From: Devosia oryzisoli
Lineage (GTDB): Bacteria; Pseudomonadota; Alphaproteobacteria; Rhizobiales; Devosiaceae
Length of the DNA stretch: 64,000 nucleotides
Direction: 5' to 3'
Assembly (NCBI RefSeq): GCF_014837245.1
Contig: NZ_JACYFU010000001.1
Location: 744,001-808,000, forward strand
Part shown: piece by piece, positions 1-64,000 of the stretch
How the letters are laid out: every line of letters begins with the position of its first letter
How positions within the stretch are numbered: position 1 is the stretch's first letter
The notes under the pieces: model-generated
Seen by the model: the letters and a program-made list of their open reading frames with translations, nothing else
What the model was told of the DNA's origin: nothing
The model's database searches: none
Translations under genes and position numbers: made by a program

Positions 1-393
1 GACACCTTTACCGCCCGTGACGCAAAACTTGCGCTTGAGGAAGGGTTTGTCGTGGTGCTCGGTGGCGGCACCGGCAATCCCTTCTTTACCACCGACACCG
101 CAGCGACGCTGAGAGCCATCGAGCTCGATTGCGACGTCGTGCTCAAGGGTACGAAGGTGGACGGCGTGTATTCTGAGGATCCCAAGACAAACCCCGCGGC
201 CACTCGATACACCACGGTCGGCTATGACGAAGTGATCGCCAAGAACCTCAAGGTCATGGACACCGCGGCCTTTGCCCTTGCCCGCGACAATGCCATGCCG
301 ATAATCGTCTATGCGTTGGACGATGCTGCAGGACTTGCCGGCGTGCTCGAGGGCAGGGGGCTCTCGACGCGGGTGGGTGACGGCCACCGCTAA
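1..393 (+). CDS. pyrH: UMP kinase, C-terminal part (gene starts before the window)
   Basis: UMP kinase phosphorylates UMP to UDP in pyrimidine nucleotide synthesis. The reading frame is open from base 1, so the gene begins upstream and about 130 residues of a roughly 240-residue protein are visible. The recognisable parts are the [14 protein letters not shown] loop of the bacterial amino-acid-kinase fold, the segment [15 protein letters not shown] that binds nucleotide, and the helix with [13 protein letters not shown]. It ends in an ordinary stop, 80 bp before frr, as in the pyrH-frr order common to most bacteria. Its 5' end, start codon and promoter cannot be judged from here. Confidence 0.95.
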
Positions 394-473
394 TCAATCA
401 CTCCGCTGGGCGAACCGGCGAACTACTCAACTGGCGGGCGAGCAGGCCCGCTGCGGACTGGAAGGAGCCGGCG

Positions 474-1034
474 ATGGCCAGCAGCTACGATCTCAGTGAA
501 CTCAAGTCCCGAATGCAGAAATCCATTGTCTCGCTGAAGGACGAACTGGGCGGCCTGCGCACCGGCCGCGCCAGCGCCAGCCTGCTCGAACCCGTTACGG
601 TGGAGGCCTATGGTTCGCGCATGCCGCTCAATCAGGTGGCGACGGTGACGGTGCCCGAGCCGCGGATGCTGTCGGTCCAGGTCTGGGACCGCGGCATGGC
701 TAACGCCGTGGAAAAGGCCATCCGCGACAGCGGCTTGGGGCTCAACCCGATGGGAGAGGGTCAAGTCATCCGTGTTCCGTTGCCCGAGCTCAATGAGCAA
801 CGCCGCAAGGAACTGGTCAAGGTTGCGCACAATTATGCCGAGCAGGCGCGTGTCGCGGTGCGCCATATTCGTCGCGACGGCATGGACGCTCTGAAAAAGG
901 CCGAGAAAGACGGCGACATGAGCCAGGATGACGCCAAGAAACAGTCCGAACTGGTGCAGAAGGCGACAGACGACGCGGTCAGCGAGATCGACAGCATCGT
1001 TGCCGTGAAAGAACAGGAGATCATGCAGGTCTAG
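474..1034 (+). CDS. frr: Ribosome recycling factor
   Basis: RRF splits the post-termination ribosome together with EF-G in the cytoplasm. The 186-residue length is the family norm. The N-terminal half carries the conserved block around [14 protein letters not shown] and [13 protein letters not shown], followed by VQVWDRG and the basic helix [21 protein letters not shown]. The start is set by a Shine-Dalgarno AAGGAG at about 463-468, five bases before the ATG. It lies between pyrH and uppS in the usual translation/envelope cluster and was probably transcribed with them. Confidence 0.97.
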
Positions 1035-1065
1035 TAGGCCGCTGATCTACGCCGGGAGGGCGTCG

Positions 1066-1827
1066 ATGGCTGGTGATCCCGCCGCACATGCGAAGCTCGC
1101 GACTGGGTCGGGATTGCGGATTCCGTCCCATATTGGCGTAATCATGGATGGCAATGGCCGGTGGGCCAAGGCGCGTGGCAAGCTTCGCACTGAGGGTCAT
1201 GTGGAGGGAGTGCGTGCCTTGCGCAACCTCGTAGAGCTCTGCATCACCTATGGTGTCGACGTCCTGACGGTGTTCAGCTTCTCTTCCGAGAATTGGACAC
1301 GGCCAAAGGAGGAAGTTTCCTTCATCTTCAGTCTGCTACGTCGATTTGTTGCGTCGGATTTGCAGAGGCTGATCCGCAACAACGTGAAGGTCCGAATCAT
1401 CGGCACACGAGATGGGCTTGAACCCTCGCTCGTTCGGCTCATTGAGGATGTGGAGGCCAAGACCGAATCAAACAGCGGCCTGACGTTGGTGGTCGCATTC
1501 AACTATGGCGGCAAGGCCGAAATCGCCGAGGCGGCGCGGCATCTGGCGCGCGAGGTGGCAGCCGGCCGCCTGTCTCCCGACGACATCACCGAAGAGCGGC
1601 TGGCGAACGCGCTCTATACCGCTGGTTTACCTGACCCGGATCTGATCATTCGCACCAGCGGCGAACAGCGGATATCCAATTTCCTGCTGTGGCAGTCGGC
1701 CTATTCGGAGTTTGTGTTCGTTCCTGAGTGTTGGCCCGACTTCGATGAGAACTCCTTCCTTCGCGTTCTTGAGTCTTATTCGGCGCGGGATCGCCGTTTT
1801 GGTGGCATTGAGGCGGTTGGAAGTTGA
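1066..1827 (+). CDS. uppS: Isoprenyl transferase (undecaprenyl-diphosphate synthase)
   Basis: This cis-prenyltransferase adds isopentenyl units to farnesyl-PP to make the C55 lipid carrier used in peptidoglycan and O-antigen synthesis. The signature GVIMDGNGRWA (about residues 24-34, with the catalytic Asp) and the C-terminal RTSGEQRISNFLLWQSAY block are both intact, and 253 residues is the normal length. A GGGAGG ribosome-binding site at about 1054-1059 supports the ATG at 1066. Its stop overlaps the TTG start of cdsA (TTGA), so the two are translationally coupled. Confidence 0.96.
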   Translation: MAGDPAAHAKLATGSGLRIPSHIGVIMDGNGRWAKARGKLRTEGHVEGVRALRNLVELCITYGVDVLTVFSFSSENWTRPKEEVSFIFSLLRRFVASDLQRLIRNNVKVRIIGTRDGLEPSLVRLIEDVEAKTESNSGLTLVVAFNYGGKAEIAEAARHLAREVAAGRLSPDDITEERLANALYTAGLPDPDLIIRTSGEQRISNFLLWQSAYSEFVFVPECWPDFDENSFLRVLESYSARDRRFGGIEAVGS

Positions 1828-2681
1828 GCGGGCGTCCACCATCGCCACATGATGCGGCGTCTCAACGGCGCAAGTGGACCGACGTGGGCCCTCGTGTGAT
1901 ATCGGCCGCAGTGCTGGTCGCGATCACAGCAATTTCCCTCTACGTGGGCAGCTATTTCTTCGCTGCGGTCGTCGGTGTTGTTTACGCCGGCGCATACCGC
2001 GAGTGGGAAACCATGGTGACGCGAACTGCGCTCGGACCGGGCGGCATGATGTTGATTGGCCTGGTGGCGCTTTCAGGGCTGGCGTTCCCGCTAGCGGGCT
2101 GGGCTGGCATAGTCGCAACAATTGGGCCGGCCATAGTGCTGTCGCTGTTCATGGGCCTTGAGTATGCACCATGGCGGATCGGCGGCCTTGCTCTCTTTGG
2201 ACTCCTGATCGGGGCCGTCATCACGTTGCGCGGGACGGGAACCGACGGCATCATGGCAGGAATTTATCTCGGGACGGTGGTCTGGACCACCGATTCCGCT
2301 GCGTTCTTCAGCGGCCGGCAGATTGGCGGCGAAAAGCTCGCACCTATTATCTCCCCCTCCAAGACCTGGTCGGGTGCGGTCGGGGGGCTCGCGATGGGCA
2401 CCGTCGTAGGCTTGGTCGTTTGGCTGATCGTCACTGAGTCTCCGTGGTGGATCGGTCTCTTGCTGTCAATGTCAATCAGCCTGGCGGGGCAAGCGGGGGA
2501 TCTTGGCGAGAGTGCGCTCAAACGGCATTTCCGCATCAAGGACAGTGGTGACATTATTCCCGGACACGGCGGCCTGATGGACCGCATGGATAGCCTTACA
2601 TTCGGCGTCATTTTGGTGTTCATCGTGGGCGCTCTTCATGCGGGTTTCGGGTCGGTGGCGCGGGGCCTCCTCTACTGGTAG
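1824..2681 (+). CDS. cdsA: Phosphatidate cytidylyltransferase (CDP-diglyceride synthase)
   Basis: CdsA makes CDP-diacylglycerol from CTP and phosphatidate at the inner membrane, the branch point of phospholipid synthesis. The 285-residue protein is mostly hydrophobic with several membrane segments. Near the C-terminus it carries the family signature: SPSKTWSGAVGG, then LKRHFRIKDSGD followed by HGGLMDRMDS. I accept the TTG start at 1824 because it forms a 4-bp TTGA overlap with uppS; no in-frame ATG exists nearby. A GTG at about codon 21 is an alternative. The next gene, rseP, follows after 33 bp. Confidence 0.94.
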   Translation: MSGRPPSPHDAASQRRKWTDVGPRVISAAVLVAITAISLYVGSYFFAAVVGVVYAGAYREWETMVTRTALGPGGMMLIGLVALSGLAFPLAGWAGIVATIGPAIVLSLFMGLEYAPWRIGGLALFGLLIGAVITLRGTGTDGIMAGIYLGTVVWTTDSAAFFSGRQIGGEKLAPIISPSKTWSGAVGGLAMGTVVGLVVWLIVTESPWWIGLLLSMSISLAGQAGDLGESALKRHFRIKDSGDIIPGHGGLMDRMDSLTFGVILVFIVGALHAGFGSVARGLLYW

Positions 2682-2714
2682 CGAGGCCGCTCGCTGAACG
2701 GGAGTTCTGACGGC

Positions 2715-3830
2715 ATGTCCTTTTTGTGGCTCAACGCGATCTGGATCATCGCGTTCATCGTCTTCGTGCATGAGATGGGCCACTATCTGGTAGCGCGGTG
2801 GAATGGTGTGGCGATACACACATTCTCCATCGGCTTCGGTCCGGAAGTGTTCGGGTGGAACGATCGGCACGGCACCCGGTGGCGACTTTCGGCGATACCG
2901 CTCGGCGGCTACGTTCGTTTTGTCGGCGACATGAACCCTGCCAGCGTTCCCGATCCCGACGCTGCCGCGCTTGTGGATCCGGCGCTCGCGCCAAAGCTGT
3001 TCATCAATAAGTCGGTCTGGCAACGGATCGCCGTGGTGATTGCCGGTCCGATAGCCAACGTCCTCCTGACCTTTCTGATCCTCTACGCCCTGCTGCTCGG
3101 ATATGGACGCTCGACGATCACTCCGGTTATTGGTGAGGTGGTCAGCGGGTCGGTTGCGCAGCAGGCTGGCTTCGAGCCGGGCGACACTATCAAATCCGTC
3201 GACGGATATCCGGTTCGAGGTTTCGAGGATTTTCAGAGGTACATCGCTACGGCGCCGGCCAGGCAGGTTGTGGTCGAAATTGTGCGCGGTGGTGCCGAGC
3301 GTGCCCTGACGCTGGTGCCGGAGGCGGTAACGATCGAAGACCGCTTCGGTAACCCGCAACGAATCGGCCGGATCGGTGTGAGCCGGAGTGTGGAGGCCGA
3401 GGACGTCACGCTCTACCGCCCCGATCCCGTCGAAGCCGTGGGGATGACGGCTGAAGAAATCCGTTTCATCGTTGAACGGACCGCGGCGTTCCTGGGTGAT
3501 TTCTTCGTCGGGCGTGGGGATGTCGAGCAGTTGGGCGGGCCGGTCAAGGTCGCCAAGGTCTCGGGGGAGGTGGCGACGCTGGGCTTTATTGCCCTGGTCA
3601 ACCTGATGGCGCTGCTGTCGCTGAATATCGGGGTATTCAACCTTTTGCCCATTCCCATGCTCGACGGCGGCCATCTGCTGTACTATGTCATCGAAGCGAT
3701 CCGCGGCCGTCCTCTGAGCCTGAAGATTCAGGAAATCGGATTCCGGTTCGGATTCGCACTGGTTTTGGCCCTCATGGTCTTTACCCTATTCAATGATACC
3801 GTGTTTTCCCATTTTGGTATCTTGCGGTAA
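2715..3830 (+). CDS. rseP: RIP metalloprotease RseP (site-2 protease)
   Basis: A membrane zinc protease of the M50B family that cleaves transmembrane segments during regulated intramembrane proteolysis; the Caulobacter relative is MmpA. The HExxH zinc site is FVHEMGH (His19, Glu20, His23) inside the first membrane helix. A periplasmic PDZ domain follows at about residues 115-200, and the second active-site motif is NLLPIPMLDGGHL in a C-terminal helix. Only one PDZ domain is evident in 371 residues, compared with two in the E. coli protein. It sits between cdsA and bamA, the usual place in alphaproteobacteria. Confidence 0.95.
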   Translation: MSFLWLNAIWIIAFIVFVHEMGHYLVARWNGVAIHTFSIGFGPEVFGWNDRHGTRWRLSAIPLGGYVRFVGDMNPASVPDPDAAALVDPALAPKLFINKSVWQRIAVVIAGPIANVLLTFLILYALLLGYGRSTITPVIGEVVSGSVAQQAGFEPGDTIKSVDGYPVRGFEDFQRYIATAPARQVVVEIVRGGAERALTLVPEAVTIEDRFGNPQRIGRIGVSRSVEAEDVTLYRPDPVEAVGMTAEEIRFIVERTAAFLGDFFVGRGDVEQLGGPVKVAKVSGEVATLGFIALVNLMALLSLNIGVFNLLPIPMLDGGHLLYYVIEAIRGRPLSLKIQEIGFRFGFALVLALMVFTLFNDTVFSHFGILR

Positions 3831-4013
3831 CCCCCGATTAACCTTGGTTTGCGAGGTGTTGCGGGAATGCAAGGGCGCCAATGAATTACTAACCGCGTCT
3901 GGGCTTGCGCCTTGTTCCTGGTTAAAAAAACAGTAAAACACTTCAATGGAGTTGGCTTGGGGGAGCGTTGTGCATGGCGATTCTCCCGGCCGGTCGCAGA
4001 AGGCAATAACAAT

Positions 4014-6140
4014 ATGATTCAACCCACCAAGCTGATGCGCGGCGCGGTCTCGGCGATCGCCATTATGGGGGCTGCCCCTGTTGTTGCAGCGTTGCCTGTG
4101 ATCGGCGTTGCCAGTGTTCAGGCTCAGGACCAACTGGTGAGCGCCGTGCTGTTCGAGGGCAACAAGCGCTTCTCCGATAGTCAGCTGCTCGCGATGGTGG
4201 ATGTTTCGTCATCCGGAGTTTACACGCAGCAGCGTGTTGCCGCGGATGTCGAGAGCATCCGTCAAGCCTATGCTCGTGACGGCTTCCGCTCGGTCGATGT
4301 TACCGCGCGGACTGAGGCTGGCCCGGATGGGCGCGTGCGAGTGGTGTTTCAGGTCAATGAAGGGGATCGCTCCGGCATCGCTGCGATCAACTTCACCGGC
4401 AACAATTCGATCAGCGCGGGCAACCTCAAGGGTACCATGCTGACCAAGGAGACCGGCATTCTGAGCTGGCTCCTGCGTGACGACACTTACGATGAGCAGA
4501 AGCTTGCGGTCGATCGTGAGCGCATCCGCCTCTACTACGCCAATCACGGCTATCCCGATGCGCAGGTGAATTCGGTTACCGAGTTTGATGCTGCCAGGAA
4601 CGCGTACTTCATCAATTTCACCGTCAACGAGGGTCAGCGTTACGATTTCGGCAATGTCGGGATTGAGACCAGCATAGATGGGCTGAACACTGATGTGCTG
4701 CGCTCGTCCGTCCGGACGGGTGAGGGGTCCACCTATTCGGTGTCGGATCTGCAGCGCACGATCGAGGATATGTCCTACGAGGCCACCAGCCAGGGATATT
4801 CGTTCGCTGATGTGCGCGCTCGCCTTGACCGCGACGTTGCGACGAACACCTTCAAGGTCACCTACCTCGTTGACGAAGGTCCGCGTGTATACGTTGAGCG
4901 GGTCAATATCACCGGCAACACCAAGACCCGCGATTTTGTGATCCGGCGTGAGTTGCAGTTTGCTGAAGGCGACCCGTTCAACCGGTCTATGGTCGTCCGC
5001 GGCCGCAAGGCGATCGAAGACCTCGGCTACTTCTCGAAAGTCGAAGTGAGTACGGCGCCTGGGTCCTCTGCCGACAAGGTGGTGCTCAATATCAATGTGA
5101 CGGAAACTTCCACGGGTGAGTACGGCGCTTCGGCGGGATATTCCACGACCGATGGTATTCTGGGCGAAATCTCGCTGACTGAGCGCAATTTCCTGGGTCG
5201 GGGGCAGTATCTGCGGGCGTCCATTGGCGCGTCGCAATCGGGCCGGACCTTTGACTTTTCGTTCACCGAGCCACGGTTCATGGGGCTCAAGGTGTCGGCC
5301 GGCGTCGACGCGTACCATCGCATCTACGACGAAACCACCAGCAGCTTCTATGGCATGCAGACCACAGGCGGCCAGCTCCGTTTTGGCGTTCCGGTGACGA
5401 GTGTTTTGTCAGCGACGCTGTTCGGTGGTTACGAGCACAAGGTGATCTCGGACACGGAAGACAATCCGACATACAAGTCAGCAGTTGTCTCTGATGGGCA
5501 GGAATTCAATAAGGCCTTTGTCGGTTACACGCTGACGCTTAACAACGTCGACGATGTCAAGAACCCCACCGAAGGTCTCTACGCGACCTTCACGCAGCAG
5601 TACATTGGATGGGACTTCAACCTTCTCCGTACCGAGGGCCGTGCCCGTTATTTCATGCCGCTGCTTGATGACAGTGGGATTGTTGCGAGTGTGAAGGGCC
5701 AAGCCGGTGTCATCAATAGCATGGATGGCAGTGATGTTCAGGCGGTGGAGGCGTTCAACCTTGGCTCGTCTCTGATCCGGGGCTTTCAGAGCCGTGGCTT
5801 CGGTCCGCGGATGGCAAATGGGGAAGCACTCGGCGCAACAATGTATGCTGGCATCTCGGGTGAGATTGAGTTTCCAATTCCCGGTTTGCCAGAGAGCTAT
5901 GGGCTGAGCGGTGCCGTCTGGGCTGATGCAGCCTGGGTCTCGGATATGAATCTGCCGAACACCGGTTCGAGCACTTATGATCCCAGCAGCAATGATCAGC
6001 CGTGGCGGACGTCTGTGGGTGCGTCGCTCATCTGGGACTCGCCGTTCGGCCCCTTGCGTGGCGATGTCTCGCAGGTGCTCAACAAGTCGACCGACGACCG
6101 GACGCAAGTGTTCCAGTTCACCATCTCCACCTTGCTCTGA
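4014..6140 (+). CDS. bamA: Outer membrane protein assembly factor BamA
   Basis: BamA inserts beta-barrel proteins into the outer membrane. I place the start at the ATG at 4014, preceded by AGAAGG. From there the protein begins with a clear signal peptide ending near SVQAQ; an in-frame TTG at 3912 would put 34 unlikely residues ahead of it. Five POTRA repeats fill about residues 38-390, for example VLFEGNKRFSD and VNITGNTKTRDFVI, and a 16-strand barrel follows with the lid motif LIRGFQSRGFGPR. The chain ends FQFTISTLL: the last residue is Leu, not the aromatic residue usual for outer-membrane barrels. The 183-bp gap upstream probably holds its promoter. Confidence 0.95.
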   Translation: MIQPTKLMRGAVSAIAIMGAAPVVAALPVIGVASVQAQDQLVSAVLFEGNKRFSDSQLLAMVDVSSSGVYTQQRVAADVESIRQAYARDGFRSVDVTARTEAGPDGRVRVVFQVNEGDRSGIAAINFTGNNSISAGNLKGTMLTKETGILSWLLRDDTYDEQKLAVDRERIRLYYANHGYPDAQVNSVTEFDAARNAYFINFTVNEGQRYDFGNVGIETSIDGLNTDVLRSSVRTGEGSTYSVSDLQRTIEDMSYEATSQGYSFADVRARLDRDVATNTFKVTYLVDEGPRVYVERVNITGNTKTRDFVIRRELQFAEGDPFNRSMVVRGRKAIEDLGYFSKVEVSTAPGSSADKVVLNINVTETSTGEYGASAGYSTTDGILGEISLTERNFLGRGQYLRASIGASQSGRTFDFSFTEPRFMGLKVSAGVDAYHRIYDETTSSFYGMQTTGGQLRFGVPVTSVLSATLFGGYEHKVISDTEDNPTYKSAVVSDGQEFNKAFVGYTLTLNNVDDVKNPTEGLYATFTQQYIGWDFNLLRTEGRARYFMPLLDDSGIVASVKGQAGVINSMDGSDVQAVEAFNLGSSLIRGFQSRGFGPRMANGEALGATMYAGISGEIEFPIPGLPESYGLSGAVWADAAWVSDMNLPNTGSSTYDPSSNDQPWRTSVGASLIWDSPFGPLRGDVSQVLNKSTDDRTQVFQFTISTLL

Positions 6141-6164
6141 GCTAAGCAGCGTGTCAGATTTTAT

Positions 6165-6201
6165 GAGCCGCGGGGCGGTAAGCGCCGCGGCTCAGTTTTT
6201 T
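6165..6201 (+). terminator. Intrinsic terminator between bamA and lpxD
   Basis: A perfect 9-bp stem, GAGCCGCGG at 6165-6173 with CCGCGGCTC at 6185-6193, encloses an 11-nt loop and is followed by AGTTTTTTC, a run of six T. It starts 24 bp after the bamA stop and ends only 11 bp before the lpxD ATG, so any read-through transcript would carry it directly in front of lpxD. Confidence 0.85.
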
Positions 6202-6212
6202 CAAGTGAAATA

Positions 6213-7241
6213 ATGGTCGATACCCGCTTCCACCGATTTGCCGGCGACTTACCGCTGGCCATGTTGTTGCATGGCGTGGGGCGGGATGACCTCGTTGAAG
6301 CGCTGGATGGCAGAGATATCACGGTCAGTGGTGTCGCCGAGCCAAGCCTGGCGGTCCGGGGAGACGTGGTTCTCGCCGCTCAAGCGAGCTATGCCCAAGA
6401 TTTGCGGCACACAAAGGCCGGCGTGGCCATTGTCTCTGCAAAGCTCGCCGGTGATGTGCCTGCGGGAACGATTGCTGTGGTTGCCGACCGACCGCACGAA
6501 CTCTTCGTGGATATCCTTGATATCCTCTATCCAGGAAGTACGCGGTCGATCATTTCGGCCGATCGAGATGATCTAGGCGCCCCGGTGTACGAGCGGGACG
6601 TCAGTCTTGGCGCCAATGTGGTCATTGGTGCGGGGGTGGAAATCGGTCGAGGCACAGTGGTCGGCGCCAATACGGTCATAGGCCCCGGGGTCACCATTGG
6701 GCGGAACTGCACTATCGCCGCCAACTGTACGATCGATTGTGCTCATCTGGGCAACGATGTGACGCTGCACTCCGGGGTGAGGGTGGGCACGGAGGGCTTC
6801 GGTTGGCTCGACCACGGGCGGGGCAATCGCAAGATCCCGCAGTTGGGCCGTGTCATCATTCAGGATCGCGTCGAGATCGGGGCGAACAGCACGATCGATC
6901 GGGGTGCACTTGGCGACACGGTGATCGGTGACGGCACAAAGATCGATAACCTCGTGCAGATCGGGCACAATTGTCGTATTGGGCGCAACTGCTTGATTGC
7001 GGCCATGAGTGGCCTTTCGGGCTCGACTATCGTCGGCGACGGCGTCCTGATGGGCGGTGGGGTCGGGACCTCGGGACACCTTGAGATTGGTTCCGGGACG
7101 GTCATCTTCGGCCGTGCGGCTGTGACGAAGGACTGGCCGCCCGGGTCCAAACTTGCCGGAGCTCCGGCTCAGGATATAAAGGACTTTTGGCGCGAAATGG
7201 CGGCCATGCGGAAACTCTCCAAGGGGGACAAGCGGGGATGA
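6213..7241 (+). CDS. lpxD: UDP-3-O-acylglucosamine N-acyltransferase
   Basis: LpxD adds the second acyl chain to the glucosamine precursor of lipid A, using acyl-ACP. After an N-terminal uridine-binding domain (about residues 1-100), the protein shows the hexapeptide repeats of a left-handed beta helix ([27 protein letters not shown]). The family core [17 protein letters not shown] and [13 protein letters not shown] contains the catalytic His. The C-terminal helix [12 protein letters not shown] closes the trimer. Its stop overlaps the fabZ start by 4 bp (ATGA). The start lies just after a strong terminator, so lpxD needs either its own promoter or read-through. Confidence 0.96.
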
Positions 7242-7714
7242 ACGAGACGACATCCGAGGTTAGAGAACTCGATGCCATGAGCGTCGCCGACATCCTGCAA
7301 GCCTTGCCGCACCGGTACCCGATGCTGATGATCGACCGGATCATAGAAATCGACGGGGACGAGAGTGCCATCGGCGTCAAGAACGTGACGTTCAACGAAC
7401 CAATCTTCCAGGGTCACTTTCCAGGCAATCCGATTTTCCCGGGCGTGCTGATCATCGAGGGCATGGCGCAGACAGCCGGCGCTATCGTCATCAAACACGA
7501 CTCGACCGCGGAGCGCAAAAGCATCGTCATGTTGCTCGGTGTTGATAACGCGCGCTTCCGTAAGCCGGCAGGGCCCGGCGACACGATCGAGTATCACATC
7601 TCGAAGGTCCATCGGCGGCGGACGGTGGGCCGCTACCGTGCCGAGGCGAAAGTGAAAGGTACCATCATTGCGGAAGCCGAAATCACCGCAATGATCGTTG
7701 AGGCGCAGTCGTGA
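7238..7714 (+). CDS. fabZ: 3-hydroxyacyl-ACP dehydratase FabZ
   Basis: FabZ dehydrates 3-hydroxyacyl-ACP in fatty acid elongation and competes with LpxA/LpxD for the same acyl-ACP pool, which explains its place in the lipid A cluster. The hot-dog fold active site is seen in [20 protein letters not shown], with the catalytic His and Glu. I start at the ATG at 7238, which overlaps the lpxD stop (ATGA) and has AAGGGGG upstream, giving 158 residues. An upstream in-frame ATG at 7187 would add 17 residues inside lpxD. The stop overlaps the GTG of lpxA. Confidence 0.95.
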
Positions 7715-8520
7715 CGGACGTCTTCGTCCATCCTACGGCTATCGTGGCAGAGGGAGCCCTGCTGTCGCCCGGGGTCAAAATCGGCCCCTACAGCACCGTT
7801 GGCCCCGAGGTGGTTCTCGGTGAGAACGTGGAACTGGTATCTCACGCGGTCGTGGACGGCCGCACGACCATCGGTCGGGACACCAAGATTTATCCCTTTG
7901 CGTCCGTAGGCAATCCACCGCAGGACCTGAAGTATGGGGGTGAGTTGTCGCGCCTTGAAGTCGGCGAACGGTGCACCATACGCGAATCGGTGACCATTAA
8001 TCCAGGCACCGAGGGTGGCGGCATGGTCACGCGCATTGGGAACGACTGCCTCCTGATGGCCTGCGCTCATGTTGCGCACGACTGCCAGGTTGGAAACAAT
8101 GTGGTCTTGGCCAATTATGTGGGCTTGGCCGGACACACCATCATCGGGGACCATGTCGGCTTTGGTGGCCTTTGCGGTGTCCGCCAGTTCGTACGGATTG
8201 GCTCGTATGCCTTCATCGGAGCTCACAGCATGGTTGATGCTGACGTCATCCCTTACGGAATGGCAGTTGGCAACCGGGCGAAGCTTTCCGGTCTTAATCT
8301 CGTGGGCCTGAAACGTCGCGGCTTCGAGCGGGACGCTATCCACGTCCTTCGCGGCGCCTACCGCAAAGTCTTCTTCGGTGAAGGGACACTTCGTTCTCGT
8401 GTGGATGCGGCTGCTACTGCCTTCGCCGATGATCCACTGGTTCAGGACGTTGTTTCCTTCATGCGTGACGGCAGGGACCGCGCCTTTTGCCTTCCGCGCA
8501 GTGCCGAGGACGATGTGTAG
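7711..8520 (+). CDS. lpxA: UDP-N-acetylglucosamine O-acyltransferase
   Basis: LpxA performs the first step of lipid A synthesis, moving a 3-hydroxyacyl chain from ACP to UDP-GlcNAc. Hexapeptide repeats run from the N-terminus (HPTAIVAEGALLSPG) through FASVGNPPQDLKY, the block with the catalytic His (ACAHVAHDCQVGNN) and the NYVGLAGHTIIGD turn. An alpha-helical C-terminal domain follows. The 269-residue length fits the family. The GTG start at 7711 overlaps the fabZ stop (GTGA). LpxB follows after only 9 bp, with no lpxI between them. Confidence 0.96.
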   Translation: MTDVFVHPTAIVAEGALLSPGVKIGPYSTVGPEVVLGENVELVSHAVVDGRTTIGRDTKIYPFASVGNPPQDLKYGGELSRLEVGERCTIRESVTINPGTEGGGMVTRIGNDCLLMACAHVAHDCQVGNNVVLANYVGLAGHTIIGDHVGFGGLCGVRQFVRIGSYAFIGAHSMVDADVIPYGMAVGNRAKLSGLNLVGLKRRGFERDAIHVLRGAYRKVFFGEGTLRSRVDAAATAFADDPLVQDVVSFMRDGRDRAFCLPRSAEDDV

Positions 8521-8529
8521 TCTCCACCG

Positions 8530-9660
8530 ATGGGACAGGCACTTAACATCTTTCTTCTAGCAGGTGAATCTTCGGGGGACCGCATTGCTGCCGATCTGGT
8601 GCGGCGATTGCGTTTACATGCTCCTGTCGAGCTGTCGGGTGTGGGCGGCGACGCCCTCGAAGCCGAAGGGCTCGTGTCGCTCTTTCCGATGCACGAACTG
8701 GCTGTGATGGGGTGGGCGGATGTCCTGCCGCGACTGCCCCGGCTGCTCTGGCGAGCGCGTCAGGTCGCCCGCACGATCATCCACACTCGCCCTGACGTTG
8801 TCGTCTTGGTAGATGCCCAGGTTTTTTCGAGCGTCGTCGCCGGACTGGTCCACAAGGCTGCGGCAGACATACCCGTGCTTCTGTGCGTTGCACCGGCCGT
8901 TTGGGCGTGGAAGCCGGAGCGGGCACAAGGCCTTAAGCCACGATTTCGAGAGGTGCTTGCTGTTTTGCCTTTCGAGCCCGCAGTAATGCGCGATGCGGGC
9001 GGACCCATGACGCACTACATCGGCCATCCGGCGACAGAACAGTTCATCCAGCGACTGGTACCGCCGCAACGCGGGCCATTGCTGCTGCTACCGGGTAGCC
9101 GAGATGGTGAGTTGCGACGACACCTGCCGCTGATGAAGGCGATTGCAGCGCGATTTTCAGATCATCCTCGGGTCACCGAATTTGTCCTGCCCACGCCACG
9201 CCATCTCGCGGATAAACTGCGCAGCGAGCTGAACTCCTGGCCTCTCCCGGTGACTGTCATCTCCGGACAAGCCGAGAAGAACGATGCCTTCGCTTCCGCT
9301 CTCGCTGCCGTAGCGGTAACTGGCACCGTGACACTCGAATTAGCCTTGGCTGGCATACCAATGGTGACGACATACGTCGCAGACAGGGGCCAAGCCAAGC
9401 GGTGGTTCCAGTACAAGGTCAAGTTCGCGGCTCTCCCCAACGCCATACTGGATCGCCCTCTGGTGCCAGAGGTGCTGCAGCTTGCGCCCGATGTCATGGC
9501 GTTGGGTGATGCCGTGGAGGCTCTGCTGAACCAAGCAGAGCACATGGAGCGCCAGTTGGAGGGCTTCGCTGAAATCAGGGCCGTGATGGAGACAGGAACT
9601 CCAACTGATCCGCGCGTGGATCCTGCTAGTCGTGTGCTAGCCAGTATTAATCGGCGGTAA
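8530..9660 (+). CDS. lpxB: Lipid A disaccharide synthase
   Basis: LpxB, a GT19 glycosyltransferase, joins lipid X to UDP-2,3-diacylglucosamine to form the lipid A disaccharide at the inner membrane. The N-terminal FLLAGESSGDRIAADL, the APAVWAWKPERA block, the YIGHP element and the nucleotide-sugar site LPGSRDGELRRHLPLM are all typical, and so is VTGTVTLELALAGIPMV. At 376 residues it is normal length. In many rhizobia-like genomes lpxI lies directly before it; here it does not. A bidirectional terminator follows. Confidence 0.96.
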   Translation: MGQALNIFLLAGESSGDRIAADLVRRLRLHAPVELSGVGGDALEAEGLVSLFPMHELAVMGWADVLPRLPRLLWRARQVARTIIHTRPDVVVLVDAQVFSSVVAGLVHKAAADIPVLLCVAPAVWAWKPERAQGLKPRFREVLAVLPFEPAVMRDAGGPMTHYIGHPATEQFIQRLVPPQRGPLLLLPGSRDGELRRHLPLMKAIAARFSDHPRVTEFVLPTPRHLADKLRSELNSWPLPVTVISGQAEKNDAFASALAAVAVTGTVTLELALAGIPMVTTYVADRGQAKRWFQYKVKFAALPNAILDRPLVPEVLQLAPDVMALGDAVEALLNQAEHMERQLEGFAEIRAVMETGTPTDPRVDPASRVLASINRR

Positions 9661-9666
9661 GCAAAA

Positions 9667-9694
9667 GGCCCCGCTCTTGCGGGGCCCTTGTTTG
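9667..9694. terminator. Bidirectional intrinsic terminator between convergent lpxB and gltA
   Basis: A perfect 8-bp GC stem, GGCCCCGC at 9667-9674 and GCGGGGCC at 9679-9686, closes a TCTT tetraloop. Rightward it is followed by CTTGTTTGTTGTTT. Leftward the AAAA at 9663-9666 supplies the U run for gltA transcripts. It sits in the 39-bp gap between the two convergent stop codons. Confidence 0.8.
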
Positions 9695-9699
9695 TTGTT

Positions 9700-10989
9700 T
9701 CAGCGGTCGCCGATCGGAGTGTAATCGCGCTCAGTAGCGCCATTGTAAAGCTGGCGTGGACGACCGATCTTCTTTTGCGGGTCGCCGATCATTTCCTTCC
9801 ACTGGCTGATCCACCCCACTGTCCGCGCGACGGCGAACAGCACCGTGAACATGGAGGTGGGGAAGCCAATCGCGTCCAGGATCACGCCGGAATAGAAGTC
9901 GACGTTCGGGTAAAGCTTGCGCTCGACGAAGTACGGATCCTCGAGGGCAATCTTTTCCAGTTCCTTGGCCACTTGCAGCGTCGGGTTGTTTTCGACACCG
10001 AGAATGTCGAGAACGCGATTGGCCGTCTGCTGCATGACCTTGGCGCGAGGGTCGTAGTTCTTGTAGACGCGGTGCCCGAAGCCCATAAGGCGGAACGGAT
10101 CGTTCTTGTCCTTCGCCCGAGCGATAAACTCGGGAATGCGGTCGACAGTTCCGATCTGGCGCAGCATGTTCAGCGCCGCTTCGTTCGCTCCGCCATGTGC
10201 CGGTCCCCAGAGGCAAGCTACGCCCGCAGCAATACAAGCGAAGGGATTGGCGTCCGACGAGCCCGACAGGCGAACGGTCGAGGTCGAGGCGTTCTGCTCA
10301 TGATCGGCGTGGAGCGTGAAAATCAGGTCCATCGCCCGGGCGATCTCGGGATCGATCTTGTACTCTTCAGCCGGAACGGAAAAGCACATGTAGAGGAAGT
10401 TGGACGCGTAATCGAGGTCGTTGCGCGGATACACGAATGGCTGGCCCACCGAGTACTTGTACGCCATCGCCGCGATTGTCGGCATCTTCGCGATCATGCG
10501 GATCGAGGCAATCTCGCGCTGCTGCGGATCGTTGATGTCCGTGCTGTCGTGATAGAAGGCCGCCATAGCGCCGACGACGCCAGTCATGATCGCCATCGGG
10601 TGCGCATCGCGGCGGAAGCCGCGATAGAAGTAGTGCATTTGCTCATGCACCATGGTGTGCTTGGTGACGAGTTGCTCGAACTCTTTCATCTGCTGCTTGC
10701 CGGGCAGTTCGCCGTAGAGCAGCAAGTAGCACACTTCGAGATAGTTGGACTTGTCTGCAAGCTGCTCGATTGGGTAGCCGCGATAGAGCAACTCTCCCTT
10801 GTCACCATCGATATAGGTGATCGCGCTGTCGCAGGCGGCTGTGGAGGTAAAGCCGGGGTCGTAGGTGAACAGGCCCGTCTTGGCGTAGAGGCTGCGGATA
10901 TCCATCACATCGGGGCCCACGGAACCACTCAGGATCGGGAATTCGTGGGTCTGGTTTCCGATGACGAGTTTGGCGACTTTTTCTGTCAT
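9700..10989 (-). CDS. gltA: Citrate synthase
   Basis: Condenses acetyl-CoA and oxaloacetate to citrate, the entry reaction of the TCA cycle. The active-site blocks are visible: [25 protein letters not shown] (with the second catalytic His) and [10 protein letters not shown] (with the catalytic Asp). A C-terminal arm follows, including RPRQLYNG. At 429 residues it resembles the hexameric type of Gram-negative bacteria. I start at the ATG at 10989, preceded by an AGGAG site; a longer frame to 11046 lacks this signal. It is transcribed towards lpxB and separated from it by a shared terminator. Confidence 0.96.
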
Positions 10990-11125
10990 TAAGCTCTCCT
11001 CGCTGTGCCCGCGTAACCGCAGGAAATAAGTGCCGGGCAGGGGCATCTGGCGCGCTTTTAAGGTGGCGCAGAGGTATCAGCTTTTTGCAGAAGCAAGCAA
11101 CCGATTGATGACCGGCAGCCGGAGC

Positions 11126-12541
11126 TCACGCCCCGATCTGGTCACCCAGGCGTGCCATGGTCTCTTCTCGACCGATCAGAACCATGACTTCGAAAATCCC
11201 CGGCGATACCGTCCGGCCGGTAAGCGCCGCACGAAGTGGTTGCGCAAGCTTGCCGAGTTTGAGCCCCTTGGCTTCGGCCAGTTTACGCATGGCATCGTCG
11301 ATTTGAGGCACTGACCAATCGGCAAGCCCCCCTAACTTTTCGGCAATGCTGGCCAATGTCTGCCGGCTTTCCTCAGTCAGGAGGGCCAACGCTGCTCCGT
11401 CGGGCTTGATCGGCCGTTGCGCATAGATGAACTGGGCGAGGTCGATCAGCTCGAGGACCGTCTTGGCGCGCGGCTGGAGTTCGGGCAACGCGGCGAGAAT
11501 CGTGTCGCTGTTGGCCTTCAGCCCCGCCGCATCGTCAGCTCGACCAACTTCTTCCGCAGTCTCAACCATCACCTTGTAAAGATAGTGAGGTTCCGATTCC
11601 CGTATATAGTGGCCGTTGATGTTCTCGAGCTTGACGAAGTCGAAGCGAGCGGCCCCCTTGTTCAAGGCCTCGAGCGAGAACCACTCTACCATCTGCTGAG
11701 TCGAAAATATTTCGTCGTCGCCATGGCTCCAACCGAGGCGGGCGAGGTAATTGCGCACCGCGGCGGGCAGGTAGCCCATCTGACGATATGCCTCCACACC
11801 GAGCGCGCCGTGGCGCTTGGAGAGCTTGGCCCCGTCCGGTCCGTGGATGAGCGGGATGTGGGCCATCTCCGGCACCGTCCAACCCATCGCATTATAAATC
11901 ACGATCTGGCGGGCCGCATTGGTGAGGTGATCGTCGCCGCGGATGATGTGCGTCACACCCATATCGTGGTCGTCGACGACGACCGCGTGCATATAGGTGG
12001 GCGTCCCGTCAGAGCGCAAGATGATGAAGTCGTCCAGGTTCTCCGTCTTGAACACCACGTCACCCTGCACATGATCGTGCACGATGATCTCGCCCGAAAG
12101 CGGAGCTTTGATCCGGATGACCGGCGGCACGTCCTTGGGCGCTTCGGCGGGGTTACGGTCGCGCCAATAGCCGTTGTAGCGTGGAGGCCTGCCGGCGGCG
12201 CGGGCCTCTTCACGCATCTGGTCGAGTTCTGCCGGAGTACAGTAGCAATAGTACGCGTGTCCCATCCGGACGAGTTCGTGGGCAACTTCGGCGTGACGAG
12301 CCGCCCGGGCAAACTGGCTGATCGGCTCGCCCTCCCAGTCGAGCCCGAGCCACTTGAGCCCGTCGATCAAGGCAATAACGGCAGCTTCCGTAGAGCGTTC
12401 GCGGTCAGTGTCCTCGATCCGAAGCAGCATCTTGCCACCTTCATGCTTGGCGAAGGCCCAGCTGAAGAGGGCAGTCCGGGCACCGCCGATATGGAGGTAG
12501 CCAGTAGGAGAAGGAGCGAAGCGCGTTACGACCTGAGACAT
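11126..12541 (-). CDS. gltX: Glutamate--tRNA ligase
   Basis: Class I aminoacyl-tRNA synthetase charging tRNA-Glu. The HIGH-type motif is [17 protein letters not shown] (about residues 8-24) and the KMSKS-type motif is AKLSKRHG near residue 240; the rest is the all-helical anticodon-binding half. Many alphaproteobacteria carry two GluRS genes, one of which may serve tRNA-Gln by the indirect pathway, so whether this is the discriminating or non-discriminating copy cannot be told here. It lies upstream of gltA in the same direction, with a 136-bp gap that probably holds a gltA promoter. It is divergent from comEC. Confidence 0.95.
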
Positions 12542-12617
12542 GCGATCCGGAACGTTTGATGGAAGTGCGGGTCGTGTGTACCATAGGCTGGGGTGAGCGC
12601 AAGGGTAGGGGCAAGGC

Positions 12618-14756
12618 GTGCCGGATTGGCCGACGCCAGGCAGTTGGCGTGGTTTGGGTATTGTCGTGAAACCGCCCCTGGCTGGTTCGCTGCCATGGCC
12701 GCGCTTTGTTGTGTCATGGGTCGCTGGCCTTGCTCAAGCTGTCGCCCAGGCGCTGGAGCGGCGTCGGCTGTTCGTGCTCCTCCCTTTCGCACTCATCTGC
12801 GGTCTGGTCAGTTACGCAGCACTGCCCGAGGAGCCCGCGTCAGTCGTTCTTTGGGGAGGAGTGGCGCTTCTGGCCGTCTTGGGTTTCACTGCGGCTATAG
12901 TGTGCTCTCTTACCGGTCTGAGGCTCGCCGTACAGCTCTCGGCTCTGTGGCTGGGTTTCTGCCTCTTGCCTATCCACGGAGCGCTCTTCGGAACCCCGAT
13001 GCTGGCTTTTCCCGCTTACGGCACATATGAGGCACGGGTCGACGAGATCATTTCAGCAGATTCTCAGGCGCAACGCGTTGTTGTGTCGCAGCTTCTCCCG
13101 CTGGAAGATGCGCGAGAGCTGCGTCTCCGGCGGGCCCGGCTTTTCCTTCCTGCCGAACCCGTCCTTTCCCCCGGCGACCGCATTCAGGTGGCCCTGCGCC
13201 TTGCGCCCATTCCGGGTCCAGTACTGCCGGGTGGATATGACGGGCAGTTCCACTCTTATTTCTCCGGTATTGGCGCCTATGGATCCGCAACCGGCCATCT
13301 CGAGGTGATCGCGACAAATGCTGGCTCCGGTGTTGCCCGCGCCGTGCATGATCTGCGTACAACGATTGCCCGGCGCATCGAAAATACGCTCGACGGCTCC
13401 AGTGCTCCCATCGCCAAAGCCATGATCGTCGGTGACCAGAGCGGTATCACAGACGAGACGCGCGACGTGCTGGCTGCGGCCGGGCTCGCCCACATCTACT
13501 CGATCTCCGGCCTTCACCTCTCGATCGTTGCTGGAGGCATCTATTGGCTGGTGCGTCTGCTGCTTGCATCAATGCCGTTCACATTGACCTGGCCGATCAA
13601 GAAGATCGCGGCCATGGCGGGGCTTTTCGTCGCCTTCGCTTATCTTTTGCTGGCGGGCGGGGTTAACAACGTTCCGGCTTTTCGATCTACCTTGATGTTA
13701 GCCCTAGTTTTTGGAGCGGTGCTGGCCGGTAGGCAGGCCCTGACCATGCGCAACGTCGCCATCGCGGCAATTGTCATCATCCTCCTTGATCCCGCCAGCA
13801 TTTTTCGGCCCAGCTTCCAACTCTCCTTTGCCGCCGTGGTCGGGCTGATCGGAGTGTACGAACTGCCTTGGCCACGGCGCGCCGGAACGGGTTCTGTTGG
13901 GCGCATAACTTCAACCCTGCTGGCAACAGCGTGGACCAGCTTCATTGCCGGTGGGGCTACACTGCTATTTTCTGCCTATCATTTTCAGCAGACCGCGCCA
14001 CTTGGGGTCCTCGGAAACCTGCTGGCTCTGCCGTTCGTAAGCCTTGTCATCATGCCATTTGGGGTTCTGAGCGTTCTGCTCATGCCGCTCGCACTCGATG
14101 CGCCGGCACTCGTGCTGACTGGGTGGGGGATCGACCGCATGATGGACATTGCGGTGCTCGTCGCGGGTTGGAGCCGAGACCTTTCGTCAAATCCACTCCT
14201 GGCGCCCTGGGCCCTCCTCGCGGGACTGCTCGCCCTCGCTTGGTTCGCCTTGCTGGATACGCGCTGGCGCGTGCTGGGTCCTGCGGCGGCAATTCCCTTC
14301 ATTGTTCTGCTTGGCTTCGAGCCGCGCCCCGACGTGCTGATCGCCGACACAACTCAGGCAGTCGCGGTGCGCGACGGGGATGGGCTCTCCCTTGTTAGCG
14401 GACGCGCGGGCAGTTTTGCGACCGAAGTTTGGGGCCAGCACTATCAGACGCCGATAGAACAGGATCACCGCAGCGAACGATGCGATAGCCTCGGTTGCAT
14501 CGTCAGCTTGCCAGAGTTCTCGGTGGCAGTTGTGCGCAATGCCGCCGCCTTCGCCGAAGATTGCGGAGCCCACGAGCTGCTGGTGACGCGGATCGATCCG
14601 CCTCAATGGTGTCGGAGTGAGGGCCTCGTCATCGGACCCGATGAGCTTGAACGCGGCGGGGTTCAGTGGCTGCATTGGAACCAGGATGCCGGGCGATTTG
14701 ATGTCCGCCCGGCCATCGATCACCTCAATCGGCCGTGGCGAGTCTTGCCACGGTGA
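12618..14756 (+). CDS. comEC: ComEC/Rec2-family inner-membrane DNA uptake protein
   Basis: ComEC forms the inner-membrane channel for single-stranded DNA uptake in natural transformation. This 712-residue protein shows an N-terminal soluble DUF4131-like region after the first helices. The competence-domain signature follows: [11 protein letters not shown] then [19 protein letters not shown], then a series of membrane helices. The C-terminal ~150 residues are soluble but lack the HxHxDH metal motif of full ComEC, as is common in alphaproteobacteria. The GTG start at 12618 with GGGG upstream is tentative. The last 32 bp overlap the 3' end of the convergent GH42 gene. Functional competence is not shown by this gene alone. 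Confidence 0.85.
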
Positions 14757-16680
14757 CGCCTGCCGGCTCCATCTCTGGTCCACCCACAACGTATCCAGCC
14801 TCGTCGGCGGCCGCATTCAGCGTCGCTGGGCTCGAGCCGTAGTTGACGTAGACACGGAAGTCGCCGCGCACCCGGGAGCGCACGCCAGCAGGGAGATTGA
14901 GCGTCGGCAGGTTGGCTTCAGCGATGAGATAGTCCACGACCCGCTGGACCAAGGCCCTGTCACCGCTGGACGTCATGTAGAACAGCTTGCCCTGGGCAAT
15001 CAGCACCGGAACGTCCTCGCTGTCCTCCATCACGACCTTGGCACGTGTCTCCACCTTTTCCCGCCATAGTTGGCTCGCGCCGCCGCCCTTCACGGTCACG
15101 GCGAGGCCTGGCGGAATGGTATCGACCCGCGTAACCTTCGCATCGAGAAGGTTCTGCGGAAGGTCTGGACCCAGACCCTTGGGAATTGAGAAGTTCTCCG
15201 TCTTCGAGCCTGTGCGCGGACCGACCAGAAGATGGCCCTCGAACGTGTTGACGGCATCTCTGAGTGCAACCGTCCAGGCGAGTAGCGCAGGTATCGCCAC
15301 GATGTCGTAGCCTTCAAAGCTGGGGGTCGTCGACGGTAGCACGTCGATATCCACACCGTGCTTGCGGAATGCGCTGTAGATCGCCCGCACATGGCCCCCG
15401 TGAGAGAAACCTCTGGCTTGCTGCTCGATTTCCCAGGCCCACTCGCTCTGGTAGTCATATATGACAGCGACGCGCCCCCTGGCCATGTCGCCGCCGAAGT
15501 TTGCTTTCTGGAGTTCTGCCGAAACCTGCGCGGCGGCATGATAACCCGGGGCTGGCTCGCTGTCCGGCCGCAGCAGGCCCGAGTGCATCTGCTCCTGGCC
15601 GAAGGGCGCCTGCCGCCAACGGAAATATGAGACGACTTCAGCGCCGTGTGCAAAGGCTTCCCAAGCCCAGGCCCGGGCCATGCCGGGCAGGGGATCGGGG
15701 TTGAACTGCGCCCAATTCACCGGACCCGGTTGCTGTTCCATGATCCACCAGCGGCCATGGCCCACAGAACGATAGAGATCGTGGTGGAAGGCGGCGTTGT
15801 CCGGATCTCCCTGGCGCATGTAGAGGCGCTTTATTTCATCGGGCTCGTCGCTGACCGCAAGGTGACCTATCGGGTAGGAGTCCCAGCTGGCTACGTCGAT
15901 GCTCTTGGCCAGATCGAAGTGATCAAACTCGGCATACCGGCTCATGAAGTTATGGATGACCGGCAGATCGGGCATGCGCGCCTTGAGGATGTCGTACTGC
16001 ACCTTGTTGAACGCAGCGACCTGATCCGAGGAGTAGCGGCGGAAGTCGAGAGCATGGATTGGATTGGGCTCGCAAACCAGCAGATTAGGGAGCCCGATCT
16101 GGTCGAACCGGTTGTAGTCCATGGACCAGAAGGCGTTGCCCCACGCCTTGTTGAGGGTCTCAACCGAACCGTATTTTTCTTCCAGCCAGTGTTGAAAACC
16201 AAGACGGGCCGCGTCGGAATAGGAATAGGTTGTGCCATGGCAGCCGTATTCGTTGTCCGTCTGCCAGCCGCCGAGGGCGGGGTGGTCTCCGAGGGCGTCC
16301 GCGAGTATCCGGGTGATCCGAGCCGCTTCGTCCCGATAGCCGAGATGCGAGAAATCGTAATGCCGGCGTGAACCAAAGCCTTTTACATGACCGTTGGCAT
16401 CGACGGGAAGCATATCCGGATGCTTGTCGATCATCCAGCGCGGAGGCGTCGCCGTAGGCGTTCCGATAATGACCTTGAGCCCATGGCGGCCCAGAACGTC
16501 CACGGCACGGATCATCCAATCGAGCTGGAGGTTGTCTGGGGTAGGCTCCAACCGAGACCAAGCGAACTCGCCGATGCGAACGTAGCGTATGCCAACTTCG
16601 CTCATCCGGGCGGCATCGCGTTCCCAGAGGTCTTCAGGCCAGTGTTCCGGATAATAGCAGACGCCAAGGACTGGATTCAT
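14725..16680 (-). CDS. Glycoside hydrolase family 42 beta-galactosidase
   Basis: GH42 enzymes release terminal beta-linked galactose; some members also act on alpha-L-arabinopyranosides. The TIM-barrel N-terminus starts with LGVCYYPEHWPEDLWE. The acid/base Glu144 lies in GWQTDNEYGCH and the nucleophile Glu315 in WWIMEQQPGPVNW. A trimerisation domain and a small C-terminal beta domain complete the 651 residues. There is no signal peptide, so it should act in the cytoplasm on imported oligosaccharide. It is the last gene of the dgoK-dgoA-lactonase-GH42 unit, 9 bp after the lactonase. Its end overlaps comEC by 32 bp. Confidence 0.92.
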   Translation of the reverse strand: MNPVLGVCYYPEHWPEDLWERDAARMSEVGIRYVRIGEFAWSRLEPTPDNLQLDWMIRAVDVLGRHGLKVIIGTPTATPPRWMIDKHPDMLPVDANGHVKGFGSRRHYDFSHLGYRDEAARITRILADALGDHPALGGWQTDNEYGCHGTTYSYSDAARLGFQHWLEEKYGSVETLNKAWGNAFWSMDYNRFDQIGLPNLLVCEPNPIHALDFRRYSSDQVAAFNKVQYDILKARMPDLPVIHNFMSRYAEFDHFDLAKSIDVASWDSYPIGHLAVSDEPDEIKRLYMRQGDPDNAAFHHDLYRSVGHGRWWIMEQQPGPVNWAQFNPDPLPGMARAWAWEAFAHGAEVVSYFRWRQAPFGQEQMHSGLLRPDSEPAPGYHAAAQVSAELQKANFGGDMARGRVAVIYDYQSEWAWEIEQQARGFSHGGHVRAIYSAFRKHGVDIDVLPSTTPSFEGYDIVAIPALLAWTVALRDAVNTFEGHLLVGPRTGSKTENFSIPKGLGPDLPQNLLDAKVTRVDTIPPGLAVTVKGGGASQLWREKVETRAKVVMEDSEDVPVLIAQGKLFYMTSSGDRALVQRVVDYLIAEANLPTLNLPAGVRSRVRGDFRVYVNYGSSPATLNAAADEAGYVVGGPEMEPAGVTVARLATAD

Positions 16681-16689
16681 GTCACCGCT

Positions 16690-17565
16690 CTAAAGTGCAA
16701 TGGGGGTTTCGGGCTGGCCTGCAACGTCTACGTCAATGAAAAAGACGCCGCCGGCAGCCTGCTCTTGAGCCAGTTGCTCGGCCGGGAGATTCTTGTTGGC
16801 CGTCGTGATGAATAGGCGCTTGAGGTCGCTGCCGCCGAAGGCCGGGCAGGTGACCTGACTGACCGGCAATTCCACGATGCGGTCGATTGATCCGTCGGGC
16901 GCGTGGCGGACAACACAGCTGCCACCCCAGCGGGCGTTCCAGACAAAACCCTCGCTGTCGCACACAGCGCCATCGGGGAAGCCGCGATGGTCCGAGACGT
17001 CTGCGAACAGCTCCCATTCACCGGTTCGCAGGCCCGTTCCCGGATCTGTCTCGCATTTCAGGATTTTCTTCGTCGGCGTGTCGGCCCAATACGCAATCCG
17101 GCCGTCGGGCGAAAAGCAGGTGGCGTTGGCAATCTTGGATGAAGAAATGATCTTGGTGAGCTTTCCCGCCCGATAGTGATAGACCGCGCCTGCCGCCTCG
17201 CCCTCGCTTTTCTGCATCGTACCGATCCAGAATGCGCCTGAGGGGTGGACCCGACTGTCGTTGGTACGGTTCGCAGGAACGTCTTTCTCGATATCAACAA
17301 TGACATCTATGGTGCCTGACAGCAGATCGAAGCGCTTCAGGCCCGTTTCTGTCGCAAGCGCCAGAGTATCTTTGTCGATGATAGCCGCGGCAGCAACGAA
17401 CTCCTCGAAGCTCCACTCTCCGTCACTCTCTCCGGTCTGGTGAGCGGAAAACAGCTTCTTGTTGTTGATATCGAACCAAAACAGGCGCTGTCGGTCCGGA
17501 TGCCAGAAAGGACCTTCACCCAAGGCACACTGGCTGTCGATCAGAAGTTGAGCGGTGTCGTTCAC
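16690..17565 (-). CDS. SMP-30/gluconolaconase family sugar lactonase
   Basis: A six-bladed beta-propeller lactonase that opens aldonolactones such as galactono- or glucono-1,5-lactone. The metal site can be followed: Glu17 in ALGEGPFWH, an Asn in the IANATCFSPDG segment and an Asp in GFPDGAVCDSEG. TNDSRVHPSGAFWIGTM is also characteristic. No signal peptide is present. The ATG overlaps the dgoA stop by 4 bp. Next to DgoA, DgoK and a beta-galactosidase, galactonolactone is the likeliest substrate, but that is inferred from context; arabinono- or fuconolactone are alternatives. Confidence 0.88.
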   Translation of the reverse strand: MNDTAQLLIDSQCALGEGPFWHPDRQRLFWFDINNKKLFSAHQTGESDGEWSFEEFVAAAAIIDKDTLALATETGLKRFDLLSGTIDVIVDIEKDVPANRTNDSRVHPSGAFWIGTMQKSEGEAAGAVYHYRAGKLTKIISSSKIANATCFSPDGRIAYWADTPTKKILKCETDPGTGLRTGEWELFADVSDHRGFPDGAVCDSEGFVWNARWGGSCVVRHAPDGSIDRIVELPVSQVTCPAFGGSDLKRLFITTANKNLPAEQLAQEQAAGGVFFIDVDVAGQPETPIAL

Positions 17566-18173
17566 TGAAGTTGTGCCCTGTCATAAGCGGCAACGGCCGT
17601 TGAGGCGCGCTCTGCAACATCGGCAGCTGACATGCCGGGCTTGTAGAGGTAGGTGCCGAGGCCGAAGCCGGTGCAACCGACAGCGAAGAAATCCGCAAAG
17701 TTATCCGGATTGGCCCCACCGACTGCATAAACCGGCACGATCGGCGGCAGGACGGCCTTCATCGCCTTGATGCCCTTGGCCCCGAGGACCTCCGCCGGGA
17801 AAAACTTGAGTCCGGTGGCGCCGGACCGGATTGCGGTGAAGGCATCGGTGGGAGAAAAAACACCAGGATATGATTTGAGCCCGAGTCGATGCGTCTCCTC
17901 GATCACCGCCACATTGGTATCCGGAGAAACGATGAAGGTTCCGCCCGCTGCGGCGACGGCGCCGACGTCGGCCGTGCTCAACACTGTACCCGCACCGATT
18001 TCAGCGCGATCTGAAAACGATCTGGCAGCTTGCCCGATACTATCCAGGGCGCCGGGGGAATTGAGCGGCACCTCGATCAGGGTGATCCCGGCATCCACCA
18101 ATGCATGGCAGACCGGCCCAGCTTCGGCGGGCGTGATGCCTCGCAAAATGGCGATGATGTGCCGTTGCGTCAT
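17562..18173 (-). CDS. dgoA: 2-dehydro-3-deoxy-6-phosphogalactonate aldolase
   Basis: Class I aldolase that splits KDPGal into pyruvate and glyceraldehyde-3-phosphate, the last step of galactonate catabolism. Glu34 lies in LIEVPLNSP; the PLNSP motif is typical of DgoA rather than of the KDPG aldolase Eda. The Schiff-base Lys123 is in GLKFFPAEV. I start at the ATG at 18173, 11 bp after dgoK, with AAGGGA upstream. That gives 203 residues, the family norm; a longer frame runs back into dgoK. The stop overlaps the lactonase start. Confidence 0.92.
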   Translation of the reverse strand: MTQRHIIAILRGITPAEAGPVCHALVDAGITLIEVPLNSPGALDSIGQAARSFSDRAEIGAGTVLSTADVGAVAAAGGTFIVSPDTNVAVIEETHRLGLKSYPGVFSPTDAFTAIRSGATGLKFFPAEVLGAKGIKAMKAVLPPIVPVYAVGGANPDNFADFFAVGCTGFGLGTYLYKPGMSAADVAERASTAVAAYDRAQLQ

Positions 18174-18184
18174 ATCATTCCCTT

Positions 18185-19105
18185 TCAAGCAAGCTGCTGA
18201 CGTGCGGCCGAGAGGCCGGCGATAGCGACCGAGGTCGCGTCGACCGGACGACCGTCCTTGCCGGCCATCGACAAAACCGTGGCATAAAGGGCGCATAGAC
18301 TGGTCGAGCCGATCAATGGGACAGCCGCCTCTCCGATGTCGTCGAGGTGGGCAGCGACCTCTGTTCCTATCAAAAGTCCTGAAAGATAACCGGCGCACCA
18401 GCTCGAATCGCGGCCCGACAGCAGCGACGCCGCCCGTACCCGGAAAAGTTGCCCCAATAGATCCTGCGGGCGGGCCAGCCCGTCACTTGCCCCAGTACCA
18501 AATCCTGCGTCGCGCGCGGCGCCATCATTTTCGCCCGTGAGCGAATGTCGAAGCACCGAATGCGTACGCAGCACTTCGAAAACTTCTCCCGTCATCGCCG
18601 TCGAGAATTGGCCTATGTGTGTGTCGCGCAAATACGCCCACTTCGAGTGGGTCCCGGGCATGCAGACCAAGCCCTCATAACCTTGCTGGGTGCTGGCAAG
18701 CCCGAGCAGTTGCGTTTCCTCGCCACGCATAACGTTCTCGCCGCCGCGCTTCTGACACACGCCTGGGAGGATGGAGACGGAAAGGGTGGAGCCCGGCACG
18801 TCCGGACGTACGGAGGACTGCGCCAGCCCCCGAAGGTCGGTGGGGGCCTCCAGATAGGGAGCCTCAATCCAGCCCTGACGGGCACCGGCCATACCGCATA
18901 CAAGCACATCGAGGTGCCGGCCGTCCTCGACGCCAAGCTCTCGCACCACGTCCTGTAATGCCTGCGGGTACTGGCCGCGCTCGAGTTTCCCCATTCCCTT
19001 GTCCGAGGTCGCGCTGGATATGGGGGCTCCCGCTACGCTCATGCCCCAGGCGCGCAGATTTGAGGTGCCCCAGTCGACAGCGACCCATTCGATGGCATCC
19101 GACAC
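18185..19105 (-). CDS. dgoK: 2-dehydro-3-deoxygalactonokinase
   Basis: Phosphorylates 2-keto-3-deoxygalactonate to KDPGal. The ASKHA-fold phosphate motif is VAVDWGTSNLRAW (residues 8-20). The DgoK-specific blocks CGMAGARQGWIEAPY, MPGTHSKWAYL and STAMTGEVFEVL follow. I prefer the GTG at 19105, with TGGGGGTT about seven bases upstream, giving 306 residues; a TTG at 19123 would add six. It is the first gene of a four-gene unit (dgoK-dgoA-lactonase-GH42) and is divergent from the sugar-acid dehydratase. Confidence 0.92.
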   Translation of the reverse strand: MSDAIEWVAVDWGTSNLRAWGMSVAGAPISSATSDKGMGKLERGQYPQALQDVVRELGVEDGRHLDVLVCGMAGARQGWIEAPYLEAPTDLRGLAQSSVRPDVPGSTLSVSILPGVCQKRGGENVMRGEETQLLGLASTQQGYEGLVCMPGTHSKWAYLRDTHIGQFSTAMTGEVFEVLRTHSVLRHSLTGENDGAARDAGFGTGASDGLARPQDLLGQLFRVRAASLLSGRDSSWCAGYLSGLLIGTEVAAHLDDIGEAAVPLIGSTSLCALYATVLSMAGKDGRPVDATSVAIAGLSAARQQLA

Positions 19106-19373
19106 CAGTAACCCCCAACGCAAGATGATCCACGTGCGGCGTGAACCTAGTCGGCGTAGCAGCCCCTGGCCAGCCGATTATTCTCCCCTTCGATAGCCCT
19201 GCACAGGGCACGGAATCTGCTCCTGCAGTAAGATTGGCCAAGCGTCCCGGCATCTCTGCAGCTCAATTGTATGATTTTTTCGTCCGCCGCCATTTCCTTG
19301 CGCGCCGGTCATGCTAGAACATCACCGAAACGGCCCTCCCGTCTGCTTCGGCGGATCAGCAAGGAACTACAAG
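19106..19373. promoter_or_regulatory. Divergent promoter region of the sugar-acid genes
   Basis: This 268-bp gap separates dgoK (leftward) from the dehydratase (rightward) and must hold both promoters. An AT-rich patch at 19265-19280 reads AATTGTATGAT followed by a run of T. AATTGTATGAT resembles half-sites seen in operators of GntR/FadR-type regulators of sugar-acid genes, but I see no convincing second half, so the assignment is weak. The AAGGA at 19361-19365 is the dehydratase ribosome-binding site. Confidence 0.45.
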
Positions 19374-21182
19374 ATGACGGCAGATACCAGCGGCACTGGC
19401 GCTCGCAAGTTGCGTTCGCGCGCATGGTTCGATAATCCAGAGAACCCAGACATGACGGCGCTCTACCTCGAGCGCTACATGAACTATGGTGTCTCCCGAG
19501 AGGAATTGCAGTCGGGCAAGCCGATCATCGGCATTGCGCAAACTGGCTCTGATCTCAGCCCCTGCAATCGTCACCACATCGTGCTGGCCGAGCGGGTTCG
19601 CGAAGGCATCCGTGAGGCGGGTGGCATTGCCATCGAATTCCCCGTCCATCCTATCCAGGAAACCGGCAAGCGCCCGACAGCCGGGCTCGATCGCAATCTG
19701 GCCTATCTGGGCCTTGTCGAAGTGCTCTACGGCTATCCCATCGATGGGGTGGTGCTGACCGTCGGATGCGACAAGACCACGCCCGCCATGCTAATGGGCG
19801 CGGCCACGGTCAACATACCCGCCATCGCGCTTTCAGTAGGTCCTATGCTCAACGGCTGGCACAAGGGCGAGCGCACCGGCTCAGGCACCATCGTCTGGAA
19901 AGCCCGGCAGATGCTCGCCGCGGGAGAGATCGACTACCCGAAGTTCATCGAACTGGTCGCGTCGTCCGCGCCATCTACCGGTTATTGCAACACCATGGGC
20001 ACGGCAACAACGATGAACTCGTTGGCCGAGGCGCTGGGCATGCAACTGCCAGGGTCGGCCGCCATCCCCGCCCCGTATCGCGATCGGCAGGAGATGGCCT
20101 ATCGCACCGGCAAGCGCATCGTCGATATGGTGCACGAGGATCTCAAGCCCTCGGACATCCTCACCAAGGAAAACTTCCTCAACGCGATCGTCGTTAACTC
20201 CGCGATCGGCGGCTCCACCAACGCGCCGATTCATATCAACGCGATTGCCCGCCACATCGGCGTCGACCTCAAGATCGAAGAGTGGCAGCAGCACGGGCAC
20301 AAGGTGCCGCTGCTCGTGAACCTGCAGCCGGCCGGCGAATATTTGGGCGAGGACTACTATCATGCCGGTGGCGTGCCGGCGGTGGTCCATGAGTTGATGA
20401 AGCAGGGCCTCATCCACGAGAACGCTCCGACGGTCAATGGCAGGTCGATCGGAGAAAACTGCCGCAACACGCCCATCGAGGACGACCGCGTCATTCGGCA
20501 CTTCGACAACCCGCTCAAGAAAGAGGCCGGCTTCCTGGTGTTGCGCGGCAATCTCTTTGACAGCGCCATCATGAAAACCAGCGTCGTCTCGCCGGAGTTC
20601 ACGGAGCGCTACCTCGCGAACCCAGAGCATCCGGGAATGTTCGAAGGCAAGGCCGTGGTGTTCGATGGTCCCGAGGACTATCATCACCGGATCGACGATC
20701 CTTCCCTGGAAATCGATGAACACACGCTGCTGTTTATGCGTGGCGCTGGCCCCATCGGCTATCCGGGTGCGGCCGAAGTGGTCAACATGCGCCCACCCGC
20801 CTATCTCATCAAGAAGGGTATCCACTCCCTCGCCTGCATTGGCGACGGGCGCCAGTCCGGCACTTCCGGCTCCCCCTCAATTCTCAACGCATCACCGGAA
20901 GCGGCGGCAGGCGGTAACCTCGCTATTCTGCGGACCGGCGATCGCGTGCGCATCGACCTCAACAAGGGCGAAGCCGACATTCTGATCTCCGATGAGGAAA
21001 TTGCGAAGCGGCGCGAGGCCTTGGCCGCTGAAGGTGGGTACAAGTATCCCAAGCACCAGACGCCCTGGCAGGAAATCCAGCGCGGACTTGTAGACCAGCT
21101 TGGGGACGGCGCAGTTCTTACCCCTGCTGTGAAATACCAGCGCATTGCGCAGACTGCCGGGCTGCCGCGCGACAACCACTGA
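19374..21182 (+). CDS. IlvD/Edd-family sugar-acid dehydratase (arabinonate/galactonate type)
   Basis: A [2Fe-2S] dehydratase converting aldonates to 2-keto-3-deoxy acids. Cluster-ligand candidates are Cys64 in DLSPCNRHH, Cys132 in [10 protein letters not shown] and Cys205 in [11 protein letters not shown]. This spacing matches, from memory, the rhizobial L-arabinonate dehydratase, which also accepts galactonate and fuconate. The C-terminus carries [22 protein letters not shown], the Ser-containing active-site block. I start at the ATG at 19374 with AAGGA eight bases upstream, giving 602 residues. It is not obviously IlvD itself or Edd. The neighbours DgoK and DgoA make galactonate the likeliest substrate. 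Confidence 0.88.
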
Positions 21183-21558
21183 GCGACCCGCGCAACCAGA
21201 CGCCTTCGCGAACTACCAATGCGGCCTCCTCGCCACCCAGCACTAGTTGTTGTGTGGCGAGGAGGTCAAATTGTTTGGCGACGTCTGATGCGTGGCGCAC
21301 CAAGCTGGGACGAAGGCGGATCAAGGCAAGATGTTCGACTTTGCTTCCAGCATCATCAAACCCCAAGCCTTCTGTACCCCGCATCAATGAGCATTTCCAA
21401 TGGGTCAATGAGGTCTGAAACGCCCGCCCAGCCGGCACCTTCTTGACTATTTCCGCTTCACGGTCATGTTTCCGCGGCCCCGCCGCAGTTCTTCAGATCG
21501 TCGAAGCGATGACCTCGGCCCAGCAATCCACACGATCCTGCGCTGAGCCGGAACGATC
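21183..21558. other. 376-bp gap between convergent dehydratase and lexA
   Basis: Apart from the 12-bp-stem hairpin at 21225-21265 I recognise no gene here. Minus-strand frames give short protein-like stretches (for example DLIDPLEMLIDAGYRR, then in another frame HLALIRLRPSLVRHASD) split by a frame change around 21350-21400. This could be a decayed gene fragment, or coincidence in GC-rich DNA. No known family could be assigned. Confidence 0.4.
21225..21265 (+). terminator. Hairpin after the sugar-acid dehydratase, possible terminator
   Basis: A perfect 12-bp inverted repeat, CCTCCTCGCCAC at 21225-21236 and GTGGCGAGGAGG at 21254-21265, encloses 17 nt. It lies 43 bp after the dehydratase stop. 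The following TCAAATTGTTT is only moderately T-rich, so termination is likely but unproven. Confidence 0.6.
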
Positions 21559-22275
21559 TCAGTATCGGCGCATCAGCCCCACAAGCCGGCCTTGAACTTT
21601 GACGCGATCCGGCGGGAAGATGCGAGTCTCATAGGCGGGGTTTGCGGCCTCGAGTGCGACGGTATTTCCCTTACGTCGCAGGCGCTTGAGTGTTGCTTCC
21701 TCGTTGTCCACAAGAGCGACGATAATCTCTCCAGTAGAGGCCGTGTCCTGCTTCTTGATCAGCACGGTGTCTCCGTCGAAGATGCCGGCCTCAATCATGG
21801 AATCGCCTCGGACTTCCAAGGCGTAATGTTCACCGGCCCCAAGCATTTCGGGGGGAACGGCTATGGTGTGCGAATGGGACTGTATGGCCTCGATAGGCGT
21901 ACCGGCCGCGATTCTGCCCATCACAGGAACAGATACCGGTCGAACGTAGTCTTCGTCTGTGACGCCACCCCGGGCGGGGGGCGAGGCGACCTTGCCGAGA
22001 TTCCCCTCAATCACGGATGGTTCGAAACGCGCCTTGCGCCCGCCGAGGGTCGGGTTCATCGAGTCAGGAAGCTTGACCACCTCCAAAGCTCGAGCCCGAT
22101 TGGGTAGCCGGCGGATGAAGCCGCGCTCCTCGAGCGCCGTGATCAACCGATGAATGCCCGACTTAGACGCCAGATCCAGAGCGTCCTTCATCTCGTCGAA
22201 GGACGGGGGTATGCCGCTCTCCTTCATCCGTTCATGGATGAACATGAGCAATTCGTGTTGTTTGCGCGTCAGCAT
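21559..22275 (-). CDS. lexA: SOS transcriptional repressor LexA
   Basis: LexA represses DNA-damage genes and cleaves itself when RecA is activated. The winged-helix DNA-binding domain occupies about residues 1-65. A longer linker than in E. coli follows, then the S24 peptidase domain. The cleavage site is Ala124-Gly125 in GRIAAGTP, and the catalytic pair is Ser159 (GDSMIEAG) and Lys197 (EATLKRL). The 238-residue length is typical of alphaproteobacterial LexA. Two alphaproteobacterial SOS boxes lie in the 100-bp gap upstream, so it should be autoregulated even though it follows moeA in the same direction. Confidence 0.96.
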
Positions 22276-22297
22276 TGGCCCCAGAACCCCAGAATCG

Positions 22298-22312
22298 GAA
22301 CATAGACGGAAC
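22298..22312 (-). promoter_or_regulatory. SOS box 1 upstream of lexA
   Basis: On the minus strand this reads GTTC-N7-GTTC (GAAC at 22298-22301 and 22309-22312 on the plus strand). This is the direct-repeat LexA operator known for alphaproteobacteria. It is centred about 30 bp before the lexA start codon. Confidence 0.85.
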
Positions 22313-22322
22313 GACTATATGT

Positions 22323-22337
22323 GTTCCATGTATGTTC
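22323..22337 (+). promoter_or_regulatory. SOS box 2 upstream of lexA
   Basis: On the plus strand this reads GTTCCATGTATGTTC, again GTTC-N7-GTTC. It lies 10 bp beyond box 1 and in the opposite orientation. Together they make a double operator in the moeA-lexA gap. Confidence 0.8.
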
Positions 22338-22375
22338 TGCAATACAGTGTCTACGCGGCTAGTGCAGCGTTCACT

Positions 22376-23578
22376 TCAGCACTGTCCGATTGGAAGGACA
22401 TCCACGAGTGTTCCCGGGGCTTGGCCTTGGTCGAATTCGGGCTGGACGATCAGGGCATCAGCCTGTGCCAGCGATGAAGTGTGGCCGCTGTCGGTCTGCA
22501 GAATGGGCTCGACCTGGAGCCCGGAAGAGGTCGCCTGAAGGCGCGCGCGCATGAAGTGGCGGCGTGCCGTGTTGGGTGGGGTGGGAGCCGCAAGGGGGAG
22601 GCGCCAAAGCGTTGGTTGCTCCATACCTAGCCAGCGACGGACAGCGGGCAGGACGAAAACGATAGCGGTAACCAATGCGGACACCGGGTTTCCCGGCAGC
22701 CCGAAGACCAGCGTTTTGCCCAGAGATCCAAACATCAAAGGCTTGCCGGGGCGCATGTTAATGCGCCAGAAATCAAGGCTCACTCCCAGCTCTTTCAACG
22801 TCTCTTGGACAAGGTCGTGCTCACCAACGCTGGCTCCCCCCGTGGTGATGACAATGTCAGGTTCGGTCGCGAAAATGCCGGCCAGCCCCGCACGCAGGGA
22901 GGTGAAGTCATCGGCCATTATGCCGTGGTCGGCGCAAGTTCCTACCAGCGGTGACAGGAGCGCAGAGATCGCCAGGCTGTTGGAGCCTACGATCTGGTCC
23001 GGTCCGAGTGGCGATCCCGGCGGCACCAGTTCGTCGCCCGTCGCTGCCAAATCGATGTGCGGGCGCCGCGCGACATTGACCGTCCCGCAATTGGCCGCCG
23101 CAGCGGCGGAGATGTGCAGCGCGTTGAGCCGCGTTCCCACCGGAAGCAAAGCCTGGCCACACGAGAAATCGTTGCCTTTTTGCCGAACGCTGTGACCACG
23201 CCGTGCGTCTGCAGTGAAGCGCACCCGATCTGCCTCGCGCACGGCCTCCTCTTGCATGATCACCGTATCGGCGCCCGCGGGAAGGGGCGCTCCCGTGAAG
23301 ATGCGGGCTGCCTCTCCAGGACCGATGGCTGCACCCATCCCTACGCCTGCCTGCGCTGTCCCGACGATCGTGAGCCAGATGCCTTCGGCAACGTCATCGG
23401 CGCGCACGGCATAGCCATCCATCGCGCTTGCGTTGAAAGGGGGCTGATCGTGACGCGCCACTACTGGAGATACGAGCACCCGACCGAGGGCCTCGTTCAG
23501 CGCAACGGTCTCGCTTGTCGGTGCCGGCACACGCGCCAGAATGGTCTCCAGCGCCTTCTCAACCGCGAGGAGACTCAT
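22376..23578 (-). CDS. moeA: Molybdopterin molybdenumtransferase
   Basis: MoeA inserts molybdate into adenylated molybdopterin to make the molybdenum cofactor. The N-terminus shows [17 protein letters not shown], and the MoCF-binding domain shows [16 protein letters not shown] followed by RPGKPLMFG and [12 protein letters not shown]. At 400 residues it is of normal length. Its start overlaps the moaC stop by 4 bp (ATGA), placing it at the distal end of the trp-moa operon. LexA follows after 100 bp but has its own promoter. Confidence 0.95.
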
Positions 23579-24054
23579 GGCTGACGGCGATAATCGCCCG
23601 ACTTGCCGCCGGACTTTTCCACGAGCGCGATATCAGTCACCGTCATGTCTCGGTCAATAGCCTTTGCCATGTCGTAAAGGGTCAACGCGGCTGTCGACGC
23701 GGCCAGGAGCGCTTCCATCTCGACACCGGTCTGCCCCGAGGTCTGCGCCGTGGCAGTAATCAGGATCGCGGTCTCTCCGTCGGCTTCTATGTCGACGCTG
23801 ACCTTGCTCAGCGCAATCGGGTGACAGAGGGGAATGAGCTCCGAAGTTTTCTTGGAGGCCATGATGCCGGCGATCCGAGCCACAGCCAAGGCGTCGCCCT
23901 TTTTGAGTTCACCGCCCAGAATTGTCGCAATGGTCTCGGGCTTCGCAATGAGCCGGGATTGGGCAACGGCGCGGCGGTCGGTGATCGCCTTGTCACCGAT
24001 GTCGACCATCTCCGCTTCGCCACGGGCGTTGAGGTGGGTAAGATGGCCGCCCAT
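23575..24054 (-). CDS. moaC: Cyclic pyranopterin monophosphate synthase
   Basis: MoaC closes the pyranopterin ring in the first stage of molybdenum cofactor synthesis. The motifs are [18 protein letters not shown] near the N-terminus, [13 protein letters not shown] and [30 protein letters not shown] tail is also typical. I choose the ATG at 24054, which overlaps the last base of trpC (TGATG) and gives 159 residues, the family norm. Linking moaC and moeA to trpC is a common alphaproteobacterial arrangement. Confidence 0.96.
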
Positions 24055-24869
24055 CAGCGGACCAGTTCCGCCGCGCCCATCAGCAGGGCGCGGGTGGCGG
24101 CCACAACGTCGCTCTGGCGCATCAGGCTCTCGCCCACGAGGAACGTGCCTACGCCGCACCGCTCGTCGAGCATCCGGACATGATCGTAAGTAACGATGCC
24201 GCTCTCGCTGACCAGCAGAACGTCGTCAGGCACGCCTGCCGCGAGACGGATGGTGGTCTCAAGTGTTGTCTCGAAGGTGCGAAGGTTTCGGTTGTTGATC
24301 CCGATGAACTTGGCATCGAGTGCCAGGGCGCGATCCAACTCGATCTGGTCGTGCACCTCCACCAGCGCATCCATGCCCCATTCCTGCGCTGCGTCGAGCA
24401 GGTATCGCGCCACATCGTCGCCCACGGCCGCAAGAATGATCAGGATACAATCCGCGCCCCAGGACCGAGCTTCGGCCACCTGGTAGGTCTCGAACAGGAA
24501 GTCCTTGCGCAACACGGGCAGGCGCGTCGCGGCGCGGGCGTCGATCAGGTATCCGGGGGCGCCCTGAAAGCTGGGGCGATCGGTCAGGACCGAGAGGCAG
24601 GAAGCGCCGGCGGTTTCGTAGTCTCGCGCGATCTGCTCCGGGTCAAAATCGGATCTGATCAGCCCCTTGGACGGGCTTGCTTTCTTCACCTCGGCGATCA
24701 GTGCATAATGACCTGCCGCTCGCTTTTCCCGTATCGCACGCAGAAAGCCTCGGGGGGCTGGCTGGTCATGCGCCTGCGCCACCACTTCCGACCAAGGCCG
24801 CATGGTTTTGGCGGCGGCGATTTCCTCGCGCTTATAGGCTTCGATCTGCTTGAGTATGTCGGTCATCAC
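24054..24869 (-). CDS. trpC: Indole-3-glycerol phosphate synthase
   Basis: Converts CdRP to indole-3-glycerol phosphate in tryptophan synthesis. The TIM barrel shows [15 protein letters not shown] with the catalytic Lys, [36 protein letters not shown] and [16 protein letters not shown], ending in [11 protein letters not shown]. It is a stand-alone enzyme of 271 residues, not fused to trpF. Its start overlaps trpD by 4 bp and its stop overlaps moaC by 1 bp. Confidence 0.96.
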
Positions 24870-25885
24870 ATCTGTCCGTTGGACACCGCGACGAGGCGCG
24901 CGAGTGTTTCTCGGGCCTTGCCGCTGTCGATTGCCGACGCGGCCATCTCGGCGCCTTCCTTGAGCTCGGAAACGGCGTCCGCGACAATCAGCGCGGCAGC
25001 GGCGTTGAGCAGCACGATGTCGCGATAGGCGCCAGCGGCACCATCCAACAGCGCGCGGATGGCCGCGGCGTTCTCCTCCGGCGTCCCACCGAGGATGTCC
25101 TCAAGCGCGTGTTGCCGAAGTCCGGCCTGTTCCGGCCACACCTCGAAGCTGCGGAGGTCGCCGTTGGCGATTTGCCCCACGAAGCTCTTGCCCGTCACCG
25201 TCAATTCATCAAGGCCATCGCAGCCATGCACGACCCAGGCCTTGATGGCGCGGTTGGCCAACAGCGCGGCGGCCACCGGCTCCACCCATTCCTGGTCATA
25301 AACTCCCAGGACATAGCGGCGAACGCTGGCCGGGTTGGACTGCGGTCCCAGAAGATTGAACATGGTCCGCACTCCCATTTCGGCCCGCGCGGGGCCCACA
25401 TGGCGCATGGCTGGGTGATGGGACGGCGCAAACATGAAGCCGATATTCGCCTCGCGCACGCAGCGGCCGATCCCCGCGGGATCGAGATCGAGCTTGATGC
25501 CAAGCGCCTCCAGCGCCTGGGCGGAGCCGGACTTTGACGAGAGCGCCCGGTTGCCGTGCTTGGCGACGGGCACGCCCGTGGCCGCAACGACGATGGCCGC
25601 CGCCGTCGAGATGTTCAGCGTGCCGACGCCGTCGCCACCCGTGCCCACGATGTCGATGGCGTTCTCGGGCGCTTCGACCGAAATCATTTTTTCGCGCAGG
25701 ATGGACACCGCAGCAGCGATTTCGCCCACCGTCTCGCCCTTTATGCGCATGCCCATCAGAAAGGCGCCGGTCTGCGCCGGCGTCGCTTCGCCGCCCATGA
25801 TGATGCGCATGACGCTACGCATCTCCTCGCCGGTCAGGTCTTTGCCCTCGGCGATCTTGGCCAAAGCCTGCTTGATGTCCATCAT
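24866..25885 (-). CDS. trpD: Anthranilate phosphoribosyltransferase
   Basis: Transfers phosphoribose from PRPP to anthranilate. The PRPP site is [15 protein letters not shown] with [21 protein letters not shown] downstream, and the anthranilate-side residues fall in [22 protein letters not shown]. At 339 residues it is standard. It overlaps trpG upstream and trpC downstream by 4 bp each, so trpGDC are translationally coupled. Confidence 0.96.
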
Positions 25886-26481
25886 GCCGCCCTCCGGCCC
25901 TGAAAGTCACGAGCAAGGTTCAGGAAATTCTGCAGCAGCGCGTGGCCGTTTTCTGAGGCGATGCTTTCTGGATGGAACTGCACCCCATGCAGCGGCAGCG
26001 TCTTGTGCTGCATGCCCATGATTAGCCCGCCATCGGTCGTCGCCGTCACCTCCAACACGTCTGGCAAGGTTTCGGCCTTGACGATCAGCGAGTGATAGCG
26101 GGTTGCCTCGAAGCCGGCATTGAGCCCGCGAAAGATGCCCTTGCCGGTGTGGTTGATGCGGCTGGTCTTGCCGTGGAAGAGGCTCGGCGCCCGAACCACC
26201 TCGCCCCCCAAGGCCTGTCCCATGGCCTGATGCCCGAGGCATACGCCGAGCATCGGGATGGTAGTCTTGAAGCGATCGATCACTGCAAGGCAGATTCCCG
26301 CCTCGTTGGGCGTACAGGGGCCAGGGGACAGCACGATGGCCTCGAGCGCCATGGCGGCGATCTCGTCGGGCGTGATCTTGTCGTTGCGGCGCACCGTGAT
26401 GTCGGCGCCGAGTTCGCCCAGGAAATGGACGAGGTTGTAGGTGAAGCTGTCGTAATTATCGATGACGAGGGTCTTGGTCAT
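25882..26481 (-). CDS. trpG: Anthranilate synthase glutamine amidotransferase subunit
   Basis: Supplies ammonia from glutamine to TrpE. A class I amidotransferase with Cys81 in [16 protein letters not shown] and the His-Glu pair in [26 protein letters not shown] is also typical. It is a free 199-residue subunit, whereas many rhizobia have a fused TrpEG. A 221-bp repeat-bearing gap separates it from trpE, and it overlaps trpD by 4 bp. Confidence 0.95.
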
Positions 26482-26510
26482 GGGGTTCCTCTTGAAGTTG
26501 GTATCCGGGT

Positions 26511-26667
26511 CATTCCCGTGCCAGCGGGAACCCCTGTTTCAGAACCAACCTCGCCATCGGTGATGACCCTGCCGGGCAATGTTCATCGTCATCACCCGGC
26601 TCGTCCCGGTGGTCCATAGGGCGTGGCCGCAGCCGTTGGATTGGCCGGACAAGCCGGGCAATGACGA
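26511..26667. repeat. REP-like palindromic intergenic element between trpE and trpG
   Basis: Two inverted repeats lie here. The first is TTCCCG at 26513-26518 with CGGGAA at 26525-26530. The second is a long imperfect palindrome with 31-nt arms at 26586-26616 and 26637-26667 around a 20-nt loop. Its arms share CGTCAT, CCCGGCT and GTCC with their complements and have only a few mismatches. The style (ATGACGA ends, CCGGGxxAAGCCGGG core) is that of dispersed intergenic repeats in alphaproteobacterial genomes, an assignment from memory. Confidence 0.7.
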
Positions 26668-26702
26668 GACCACGGTGGCCCGGTGCGCTCCGACTAGTCC
26701 GC

Positions 26703-28211
26703 TCACTGTCCCATCCTCGGTTCACCTGCGTAGCGTAGCGCTTCCTCGGCCGCGCTGAAAAGGGCCCGCGCCTTGTTCTCGCATTCGAGCTGCTCAAGCT
26801 CGGGCTGGCTGTCTGCGACGATGCCGGCGCCGGCCTGCGCGTAGAGCTTTCCATCCTTGACGATGGCCGTGCGCAGCACAATGCAGGTGTCCATGGTGCC
26901 GTCGGCCCCGAAATAGCCCACGCAGCCACCATAGATGCCGCGTCGCGACGTTTCGAGCTCATCGATGATTTCCATCGCCCGCACCTTGGGCGCTCCCGAA
27001 ACAGTGCCTGCCGGGAAGCCGGCAGAGAGCGCGTCAACGAAATCGTGCACCGGATCGAGCTCGCCCACGACATTGGAGACAATGTGCATGACGTGCGAAT
27101 AGTATTCGAGGAAGAATTTGTCCGTCACCTTGACGGTCCCGGTCTTGGCCACACGTCCGACGTCGTTGCGGCCAAGGTCGAGCAGCATCAGGTGCTCCGC
27201 CAGCTCCTTGGGGTCGCTGAGCAGTTCGTCCGCCAGTTCCTTGTCCCGGGTGGGCGTTGCGCCGCGCTTGCGGGTGCCCGCGATGGGGCGGATCGTCACC
27301 TTCCCATCCTGCACGCGCACCAGGATTTCCGGGCTCGAGCCAGCGACGGCAAAGCTGCCGAAGTCCAGGAAATACATATAGGGCGAAGGATTGGTCCGGC
27401 GCAGCGCGCGGTACAGCGCCGTCGGCGGCAGGGTGAAGTCGGCCGAAAAGCGCTGGCTGAGCACCACCTGGAAGATGTCGCCGGCCGAGATGTACTCCTT
27501 CGCGCGCGCCACCATCGCTGCGTACTCCTCGCGCGATGTGTTGCTGGTGACGGCGACGGCCTCGAGATGGGGCAGGGCAGGGGTGGCAGGCAGCGTGGTA
27601 TTGAGGCGGCTCACGGCCTCGTCGATACGGCCTTCGGCCGCCTCCAGTGCCTGGCGCCCCGACACGCCCTCGCGGACGTAGACCGGTGCGGTGAGGTACA
27701 ATTCATCCTTGAGCGTATCGAAGATGGCCAGCAGCGACGGCCGCATCAGGATGGCTTCTGGCAGCCCGAGGTCGTCGGGGTTGCTGTTGGGCAGCACCTC
27801 CATGTAGCGCACCATCTCATAGCCCAGGTAGCCATAGATGCCGGCAGATTGGGGCGGCAGCCCCTCCGGCACCTCGATGTGGCTTTCAGCGACTAGAGAC
27901 CGAAGGGCGTCGAGCGGCTTGGCGTCGACCAGGTCGAAGCTTTCCGGGTCTCGCAACGGGTTGCGATTGATGGCCGCCCCGGCGCCGTCCACCTTCAGGA
28001 TCAGGTCCGGCAGCAGCCCGATGATGGAATAGCGGCCGCGTGTGGTGCCGTCCTGCACCGACTCGAGCAGGAAGGAGTGGGTGCGACCCTCCGCTAGCTT
28101 GAGATAGGTGCCGACGGGCGTGTCGAGATCGGCTACGACGCGACGCCAGACGATCTGCGACTTGCCAGCTTCGTACTGTTGGATGAAGCGCTGGGAGAAG
28201 TCGTCGCCCAT
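26703..28211 (-). CDS. trpE: Anthranilate synthase component I
   Basis: Makes anthranilate from chorismate and ammonia, the committed step of tryptophan synthesis. The N-terminal domain has FLLESVQ, the LLES-type site linked to feedback inhibition by tryptophan. The chorismate-binding C-terminal domain has VLSQRFSADF, IRPIAGTRKRGATPTRDKEL, LLDLGRNDVGRV and AGFPAGTVSGAPKVRAMEII. At 502 residues it is full length and not fused to TrpG. It follows ppiD by only 30 bp, so there is no room for a trp attenuator leader. Confidence 0.96.
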   Translation of the reverse strand: MGDDFSQRFIQQYEAGKSQIVWRRVVADLDTPVGTYLKLAEGRTHSFLLESVQDGTTRGRYSIIGLLPDLILKVDGAGAAINRNPLRDPESFDLVDAKPLDALRSLVAESHIEVPEGLPPQSAGIYGYLGYEMVRYMEVLPNSNPDDLGLPEAILMRPSLLAIFDTLKDELYLTAPVYVREGVSGRQALEAAEGRIDEAVSRLNTTLPATPALPHLEAVAVTSNTSREEYAAMVARAKEYISAGDIFQVVLSQRFSADFTLPPTALYRALRRTNPSPYMYFLDFGSFAVAGSSPEILVRVQDGKVTIRPIAGTRKRGATPTRDKELADELLSDPKELAEHLMLLDLGRNDVGRVAKTGTVKVTDKFFLEYYSHVMHIVSNVVGELDPVHDFVDALSAGFPAGTVSGAPKVRAMEIIDELETSRRGIYGGCVGYFGADGTMDTCIVLRTAIVKDGKLYAQAGAGIVADSQPELEQLECENKARALFSAAEEALRYAGEPRMGQ

Positions 28212-28241
28212 GTCGTCTGGTTCCGTCCGGCTGGGGCCCGA

Positions 28242-30122
28242 TTATTGGCCGAAGTTTGTGGTGAGCAGGGTGTTGAGGGCCTGCTGGTTGATGCGCAGCT
28301 GGGCATCGTCGCGCAGCGCCCCGATGAATTCCGATGCGACACCCTGGCGGGCCTCGGCGTCGATGCTGTCGAGGGCCTGCTGGTTGAGCGGATCGCTGGG
28401 CGGAGTCGTTTCAGCGACCGAGTAGACAATGGTATCGCCGGTGCTATTGACCACCGATCCGTTGGCCTGAGGTCCACCCGAGAAAACCGCTGATGCCACC
28501 ACTTGGTCCACCGTTCCGTCTTCCGAACCAAACCGCGTGAACGGCGTGCTAATCTGCGGGAACACGTTCAGGGACGCCGCAATCTCTTCGATCGTTTCAC
28601 CCTTGTCGAGCCGGCTCACCAGGTCTTTGCTCAGGGCTTCGAGAGCCTGGCTCGTGCGCTGGTCTGTCATGGCCTGCTGAATTGCTGGGCGCACTTCCTC
28701 GAGCGTCTGGTCGCGCGCGGGCTGGACTTCCACAAGATCGAACCAGAGATTGGCGTTGTTGGAAATCCGCACCGCCGGCGTCAGCTTCTCTTCTTCGGCC
28801 TTGAAGATGGCCTGGCTGATGGTTTGCTGGTCCTGCGGCGTGAGCGAGGGCACTACGCTCAGTTCCGAGCCGCCAGCGGTCACGTCGGCTTCATAGAGAT
28901 CGAGGCCGAACCGTTCGGCGATCTCCGTCAGTGGACGGAAGGCCGCGCGGAGTTCCTCGATCTGGTCGAGCACGTCGTTTACCTCGTTACGCGCCTTGGC
29001 GGTCGCCAGCGACATCGCAATGTCGTCCCGCGCATCCGCCAGGGTGCTCTGGTGGGCCGGTTGAACCGCACTCACGCGCACGGCGCGACGGCCACCGACG
29101 CCGTCGATGATCGTGAAGGCTCCGGCCTCCAGACCAAAGGCGGCGTCGGCCAGTGCCGTGTCGGTCACTTCCGATCTTGCCAGCGTACCGAGGTCGGTCG
29201 GGGTGACATTCGTCTGGCTGACGAGCTGGTCAAACGGGGTACCGGCGGCAAGGCCGTCCTGGAACGCCTGCTCAATCTCCGGCGTGCTCAGCACGACCTG
29301 GTCGATGGTGCGGCGTTCGGGCGTCGAAAGCGAAGCCTTGGTGCGTTCGTATTCGGCCTCGATCTCCGCATCCGTAAAATCATCGACCAGCGTGTTTGCC
29401 AGCGTGGCAACGGAAAGCTCCACCATCTGGACGCGCCGGGTTTCTACCGTGCGATATTCGGCCTGATGTTGCTGGAGATAGGCCGCCATTTCCTCTTCGG
29501 TCGGCTCGGCAGGCGTGTCGACGTTGAGGGGTCCCAAGGTAATGTAGTTGATGGTGCGTTTGGTGCCGACATAGCCATTAAGCAGCTCGTCAGCCACTTT
29601 GGGCAATCCTGCCCCCGCCAGGAGCGTCTCCTGCAACTGCTGTCGCTTGGCCTCTTTGCTGCGAGCCTGGAAGTACTCCGACTCGGTCCAGCCGCTCTGC
29701 TGAAGGACCTGGCTGAAGATCGAGGGGTCGAAGTTGCCGAGGGTGCCCTGGAAGGAGGGATCCTGGCGCAACATCTGGCTCAACTTGTCTTCAGAGACAC
29801 CAAGATTGAACTGGTCTGCCAGCAAGTCGAGAGAAGCATTGGACGACAGGTTGAGCAGCACCGCCGTCGGGAGGCCCATTGCCTCCGCTTCCGAAACCGT
29901 AGGCACGGAGCCGGTCTGCTGCGCGACCCGGTTCACGAGGCTCTGGTAGGCGCGCATGAACTCGCGCGAGTTGATCTCTTCGCTGCCGACGCGCGCTACA
30001 GTGCTGCTGCCCAAATCGGTAATCACGTTGTTGATACCGAAGCCTGCGATACCCACGAGCATGAATCCACCCAGGATCTTGCCTGGCCAGGATTTTGCAA
30101 AGTCGCGCAAACCATCGAGCAT
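28242..30122 (-). CDS. ppiD: PpiD-type SurA N-terminal domain peptidyl-prolyl isomerase
   Basis: An inner-membrane-anchored periplasmic folding factor. One membrane helix (about residues 15-33, ILGGFMLVGIAGFGI) is followed by a SurA-like N-terminal chaperone domain (VARVGSEEINSREFMRAYQ). A parvulin-like domain lies around residues 230-350, where AFGLEAGAFTI is the family's recognisable strand, and a long C-terminal region completes 626 residues. It starts the leftward run into trpE and is divergent from tpiA. The parvulin domain looks diverged, so isomerase activity is uncertain. Confidence 0.85.
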   Translation of the reverse strand: MLDGLRDFAKSWPGKILGGFMLVGIAGFGINNVITDLGSSTVARVGSEEINSREFMRAYQSLVNRVAQQTGSVPTVSEAEAMGLPTAVLLNLSSNASLDLLADQFNLGVSEDKLSQMLRQDPSFQGTLGNFDPSIFSQVLQQSGWTESEYFQARSKEAKRQQLQETLLAGAGLPKVADELLNGYVGTKRTINYITLGPLNVDTPAEPTEEEMAAYLQQHQAEYRTVETRRVQMVELSVATLANTLVDDFTDAEIEAEYERTKASLSTPERRTIDQVVLSTPEIEQAFQDGLAAGTPFDQLVSQTNVTPTDLGTLARSEVTDTALADAAFGLEAGAFTIIDGVGGRRAVRVSAVQPAHQSTLADARDDIAMSLATAKARNEVNDVLDQIEELRAAFRPLTEIAERFGLDLYEADVTAGGSELSVVPSLTPQDQQTISQAIFKAEEEKLTPAVRISNNANLWFDLVEVQPARDQTLEEVRPAIQQAMTDQRTSQALEALSKDLVSRLDKGETIEEIAASLNVFPQISTPFTRFGSEDGTVDQVVASAVFSGGPQANGSVVNSTGDTIVYSVAETTPPSDPLNQQALDSIDAEARQGVASEFIGALRDDAQLRINQQALNTLLTTNFGQ

Positions 30123-30243
30123 TTCGAACGTTCCAGTTTGGGGTCCAAGCCTTTACCGTCGGCACGGGCGGGGACTAGAAGAGAAGTCGACAGCCGGGGT
30201 TAGGGCAAAGCCCAGTCCGGCGCAAGAGGTAGGAGTAGCAAGA

Positions 30244-30999
30244 TTGACGACCGTTTCACCGCTGATCGCCGGAAACTGGAAGATGAACGGGCTCACGCAC
30301 TCGCTCAGCGAGTTGGCTGAGTTAGCGCGTCTCCTGACGACCGGCGAAGCACCGCGCGCCGTCGTCGTTGTTTGTCCCCCAGCCACCTTGCTGGCCGCAG
30401 TCGCTGCTCAGGGGGCATCGAGCGGCATTCTCGCCGGGGGGCAGGATTGCCATGTCGCGGCTCAGGGTCCGCACACCGGTGACATTGCAGCGGCGATGAT
30501 CGCCGATGCGGGAGGGCAGTTCGTAATCGTGGGGCACTCCGAGCGCCGGGCCGATCATGGCGAAACTGACGAGGTTGTGCGCGCCAAGGCCGAGGCCGCG
30601 ATCGGCGCGGGTCTCAGTCCCATCATCTGCGTCGGTGAAACGGAGGCACAGCGCGACGCCGGAGAGGCGGAAGCCGTCGTTGCGGATCAGTTAGCCCGCT
30701 CCGTGCCCGATGCGGCGGGATCGCATCAGGTGGAGGTGGCTTATGAACCGGTCTGGGCCATCGGAAGCGGCCGCACGCCATCGCTGGAAGAGATTGCCAC
30801 AATGCATAAGGCCATCCGGGATCGGCTTGTGGATCGTTTCGGCGTCAGCCGGGGCGAAGCCATCCGCATTCTTTATGGCGGATCGATGAAGCCGCACAAT
30901 GCCCGCGAAATCCTTGGAGTGGACAACGTCAACGGCGGCTTGGTCGGTGGCGCAAGCCTCTTGGCAAACGACTTCTACACCATTATCTCGGCGGTCTAA
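30244..30999 (+). CDS. tpiA: Triosephosphate isomerase
   Basis: Interconverts DHAP and glyceraldehyde-3-phosphate. Catalytic residues are in place: Lys13 in AGNWKMNG, His98 in IVGHSERRADHGE and Glu168 in VAYEPVWAIGSG, with the phosphate loop ILYGGSMKPHNA near the end. I use the TTG start at 30244 because AGGAG lies eight bases upstream and the resulting 251 residues match the family. An in-frame reading can be extended far upstream into the divergent ppiD region, but the added sequence is not TpiA-like. Confidence 0.93.
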   Translation: MTTVSPLIAGNWKMNGLTHSLSELAELARLLTTGEAPRAVVVVCPPATLLAAVAAQGASSGILAGGQDCHVAAQGPHTGDIAAAMIADAGGQFVIVGHSERRADHGETDEVVRAKAEAAIGAGLSPIICVGETEAQRDAGEAEAVVADQLARSVPDAAGSHQVEVAYEPVWAIGSGRTPSLEEIATMHKAIRDRLVDRFGVSRGEAIRILYGGSMKPHNAREILGVDNVNGGLVGGASLLANDFYTIISAV

Positions 31000-31014
31000 G
31001 AACTGACGGCATCG

Positions 31015-31045
31015 GTCGACTGCGGCAATTTTCGCGGCAGTCGAC
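31015..31045 (+). terminator. Hairpin after tpiA, weak terminator candidate
   Basis: A perfect 9-bp stem, GTCGACTGC at 31015-31023 with GCAGTCGAC at 31037-31045, encloses a 13-nt loop in the tpiA-secG gap. Only TGGTATTTG follows, so it is a poor T tract and termination is uncertain. Confidence 0.4.
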
Positions 31046-31112
31046 TGGTATTTGCCGTATTGCGGGTGTATGAGCCCGCATCCTTGAAGAGACCGACCCA
31101 AAGACGAGTTCC

Positions 31113-31754
31113 ATGGCCAACGTTCTGCTAGTCGCCTATCTGTTGATCGTGCTCGCGCTGATAGCGGTGATCCTGATCCAGCGTTCCGAGGGCGGCGCGC
31201 TGGGTATCGGCGGCGGCGGTGGCGGCGGTATCATGACGGCGCGCGGCTCAGCCAACCTGCTGACGCGGACCACGGCTATTCTCGCGGCCCTGTTTTTTGC
31301 CAGCGCCATCGGCCTGACCCTGCTCAACGAATTCGATCGCGGCACGTCCGGCATTCTGGAGCGGGCCAGCACGACGCAGGGCGGCCAGGAAAACAGCAGC
31401 GTGCTCGATGCGCTCAATGCACTCCAGGGCGACGAAACCGCAAACGACGGACTTCCGGTCCCGGCAATTGATGCGCCGGCGACGACGAACGCACCCGCGA
31501 CCACCACACCTGCGCCAGCCGCTGGCACCAGCGACCTGCCGGTTCCGGCTGCAACGACGGGCACCACGGCTCCCGCCCAGGCACCCGCAGCGACCGCACC
31601 CGCCGCAGGTGGTGATGCGCCGCTGGCGACGGACACCGAGGCGCCCCCGGTCGAAAACACGTCCACCGCTCCCGCCGCTGGCAGCGCGACCACGTCACAG
31701 CCCGCAGCCCCGGCTGCCACCACCGAACAAGCGCCGGCTCCGACCGGCAGCTGA
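31113..31754 (+). CDS. secG: Preprotein translocase subunit SecG with long low-complexity tail
   Basis: SecG is a small partner of SecYE in protein export. The first 75 residues are ordinary SecG: a helix LLVAYLLIVLALIAVILI, the loop QRSEGGALGIGGGGGGG, RGSANLLTRTTAILAALFF and a second helix. After LLNEFDRG come about 140 residues rich in Ala, Thr and Pro, far beyond the family core of 75-110 residues. Such tails occur in alphaproteobacterial SecG, but this one is long. It lies between tpiA and pyrG, the usual order. Confidence 0.93.
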   Translation: MANVLLVAYLLIVLALIAVILIQRSEGGALGIGGGGGGGIMTARGSANLLTRTTAILAALFFASAIGLTLLNEFDRGTSGILERASTTQGGQENSSVLDALNALQGDETANDGLPVPAIDAPATTNAPATTTPAPAAGTSDLPVPAATTGTTAPAQAPAATAPAAGGDAPLATDTEAPPVENTSTAPAAGSATTSQPAAPAATTEQAPAPTGS

Positions 31755-31775
31755 CCGCCGCAAGGCAGACCGAAA

Positions 31776-31806
31776 AAGGGGATGGCGACATCCCCTTCTT
31801 CTTTTT
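31776..31806 (+). terminator. Intrinsic terminator after secG
   Basis: A perfect 9-bp stem, AAGGGGATG at 31776-31784 and CATCCCCTT at 31789-31797, closes a GCGA tetraloop and is followed by CTTCTTTTTG. It lies 22 bp after secG and separates it from pyrG. Confidence 0.85.
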
Positions 31807-31858
31807 GTGTAGAGCGCTTCGGCGTCTCTGCGAATCATTACTCTTGTGCTTATGGTGA

Positions 31859-33493
<1,635 letters not shown>

Positions 33494-33496
33494 GCG

Positions 33497-33673
33497 ATGG
33501 GCGATCTCGTCAATCTTCGTCAGGCGCGCAAGCAGAAGGCGCGCGCCGACAAGGCCGCGACCGCTGATGCCAATCGGCTGGCGTTCGGTCGCATGAAGGC
33601 CGAAAAGCTCAAGACGGCCGCCGAACGGCAGCGCGCCGAAAAGCACATTGATGGACACAAGCGGGACGAATAA
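33497..33673 (+). CDS. DUF4169-family small basic protein
   Basis: A 58-residue ORF three bases after pyrG, MGDLVNLRQARKQKARA..., continuing with ANRLAFGRMKAEK and ending HIDGHKRDE. This is the charged, helical pattern I associate with DUF4169, a small alphaproteobacterial family without known function. Its position suggests co-transcription with pyrG. The stop codon forms the loop of a 10-bp hairpin. About 40% of residues are charged, so a nucleic-acid or ribosome partner is conceivable, but no function is claimed. Confidence 0.8.
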   Translation: MGDLVNLRQARKQKARADKAATADANRLAFGRMKAEKLKTAAERQRAEKHIDGHKRDE

Positions 33674-33683
33674 TCGTCCCGCT
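33660..33683. terminator. Hairpin spanning the DUF4169 stop codon
   Basis: A perfect 10-bp stem, AGCGGGACGA at 33660-33669 with TCGTCCCGCT at 33674-33683, has the loop ATAA that contains the TAA stop. It abuts the stop of the convergent serine hydrolase gene. There is no T run on the plus strand and only TTGTG leftward, so it may terminate weakly or protect 3' ends. Confidence 0.5.
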
Positions 33684-34711
33684 CAGTCGCCTCCGGCTTC
33701 AGCGGGTGCCGGCGCAGCCTCATCTCGCACCACGTCGATGATCGCGCCCATCAGGGCCATCAAGGCATCGCGGTGCCCCGTGCCTGCCGATGGGGCCGTC
33801 GCGTCGGACGTCATCACCACCGAGAGCTCCAGGCTGGGCACGATATAGAGCATCTGCCCGCCATAGCCCCAGGCGTATCGCACCTCCTCGCCGCCGATGC
33901 GGCGCAGGAACCAGCCATAGCCATAGCCGTCGTTGTTGAAGCGCGAGGTCGTTCGCCGCGTCCATGACTGTTCGATCCAGTCCGGCGACACCAGTTGCAT
34001 GCCCTCGGGCGTCCGGCCGCCAGCGCGGTACAACTCTCCGAAGGCGAGCAGCGACATGGGGCTCATCGCCATCTCGTTGCCACCGAGATAGATGCCCTGC
34101 GAATCCTGCTCCCAGCCCGCGATGGCAAAGCCCTCCAGCGGCGCCAGCCAGTCTTTCGCCAGCGCCAGCGTCGATTTTCCGCCCACCTTCGTCAGGATGG
34201 CCGAGAGCAGGTGCGTCGAGCCAGTCGAGTAGAGCATCCGCCCGCCCGGATCATCGATGAACGGCCGGCCCAGAGCCGCGCGCACCCAGTTGTCGCTGGC
34301 GATCCATCGCCCATAGTTGGGCCCCGAGGTGGGCTCCAGCCCCGCCTGCATGGACAACAGGTTACCTACCGTCACCTCGGCCAGCCGGGGGTCCGGATCG
34401 TCCGGCAGGTCATCGGGCAAGAGCTTCGACACCTTCTGGTCCACGCCACTCAGCAGGCCCTTGTCGATGGCGATGCCGACAAGCGCCGAGATGATGCTCT
34501 TGGATGCCGATTTGATGTTGGTGGGCTCATCGGGAGAATGGCCGGCATAGCCCTTTGCGGCGACCACCTCGCCGTCCACCGCCACGATCACCGTTTCAAG
34601 CGGATCAAGCCCTGAGGCGCGCTCGAGGACGGCATCGATTGGCGACTCTTGGGCAACGGTCGCCGCGGGAAACAGCAGACTGGCGGCAAGAAAAAGGGAC
34701 AGCTTGAGCAT
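33683..34711 (-). CDS. Exported serine hydrolase, beta-lactamase/class C-like fold
   Basis: A 342-residue protein with a signal peptide (LSLFLAASLLFPAATVAQ) and the serine beta-lactamase-like fold. The SxxK active-site motif is Ser68-Ala-Ser-Lys71 in TNIKSASKSIISALVG. The second motif is MLYSTGSTHLLSAIL, and the third region reads WGYGGQMLYIVP in place of a KTG triad. This pattern fits the COG1680 peptidase/esterase group rather than a true beta-lactamase. I start at the ATG at 34711; the substrate is unknown. It is an accessory gene between pyrG and eno. Confidence 0.8.
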   Translation of the reverse strand: MLKLSLFLAASLLFPAATVAQESPIDAVLERASGLDPLETVIVAVDGEVVAAKGYAGHSPDEPTNIKSASKSIISALVGIAIDKGLLSGVDQKVSKLLPDDLPDDPDPRLAEVTVGNLLSMQAGLEPTSGPNYGRWIASDNWVRAALGRPFIDDPGGRMLYSTGSTHLLSAILTKVGGKSTLALAKDWLAPLEGFAIAGWEQDSQGIYLGGNEMAMSPMSLLAFGELYRAGGRTPEGMQLVSPDWIEQSWTRRTTSRFNNDGYGYGWFLRRIGGEEVRYAWGYGGQMLYIVPSLELSVVMTSDATAPSAGTGHRDALMALMGAIIDVVRDEAAPAPAEAGGD

Positions 34712-34771
34712 GCCCCTTTCTTGCAAGGGGGTGCGGCGAAATCATGAGGAGGCGCCACTTGCCCTCGGGCG

Positions 34772-35200
34772 TTACCAGTCCACTTGGCAGATGGCGCCGT
34801 CAGCTCCGAATTGCATGGACTTGTCGGTGTACTGGAAGATTTCCAGCTTCACGCCACTCGGGTCGGCCAGCCAGCATTGCCATGTGTGGTCGACACCCAG
34901 CTTCTTGTCGGTCACGGCCACGCCCTTTGCCTTCGCATTGGCCATGAAGGCGTCGATGTCCTCCGTCTCGAGGCAGATGTGGTTGATCTGGTTGGTGTCC
35001 TCGAACCGGGACTCGCCCTTGAGGAAAACCTCCACAAACGTTCGGTTGCCGAAATCAAGATAAAAGCCGATCCGATCATCGCCGCGCTTGAAGTCGAACT
35101 TGGGCGGCACGCCACAGACGTCGCGGTAAAAACTCTCGACCGCGTCCAGGTCACGGGCAAAAATGCAGGTGTGTGCGACCTGCTTGATCAGGGATGGCAT
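34772..35200 (-). CDS. VOC-family protein, glyoxalase I-like
   Basis: A 142-residue protein of the vicinal oxygen chelate superfamily. Two beta-alpha-beta-beta-beta modules give candidate metal ligands His10 (VAHTCIFARD), Glu57 (FVEVFL), His74 (INHICLET) and Glu120 (GVKLEIFQY), the same pattern as lactoylglutathione lyase. The GGAGG site before the ATG at 35200 is strong. Its actual substrate cannot be told. It is divergent from the epimerase-like gene, with 101 bp between the start codons, which suggests shared control. Confidence 0.8.
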   Translation of the reverse strand: MPSLIKQVAHTCIFARDLDAVESFYRDVCGVPPKFDFKRGDDRIGFYLDFGNRTFVEVFLKGESRFEDTNQINHICLETEDIDAFMANAKAKGVAVTDKKLGVDHTWQCWLADPSGVKLEIFQYTDKSMQFGADGAICQVDW

Positions 35201-35301
35201 AAGATATTCCTCCGGAAACTGCAGTATGGACAGACCGCCCTGACATGTTAGGACGGGCGCACCGTTCTGGCCAGCCCCGGCCCGCGGAGGGAGGAACAAC
35301 T

Positions 35302-36258
35302 ATGGCTCGCGTTGTCGTTATCGGTGCCACCGGACACATCGGCACCTACCTCATCCCGCGCCTGGTGCAGGCCGGTCACCGGGTCGTCGCCGTCTCCCGC
35401 GGCACGGCAAAGCCCTATGTTGCGCACCCCGCATGGGCAGAAGCTGAAACGGTTAATCTCGATCGGGCGGCCCTGGAAAAGCAGGGCGATTTCGGCCGAA
35501 CCATCGCCGACTTGCGCGCAGAGATCGTCATCGACAACATCTGCTTCACGCTCGAAAGCGCCACGCAATTGGCCGAAGCCCTCATGGGGCGCGTGCAGCA
35601 GATGATCCACATCGGCACCATCTGGACGCACGGTTTCTCCGAAGTGGTGCCGACGCCGGAAGATGTCACCAAGCGGCCGTTCGGCGATTATGGCGTGCAC
35701 AAAGCCGCCATCGAGGCCTATCTGCTCGATCTGGCGCGACGGCAGGGATTTCCTGTCACCATCCTGCACCCGGGACACATCGTGGGGCAGGGGTGGTCGC
35801 CCCTGAACCCGGCCGGTCATTTCGACAATACTGCGTTCCAGACGCTGGCGCGGGGCGAGGAACTGGCCCTACCCAATTTGGGCATGGAAACGGTGCACCA
35901 CATCCACGCCGACGACATCGCCGTTCTGGCGATGCTGGCCATGGCACACTGGCGCGCTGCGACCGGCGAAGCGTTCCACGCGGTCTCGCCCGGGGCGGTA
36001 ACCCTCCGGCACTATGCGGAAGCCATGGCGCACTGGTTTGGCCAGGAGCCGAACCTGGCATTCCTGCCCTGGGCAGAGTGGAAAGCGCGCCAGAAGCCCG
36101 AAAATGCAGCAGCGACCTGGGAGCACATCGCCCGCTCGCCCAACTGCTCCATCGAAAAGGGGCGTCGTCTGCTGGGGTACGCACCCCGCTACTCATCGCT
36201 CGCCGCTGTGCAGGAATCGGTCGCCTGGCTCCGCGACAACGGTCGCCTCGACATCTGA
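35302..36258 (+). CDS. NAD-dependent epimerase/dehydratase family protein
   Basis: Extended short-chain dehydrogenase fold of 318 residues. The Rossmann motif is VVVIGATGHIGTYLIPRL at the N-terminus, the active-site pair is in DYGVHKAAIE (YxxxK), and ILHPGHIVG follows. The C-terminal part (VHHIHADDIAVLAMLA, HAVSPGAVTLRHYAEAMA) looks like sugar-nucleotide or steroid-type SDRs, but the substrate is not identifiable. The ATG at 35302 has GGAGG nearby. It is divergent from the VOC gene and ends 109 bp before eno. Confidence 0.8.
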   Translation: MARVVVIGATGHIGTYLIPRLVQAGHRVVAVSRGTAKPYVAHPAWAEAETVNLDRAALEKQGDFGRTIADLRAEIVIDNICFTLESATQLAEALMGRVQQMIHIGTIWTHGFSEVVPTPEDVTKRPFGDYGVHKAAIEAYLLDLARRQGFPVTILHPGHIVGQGWSPLNPAGHFDNTAFQTLARGEELALPNLGMETVHHIHADDIAVLAMLAMAHWRAATGEAFHAVSPGAVTLRHYAEAMAHWFGQEPNLAFLPWAEWKARQKPENAAATWEHIARSPNCSIEKGRRLLGYAPRYSSLAAVQESVAWLRDNGRLDI

Positions 36259-36265
36259 ACCGCAC

Positions 36266-36287
36266 CGGACCAGGGTTCCGCTTTTTT
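36266..36287 (+). terminator. Weak terminator candidate before eno
   Basis: CGGA at 36266-36269 can pair with TCCG at 36277-36280, extended by one C-G pair past a mismatch, and is followed by CTTTTTT. The stem is short and imperfect, but the six-T run just after the epimerase-like gene makes termination plausible. Confidence 0.35.
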
Positions 36288-36325
36288 GCGTCGCCCCTCT
36301 TTCCTCCGTCACACGGCGCGTCTAG

Positions 36326-37645
<1,320 letters not shown>

Positions 37646-37650
37646 GCGCC

Positions 37651-38604
37651 ATGACCACCATGCGGGCCCTCGTCATCGAACGATACGGCCCGCCAGAAGA
37701 CGTCTTGCGGCTGGAGCAGGTGCCCCGGCCGCAGCCAAAGCAGGACGAAGTCCTGGTTCGCGTCCACGCTACCGCGCTCAATTCCTGGGATTGGGACTCG
37801 GTCACCGGTACGCCCATGGGCCGCATTACGGGCCCCTTCAAGCCGCCGTTCAAAATCCTGGGCGCCGATGTTGCCGGCACCGTCGAGACCGTGGGGCCGG
37901 GCGTCACCAGCCTGAAGCGGGGCGACCGGGTCTTTGGCGACCTCTCCGGCGGGAAATGGGGCGGTTTTGCCGACTATGTCTGCGCCCCCGCCAGCGTCCT
38001 GGCGCTCATCCCGCCAAGCCTGTCGTTCGTCGACTCGGCGGCCGTTCCCCAGGCCGGTAGCCTCGTCCTCCAGGCTCTGCGCAAGTTCCCTCAATTGGGT
38101 GCGGGCCATATCGTCGTCTTCAACGGGGCCGGGGGCGGCGTTGGCACCTTTGGTATCCAGTTGGCCAAAGCCACCGGCGCGACGATCATTGCCGTTGATC
38201 GGGCGGAAAAACGCGAGGCCCTGCTGGCCCTTGGCGCAGATGGCTTCATCGACTACCAATCCGAGGATTTCACCGCCACCGCGGAGCGCTACGACCTCAT
38301 CATTGACGTGGTCGCCAACCGCCCCGCCAGCCACTATCGGCGCTGCCTCAGGCGCGGCGGCCGTCTGGTGGTGATCGGCGGCACCATTTCAAGCCTCCTC
38401 CGCATTCTCGTCGCGTCCCCCTTCAGCCGCGGCAAGACACTCAGCATCCTCCCGTACAGGATTTCGCCGTCAGACAACCTGACGCTCGCTGCCACGGTCC
38501 GCCCCGTCGTCGATAGCACCTTCGCTCTCGAGGACGGTGCCAAGGCCCTCCGCCGACTCGGCGGAGGTCGAGCGGTCGGCAAGGTGGTCATTACGGTCGA
38601 ATGA
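37651..38604 (+). CDS. Zinc-free medium-chain dehydrogenase/reductase (quinone-oxidoreductase type)
   Basis: A 317-residue MDR protein with the GroES-like N-terminal domain (HATALNSWDWDSVTG, GADVAGTVETVGPGVTSLKRGDRVFG) and an NADPH-binding Rossmann domain (VFNGAGGGVGTFGIQLAK). The zinc-binding cysteines and histidine of alcohol dehydrogenases are missing, so it is probably an NADPH-dependent quinone or enone reductase. It follows eno after 5 bp and may be co-transcribed with it. It ends convergent to amn. Confidence 0.85.
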   Translation: MTTMRALVIERYGPPEDVLRLEQVPRPQPKQDEVLVRVHATALNSWDWDSVTGTPMGRITGPFKPPFKILGADVAGTVETVGPGVTSLKRGDRVFGDLSGGKWGGFADYVCAPASVLALIPPSLSFVDSAAVPQAGSLVLQALRKFPQLGAGHIVVFNGAGGGVGTFGIQLAKATGATIIAVDRAEKREALLALGADGFIDYQSEDFTATAERYDLIIDVVANRPASHYRRCLRRGGRLVVIGGTISSLLRILVASPFSRGKTLSILPYRISPSDNLTLAATVRPVVDSTFALEDGAKALRRLGGGRAVGKVVITVE

Positions 38605-38633
38605 GACCCTGAAACCTTCCCGGGCCCGTCATT

Positions 38634-40109
38634 TCATTGGAACGCCGTCTCGGCAAAGCTGCGCAATTTGCGCGAATGCAGCCGCTCCGCCGGCTGGTCC
38701 CGCAATATCTCCATGGCCCGCAGCCCGATTTGCAGGTGCCGGTTGACCTGGGTCCGGTAGAAGTCCGAGGCCATTCCCGGCAGCTTCAGTTCGCCGTGAA
38801 GAGGTTTGTCCGACACGCAGAGCAGGGTGCCGTAGGGCACTCGGAAGCGGAACCCGTTCGCCGCGATCGTGGCGCTTTCCATGTCGAGCGCCACGGCGCG
38901 CGACTGGCTGAGCTGCCGGATGATTTCCGTCTGGTCGCGCAGTTCCCAGTTCCGGTTGTCGAACGTGGCGACGGTCCCGGTGCGCATGATCTTCTTGGTC
39001 TCGATGCCCTCGGTCTGCGTCACCTCGGCCACCGCCTGCTGCAGGGCCACCTGCACTTCGGCCAGCGCCGGTACGGGAACCGTCAGCGGCAGGTCGGCGT
39101 CCAGCACATGGTCTTCGCGCAGATAGGCGTGCGCCAGCACGAAGTCCCCCAGCTCTTGCGAATTCCTGAGGCCGGCGCAGTGGCCCAGCATGATCCAGGC
39201 ATGCGGGCGAAGAACGGCGATATGGTCGGTGATGGTCTTGGCGTTGGACGGGCCGACGCCGATATTGACCATGGTGATACCGCGGCCGCGATCCCCGACC
39301 AAGTGATAGGCCGGCATCTGCGGCATGCGCGGCGGGGCCTCGCCGGTCACGCCGCCACCGGCCAGCATGTTGTCGGTCGAGACGTTCCCCGGCTCGATGA
39401 AGCGCTGGTAATGCTCATGCCCGCCCGCCATCCAGTCCTTAGCGACGCGGCAGAATTCGTCGATGTAGAACTGGTAGTTGGTAAAGATCACGAAGTTCTG
39501 GAAATGCTCGGCGTCGGTGCCCGTATAGTGCGAGAGCCGGAACAGCGAATAGTCGACGCGCGGTCCCGTAAACGCTGAAAGCGGGTACGGCCCCCCGCGC
39601 GGCGGCACGTAGGTGCCGTTGGCGATTTCATCGTCCGTATTGGTCAGGTCCGGTGCATCAAAGATATCGCGCAATGGCACGTCGATGGCGTTGAGGGCTT
39701 TCCCGTCGAGGTGTTCGCGCGGCCCCAGCGCGAAATGCAACGGGATCGGCGTATCCGATTCCCCGACATCGATCGTGCCACCGTGATTGCTGAGAATCAC
39801 CGCGAACTGTTCCTGCAGATACCCCTTGAACAGATCCGGCGCCGTCACGGTGGTCCGATAGAGGCCCGGGCTATGCAGGTAGCCGTAGGGCAGTGTGCTT
39901 TCGTGCTTGGAATAGCTCGTGGAGCGCACTTCCACCTGAGGGTAGCAGGCCCGCACTCGGCCTTCGGGCAGCACACCGCGGCTCAGGTTCTCGAGGTGGC
40001 TGCGGATGAACTCGCAGTTGCGGCGGTAGATGTCGGCGATATGGGCCCAGGCGGCCTGCGGATCGGTGAAGGACGTCTTCTCGAGGCGGGGCGGGCTGAT
40101 TGTCGTCAT
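38634..40109 (-). CDS. amn: AMP nucleosidase
   Basis: Hydrolyses AMP to adenine and ribose 5-phosphate, a purine salvage and energy-charge control enzyme. The N-terminal AMP-binding domain (YPQVEVRSTSYSKHESTLPYGYL) precedes a nucleoside-phosphorylase-fold catalytic domain with VNIGVGPSNAKT, WIMLGHCAGLRNSQELGDFVLAHAY and ALDMESATIAANGFRFRVPYG. At 491 residues it is normal length. It is transcribed leftward towards the MDR gene from the 324-bp gap at 40110-40433. Confidence 0.95.
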   Translation of the reverse strand: MTTISPPRLEKTSFTDPQAAWAHIADIYRRNCEFIRSHLENLSRGVLPEGRVRACYPQVEVRSTSYSKHESTLPYGYLHSPGLYRTTVTAPDLFKGYLQEQFAVILSNHGGTIDVGESDTPIPLHFALGPREHLDGKALNAIDVPLRDIFDAPDLTNTDDEIANGTYVPPRGGPYPLSAFTGPRVDYSLFRLSHYTGTDAEHFQNFVIFTNYQFYIDEFCRVAKDWMAGGHEHYQRFIEPGNVSTDNMLAGGGVTGEAPPRMPQMPAYHLVGDRGRGITMVNIGVGPSNAKTITDHIAVLRPHAWIMLGHCAGLRNSQELGDFVLAHAYLREDHVLDADLPLTVPVPALAEVQVALQQAVAEVTQTEGIETKKIMRTGTVATFDNRNWELRDQTEIIRQLSQSRAVALDMESATIAANGFRFRVPYGTLLCVSDKPLHGELKLPGMASDFYRTQVNRHLQIGLRAMEILRDQPAERLHSRKLRSFAETAFQ

Positions 40110-40433
40110 TGTTGACCCTTGTGGTGGCGCCCCCGGACATGAGCGCCATGCTGATCGGAATCGTGCGCTGATACATATGGTGCACTATAGGGGCCGCATG
40201 ACAGTTCCTCAACGCGCCGGGCGCCGTCACAGCAGGCTTCACAGTTCGGTGAGCCGCACTTTTCTCGCCGCAATTAGTGCTCATCTTCATAAGCAGTTCA
40301 TCGGCACGGCAAGCGACCCATGCATCCGGTGAGCGGGTGGTGGTTCGCCGCTTGTCCCCCAAGCCCTCAACAGCGCGGTGGACTCCTGCCCCAAAGGCCG
40401 CCCGGCAGCGATGCCGCGGCGGCCTTCGCTGTT
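40110..40433. other. 324-bp gap upstream of amn
   Basis: No convincing gene is seen. It should hold the amn promoter at its left side and it contains a terminator-like hairpin at its right end (40394-40426) for the DUF1176-like gene. Short frames in between have no coding character that I can support. Confidence 0.5.
40394..40426 (-). terminator. Terminator after the DUF1176-like gene
   Basis: AAGGCCGCC at 40394-40402 pairs with GGCGGCCTT at 40418-40426. An inner CGGCA/TGCCG extension (40403-40407 and 40412-40416) gives a 14-bp stem with one bulge. In the leftward direction the stem ends in CTTTGGGG, a short U run. Confidence 0.6.
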
Positions 40434-41048
40434 CTAGCGTGCCTGAAAGTCGACGAGGGTCTCCGGGTTCACCTCGCCGTCATAGCTCGCGTCGACGTCA
40501 TAACTGACAAGCGCGAACTGGCCGTCACGGAACATCCATGTGCCCGATGAACTGGCGTCTCCGATACCCCGCCACAGACTATGGGAAGTCACCGTCAAAG
40601 TTTCTGGATCGAACTCTGAATTGACGAGGATGGTGGCGGCGGTCATTCCGCTGACCGTTACACTCTCGAGTTTCCCCTCGAGCAGATCGTCATCATCATA
40701 TTTGGTTTCGAACGTCGGCTCGGCAAACGCGAGCGGCTGCAGTCCGTCATACTCGCGGTACCAGTAGTAGGCGTGCTGGAGGTTGTAGGCGCCCGCGCCG
40801 CAAAAGATACGGATTAGGGTGACCTCTTCCTTCTCGGCATCGTCGGCGTAGCTGGGGACATAACTGAACGTCCAGCTTTGCAACTCGTCTTCAGGCACAT
40901 AGCCACCGTCGGTACGCTCACACATAGGGCCGCTGGCAAGAGAATGCAGTTTGCGCGCCTGCTTCGCCAGGTTGGCATCTTGTGCGGTACTGGGCAGCGT
41001 TCCCAGGCAAAGGGCCACGAGTGGCAGCCAAAGCGATGGACGGATCAT
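40434..41048 (-). CDS. Exported DUF1176-like protein of unknown function
   Basis: A 204-residue protein with a signal peptide (SLWLPLVALCLGTLPSTAQ). Two Cys residues follow, in GPMCERTDGG and RIFCGAGAYN, and may form a disulfide. The pattern FCGAGAYNLQHAYYWY, then VNSEFDPETLTVTSHSLWRGIGDASSSGTWMFRDGQFALVSY is close to what I recall of DUF1176. The function is unknown; a periplasmic role is inferred from the signal peptide. I start at the ATG at 41048, which leaves a 74-bp divergent promoter with folD. Confidence 0.65.
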   Translation of the reverse strand: MIRPSLWLPLVALCLGTLPSTAQDANLAKQARKLHSLASGPMCERTDGGYVPEDELQSWTFSYVPSYADDAEKEEVTLIRIFCGAGAYNLQHAYYWYREYDGLQPLAFAEPTFETKYDDDDLLEGKLESVTVSGMTAATILVNSEFDPETLTVTSHSLWRGIGDASSSGTWMFRDGQFALVSYDVDASYDGEVNPETLVDFQAR

Positions 41049-41122
41049 GGAGTATCCCTTATGTCGAGGCCAAGCGCGAGCCATCAGCGCCCGCGCCTCC
41101 AGATTAATCACAGCGAGGCCCC

Positions 41123-42025
41123 ATGACCGCAAAAATCATCGACGGAAAGCAGTTTGCCGAGAACCTGCGCGGTCGCATTGCGGAACATGTGGCACGCCTA
41201 AAGGCGGAGCACGGCATCACCCCGGGCCTTGCGGTGGTGATCGTTGGGGAAGACCCGGCCAGCCAGGTCTACGTCGCCAACAAGGCCAGGCAAACCGCCG
41301 AAGTGGGCATGGCTTCGTTTAAACACGAATTGCCGGCTGATACGTCCGAGGCCGACCTGCTTACCCTGGTGCACCGGCTCAATGCCGATCCCGCGGTCCA
41401 CGGCATCCTCGTCCAGATGCCCTTACCGAAGCACATCGACGCCAATAAGATCATCGAAGCCATCTATCCGGCGAAGGATGTCGATTGCTTCACGCCCGCC
41501 AACGTCGGCAAGGTCCAGATCGGACTGCCCGGCCCCGTGTCCTGCACTCCGCTGGGTTGCCTGATGCTCCTGCGCGCGGAACTGGGCTCGCTGGAGGGGA
41601 AGCACGCGGTCATCGTCGGCCGTTCCAACCTTGTTGGCAAGCCGATGGCGCAATTGCTCCTGCGCGACAACTGCACGGTCACCGTGGCCCATTCGCGGAC
41701 TCAGAACCTTCCCGATGTCATTCGCCAGGCTGACATCGTCGTCGCCGCCGTCGGGCGGCCCCAGATGATAAAGGGAGATTGGATAAAGCCGGGGGCCGCG
41801 GTTATCGATGTCGGCATCAACAGGATCGCCGCGCCGGAAAAGGGCGAGGGCAAGACCCGCTTGGTTGGTGACGTCGACACAGCAGCAGCGTCCGAAGTGG
41901 CCGGCGCCATCACGCCTGTCCCCGGCGGCGTCGGCCCGATGACGATCGCCTGTCTCCTCGCCAATACCGTCACCACGGCTTCACTGATCAATGGCCTCAT
42001 CCCGCCGAGCGATCTTACGGCATGA
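41123..42025 (+). CDS. folD: Bifunctional methylenetetrahydrofolate dehydrogenase/cyclohydrolase
   Basis: Interconverts methylene-, methenyl- and formyl-tetrahydrofolate, feeding purine, methionine and thymidylate synthesis. Visible motifs are [16 protein letters not shown] with the active-site Tyr-Lys region, [34 protein letters not shown] for NADP binding and [19 protein letters not shown] at the C-terminus. At 300 residues it is normal length. The start has no obvious strong ribosome-binding site, but the frame begins exactly at the family's N-terminus. It overlaps the next gene by 4 bp. Confidence 0.96.
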
Positions 42026-42570
42026 GCGACGACTCCCATGACCCCGGCGGCAAGGTGCGCTTGCGCCTTGCCCCCGGCGTCCACGGCGACGCCAAGATGA
42101 GCGCCGATGGCCGCTACCGGCAGCGGATGCGCCGCTGGATCGGTGAATATTTTCCGGATCGCTACATTGTCTTCGTCGGCATGAATCCGTCCACAGCGGA
42201 TGCGCTGGTGGATGATCCCACATGTGCTCGTGAGTGGACGTTCGCTCGTCGCGAGGGCTTTTTCGGCATGATCAAGTGCAATGTGGGCGACTACCGCGCA
42301 ACTGACCCGAAGGCGCTGCTGCAGCCGGGGGTGTCGGCTGTGTCTCCTGCCAACCTGCCCGACCTGCTGGATGCCGCCGCAGGCGCCGCCCGTGTTGTGC
42401 TCTGTCATGGCAAGCTCAACAAGGCCTTGGCTCCGGCTGGTCGCGAAATGATCGAAGCGCTACGGGCCGCAGGCGTCGAACTCTGGTGCTTCGGCACGAA
42501 TGCCGACGGCTCGCCAAAGCACCCGCTCTATCTGCGGTCCGACACTCCTCTTGTGCCGTTTATCGCCTAG
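42022..42570 (+). CDS. DUF1643 domain protein
   Basis: A 182-residue protein of the DUF1643 family. The hallmark [49 protein letters not shown] runs through residues 50-100, followed by [13 protein letters not shown] and [21 protein letters not shown], a typical ending. No function is established for the family to my knowledge. It begins inside the folD stop (ATGA overlap), so it is coupled to folD. Its last 4 bp overlap the 3' end of the convergent patatin gene. Confidence 0.85.
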
Positions 42571-43487
42571 AGACGGTAGCGGCCGCTAAGCTTTTGTTCG
42601 ATGACGGGGAGCATCTGCTCCGCCGCTGCCCGACCTTCCGCGATAGCCTCAGGGGCACGGTGAAACTCCAGCAGACCGAAACTCGCGACGCGCGGTGCGA
42701 TCATTGCGTGCGGTGGCTCGCCCGCCAGGCGGGAGCGCGTGATGTGGTTCTGCATGATGTCGATCGAATTGGTGAGCACATCGAAGTAGCCAGGTCCGCC
42801 GAGGCCGGCAAACCATTTCAGCGAAGCCATCTTTTGCACGGATTCAGGGATGGAGCGGATCACGTCCACAACGCCTTCCGGTTTTGGGCGCGGTTCGTCG
42901 TTCGGCTCGGGTTCGGCTATCAGCGGCCGTCCAAGCAGGTCCCCATTGAGACTGACGGCAATGATGAAGTCCGCCTCCATGGCGCGGCACAGGGAAACCG
43001 GGATCGGGTTGACCAATCCGCCATCGGACAGCCAGCGGCCATCGATCCTCGTCGGGCTGAACAGCCCCGGCATGCCTATGGAGGCACGAATGGCAGGAGC
43101 GAGGGCTCCAACTCGAAGCCAGATCTCACGCCCATTGCTGATATCGGTAGCCACCGCACCAAACGGGATGGCCAGGTCCTCGATGTTTTCCGGCAGACCC
43201 ATGCCGGCTAGCCAATCCAAGATACGGGCGCCGTCGACCAGGCCGCCGGCAAGAACGTTGATGTCGACCATCGCGGCAACCGCGCGCCAGTCTGCGCCCA
43301 TGGCCCAGTCGCGCAGCTTGTCCAATTGACCACTGGCATGTACGGCGCCGACCAGTGCCCCTATCGAAGTTCCGCAAATAATGTCTGGCTTGATACCCGC
43401 TTCGATCAGCGCCTCGATCACCCCGATATGGGCCCAACCACGCGCGGCGCCGCCGCCCAGAGCCAGTGCAACGCGGGTCCCGGTCAT
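42567..43487 (-). CDS. Patatin-like phospholipase (RssA type)
   Basis: A cytoplasmic or membrane-associated lipid acyl hydrolase. The oxyanion loop is LALGGGAARGWAHIGV, the nucleophile Ser41 lies in CGTSIGALVG and the catalytic Asp155 in LSDGGLVNPIPV, forming the Ser-Asp dyad of patatins. At 306 residues it matches the bacterial RssA-like group. Its actual substrate is unknown. A 41-bp gap separates its start from the next gene to the right. Confidence 0.88.
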   Translation of the reverse strand: MTGTRVALALGGGAARGWAHIGVIEALIEAGIKPDIICGTSIGALVGAVHASGQLDKLRDWAMGADWRAVAAMVDINVLAGGLVDGARILDWLAGMGLPENIEDLAIPFGAVATDISNGREIWLRVGALAPAIRASIGMPGLFSPTRIDGRWLSDGGLVNPIPVSLCRAMEADFIIAVSLNGDLLGRPLIAEPEPNDEPRPKPEGVVDVIRSIPESVQKMASLKWFAGLGGPGYFDVLTNSIDIMQNHITRSRLAGEPPHAMIAPRVASFGLLEFHRAPEAIAEGRAAAEQMLPVIEQKLSGRYRL

Positions 43488-43528
43488 GCCAATCTCCAGC
43501 TAGTGGTCAGACAATGTCAGGACCCAGA

Positions 43529-43888
43529 CTAAGGCGCGTCAGCAAGAAAGAACAAGCGAGCCACCGCGTGGTCGCGCAGTGCCTGTGCCGGCAGTTTGCC
43601 ATTCAGGGCATCCAGAACGCGCTGCCGGTCGCGAACCGCACTAGCGTCTACTACGACGCGCTGGAACGCCGGCCGCGTTCCGCGTCGCTGTTCCTCGATC
43701 AGGTTGAACAGTAGAGTCCGCACGTCAGTTTGACTGGAGCACGCAACGCATACTTCTCCATCGGCATGGCCGTGCCCGCTGTTGGCCGGGAGACGCAGCA
43801 GCGCCGTGCCGGCATCCAGGTCCGTCAGCAGCGGCCCCGGAGCGGTCACCAGGATCACCGGAATTGGCTGCGGACGGGGAGTGCTCAC
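43529..43888 (-). CDS. Degenerate G3E (CobW/COG0523-like) protein lacking a Walker A motif
   Basis: A 119-residue GTG-start gene whose start overlaps the metH stop by 4 bp (GTGA). It aligns by eye to the N-terminal half of G3E P-loop GTPases: PIPVILVT (first strand), GEVCVACS where the family has GCx[33 protein letters not shown] where the family has FDRVVIETSGLADP, and [14 protein letters not shown]. The GxxxxGKT loop is missing, so GTP binding is unlikely. It may be a decaying remnant or a repurposed small partner of the cobalamin enzyme next door. Similarity is by eye only. Confidence 0.55.
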
Positions 43889-46800
43889 TCCGCCGCCACC
43901 TTGTTCGGAATGTAGTTGAGGATGGGTCCCAGCCAGCGCTCGACTTCCTGGACTTCCATCCCCTTGCGCTGGGCATAATCAATTACCTGATCGCGCTCCA
44001 CCTTGGCCACGCCAAAGTAATACGCATCGGGGTGGGCATAGTAGAGGCCTGAGACGGATGATCCGGGCCACATTGCGTAGCTTTCGGTCAGCCTCACTCC
44101 AACATTGCGTTCCGCTTCCAGCAGCCGAAACAGGGTCGTCTTTTCCGTGTGGTCAGGCTGTGCCGGATAACCGGCCGCCGGGCGTATGCCGCGATAGGTC
44201 TCGGCGATCAACTCGCTGCTGGTGAGCGTCTCGTCCGCGGCGTAGCCCCAGAACTCACGGCGCACCTTCATGTGCATATATTCGGCAAGCGCCTCTGCGA
44301 AGCGATCCGCCAGGGCCTTCACCAGAATCGATGAGTAATCGTCGTTAGCGCGCTCGAAGCGTTCGGCGATCGCCACCTCTTCCATCCCCGCAGTGACGAC
44401 GAACCCGCCCAGATAATCCGGCTTTCCGCTCTCGATCGGCGCAATGAAGTCGCTCAGGGCCATATTGGGTTTGCCGTCGCGCTTGCTCAGCTGCTGGCGC
44501 AGCGTAAAGAACGTCGCCAATTCGTCCTCGCGCTGATCGTCGGTAAACAGCCTTACGTCGTCCCCGACGGCACTGGCCGGCCAGAAGCCAATCACCGCCT
44601 TGGGTGCAAACCATCTCTGCTCGATGATTTCCGCCAGCATGGCCTGCGCATCAACCCATAGCGCCCGCGCCGCCTCACCCTGCTTCTCATCCTCAAGGAT
44701 CGCCGGATAGCGGCCCTTGAGTTCCCAGGTCTGGAAGAAGGGCGTCCAGTCGATGTAGTCGGCCAACTCCTTGAGGTCGAAATCGCCAAAGGTTCTGGTC
44801 CCGAGGAAAGTCGGTTTGGGTGGTGTATAGGCGCTCCAGTCCGGCCTGAAGGCGTTGTTCCGCGCGTCCGCCAGCGGCAGGCGTCGTTTCTCCGCCTCGG
44901 CCCGCTCGTGCGCGGCTGCCGCCTTGGCGTATTCTGCCCGCACCTGTTCGATGAACGTCACCTTTGTGTCGTCGGACAACAGATTCGAAACCACCCCCAC
45001 AGCACGGCTGGCGTCGTTGACATGCACGGCCTGTCCGCGCGCATAGCGCGGGTGAATTTTTACCGCCGTATGAACGCGGCTCGTTGTGGCGCCACCGATC
45101 AGCAGCGGAATATCAAACCCCTCGCGCTCCATCTCTGCAGCGACGTGCGCCATCTCGTCGAGCGATGGCGTAATGAGCCCCGACAGGCCGATGATGTCGA
45201 CATTCTCTGCCCGGGCCGTCTCCAGGATTTTCTGACTCGAAACCATGACGCCCAGGTCGATGATCTCGTAGTTGTTGCAGGCCAGGACGACGCCAACGAT
45301 GTTCTTGCCGATGTCGTGCACATCGCCCTTGACGGTCGCCATCAGCACCTTGCCGGCGCTCTGGCGGCCGCCGACGTCGCCATTGGCGGCCTTTTCCTCT
45401 TCCATGAAGGGCAGGAGATAAGCCACGGCCTGCTTCATCACGCGGGCTGATTTCACCACCTGGGGCAGGAACATCTTCCCCGACCCGAAGAGATCGCCAA
45501 CCACGTTCATGCCCGCCATAAGCGGTCCCTCTATGACGTGCAGGGGCCGGTCATAGGTTTGGCGCGCTTCCTCGGTGTCGGCTTCAATGAACTCGGTTAC
45601 GCCATTGACCAGCGCATGCGAAATTCTTTCGCCGACCGGCAGCTCGCGCCAGCTCATGTCCTTGGCCTTGCCGGCGCCTCCGCCCTGACCCTTGAACCGC
45701 TCCGCGATCTCGAGCAAGCGATCGGTGGAATCTGGGCGCCGGTTGAGGATGACGTCCTCGCAGGCGTCCCTCAATTCGGGTTCGATGCTCTCATACACGG
45801 CCAACTGGCCGGCATTGACGATGCCCATGTCCATGCCGTTCTGGATGGCATGGTAGAGGAAGACCGAATGCATTGCCTCCCGCACCGGCTCATTGCCGCG
45901 GAACGAAAAGCTGAGGTTCGAGATACCGCCCGAGATATGCACATGCGGCAGCCGCTCAGTGATCTGCTTGGTGGCCTCAATGAAGTCGACGCCGTAGTTG
46001 TTGTGTTCCTCTATCCCCGTCGCCACGGCAAAAACGTTGGGGTCGAAGATGACGTCTTCGGGGGAGATCCCCACCACTTCGGTCAGGATCTTGTATGCGC
46101 GTGCGCAAATCTCGACCTTGCGCTGCTTTGTGTCGGCCTGTCCCTTTTCATCGAACGCCATTACCACGACGGCCGCGCCATAGGCCTTCACCAACTTGGC
46201 GTGGCGAATGAACGTCTCTTCGCCTTCCTTGAGCGAGATGGAGTTGACCAGCGCCTTTCCCTGCACGCACTTGAGGCCTGCCTCGATGACATCCCACTTG
46301 GAGCTGTCGATCATCAGCGGGACCTTGGCGATGTCTGGCTCGGCCGCAAGCAGGTTGAGGAAATCAACCATCACTTGCTGGCTGTCGATCAGGCCCTCAT
46401 CCATGTTGATGTCGATGACCTGCGCGCCATTCGCCACCTGATCGCGTGCCACATCGAGCGCGGCAGTGTAGTCGCCGGCTGTGATGAGTTTGCGGAAACG
46501 TGCGGAGCCAGTAACGTTGGTGCGTTCGCCGATATTGACGAAGGGGATGTCGCTGGTCAGCGTGAAATGCTCGAGCCCCGCCAGCCGCAGCAACCGGTCC
46601 GCCTTCGGCACCTTTCGCGGCTGGTACTGGGCCGCCATCTGCGCCACCGCCCTTATATGGTCTGGCGTCGAGCCGCAGCATCCACCAACGATGTTCAGCA
46701 AGCCGTCGCTGGCAAAGGCCCGCAGTTGTCCAGCCATCTGCTCGGGCGTCTGGTCATAGGCGCCCATCTCGTTGGGCAGCCCGGCATTCGGATAGGCGCA

Positions 46801-47652
46801 GATCAGAGTGTCGGCCACTCCCGACAATTCGGCAATATGGTCGCGCATCAAATCGGCGCCCAGCGCGCAGTTAAGCCCGATGGTGAAGGGCTGGGCATGC
46901 CGCACCGAATACCAAAAGGCAGTCGGCGTCTGACCAGAGAGCGTTCGCCCCGAAAGGTCGGTGATCGTCCCGGAAATCATGATCGGTACGTCGATACCGC
47001 GCTCTTCGAACAGCCGCTGCGCCGCAAAGATGCCGGCCTTTGTGTTGAGCGTATCGGTGATGGTCTCGAACAGCAGCAGGTCGGCGCCCGCGTCTATCAG
47101 GCCTCGGATTGCCTCGCCATACGCTTCAACAAGCGCATCGAAGGTAATGGCCCGGTGACCCGGATTGTTGACGTCCGTCGACATTGACGACGTCTTGTTC
47201 GTAGGCCCCAAAGCGCCCGCCACAAAACGCCGCCTTCCGTCCTCGGCCTCGGCTCGCAGAGCCGCGCGACGCGCCACGACCACACCCTGATAGTTGATGT
47301 CATAGACCGCGCTCTCGCAGCCATAGTCTGCCTGCGCCACGGAGGTTGCAGAGAACGTGTTGGTCTCGGCGATGTCGGCGCCGGCCATGAAGTATGCGAA
47401 GTGAATGTCTTCGATCCGCTTGGGTTCGGTGATCACCAGCAGATCGTTGTTGCCCTTGAGCGGCAGCGTCCAGTCCTTGAAGCGCTCGCCGCGAAAGTTG
47501 TCCTCGCTCAGGCCCAGGCGCTGGATCATCGTGCCCATGGCGCCATCCAGGATCAGGATGCGTTCGGCCGTCGCTTTGGCCAGGGCGGCTCGCACGTCGG
47601 TCCAATCGGTCTGGGGCAGGGGACTGTCGATCGTCTGGGGGGAGGGGCTCAT
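43885..47652 (-). CDS. metH: Cobalamin-dependent methionine synthase
   Basis: Transfers the methyl group of methyl-THF to homocysteine via methylcobalamin. All four modules are present in 1255 residues. The homocysteine domain has [10 protein letters not shown] and the Zn-binding [11 protein letters not shown], and the pterin domain has [14 protein letters not shown]. The cobalamin domain ligates cobalt with His779 in GDVHDIGKN. The C-terminal SAM-dependent reactivation domain has [16 protein letters not shown] start at the ATG at 47652 with GAGG upstream; a longer in-frame reading to 47877 would run through the palindromic operator. Confidence 0.95.
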
Positions 47653-47702
47653 CGCCGTCCTCTCTTTCTGCTTCACGAGCGCAAACGCGCTTGGCGCAAG
47701 AC

Positions 47703-47718
47703 ATAAAGATATCTTTAT
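47703..47718. promoter_or_regulatory. Perfect 16-bp palindrome upstream of metH, candidate SahR-type operator
   Basis: ATAAAGATATCTTTAT is a perfect palindrome and extends to 22 bp with one mismatched pair. It lies about 50 bp before the metH start, in the 254-bp gap shared with rlpA. It resembles, from memory, operators of the ArsR-family regulator SahR proposed for methionine-cycle genes of Proteobacteria. The regulator gene is not in the window. Confidence 0.6.
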
Positions 47719-47906
47719 ATCAGTCAACCCACAACCTTGGGCATCATTATCGGGTAGTCCTTTGGTAACCGTAAGGTGCCGAATTGCCGCGATGCGCCTC
47801 GGGGTTCTGCGCACCTTAACGCCCTCATAACCACAAGAGTGCGAACTGGTTTGTATAAAATGCGATCTGCCTATCATGGTCGCGCGAACCTCCGGCTAGT
47901 TGAGTA

Positions 47907-48956
47907 ATGCGTACCGTGACGACTTATTGGCGTACCGCCGTCCGATCCATTGCCCTGTCATCCGTGCTGGCAACTATCGTGGCCGCATGTACCATGGGAA
48001 ACCTTGGCCCCACCGTGAGCCGCGGTGCATTTACCTCGAGCGAATACGGGGTTGCGGTCTCTCCACGCGTTTCTCGAGATCCCAACCCGCCGCGCGGCGG
48101 TGGTCGCTATCAAGTGGGTGAGCCCTACACGGTGCGAGGAAAAGTCTACGTGCCCAAGGACGATCCCGGCTATTCAGGGATCGGACGCGCGTCTTGGTAC
48201 GGCGCCGATTTCCACGGAAGACGGACTGCAAACGGCGAGATTTTCTCGGCCAATGCCATCACCGCCGCCCATCCTACCCTGCCGCTACCGTCCTATGTGC
48301 GGGTCACGAATACCGATAACGGCCGGTCGATGATTGTCCGCGTCAATGACCGCGGACCGTACGTTTCCGGCCGAATAATCGACCTCAGCTATCGCGCGGC
48401 CGCCATGTTGGGTTACGTCAACGGAGGCTCGGCCAACGTCAAGGTGGACTATGTCGGCAAGGCCCCGCTCAACGGGGACGATACACGCGCTCTTGTCGCC
48501 AGCTATAATGGTCCGGCCTATGATGCGGGTAACGTGCGGGTCGCCAGTGCCGGCCAGAGCAGTCGAAGCCTTGTCGGCATGACCACCAACTTCTTCAGCA
48601 GCCTCTTTTCCTACGCCGAAACAACTCCCGAGCAGGTAGACGCCGGCATCGGCACCGCCCATGCCGCGGCCAACGCCATGGCATCACGCTCGGATGCCCT
48701 TCAGCAGTGGGCGGCGAGCGTGGATGCGGATCGGCGCAGCATCCAGCTTGGTCTGGGAGTCTATTCGAACAGAGACAACGCGATCATCCTCGCGGAAAAG
48801 TTTGCCGTCCTGGGTGCGGTGGACGAGAAGACCGTCAGCTTCAATGGCCACCCTGCCACGCAGCTGACGCTGACACGGCTCAAACCAGGAGTTGATCGGC
48901 AGGACGCCTTGGATCTGGCGCGGCAACTTGGCCTTTCGGACATAGTTCTTTATTAG
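47907..48956 (+). CDS. rlpA: RlpA-type septal lipoprotein with SPOR domain
   Basis: RlpA-family proteins act on peptidoglycan, often at the division site. The N-terminus has a lipoprotein signal with lipobox ending VAAC (Cys28). The double-psi beta-barrel domain spans about residues 90-180: ASWYGADFHGRRTANGE with a conserved acidic residue, LPLPSYVRVTN and VRVNDRGPYVSGRIIDLSYRAA. A SPOR domain for peptidoglycan binding closes the protein (about residues 273-349). The ribosome-binding site is weak. It is divergent from metH, and the carboxypeptidase follows. Confidence 0.9.
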   Translation: MRTVTTYWRTAVRSIALSSVLATIVAACTMGNLGPTVSRGAFTSSEYGVAVSPRVSRDPNPPRGGGRYQVGEPYTVRGKVYVPKDDPGYSGIGRASWYGADFHGRRTANGEIFSANAITAAHPTLPLPSYVRVTNTDNGRSMIVRVNDRGPYVSGRIIDLSYRAAAMLGYVNGGSANVKVDYVGKAPLNGDDTRALVASYNGPAYDAGNVRVASAGQSSRSLVGMTTNFFSSLFSYAETTPEQVDAGIGTAHAAANAMASRSDALQQWAASVDADRRSIQLGLGVYSNRDNAIILAEKFAVLGAVDEKTVSFNGHPATQLTLTRLKPGVDRQDALDLARQLGLSDIVLY

Positions 48957-49018
48957 TTTGAAGTGTCCGGGCGCCTCGTAAAGGCGGGGGTATGCCCGCG
49001 CCATGCAAGGATTGGTCC

Positions 49019-50161
49019 GTGAAACTGCTCTACGTCATCGCCGCGCTGTTCGCGTTCGCTGCCCCTGCGACAGCGCAGGCGGACTTCGACACACAGGCGA
49101 AGTTCGCTGTCCTCATGGACTACGAGTCTGGAACCGTCATCTTTCAGAAAGATGCGGACGTTGAGCTTGAGCCCGCGAGCATGGCCAAACTCATGACGCT
49201 TGCGGTGGTGTTCAACGAGATTCGGGCAGGGCGTGTCAGCCTCAAGGACGAGTTCTTCGTCTCGGAACACGCATGGCGGACCGGTGGGGCCAGTTCAGGC
49301 GGCTCGACGATGTTCGCGGAACTAAACTCCAAGATCCCGGTGGAAGACCTCATCCGTTCGGTCATCATCCAGTCAGGGAACGACGCGGCCATTGTATTGG
49401 CCGAAGGAATTGCGGGGTCGGAGGGCAGCTTTGCCGCGATGATGAACGAGCTGGCCAAGCAGATCGGGCTGACCAATTCCCATTTCACCAACCCGACGGG
49501 CCTTCCAGATCCCGACATGCACTCCTCGGCTCGGGACTTGGCAAATCTGGCGCGATATCTGATCTCGGAATTTCCCGAGTACTACCACTATTTCTCCGAA
49601 TCCTCGATGGAATGGAACGGCATCAAACAGGCCAATCGCAACTCCTTGGTCGAAATGGGTATCGGCGTGGATGGCCTCAAGACGGGTCACACCGAGGAAG
49701 CAGGATACGGTTCCGTTACGTCCACGGCGCAGGGTGACCGGCGCCTGATTGCGGTGGTGCACGGATTGGGCTCGATGCGGGAACGTACCGAGGAAGGTCG
49801 CAAGCTGCTTACCTGGGGAGCCCGCGCTTTTGAACGCTTTACGCCCTATGCGGATGGTGCAGTCGTTGCCTACGCTGACGTTTATGGCGGCGAAAACTCC
49901 AGTGTCGGCTTGGTGGGCAAAGGGGAAATTGCGCTCTATCTGCCGCGCGGCTCGCGAGACTGCCTTAGCGCCACGGTAGATTACCAATCTCCTTTGATAC
50001 CTCCGGTTATGGCGGGTGACGAGGTAGGCAAGTTGAACGTCTTCTGCAAGGACCAGCTGGTTCAGTCCGCGCCACTCTATGCTGCGAGCACGGTGCGGCA
50101 GGGCGATCTGGTGCGTCGTGCCACCGACGCGCTAAAGCAGTTGGCTCTCGGCTGGCTCTAG
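49019..50161 (+). CDS. D-alanyl-D-alanine carboxypeptidase (low-molecular-weight PBP)
   Basis: Trims the terminal D-Ala from peptidoglycan stems in the periplasm. From the GTG at 49019, with AAGGA seven bases upstream, the protein starts with a clean signal peptide ending PATAQA. The three PBP motifs are Ser54-x-x-Lys57 (SMAK), Ser119-Gly-Asn (SGN) and Lys221-Thr-Gly (KTG). A C-terminal DacA/PBP5-like beta domain follows. An ATG at 48992 would add nine residues before the signal peptide. The family (S11) is clear; which dac paralogue is not. It pairs functionally with rlpA next door. Confidence 0.9.
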   Translation: MKLLYVIAALFAFAAPATAQADFDTQAKFAVLMDYESGTVIFQKDADVELEPASMAKLMTLAVVFNEIRAGRVSLKDEFFVSEHAWRTGGASSGGSTMFAELNSKIPVEDLIRSVIIQSGNDAAIVLAEGIAGSEGSFAAMMNELAKQIGLTNSHFTNPTGLPDPDMHSSARDLANLARYLISEFPEYYHYFSESSMEWNGIKQANRNSLVEMGIGVDGLKTGHTEEAGYGSVTSTAQGDRRLIAVVHGLGSMRERTEEGRKLLTWGARAFERFTPYADGAVVAYADVYGGENSSVGLVGKGEIALYLPRGSRDCLSATVDYQSPLIPPVMAGDEVGKLNVFCKDQLVQSAPLYAASTVRQGDLVRRATDALKQLALGWL

Positions 50162-50179
50162 GCGGAAGACGACTCGGAA

Positions 50180-50863
50180 ATGCTTGAAACGCCTCAAAGA
50201 CGGCCCGCCCGGTTCATCACGTTCGAAGGTGGCGAGGGGGTTGGCAAATCAACTCAGGTTCGAAGGTTGCTGACCCGCCTCGCCAACAAGGGGATCGAAG
50301 GAGTCCGCACCCGCGAACCTGGCGGGACACCGAAGGCCGAGGCTATCCGATCATTCATTCTGCAAGGCCGATCGGAGGCATGGGGCGCGGGGGCCGAAGC
50401 CGTGCTTTTTGCGGCCGCCCGGCTCGATCATGTCAACCAGTTGATTGGGCCAAACCTCGAAAAAGGCACTTGGGTCGTCTCTGACAGGTTCTGCGATTCC
50501 ACGCGAGCCTACCAAGGGCTGACGGGCGGGGTCGAGGACCGTCTTATCGACGCGCTGGAGGTGTTGGCCCTGGATGGCCACAGTCCGGATCTAACCATCG
50601 TTCTTGACATGGATCCCGTCATTGCCTTCGAACGGGTCCAGCGACGCGCGGTTGAGGACGGCCTTCAGGTGACCGGAGACCGGTTCGAGAAGGAAGAGAT
50701 CGAGTGGCATCGGCGGCTTCGGCACGGCTTCCTCGATATCGCCAGCGCCAATGCCTATCGGTGCGTCGTGATTTCGGCTGAGCAATCTGAAGAGGCGCTG
50801 GAGGAGGCGATCTGGGACGTTGTCAGTTCGCGTTTTCCTGAGTTGCAGGGTCGCGCCGCGTGA
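50180..50863 (+). CDS. tmk: Thymidylate kinase
   Basis: Phosphorylates dTMP to dTDP. The P-loop is FEGGEGVGKSTQ near residue 20. The DR(x) switch is WVVSDRFCDSTRAYQG, and the REPGGTPKAEAIR loop is typical. At 227 residues it is normal length. It begins 18 bp after the carboxypeptidase and overlaps holB by 4 bp (GTGA). The order tmk-holB-metG-tatD is widespread in alphaproteobacteria. Confidence 0.95.
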   Translation: MLETPQRRPARFITFEGGEGVGKSTQVRRLLTRLANKGIEGVRTREPGGTPKAEAIRSFILQGRSEAWGAGAEAVLFAAARLDHVNQLIGPNLEKGTWVVSDRFCDSTRAYQGLTGGVEDRLIDALEVLALDGHSPDLTIVLDMDPVIAFERVQRRAVEDGLQVTGDRFEKEEIEWHRRLRHGFLDIASANAYRCVVISAEQSEEALEEAIWDVVSSRFPELQGRAA

Positions 50864-51882
50864 ACGATCCGGATTCGCTTGAGGGCATCCCGGCGCCCGA
50901 AGTCCGACAAGAAAGTCTGGGCCACGAAGAGGCTCGAGACGCTGTGGCCGCCCAACTGCAGGCAGGCCGGCTCCCGGGAGCGATCATGCTTCATGGGCCG
51001 CAGGGGATCGGCAAGGCCACTCTGGCTTTCGAACTCGCGGCACTCATCCTCACGACCACGGGCGACGAGGCCACCGGTCGGGTGCAAGAGCAGGTGGCTG
51101 CCTTGTCGCATCCAAACCTGGCCGTGCTGCGCCGCCGGCCAAAGGACAGCAAGAGCTTCTATTCAGCCATTCGCGTCGAAGACGTGCGGGAGTTGCGCGA
51201 GTCCCTGCACCGCACGCGGGGCAGGGTGGGGCATCGCATTGCCATCATAGACAGCATCGACGACTGCAATGGTCCGTCGGCCAACGCCTTGCTGAAGACG
51301 CTCGAAGAACCGCCGAGCGACACTACCTTCTTTCTGGTGTCACACCGGCCGGGTGGCCTTCTACCGACGATCAAGTCGCGTTGCCACGTGCTGGCCCTTA
51401 GGCCAATTTCTATTCGGCAGGTTGCGGAGGTGATCACCGTCACGACGCCCAACGTTTCGCCGGCTTTGCTTGAGCGCGCCGGGGACCTCGCCAAGGGACG
51501 GCCCCGCCGCGCGTTTGAAATGCTGGCCCTCGGGGAAGAGTCACCAGTTGGGGTGTTGATCGAATGGCTCAAGCACCCGGGTATGCATCCAATAGCGGCG
51601 GAAATCGCCTTGGCCGATCAATTGGGCAAGGACCCGCAGAGCGCGGACATGTCTTTTGCCCGCGAGCTTCTGAGTGACTGGATCGCCGCCGAAATGCGAC
51701 AGGCTGCGCTAGAGCAGGGGGGGCGGGCGCGGCTTGCCTCTGCCACGGACCTATGGGACAAAGTGCACGCCCTCTTCGAAGAGGCCGACAGCGTCAACCT
51801 CGACATGAAGCAGACGCTGATCGTCATCTTCGACTCCATCCGCGCGCATTGCGCTCTGTCCGCTGTCCCCGAGCCCCTATGA
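50860..51882 (+). CDS. holB: DNA polymerase III subunit delta'
   Basis: Part of the clamp-loader complex that puts the sliding clamp on DNA. An AAA+ domain shows the P-loop [16 protein letters not shown]. The family core [37 protein letters not shown] includes the SRC motif. The GTG start at 50860 overlaps the tmk stop, and the end overlaps the metG ATG by 4 bp. At 340 residues the length matches alphaproteobacterial HolB. Confidence 0.92.
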
Positions 51883-53429
51883 CTGCCCAGCCGTTCTTCA
51901 TCACGACGCCGATCTTCTATCCCAATGGGGTACCGCACATCGGTCACGCCTATACCGCCATCGCGACAGACGTGATCGCGCGGTACCAGAGGCTGGATGG
52001 ACGCGATGTGCTGTTTCTTACTGGTACCGACGAACACGGCCAGAAGATGCAGCAGACCGCCGCCAAGGAGGGCCTGACGCCGCTTGAACTCGCCACGCGC
52101 AACTCCAATGTGTTCCGCGAGCTCTGGGCCAAGCTCAATATCTCCTATGATGACTATATCCGGACCACGGAAGATCGGCACCACCGGGCCAGCGAAGCCA
52201 TCTGGCAGCGAATGACAGACGCCGGCGACATCTACCTCGACAAGTACGCCGGGTGGTATTCTGTACGTCAGGAGGCCTTCTTCGACGAGAAGGAGACAAC
52301 GCTCGGTGACGATGGAGTACGCCGTGAGCCATTGGGGTCGCCGGTAGAATGGGTTGAGGAGGAGAGCTACTTCTTTCGGCTCTCCGCCTTCGGCGATCGC
52401 CTCATGGCCCACTATGAGGCTAACCCCGACTTCATTGCTCCCTCTGAGCGTCGAAACGAGGTTATGAGCTTCGTGAAGTCCGGCCTGCGCGATCTCTCCG
52501 TCTCACGAGCTACGTTCGACTGGGGCATTTCTGTGCCGGGCAATGACAAGCACGTCATGTATGTCTGGGTCGACGCGCTGACCAATTACATCACCGCGAC
52601 GGGTTTCCCGGACGAGAACAACCCACGACGCCGATTCTGGCCTGCCGATGTCCACATGATCGGCAAGGACATCATTCGCTTCCACGCAGTGTACTGGCCA
52701 GCGTTCCTGATGAGTGCGGGTCTCGAACTACCCAAACGGGTCTTCGCGCACGGCTTCCTGTTTAACAGGGGCGAGAAGATGTCGAAATCGGTCGGCAACG
52801 TCGTTGATCCGTTCGAGCTGACCGAAAAATACGGTCGTGACGCTCTGCGCTACTACCTCCTGCGCGAGGTGCCGTTTGGGCAGGATGGCTCCTATAGCCA
52901 CGAGGCCATCGTCAACCGGATCAACGCAGATCTTGCGAACGATCTCGGCAATCTGGCGCAGCGGTCGCTTTCGATGGTCAACAAGCACTGCGGTGCTGCA
53001 GTGCCCACCCCAGGCGCCTTCACCGCGGACGATCAGGCCGTACTTGACGCGGTAGATGGTCTCCTTTCCACGACCCGGCAGGCGATGTCGGTTCAGGCGT
53101 TGCACAACGTGCTTTCGTCCATTTGGCAGGTCGTTTCCGACACCAACCGGTACTTTGCGGCACAGGCGCCCTGGGCACTGCGGAAAACTGACCCGGCGCG
53201 GATGGCGACGGTGCTCTATGTTACCGTTGAGGCCCTGCGCCAGGTCGCTATCCTCTGTCAGCCGGTCATGCCGGAATCGGCGGCGCGGCTCCTCGATCTT
53301 CTTGGCGTTGCGGAATCGGATCGCTCGTTCGACCGGCTGGGCAATGCTGCACGTGCGGTGGCGGGTCGTCCACTGCCGGCTCCCGAGGGTGTGTTTCCGC
53401 GGTATGTCGAGCCCGACCAGAGCAACTGA
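51879..53429 (+). CDS. metG: Methionine--tRNA ligase
   Basis: Class I synthetase charging tRNA-Met. HIGH motif in [13 protein letters not shown] and KMSKS in [30 protein letters not shown] is also typical. The ATG at 51879 overlaps the holB stop, giving 516 residues. It lacks the C-terminal tRNA-binding domain that some MetG proteins have and seems to lack the zinc-knuckle insertion, the short form common in alphaproteobacteria. An in-frame extension back to 51753 lies in holB and is not credible. Confidence 0.95.
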
Positions 53430-53432
53430 CCG

Positions 53433-54212
53433 ATGTTGATCGACAGCCATTGCCATCTCGACTTCCCTGAATTGTCCGCTGACCTCGACGGTGTGCTCGA
53501 CCGGGCGCACAAGGCGGGCGTTGCGGGGATGGTGACGATTTCCACACTTGTGGAGAAGTTTTCCACATATTCAGAGCTTGCGGAACAACACGAGAACATC
53601 TGGTGCTCGGTTGGTACGCATCCTCACAACGCGGACAAGGAACTTCACGTCACGACAGCAGACTTGGTGCGGCTCAGTGCCCATCCGCGCTGCGTTGCCA
53701 TCGGCGAAGCCGGTCTTGATTATTTCTACGACAACGCCCCGCGGGAGGCCCAGGCGACCGGACTGAGGCGGCATATTGCAGCTGCGCGGATCACAGGTCT
53801 TCCACTGGTTATCCACAGCCGGCAGGCGGACTCGGACATGGCCGCCATTCTAGAGGAGGAAAGCGGGCAGGGGGCCTTCCCTTTCCTGCTTCACTGTTTC
53901 ACCGCCGGCATGGACCTCGCGCGCCGGGCTTTGGCGCTGGGCGGCTACATCTCTTTTTCGGGCATCATCACGTTCAAGAACGCTGAGGAAATTCGCGACG
54001 TCGCGCGGATGGTGCCCGCAGATCGGTACCTGGTTGAAACAGACGCGCCTTATCTCGCGCCTGTACCGCGTCGCGGACAGCCCAACGAACCGAGCTTCGT
54101 CCGGCACACGGCGGAAAAAGTGGCCGAGGTGCGTGGTATTTCGCTCGAGCAACTGGGCCGGGAAACTACCGCCAACTTCGGTCGGCTGTTCAGCAAGACC
54201 GGTCTTGTGTGA
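53433..54212 (+). CDS. TatD-family metal-dependent hydrolase
   Basis: TatD proteins are TIM-barrel hydrolases with 3'-exonuclease or deoxyribonuclease activity in some members. The metal ligands begin with SHCHLDFP (residues 4-11). Further motifs are SVGTHPHNADKE, GEAGLDYFYD, LVIHSRQADSDMAAIL, LHCFTAGMDLA and LVETDAPYLAPVPRRGQPNEPS. The 259-residue length is normal. It starts 3 bp after metG and overlaps the next gene by GTGA. Confidence 0.93.
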   Translation: MLIDSHCHLDFPELSADLDGVLDRAHKAGVAGMVTISTLVEKFSTYSELAEQHENIWCSVGTHPHNADKELHVTTADLVRLSAHPRCVAIGEAGLDYFYDNAPREAQATGLRRHIAAARITGLPLVIHSRQADSDMAAILEEESGQGAFPFLLHCFTAGMDLARRALALGGYISFSGIITFKNAEEIRDVARMVPADRYLVETDAPYLAPVPRRGQPNEPSFVRHTAEKVAEVRGISLEQLGRETTANFGRLFSKTGLV

Positions 54213-55051
54213 AAATGTCCGCGCCGGATCGCATCATTGCGACCATATTGGGTTGCGGATCTTCGGGCGGAGTGCCGCGCATCGGCAACGACTGGGGCAT
54301 ATGTGACGCCGATGAGCCGCGCAACCGGCGTCGTCGCTGTTCGTTGCTGATCGAGGCTTGGCGTAATGGTGTTGACCAGCCAACACGTGCTTTGATCGAT
54401 ACGGGGGCCGATCTCCGGGAGCAACTGCTCGACGCCGGCGTAGACCGGGTGGACGCGGTTCTTTTTACGCACGAGCATGCCGATCACACGCACGGGATCG
54501 ATGATTTGCGTGTGCTGGCGCTGCGCAATCATCAACGCGTCGATGTCTATCTGAGCGCGCAGTGCAGCGAGCGCTTGCACGAAGCCTTTGGCTATTGTTT
54601 CCGGACTCCGCCCGGCAGCAACTATCCGCCGATTTTGAACGCACACGTCATCGAGCCAGGACAAGTGCTGGAGATTGAGGGACCGGGCGGTGTTATCGCC
54701 CTGATGCCATTTCTCCAGCACCACGGCGATATAGACTCATTGGGATTCCGCCTCAGGGACTTCGCCTACAGCTGTGATCTGTCAGGGTTTCCCGAGCAGT
54801 CGCACGCCGCGATTTCGGGTCTCGATCTTTGGGTACTGGATGCGCTTCGCCCGACGCCGCATCCAAGCCATCTCAGCTTGCCGGAGTCGCTGGACCTCAT
54901 AGAGCGCTTCAAGCCACGTCAGGCGGTGTTGACGGACCTGCACATCGACATGGACTACGAGCGGCTTGACCGGGAGACACCGGCCAATGTCACGCCTGCA
55001 TTCGACGGTATGCAGATCGACGTGCTAACCGGCCGCATCCTGAATATCTAG
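54209..55051 (+). CDS. MBL-fold metallo-hydrolase (PhnP-like)
   Basis: A 280-residue metallo-beta-lactamase-fold hydrolase. The metal-binding motif is FTHEHADHTHGIDDLR (HxHxDH); the leading LGCGSSGGVPRIGNDWG is the hallmark of PhnP/YcbX-type phosphodiesterases, here with CDADEPRNRRRRCS following. The activity is likely on a cyclic phosphodiester, but the substrate is not known. The GTG start overlaps the tatD stop; an ATG at 54215 is nearly as good. It ends the tmk-to-MBL run, and 214 bp without a gene follow before mazG. Confidence 0.85.
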   Translation: MKMSAPDRIIATILGCGSSGGVPRIGNDWGICDADEPRNRRRRCSLLIEAWRNGVDQPTRALIDTGADLREQLLDAGVDRVDAVLFTHEHADHTHGIDDLRVLALRNHQRVDVYLSAQCSERLHEAFGYCFRTPPGSNYPPILNAHVIEPGQVLEIEGPGGVIALMPFLQHHGDIDSLGFRLRDFAYSCDLSGFPEQSHAAISGLDLWVLDALRPTPHPSHLSLPESLDLIERFKPRQAVLTDLHIDMDYERLDRETPANVTPAFDGMQIDVLTGRILNI

Positions 55052-55117
55052 GATATGCTTCGTCACAGTAAGGCACACGCAATCGCCGCATCGCAGCTGG
55101 CACACACAGTAAAGTTC

Positions 55118-55133
55118 CATAATATATATTATG
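55118..55133. promoter_or_regulatory. Perfect AT-rich 16-bp palindrome upstream of mazG
   Basis: CATAATATATATTATG is a perfect palindrome about 135 bp before mazG, in otherwise GC-rich DNA, and is flanked by TTC and CGAA. It looks like an operator, but I cannot assign a regulator. Confidence 0.45.
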
Positions 55134-55212
55134 CGAAATATGGATGTCGCTGGGTGCGGCGGTGCCTTGTCGAGTAAGTGGTATCCGCTCCACGACCTGG
55201 CCCCCTGTTCTT

Positions 55213-55240
55213 TGGCGCCATTCTGGATATGGTGGCGCCA
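55213..55240. repeat. Hairpin with repeated TGGCGCCA arms before mazG
   Basis: TGGCGCCA, itself self-complementary, occurs at 55213-55220 and 55233-55240 with 12 nt between. It can form one 8-bp hairpin or two dimeric sites. It lies 26 bp before mazG, so it could shape the mazG leader RNA. Confidence 0.4.
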
Positions 55241-55265
55241 CTACCAATAGATGAGTTGAGACCAT

Positions 55266-56084
55266 ATGCAGCCTTCCCGCGACATCTCCCGTCTTGTCGA
55301 GATCATGGCTCGGTTGCGAGATCCCAATGGCGGCTGTCCCTGGGATCTTGAGCAGGACTTCCGCTCCATCCGTCACTACACCATCGAAGAAGCTTACGAG
55401 GTGGCCGACGCAATCGAGCGCGAGGATTTCAGCGATCTGCGCGAAGAACTTGGCGACCTGCTATTGCAACCGATCTACCATGCACAGATGGCCAGTGAGA
55501 TCGGTGAGTTTGATATTGGTGACGTCATCTATACGGTGACCGAAAAACTGATCCGCCGGCACCCGCACGTGTTTGGCGATATCACCGAGCGAGGCGCTGC
55601 AGCAGCGCAGAATCGCTGGGAAGCGATCAAGGCCACGGAACGCGCGGCCAAGGCTGAGCGCAAGGGAGACGATACCCCGTCCCTTCTCGATGACGTTCCC
55701 CAGGTCCTACCGGCGCTAGCGCGGGCGGAAAAGCTGACGAAACGAGCCGCCAAGGTCGGCTTCGACTGGCCTGACCTGGAGGCCGTCAAGGCCAAAGTCG
55801 AGGAAGAGCTTGAGGAAGTGACTGAGGCGGCCGCCACCAAGGACGCCGCTGCGGTGCACGAGGAAATTGGTGATCTACTCTTTGCCGTCGCCAATCTGGC
55901 TCGCAAGGCTGGCGTCGATCCCGAAGCGGCGTTGCGCGACGCGAACAGCAAGTTCACACGCCGGTTTCACCACGTGGAGGATCGTTGCCGCGCAGACAAC
56001 ATCGACGTGGCAGACGCTGGTCTCGACCGGCTCGACGGCTACTGGAACGAAATTCGCGCCGCAGATAAGGGCCTTGGCCTTTAG
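55266..56084 (+). CDS. mazG: Nucleoside triphosphate pyrophosphohydrolase MazG
   Basis: Hydrolyses (d)NTPs to monophosphates and pyrophosphate, and in E. coli lowers ppGpp. Two MazG folds are seen: an N-terminal one with CPWDLEQDFRSIRHYTIEEAYEVADAIE and ELGDLLLQPIYHAQ, and a C-terminal one with KVEEELEEVTEA and EEIGDLLFAVANLARK (EExxE-12-28-ExxD metal sites). At 272 residues it is a full tandem MazG. Its stop overlaps the end of convergent hflX by 4 bp. Confidence 0.95.
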   Translation: MQPSRDISRLVEIMARLRDPNGGCPWDLEQDFRSIRHYTIEEAYEVADAIEREDFSDLREELGDLLLQPIYHAQMASEIGEFDIGDVIYTVTEKLIRRHPHVFGDITERGAAAAQNRWEAIKATERAAKAERKGDDTPSLLDDVPQVLPALARAEKLTKRAAKVGFDWPDLEAVKAKVEEELEEVTEAAATKDAAAVHEEIGDLLFAVANLARKAGVDPEAALRDANSKFTRRFHHVEDRCRADNIDVADAGLDRLDGYWNEIRAADKGLGL

Positions 56085-57445
56085 AGGTCAGAGATGGCTA
56101 TCCGGCCGTTGAACCGCTCGAGAAATGCGTCTTTGTGGCGTGGATCAACACGAACCAGGAAATTCGAGCCCTTCTCGTTCGGTTCATCGCGGGAGATGAC
56201 TTCGGCGTGGCTGTGAAGCCACCCGATATCGCTGCCTGCGCTATGCGGCACATGCACATGATAGGTACGGCTTTTCTGAGCCAGTGCCGCTTCGATGGTC
56301 GCTTTGAGCTCCTCCAGTCCCCGACCTGTCTTGGCTGACACAGCGACTGTGCCGGCAACCTTCCCTGCGGGGGCGACGCCGGCCAGCGCCGCGTCGACAT
56401 CCGGCAGACGGTCAATTTTATTCCAAACTTCGATGACAGGCGTCGTTTCCGCTGAAACCCCGAGTTCTTCCAGAACCTTGAGCACGTCCTGTGCCTGCGC
56501 CGCGTGATCAGGATTGGAGATATCGCGGGCATGCAGGATGACGTCGGCCTCGAGCACTTCCTCCAGCGTCGCGCGGAACGCGGCCACGAGATCGTGCGGA
56601 AGGTCTGCAACAAATCCCACGGTGTCGCTGAGCATGACCTCCCGGCCATGCGGCAGCTCCAGGCGCCGCACCGTCGTGTCGAGCGTAGCGAAGAGCAGGT
56701 CTTCGGCAAACACCCCTGCCCCCGTCAGAACGTTGAAGAGGCTCGATTTGCCAGCATTGGTGTAACCGACGAGAGCAACAATCTGGAATGGCGTCTTCTC
56801 ACGGTTGCGACGCTGCTGCGCGCGCGTGCGCTTGACCTTGTCGAGACGATCCTCGAGCAAAACGATGCGCTCTGTGATCTGGCGCCGATCGCTTTCGATC
56901 TGTGTTTCGCCGGGGCCACCCATGAATCCCATGCCGCCGCTACCTCGTTGGCGCTCCAGGTGGGTCCAGGATCGTACAAGGCGGCTTTTCTGATAGTTGA
57001 GATGGGCGAGCTCAACCTGCAGCACGCCTTCCCGGGTAGCTGCTCGTTCGCCGAAAATTTCAAGGATCAGCGCCGTGCGGTCGAGGACTTTTGTCCCCGT
57101 CTCGCGCTCGAGGTTACGTTGCTGAATGGGGCTCAGCGCAGCGTCCACGAGGAGGAGGTCTATGTCTTCTGCCTTGACCCGCTGCGCCAGGGATTCGACG
57201 TGCCCGCCCCCGATGAAGGTGGCCGGCTTAACGTCGCGTACCCGGACGACGTCCGAGAAGACGATGTCCAGGCGGATTGCCGCCGCTAGCCCTTCGAATT
57301 CGGCCTGCCTCGACTCGATTGAGTGCGCGGAAAAAGCCCCGCGCACATCCGGGCACACCAGACCAGCGCGCGTCGGCTTTTCGCGGCGGTCGATAAATGG
57401 CTGCGGACCTGCGCCCTGGTCTTCGTCCTCGTCAGATGATGACAT
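56081..57445 (-). CDS. hflX: Ribosome-associated GTPase HflX
   Basis: HflX binds the 50S subunit and splits stalled ribosomes. The N-terminal HflX domain is followed by the linker helix RGSGGMGFMGGPGETQIESDRR. The G domain has GYTNAGKSSLFNVLTG (G1), DTTVRRLE (G2 region), SDTVGFVADLPHDLV (G3) and VWNKIDRL (G4). The 454-residue length fits. It lies 8 bp after hfq in the ntr-hfq-hflX order, common in alphaproteobacteria, and is convergent with mazG. Confidence 0.95.
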   Translation of the reverse strand: MSSSDEDEDQGAGPQPFIDRREKPTRAGLVCPDVRGAFSAHSIESRQAEFEGLAAAIRLDIVFSDVVRVRDVKPATFIGGGHVESLAQRVKAEDIDLLLVDAALSPIQQRNLERETGTKVLDRTALILEIFGERAATREGVLQVELAHLNYQKSRLVRSWTHLERQRGSGGMGFMGGPGETQIESDRRQITERIVLLEDRLDKVKRTRAQQRRNREKTPFQIVALVGYTNAGKSSLFNVLTGAGVFAEDLLFATLDTTVRRLELPHGREVMLSDTVGFVADLPHDLVAAFRATLEEVLEADVILHARDISNPDHAAQAQDVLKVLEELGVSAETTPVIEVWNKIDRLPDVDAALAGVAPAGKVAGTVAVSAKTGRGLEELKATIEAALAQKSRTYHVHVPHSAGSDIGWLHSHAEVISRDEPNEKGSNFLVRVDPRHKDAFLERFNGRIAISDL

Positions 57446-57453
57446 TCAAGCGG

Positions 57454-57705
57454 TCAGTCGTGGTCGTTGCCATGCTCGGGATCGAACAACTGGATCGGAG
57501 CGCCTGGCATGATGGTGGAAATGGCGTGCTTATAGACCAGTTGCGACTGCGCGTCACGGCGCAACAGCAGACAGAAATTGTCGAACCAGGTGATGACACC
57601 CTGAAGCTTCACGCCGTTCACCAGGAAGATGGTCACCGGCACCTTCTGCTTCCGCACGTGATTGAGAAAGGAATCCTGCAGGTTTTGTTGTTTTTCGCTG
57701 GGCAT
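57454..57705 (-). CDS. hfq: RNA chaperone Hfq
   Basis: Sm-like hexamer that pairs small RNAs with mRNAs. The Sm1 motif covers [41 protein letters not shown] and Sm2 contains YKHAISTI. At 83 residues it is the short form with a brief acidic tail. It starts at the ATG at 57705, with AGAGG upstream. A 180-bp leader with two perfect hairpins separates it from ntrX, so it may have its own promoter. Confidence 0.96.
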
Positions 57706-57767
57706 TTAGGCCTCTTTGGTCGCGGCATTGATTGTCGCTGTTCTGGTCGCACCGAATTGGTTTGCGT

Positions 57768-57840
57768 GGAGACTGCCGCCCAGTCTCCGACCCAACTCGC
57801 TACCATTGGCTCAACTATGGCACATCCACGATGATGTGCC
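57768..57840 (-). promoter_or_regulatory. Two perfect hairpins in the ntrX-hfq gap
   Basis: Hairpin A: GGAGACTG at 57768-57775 pairs with CAGTCTCC at 57781-57788 over a 5-nt loop. Hairpin B: GGCACATC at 57819-57826 pairs with GATGTGCC at 57833-57840 over 6 nt. Neither is followed by a T run leftward, so they look like leader structure or processing sites rather than terminators. Confidence 0.45.
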
Positions 57841-57885
57841 TACCCGCGCCATGTGCATGAGCACGCTCCGTATTCCGCGCCCTCA

Positions 57886-59268
57886 TTACAACCCGAGGGA
57901 CTTGATCTTGCGGTGAAGAGCGCTTCGCTCCATCCCGACAAATTCCGCGGTCTTCGAGATGTTGCCTCCGAAACGCTCGATCTGGGCGAGGAGATACTGC
58001 CGTTCAAAGACCTCACGGGCCTCGCGCAAAGGCAGGCTCATCAGATGAGCCGAGGCATCGGTATCCCCGACGGTGGGCAGCACTTCACCGATGTCGGAGG
58101 GCAACATGGCCGCTGTGATTATGCCGTTATCTGGTTGCTGATCCTTCATCAGGATGAGCAGACGCTCGATGGAGTTGCGAAGCTGCCTGGCGTTCCCAGG
58201 CCAGTCCTGGGCCTGCAGGACAGCCATGGCATCGTCGCCGACCGTCATGCGCTGCAGGTTGTGCATCCGGCAGAGTTGCTCGATGAACAGGCCGACCAGC
58301 GGCGGCACGTCTTCCCGGCGTTCTCGTAGCGGAGTAATCGGTAGCGGCACGATCGACAGACGATGGAACAAATCAGAGCGGAACTCGCCGGCATCCACCT
58401 GACCCGCCACGTTTTGAGAGCTGGACGAGATCACCCGCACGTCGATGGGAACCGCCTGAGTACCGCCAACTCGAGTGAAGCGATTCTCCACCAGTGTGCG
58501 CAGAAGCGATGCCTGCACCTGCGCCGGCAACGTCGTCACTTCCGACAGATACAGCGTGCCGCCATGGGCGCGCTCTAGTGCACCCACTTCTATGTTGAGC
58601 ATGCCCGTTTTCTCGCGCGTCTCGCGGCCGAACAGCACCACAGGCACTTCGTCTGGAGCGTAAAGCGACGCGTTAATCTCGACGAAAGTGGCATTGGCGC
58701 GGGGACTGCGCTGGTGGATTTGTCGTGCCACCAATCCCTTGCCGGCGCCCGATGGACCGGAGATGAAAATGCGAGAATTGGTGGGGGCCGACTTCTCGAT
58801 CAGACTTCGAACTTGGTGGAGGGCAGGTGACGTGCCGACAAGTTCTGCGCTCTTGCTGGCCGTTCGCTCCTTAAGCTCGGCCACTTCCGTTCGCAGACGC
58901 GTCGCCTCCATCGCGCGCTGCGTGATGTGCAACAGGCGGTCGATTTTGAACGGCTTTTCAATGTAGTCATAAGCGCCCCGCCGGATAGCCGAAACCGCGG
59001 TTTCCACATTGCCATGGCCAGAGATCATCACCACGGGCATGTCCGGGTGCTGGCTTTGAAACACATCAAGCAGCTGTAGACCGTCGAGACGTGACCCCTG
59101 CATCCAGATATCAAGGAACACCAGGCTCGGCCGCCTGCGGGCAATTTCGGCGAGGCCGCTGTCGGCGTCATGCGCCTGCCGCGTCTCATACCCTTCGTCT
59201 TCGAGAATTCCAGCAACGAGGTCCCGGATATCGTCCTCGTCGTCGATGATCAGTATGTCTAGTGCCAT
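57886..59268 (-). CDS. ntrX: Nitrogen regulator NtrX (response regulator, AAA+ and Fis-type HTH)
   Basis: Partner of the sensor NtrY in nitrogen and redox control. A receiver domain with phosphoacceptor Asp53 (VFLDIWMQG), a sigma-54-activator-like AAA+ domain with Walker A GPSGAGKGLVAR (171-182), and a Fis-type helix-turn-helix (ISKTAEFVGMERSALHRKIKSLGL). The sigma-54-contacting GAFTGA loop is missing, as usual for NtrX. The Walker B site reads GGTLYLSEV, with Ser242 where Asp is expected. Such a change may abolish ATP hydrolysis. It starts immediately after the ntrY stop. Confidence 0.95.
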   Translation of the reverse strand: MALDILIIDDEDDIRDLVAGILEDEGYETRQAHDADSGLAEIARRRPSLVFLDIWMQGSRLDGLQLLDVFQSQHPDMPVVMISGHGNVETAVSAIRRGAYDYIEKPFKIDRLLHITQRAMEATRLRTEVAELKERTASKSAELVGTSPALHQVRSLIEKSAPTNSRIFISGPSGAGKGLVARQIHQRSPRANATFVEINASLYAPDEVPVVLFGRETREKTGMLNIEVGALERAHGGTLYLSEVTTLPAQVQASLLRTLVENRFTRVGGTQAVPIDVRVISSSSQNVAGQVDAGEFRSDLFHRLSIVPLPITPLRERREDVPPLVGLFIEQLCRMHNLQRMTVGDDAMAVLQAQDWPGNARQLRNSIERLLILMKDQQPDNGIITAAMLPSDIGEVLPTVGDTDASAHLMSLPLREAREVFERQYLLAQIERFGGNISKTAEFVGMERSALHRKIKSLGL

Positions 59269-61593
59269 CTAGTGCTGAACAACCGCATTTAGATGCGGCT
59301 CCTCCGGTTGTGACGCTGCGTCGGACCCTGGTCCGTCGGAGTCGTCCGGTTTGTTCTTTGTTGGCGATGAGAGGGGGAGTGTGAAGGTCACACAGGCCCC
59401 TACCCGCCCCTGTGGATCAGGTTCGGCGTCCACGAGTTCGACGATGCCGCCATGTTGCTCGATAATGCGCGCAACGATAGCAAGCCCCAAACCCGTCCCC
59501 TTCTCCCGCGTCGTCATGTATGGCTCTAGGAGCCGCTGCCGGTTGTCCTTGGGCCAACCCTTGCCATTGTCGGACACCGCCACCCGGGCATGGTTACCCT
59601 CTATCTGCCCCTGGACGGTGATGGCCGGGTGCCAGTCGCCGCTCGTATCCAGCTCTTCGAACGCCTCGACGGCGTTCTTGATGAGGTTGGTGAGCGTCTG
59701 CGCCACGAGGCGGCTGTCGAACCACGCCCAAATCGCCTCTTCAGGCAATTCCGTTTGAATAGCAACTTCCGGCAGGCGAACGCTCTCGAGAAAAACCGCC
59801 TGTCTGATGGTGTCGCTGAGATCCGCCATTTCGGGTGCGGATTCCGGCATCCTGGCGAACGCCGAGAACTCGTCCACCATGCGTCCGATATCCCCTACCT
59901 GCCGGACGATCGTGTTGATGCACTTGTCAAAAACGTCCCGATCATCCTCGAGTTTGCTGCCATAGCGACGACGAAGCCGCTCAGCCGAGAGCTGGATCGG
60001 GGTCAGAGGATTTTTGATTTCGTGCGCGATACGGCGCGCTACGTCGGCCCAGGCGCTGGTGCGCTGCGCGGATTCAAGGTCGGTAATGTCGTCGAACGTG
60101 ATGACGTAGCCCTTGGACTCCGTGATCGTGCCCTCCCGGGTCAACTGCACCTGGTAGATGCGGCGATTGGTTTCGTTGCCGAGCTGGATCTGGTCACGCA
60201 CCTGGCCGCGGCGGGCTGAGCGGGCCTTCTCCATGGTGGCGGCGATTTCCGGCAGGATATCCTCCATTCGCTCGCCCATCAGCTCGATTTCCGTCTTCCC
60301 CAGCATTTCGCACGCCCGCGCGTTAACAAGCGTCACCGCCTCGAAGGGATCGAGGCCGATGATGCCTGCGGACACACCCTCCACCACCGCCTCGGTAAAC
60401 TGGCGGCGTTTCTCGTTCATCGCGTTGGCCTGCAACAGAGCTTCCCGCTGGGTCTTGAGCTGCTGCGTCATCCGATTAAATCCATTGGACAGATCGCGCA
60501 GATCGCCCCTGCCCTCCTGGACCGGCACCTGTACATCCAAATCTCCAGCGCTCACACGTCGCGAGGCGATCATGAGATTGCGGATCGGGTCAACGAAGCG
60601 GTTCGCCAAAGCGATGCCCACCCAAAGTGCGGCCAGCAATAAGACCACAGCGAGGCCAACATACATGATGGTGAACGTGATCTGAAACACGAGCCGGTTG
60701 GAAGCATATTGCCGATATTCGGTGATGTTGTCGTCAGTTAGCTGCATGTATTGAAGTACTTCAGCATCGACAGGTCGCGCAACGAACAGGAAAGTGTCGT
60801 CGTAGCCTCGCAGCTTAACGACGGAACCGACCAAGTTGGTACTCCCAGGCGCGATTGCAGTTGGTACGCCCTCAACTACGCCCTGTGTTATTCCTGCAGG
60901 AAGTTTGGGATAGGCGCCGGCGACGTTGATCTGAGCTCTGAGGATCGTCTTTCCGTCACGATCGATCAGCGACGTAAAGGGAAGCGATCGCGTAACCGCT
61001 AGCGCTGTCAGCACGCGGGTGAAGCGGTCGGGATCATTCACATAAGTATCGTGCGCCTGCTCGAGCTCGGTGGCTACCCAGATGATATCATCTCTCAGGA
61101 CCTGAGCATGCTCGAGCATATATGAGCGCGCCACAAGGCGGGAACTTTCCACCATGGCCCGGGTTCGCTCAGAGAACCACTGATCCAGCCCCTGGTTCAG
61201 CGCCACTGTGGCAACGACCGCGACCAGGGCCGCAGGAACGGCCGCCACGAAGGCAAACATGGCAACCATTCGTAGTTGAAGGCCGGAACCGGGCTGCCGT
61301 CGCATCCTCGCCTGCATCAGGAGCACGGCTTCCGTGACGACAAGGGCAAAAACCAGCAGCACCAGTACGCCGGTTACAATCCAGATGATCGTCCAAACGC
61401 CCGTCGATGGCTCGATCTTTGTCGTTCCGGTTAGTATCAGGAACGAAATCGACGACATCAGAACCGACGCCAACACCACCACGAAACCGAGGATGCGCAA
61501 CGAGCGGTTGGCGTGAACACCCCACGAACGGCGCCGCTGCGGCACCGGCGCGTTTTCTGGTGGTGCAGTCGGTTTGGCGGCCAGATCGGTCAT
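59269..61593 (-). CDS. ntrY: Nitrogen-regulation sensor histidine kinase NtrY
   Basis: Membrane sensor kinase of the NtrYX pair. Four hydrophobic segments lie in the first ~330 residues around a periplasmic region, followed by a HAMP linker (RRVSAGDLDVQVPVQEGRGDLRDLSNGFN), a PAS domain (ITFDDITDLESAQRTSAW near its end), the phosphorylated-His box [25 protein letters not shown] and a HATPase_c domain ending TREKGTGLGLAIVARIIEQHGG. At 774 residues it is normal. It is joined to ntrX without a gap; 172 bp separate it from ntrC. Confidence 0.95.
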   Translation of the reverse strand: MTDLAAKPTAPPENAPVPQRRRSWGVHANRSLRILGFVVVLASVLMSSISFLILTGTTKIEPSTGVWTIIWIVTGVLVLLVFALVVTEAVLLMQARMRRQPGSGLQLRMVAMFAFVAAVPAALVAVVATVALNQGLDQWFSERTRAMVESSRLVARSYMLEHAQVLRDDIIWVATELEQAHDTYVNDPDRFTRVLTALAVTRSLPFTSLIDRDGKTILRAQINVAGAYPKLPAGITQGVVEGVPTAIAPGSTNLVGSVVKLRGYDDTFLFVARPVDAEVLQYMQLTDDNITEYRQYASNRLVFQITFTIMYVGLAVVLLLAALWVGIALANRFVDPIRNLMIASRRVSAGDLDVQVPVQEGRGDLRDLSNGFNRMTQQLKTQREALLQANAMNEKRRQFTEAVVEGVSAGIIGLDPFEAVTLVNARACEMLGKTEIELMGERMEDILPEIAATMEKARSARRGQVRDQIQLGNETNRRIYQVQLTREGTITESKGYVITFDDITDLESAQRTSAWADVARRIAHEIKNPLTPIQLSAERLRRRYGSKLEDDRDVFDKCINTIVRQVGDIGRMVDEFSAFARMPESAPEMADLSDTIRQAVFLESVRLPEVAIQTELPEEAIWAWFDSRLVAQTLTNLIKNAVEAFEELDTSGDWHPAITVQGQIEGNHARVAVSDNGKGWPKDNRQRLLEPYMTTREKGTGLGLAIVARIIEQHGGIVELVDAEPDPQGRVGACVTFTLPLSSPTKNKPDDSDGPGSDAASQPEEPHLNAVVQH

Positions 61594-61657
61594 GCAGTCC
61601 TTATCATTTCGAGGCGACTATCAGCCCCGCGCCAGAGGGGCTCTCCCTTCTGTCGTT

Positions 61658-61696
61658 CGAAATCAGGGCGTAAAGCAAAAAGCCTGACCGATTTCG
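61658..61696 (-). repeat. Hairpin in the ntrC-ntrY gap
   Basis: CGAAATC at 61658-61664 pairs with GATTTCG at 61690-61696, with an inner AGG/CCT extension and a bulge. It lies in the 172-bp gap between ntrC and ntrY. The leftward loop contains CTTTTTGCTTT, but the stem is not followed by T, so it may be an attenuator or RNA-processing site, and transcription into ntrY probably continues. Confidence 0.35.
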
Positions 61697-61765
61697 CGCC
61701 ACCCTTCAAGATAAATGTTGCCGAAATGTGACACTAGGGCATAGGGCCTCTAGACGACCACAGCA

Positions 61766-63214
61766 CTAATTGCCTCGGCGGCTGTGTTTGATGATCTCAA
61801 TGCTGTGCGTACGGATTTTTTTCCGCAGCGTATTTCTGTTGAGCCCAAGCAGGTCTGCAGCCTTGATCTGATTGCCGCCACAAGCGTTCAGGGCCATGGC
61901 GATCAGTGGCGCCTCCACGCGGTCGATGACCCGCTGATATAGCCCCGGAGGCGGCAGATTGGGTTCATGTTCCCGCAGGACCTGGCTTACATGCGTCTCG
62001 ACCGCTGTCGACACATCGACGGGTCCAGTTGGACCGTTGGGGGTTGAACGCTCCGTCAGGTTCAGCTCGTTCTGCACGATTTCGGGCGAGATCTGCTCGT
62101 CGGCATAAAGGGCTGACAGGCGGCGCACGAGGTTTTCGAGTTCGCGCACGTTACCCGGCCACGAATAGTCCTGCATGATGCGGATGGCCTCGGGCGCGAT
62201 GGTCTTGACCGGCTCTCCATCCCGCTGGGCTGCTCGGAGGAAATGCAGAGCCAGGTCCGCAATGTCGTCGACACGTTCGCGCAAGGGCGGCAGACGGATC
62301 GGCACCACGTTCAGGCGGTAGTAGAGGTCTTCCCGGAATAGACCCTGACGGATCATCTGTCCTAGATCGCGATGGGTGGCTGCAACAATGCGCACGTTGG
62401 TCTTTATGGCGCTGCGACCGCCGACCATTGTGTACTCGCCTTCCTGCAGCACGCGCAGCAAGCGGGTCTGCGCATCCATCGGCATATCGCCGATTTCATC
62501 GAGGAAGAGCGTTCCGCCTTCCGCCTGCTCGAAACGCCCGGATGATCGCGTGTTGGCGCCGGTAAAGGCGCCTTTCTCATGTCCAAATAGTTCAGCCTCA
62601 ATCAGGTCGCGGGGAATAGCCGCCATGTTGATCGCGACAAAAGGGCCGTTTCTACGCTTCCCGAAATCGTGTAGCGCCCGGGCGACGAGTTCCTTGCCGG
62701 TCCCGCTCTCGCCGGTGATCATCACCGTCAGATCCGTCTGCATCAGCCGAGCGAGGGCGCGGTAGATATCCTGCATGGCCGCCGAGCGACCCACCAGCGG
62801 CATTGTCTCGCCTGCCTCGTCCACAGATCGCTGAGGCGCGGACGGCTTCTTCGCGTCGGCCAAGGCGCGGGCCACGACGGAGAGCACCTCGGTTATGTCG
62901 AAGGGCTTGGGGAGATACTCGTATGCCCCGACCTCGGACGCCCGGATGGCGGTCATGAACGTATTCTGCGCACTCATGACCACCATCGGCAGGTCCGGGC
63001 GCAGTTTCTTGATCTTGGGCATTACCTCGAAGGCATTGCCATCCGGCATCGTCACGTCCGTGATCAGGATGTCTCCCTCACCCCGGCTTACCCAATTCCA
63101 CATGGTTGACATATTGCCGGTCGGTCGGACCTCATAGCCGGCCCGCGTCAGCGCCTGATTGAGGACCATGCGGATTGCCGCGTCATCGTCGGCCAGAAGA
63201 ACAACGTGACTCAT
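61766..63214 (-). CDS. ntrC: Nitrogen assimilation response regulator NtrC
   Basis: Sigma-54-dependent activator of nitrogen assimilation genes. Receiver domain with phosphoacceptor Asp in [14 protein letters not shown]+ domain with Walker [17 protein letters not shown], the sigma-54-contacting loop [14 protein letters not shown], Walker [14 protein letters not shown] and arginine finger region [16 protein letters not shown]-terminal Fis-type HTH ([22 protein letters not shown]) ends it. I start at the ATG at 63214, which overlaps the ntrB stop by 4 bp, giving 482 residues. All motifs missing or altered in the neighbouring NtrX are intact here. Confidence 0.97.
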
Positions 63215-64000
63215 CGAGCCGAACCCTCTCGTATGGTCTGTGCGGGAGTGTGAAAGGCCTCGCTGGCCACCGGAAGAAGTATGCGGAACCGCGTGCGCCC
63301 GGGGCGGCTCTCGCAATCGATTACGCCACCGTGGTCGCCGATGATCTTGGCCACCAGGGCAAGGCCGAGACCCGATCCGTTCGTCTTGGTGGTGACGAAC
63401 GGATCGAACAGGAACGGCAAGGTGTCGGGCGGTACGCCAGGCCCATTGTCCTCGATGACGATCTCCAGAGGCAGCGAAATGCGTTCCGCTACTCCCGCGA
63501 CACTAATGCGAATGCCTGGGCGGAATGCCGTGTAAAGCTTGATCTCGGGTTTGTGCGTTCTTTCAAGAGCTTCGGAGGCGTTCTTGATCAGGTTCAGGAA
63601 CACCTGGATCAACTGATCGCGGTTGCCCAGAACCGGTGGCAGGGACGGATCATATTCTTCCGAGAAGGTGATGCCGCGAGCGACGCCATTGCGTGCCAGA
63701 AGTTTCACGCGATCGAGGATGACATGGATGTTGATAGGCTCCCGCTCCACCGGCCGCTCGTCTCCGAACACTTCGACCCGGTCGATCAGGCCAACAATGC
63801 GGTCGGTTTCGTCCCGAATAAGCCGCGCAAGGGGGACTTCGTCGGATGGAACAGACTGCTCAAGCAGTTGCGCCGCGCCGCGAATGCCTGAGAGCGGGTT
63901 CTTGATCTCATGCGCCAGCATTGCGGCAAGCCCAGTGACAGAGCGTGCCGCGCCGCGAGAGACCATCTGGCGGTCAATCTTGTCCGACATGGTCCGCTCC
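63211..64000 (-). CDS. ntrB: Nitrogen regulation sensor kinase NtrB, C-terminal part (gene runs past the window)
   Basis: Histidine kinase/phosphatase for NtrC, controlled by PII. The visible part holds the His box [24 protein letters not shown], the N box [15 protein letters not shown], and the G boxes EDNGPGVP and [23 protein letters not shown]. An ATG lies at 63990, but the frame stays open to 64000 (ERT before it), and the family has a PAS domain of over 100 residues before the His box. So the gene almost certainly starts outside the window. It overlaps ntrC by 4 bp. Confidence 0.95.

Follow-up and report, generated by a model that had tools for sequence, protein, structure and literature searches.

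NtrX of Devosiaceae lacks two acidic residues of its AAA+ ATP site and may work without Mg-ATP hydrolysis

The window, by which we mean the whole stretch of 64,000 nucleotides analysed here, carries on its minus strand the gene order ntrB-ntrC-ntrY-ntrX-hfq, read from open reading frames of which ntrB, ntrY and hfq were named by eye. This order is typical for an NtrX locus. In a scan of named genomes the closest were Devosia species, at most 91% identical, followed by Pelagibacterium (76-78%), Maritalea (68%) and Cucumibacter (67%), all as best-segment identities; Devosia is placed in the Devosiaceae of the Hyphomicrobiales. The features discussed below are these.

57886..59268, minus strand: ntrX, a response regulator of 460 amino acids (REC, AAA+, lid and Fis-type HTH); open reading frame with an ATG start, matched by NCBIfam NF051870 and by Pfam PF00072, PF00158, PF25601 and PF02954
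59110..59112, minus strand: Asp53 of NtrX, the conserved receiver phosphorylation site, named as such for Sinorhizobium meliloti NtrX (PMC9223101, in part)
58735..58758, minus strand: Walker A of NtrX, GPSGAGKG, with Gly178 (58735-58737) where an acidic residue is expected after the lysine
58582..58635, minus strand: L1 stretch of NtrX, LFGRETREKTGMLNIEVG, without GAFTGA; two strands (residues 215-218 and 224-227) in the predicted model
58540..58563, minus strand: Walker B of NtrX, GGTLYLSE, with Ser242 (58543-58545) for Asp and with Glu243 retained
58360..58380, minus strand: region of Arg297 and Arg303 of NtrX, both retained, which we take, from alignment with NtrC, to be the arginine fingers
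57889..58041, minus strand: Fis-type HTH region of NtrX (residues 410-460), from a domain match; lowest dN/dS of the three domains
59269..61593, minus strand: ntrY, gene of the cognate sensor kinase, adjoining ntrX upstream; assigned by position and by kinase motifs seen by eye
61766..63316, minus strand: ntrC, an intact bEBP that serves as in-operon control (TIGR01818, 674 bits against 558.6)

The product of ntrX scores 647.5 bits with the NtrX family NF051870, whose cut-off is 600. A profile search with the ntrY product matched kinase families, all below their cut-offs, and the true start of ntrC is probably further in, giving a protein of 482 amino acids. Among the properties expected of a sigma54-dependent AAA+ enhancer-binding protein (bEBP), NtrX of the window has the AAA+ fold with the Walker A lysine, the arginine fingers and the sensor II arginine, but it lacks the Walker B Asp-Glu pair (it has Ser-Glu), an acid directly following the Walker A lysine (it has Gly178) and GAFTGA, in whose place it has REKTGM. 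An earlier note, made from the DNA of the window, had already pointed out that the GAFTGA loop is missing. This is what is expected of the family, since the motif is found in none of the 256 NtrX proteins read (88 from Devosiaceae and 168 others). Two NtrX-like proteins (L296 and L297, from G217 and G242) have nearly the whole L1 stretch missing from the alignment, and the NtrC of one member of the Rhizobiales (L332, G059) has GSFTGA for GAFTGA.

Codons 236-244 of ntrX, GGC GGC ACG CTG TAT CTG TCG GAA GTG, encode GGTLYLSEV, with TCG for Ser242, while the NtrC of the window has GGTLFLDEI, exactly as the earlier note had described. Counting that of the window, 48 genomes of the genus were read, and every one has the serine, encoded by TCG (23), TCC (17), TCT (5), TCA (2) or AGT (1). 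Such use of five codons is not compatible with chance or with one misread base, and the claim that TCG does not arise from a single-base artefact is thereby upheld. The earlier note would have given up its case if re-sequencing had returned Asp; relatives have the serine too, and there is no sign of misreading. A sequencing or assembly error, an oddity of one genome or a pseudogene was thus rejected as an explanation, given the five serine codons across the genus, the open frame and a dN/dS far below 1, and we give it practically no credence. In two genomes of the genus NtrX seems to be cut or frameshifted, which may reflect assembly faults: in one (G025, L047) the NtrX match stops at residue 416, and in the other (G094) there is an in-frame TGA.

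Ser242 is indeed unusual for an NtrX, as had been claimed, but it is not a property of one protein. A match to NtrX was found in 132 of 136 genomes of the family (four had none), and 88 of the 132 were read, 48 from the window's genus and 40 from 15 other genera. In these 88 sequences from 16 genera residue 242 is Ser in 77, Ala in 8, Gly in 2 and Cys in 1, and it is never Asp. Of 168 other alphaproteobacterial NtrX proteins, distinct sequences that were sampled unevenly and with a heavy share of Rhizobiaceae, 158 have Asp at this position. An alignment of NtrX from the Hyphomicrobiales, which the earlier note had proposed as a check, gives Asp in 22, Glu in 1 and Ser in 1 for 24 further families, each represented by a single genome. 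The residue is Asp in 95 of 103 genomes of different genera of the class; the scan took in 133 genomes, 29 of which gave no match above the threshold used, and the counts cover 103. A set of 80 named loci was divided by score alone into 39 from Devosiaceae and 41 others, the latter mostly titled as Rhizobiales genera. Asp is present in all 41, whereas the 39 have Ser (37), Cys (1) or Gly (1); these 39 were kept apart from the 88, as several are from the same genomes.

The earlier note saw Ser242 alone. A second loss accompanies it in all 88 Devosiaceae. Residue 178, which follows the Walker A lysine, is Gly in 81 of them, Ala in 4 and Ser in 3, acidic in none, and Glu in 161 of the 168 others. 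All 88 Devosiaceae lack both acids, whereas only 2 of the 168 others do (L299 and L302). In P-loop NTPases generally, the Thr or Ser after the lysine and the Asp of Walker B surround Mg2+. bEBPs have Asp or Glu at the position where other P-loop proteins have that Thr or Ser (PMC7175178, in part). From its place in the P-loop, Glu178 of an ordinary NtrX would lie near Mg2+. Ser242 is one half of a loss of two residues that every Devosiaceae sequence read has undergone, on top of the lack of GAFTGA in NtrX.

Most of the remainder of the ATP site is kept. Among the 168 others, 61 AAA+ sites reach a conservation of 90% or more, and Devosiaceae have changed six of them (178, 209, 242, 201, 306 and 312), compared to 1 of 42 such sites in REC and 1 of 30 in HTH. 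Three of the six, 178, 209 (Glu in the others) and 242, are retained in none of the 88 Devosiaceae. Kept among the 88 are Lys177 (88), Glu243 (87, with one Asp), Arg297 (88), Arg303 (88), Arg361 (86) and Asn199 (85). Asp53 is present in all 88 and in 166 of the 168 others, the remaining two having gaps there.

Rates of evolution were compared on a fixed tree with branch lengths for each domain, as the ratio of AAA+ to REC. The larger set of 121 sequences had 50 of the 88 Devosiaceae, 63 of 65 other Rhizobiales and 8 of the 103 class sequences, leaving out L070 (partial) and L071 (divergent). Here the ratio is 15.1 on the stem of the family, 2.95 inside and 1.27 outside; stem ratios are imprecise, as REC has so little branch length there (0.04-0.08). 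Devosiaceae NtrX proteins form one clade in a free tree. For clades with at least four tips and enough change, the ratio is 2.81-3.89 in 15 within Devosiaceae and 1.01-1.75 in 15 outside, the clades being nested and not independent. HTH has no such speed-up in the same set (HTH/REC 0.63 inside, 0.81 outside). NtrX was then matched with NtrC in 37 genomes (36 of 40 fetched, since in four the fetched stretch had no NtrC, plus the window), with L1 and gappy columns removed. For NtrX the ratio is 7.39 on the stem, 2.94 inside and 1.36 outside; for NtrC it is 1.25, 2.09 and 1.65. The inside/outside quotient is 2.16 for NtrX (1.61-2.90 in 30 site bootstraps) and 1.27 for NtrC (0.91-1.68), and the two ranges just overlap, at 1.61 and 1.68. 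Relative to REC, the AAA+ domain of NtrX has sped up both on the stem of the family and inside it, an effect that is slight in NtrC from these genomes. The idea that bEBP AAA+ domains have loosened generally in Devosiaceae was rejected, because NtrC of the same family keeps its motifs: GESGTGKE and GAFTGA in all 20 Devosiaceae genomes fetched, and the Walker B Asp-Glu pair in all 37 of the matched set. Loss of sigma54 was rejected as well. The genome of the window has rpoN, and it has six further strong PF00158 loci besides NtrC and NtrX.

For pairs of Devosia genomes dN/dS is 0.070 in AAA+, 0.014 in REC and 0.004 in HTH (usable for 54, 50 and 40 respectively of 60 pairs drawn at random, with dS about 1.2 and so near saturation). 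The AAA+ domain of NtrX in this family is looser, yet it is still constrained by purifying selection. The receiver and HTH domains are strongly conserved.

Outside Devosiaceae, Asp242 is absent from 10 of the 168 proteins, being replaced by Glu (1) and Ser (1) in the order and by Asn (3), Glu (2), Lys (1), Arg (1) and Ser (1) in the class. Seven of the eight class losses are in genomes of at most 1.7 Mb (20 of the 103 are of that size), and one is among the other 83, by a hand count of sizes. Walker B acids were lost independently in L071 (G039, 1.4 Mb), L302 (G288, 1.0 Mb) and L299 (G248, 1.1 Mb), which have LYISNI, LYISSM and LFLNEI respectively. Other changed Walker B motifs are LFIDQV in L054 (G048), LFIEEV in L051 (G054), LFLDHV in L223, LFIDHV in L283 and LLLDNV in L268. 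The glutamate at the catalytic position is changed in 10 of 168 proteins outside Devosiaceae and in 1 of 88 inside.

Losses that fall mostly in reduced genomes resemble decay. If the same were true of Devosiaceae, the AAA+ domain would be only a structural spacer or dimer module that binds no nucleotide, with its ATP site decaying under relaxed constraint. The roughly twofold faster evolution of AAA+ relative to REC inside the family and the variation of residue 242 among Ser, Ala, Gly and Cys would be in line with this. What such decay does not account for is that Lys177, Glu243, Arg297, Arg303 and Arg361 are each kept in 86 to 88 of 88 sequences, nor that the dN/dS of AAA+ is tighter than free decay would leave. 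We regard this explanation as rather unlikely.

The model predicted for NtrX (mean pLDDT 85.9, pTM 0.57) has its best solved matches in Brucella NtrX, 5m7o, 5m7p (with ADP) and 5m7n (with ATP), at Z 36.0-34.7. The rmsd of 10.2-11.1 over 428-436 residues is large, meaning that the domains match while their placement differs. AAA+ domains such as that of FleQ match the model with an rmsd of 1.5-2.0 over 245-250 residues. The PDB titles among the fold matches include 5exx (FleQ with c-di-GMP) and 7v2b (VpsR, c-di-GMP binding), and such relatives raise the idea that the pocket has been re-purposed for another ligand, for instance a cyclic dinucleotide. A change of use would fit the serine of all 48 genus members read, encoded in five ways, and the long stem branch of AAA+. 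On the other hand, any bEBP would match the folds of FleQ and VpsR, and residue 242 is not fixed across Devosiaceae, which leaves the idea improbable.

In Brucella, CAA-N3-5-TTG has been reported as the site of NtrX in front of ntrY (PMC9223101, in part). This pattern is present in the ntrC-ntrY gap of 17 of 19 Devosiaceae loci, with 26 sites (overlaps counted) compared to 2.5 in shuffles and, scaled to the same length, 5.3 elsewhere in the loci. The window's own gap (61594-61765, 172 bp) has no CAA-N3-5-TTG site. Permuted half-sites are also raised in the Devosiaceae gaps (ACA 4 vs 0.8, AAC 4 vs 1.8, AAG 6 vs 2.1), these controls being present in 3 to 5 of the 19 loci. In 16 gaps of other Rhizobiales there are 10 CAA sites vs 4.6, and the control ACA is higher, at 13 vs 1.6. 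The evidence that these are operators of Devosiaceae NtrX is thus mixed. The enriched ACA-N3-5-TGT in the other Rhizobiales (13 vs 1.6 per equal length) is perhaps the site of another regulator. Four loci of the order that have no NtrC were left out of the comparison, as was L310 (G114) with its gap of 2773 bp. An insertion, rearrangement or frameshift in L310 is suggested by this gap of about 2.8 kb, which measures 0.14-0.42 kb in the remaining 19 loci of Devosiaceae, and by an NtrC open frame of no more than 413 amino acids.

The earlier note suggested that this NtrX binds DNA as a plain phospho-switch without ATP hydrolysis. The loss of the Walker B Asp does argue against hydrolysis; "plain" is too strong a word because the nucleotide site hardly varies at its other positions. 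Nor need Ser242 be the cause, since GAFTGA is missing from all NtrX proteins read and since NtrX of Brucella, which has the Asp, is reported to bind ATP and not to hydrolyse it. The note had also accepted that it would be contradicted by ATPase-active NtrX proteins with Ser; in the text covered by literature searches nobody describes assaying an NtrX for ATPase, and no NtrX of demonstrated activity was found for comparison. A search for Devosia with NtrX gave matches with neither word in title or abstract, and the available parts of PMC5892882, PMC7240162, PMC9409073, PMC7264223 and PMC2745333 hold nothing on residues 178 or 242 of NtrX.

Could slow ATP turnover persist, with Glu243 or water replacing Asp242 and Glu178? 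The retention of Glu243 and of the arginine fingers would agree with it, and these are the very residues that speak against our preferred reading, as a protein without ATP chemistry need not keep them. But two acidic residues are gone, and even the Asp-bearing NtrX of Brucella reportedly lacks ATPase activity. In addition, Caulobacter with D235A, a change of the Walker B Asp, in its only copy of NtrC fails to grow in defined medium (PMC10274813, in part). Slow turnover therefore seems to us highly improbable. The same NtrC cautions against a shortcut: it has no GAFTGA, and both of its Walker motifs are needed in vivo (PMC10274813, in part), so the absence of GAFTGA does not by itself imply that ATP is idle.

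The reading that we prefer, with a probability of about 0.62, is that in this ortholog of NtrX the AAA+ domain has lost Mg-ATP hydrolysis and has been kept as a dimer scaffold or as a Mg-free nucleotide pocket. The loss would be most simply placed in the ancestor of Devosiaceae. Glu178 and Asp242, expected around Mg2+, have given way to small residues without charge, and the lysine that contacts phosphate, the glutamate of the catalytic position, the arginine fingers and the sensor II arginine have stayed. With Asp53 and the HTH conserved, a DNA-binding role switched by phosphorylation is the simplest reading: NtrY would phosphorylate Asp53, and this would alter DNA binding of the NtrX dimer at promoters other than those of sigma54, perhaps including ntrY's own. 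The AAA+ domain would meanwhile hold the dimer together or bind ATP or ADP without Mg2+. That Devosiaceae NtrX does not hydrolyse Mg-ATP is our inference from the sequence data.

A bolder suggestion, which we offer tentatively as possible though not probable, is that NtrX throughout the family is a "magnesium-blind" AAA+ regulator for which a Mg-free nucleotide, e.g. ADP or another, is an allosteric ligand and not a fuel. Selection would then have removed the two acidic residues of the Mg2+ site and kept those that bind phosphate and those that act between subunits, leaving a protein that senses, or is locked by, the Mg-free nucleotide.

The NtrX of Devosiaceae is not a new system. It is a natural experiment on the role of the conserved ATP site in an NtrX without GAFTGA. 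No member read has kept the acids of the presumed Mg2+ site, whether its genome is of ordinary or of smaller size, while the phosphorylation site, the DNA-binding domain and operator-like sites remain. A comparison of Devosia NtrX with an Asp-bearing one, such as that of Sinorhizobium meliloti, would tell if nucleotide binding matters for NtrX signalling.

Of known systems, NtrX of Brucella abortus (5m7n with ATP, 5m7p with ADP, 5m7o with no ligand in its title) belongs to the same family, has the same domains, lacks GAFTGA too and is about 60% identical; it differs in retaining GKE and LYLDEV and in an L1 that is four residues shorter. NtrC of Rhodobacter capsulatus is likewise an NtrC-family regulator without GAFTGA, and it acts with sigma70; in contrast to NtrX of the window it has a deletion in L1. 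It is reported to need ATP binding and not hydrolysis, and VspR of Vibrio cholerae is reported to need no ATP (PMC10274813, in part). TyrR, DhaR and HupR are reported to be sigma70-dependent, and VpsR has similar changes of GAFTGA (PMC3162934, in part). VspR, TyrR, DhaR, HupR and VpsR are all bEBP relatives that left sigma54, though they belong to families other than NtrX. Engineered losses of a Walker B acid that impair hydrolysis are PspF E108Q, with less than 1% of wild-type hydrolysis (PMC4132715, in part), and NtrC1 E239A, a named Walker B mutant (PMC7175178, in part). In both the catalytic Glu was changed, whereas in Devosiaceae the preceding Asp was changed naturally and the Glu is kept in every member read but one, which has Asp. 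In the series of ATP need that VspR and the NtrC proteins of R. capsulatus and Caulobacter form, Devosiaceae NtrX would sit near the VspR or the R. capsulatus end.
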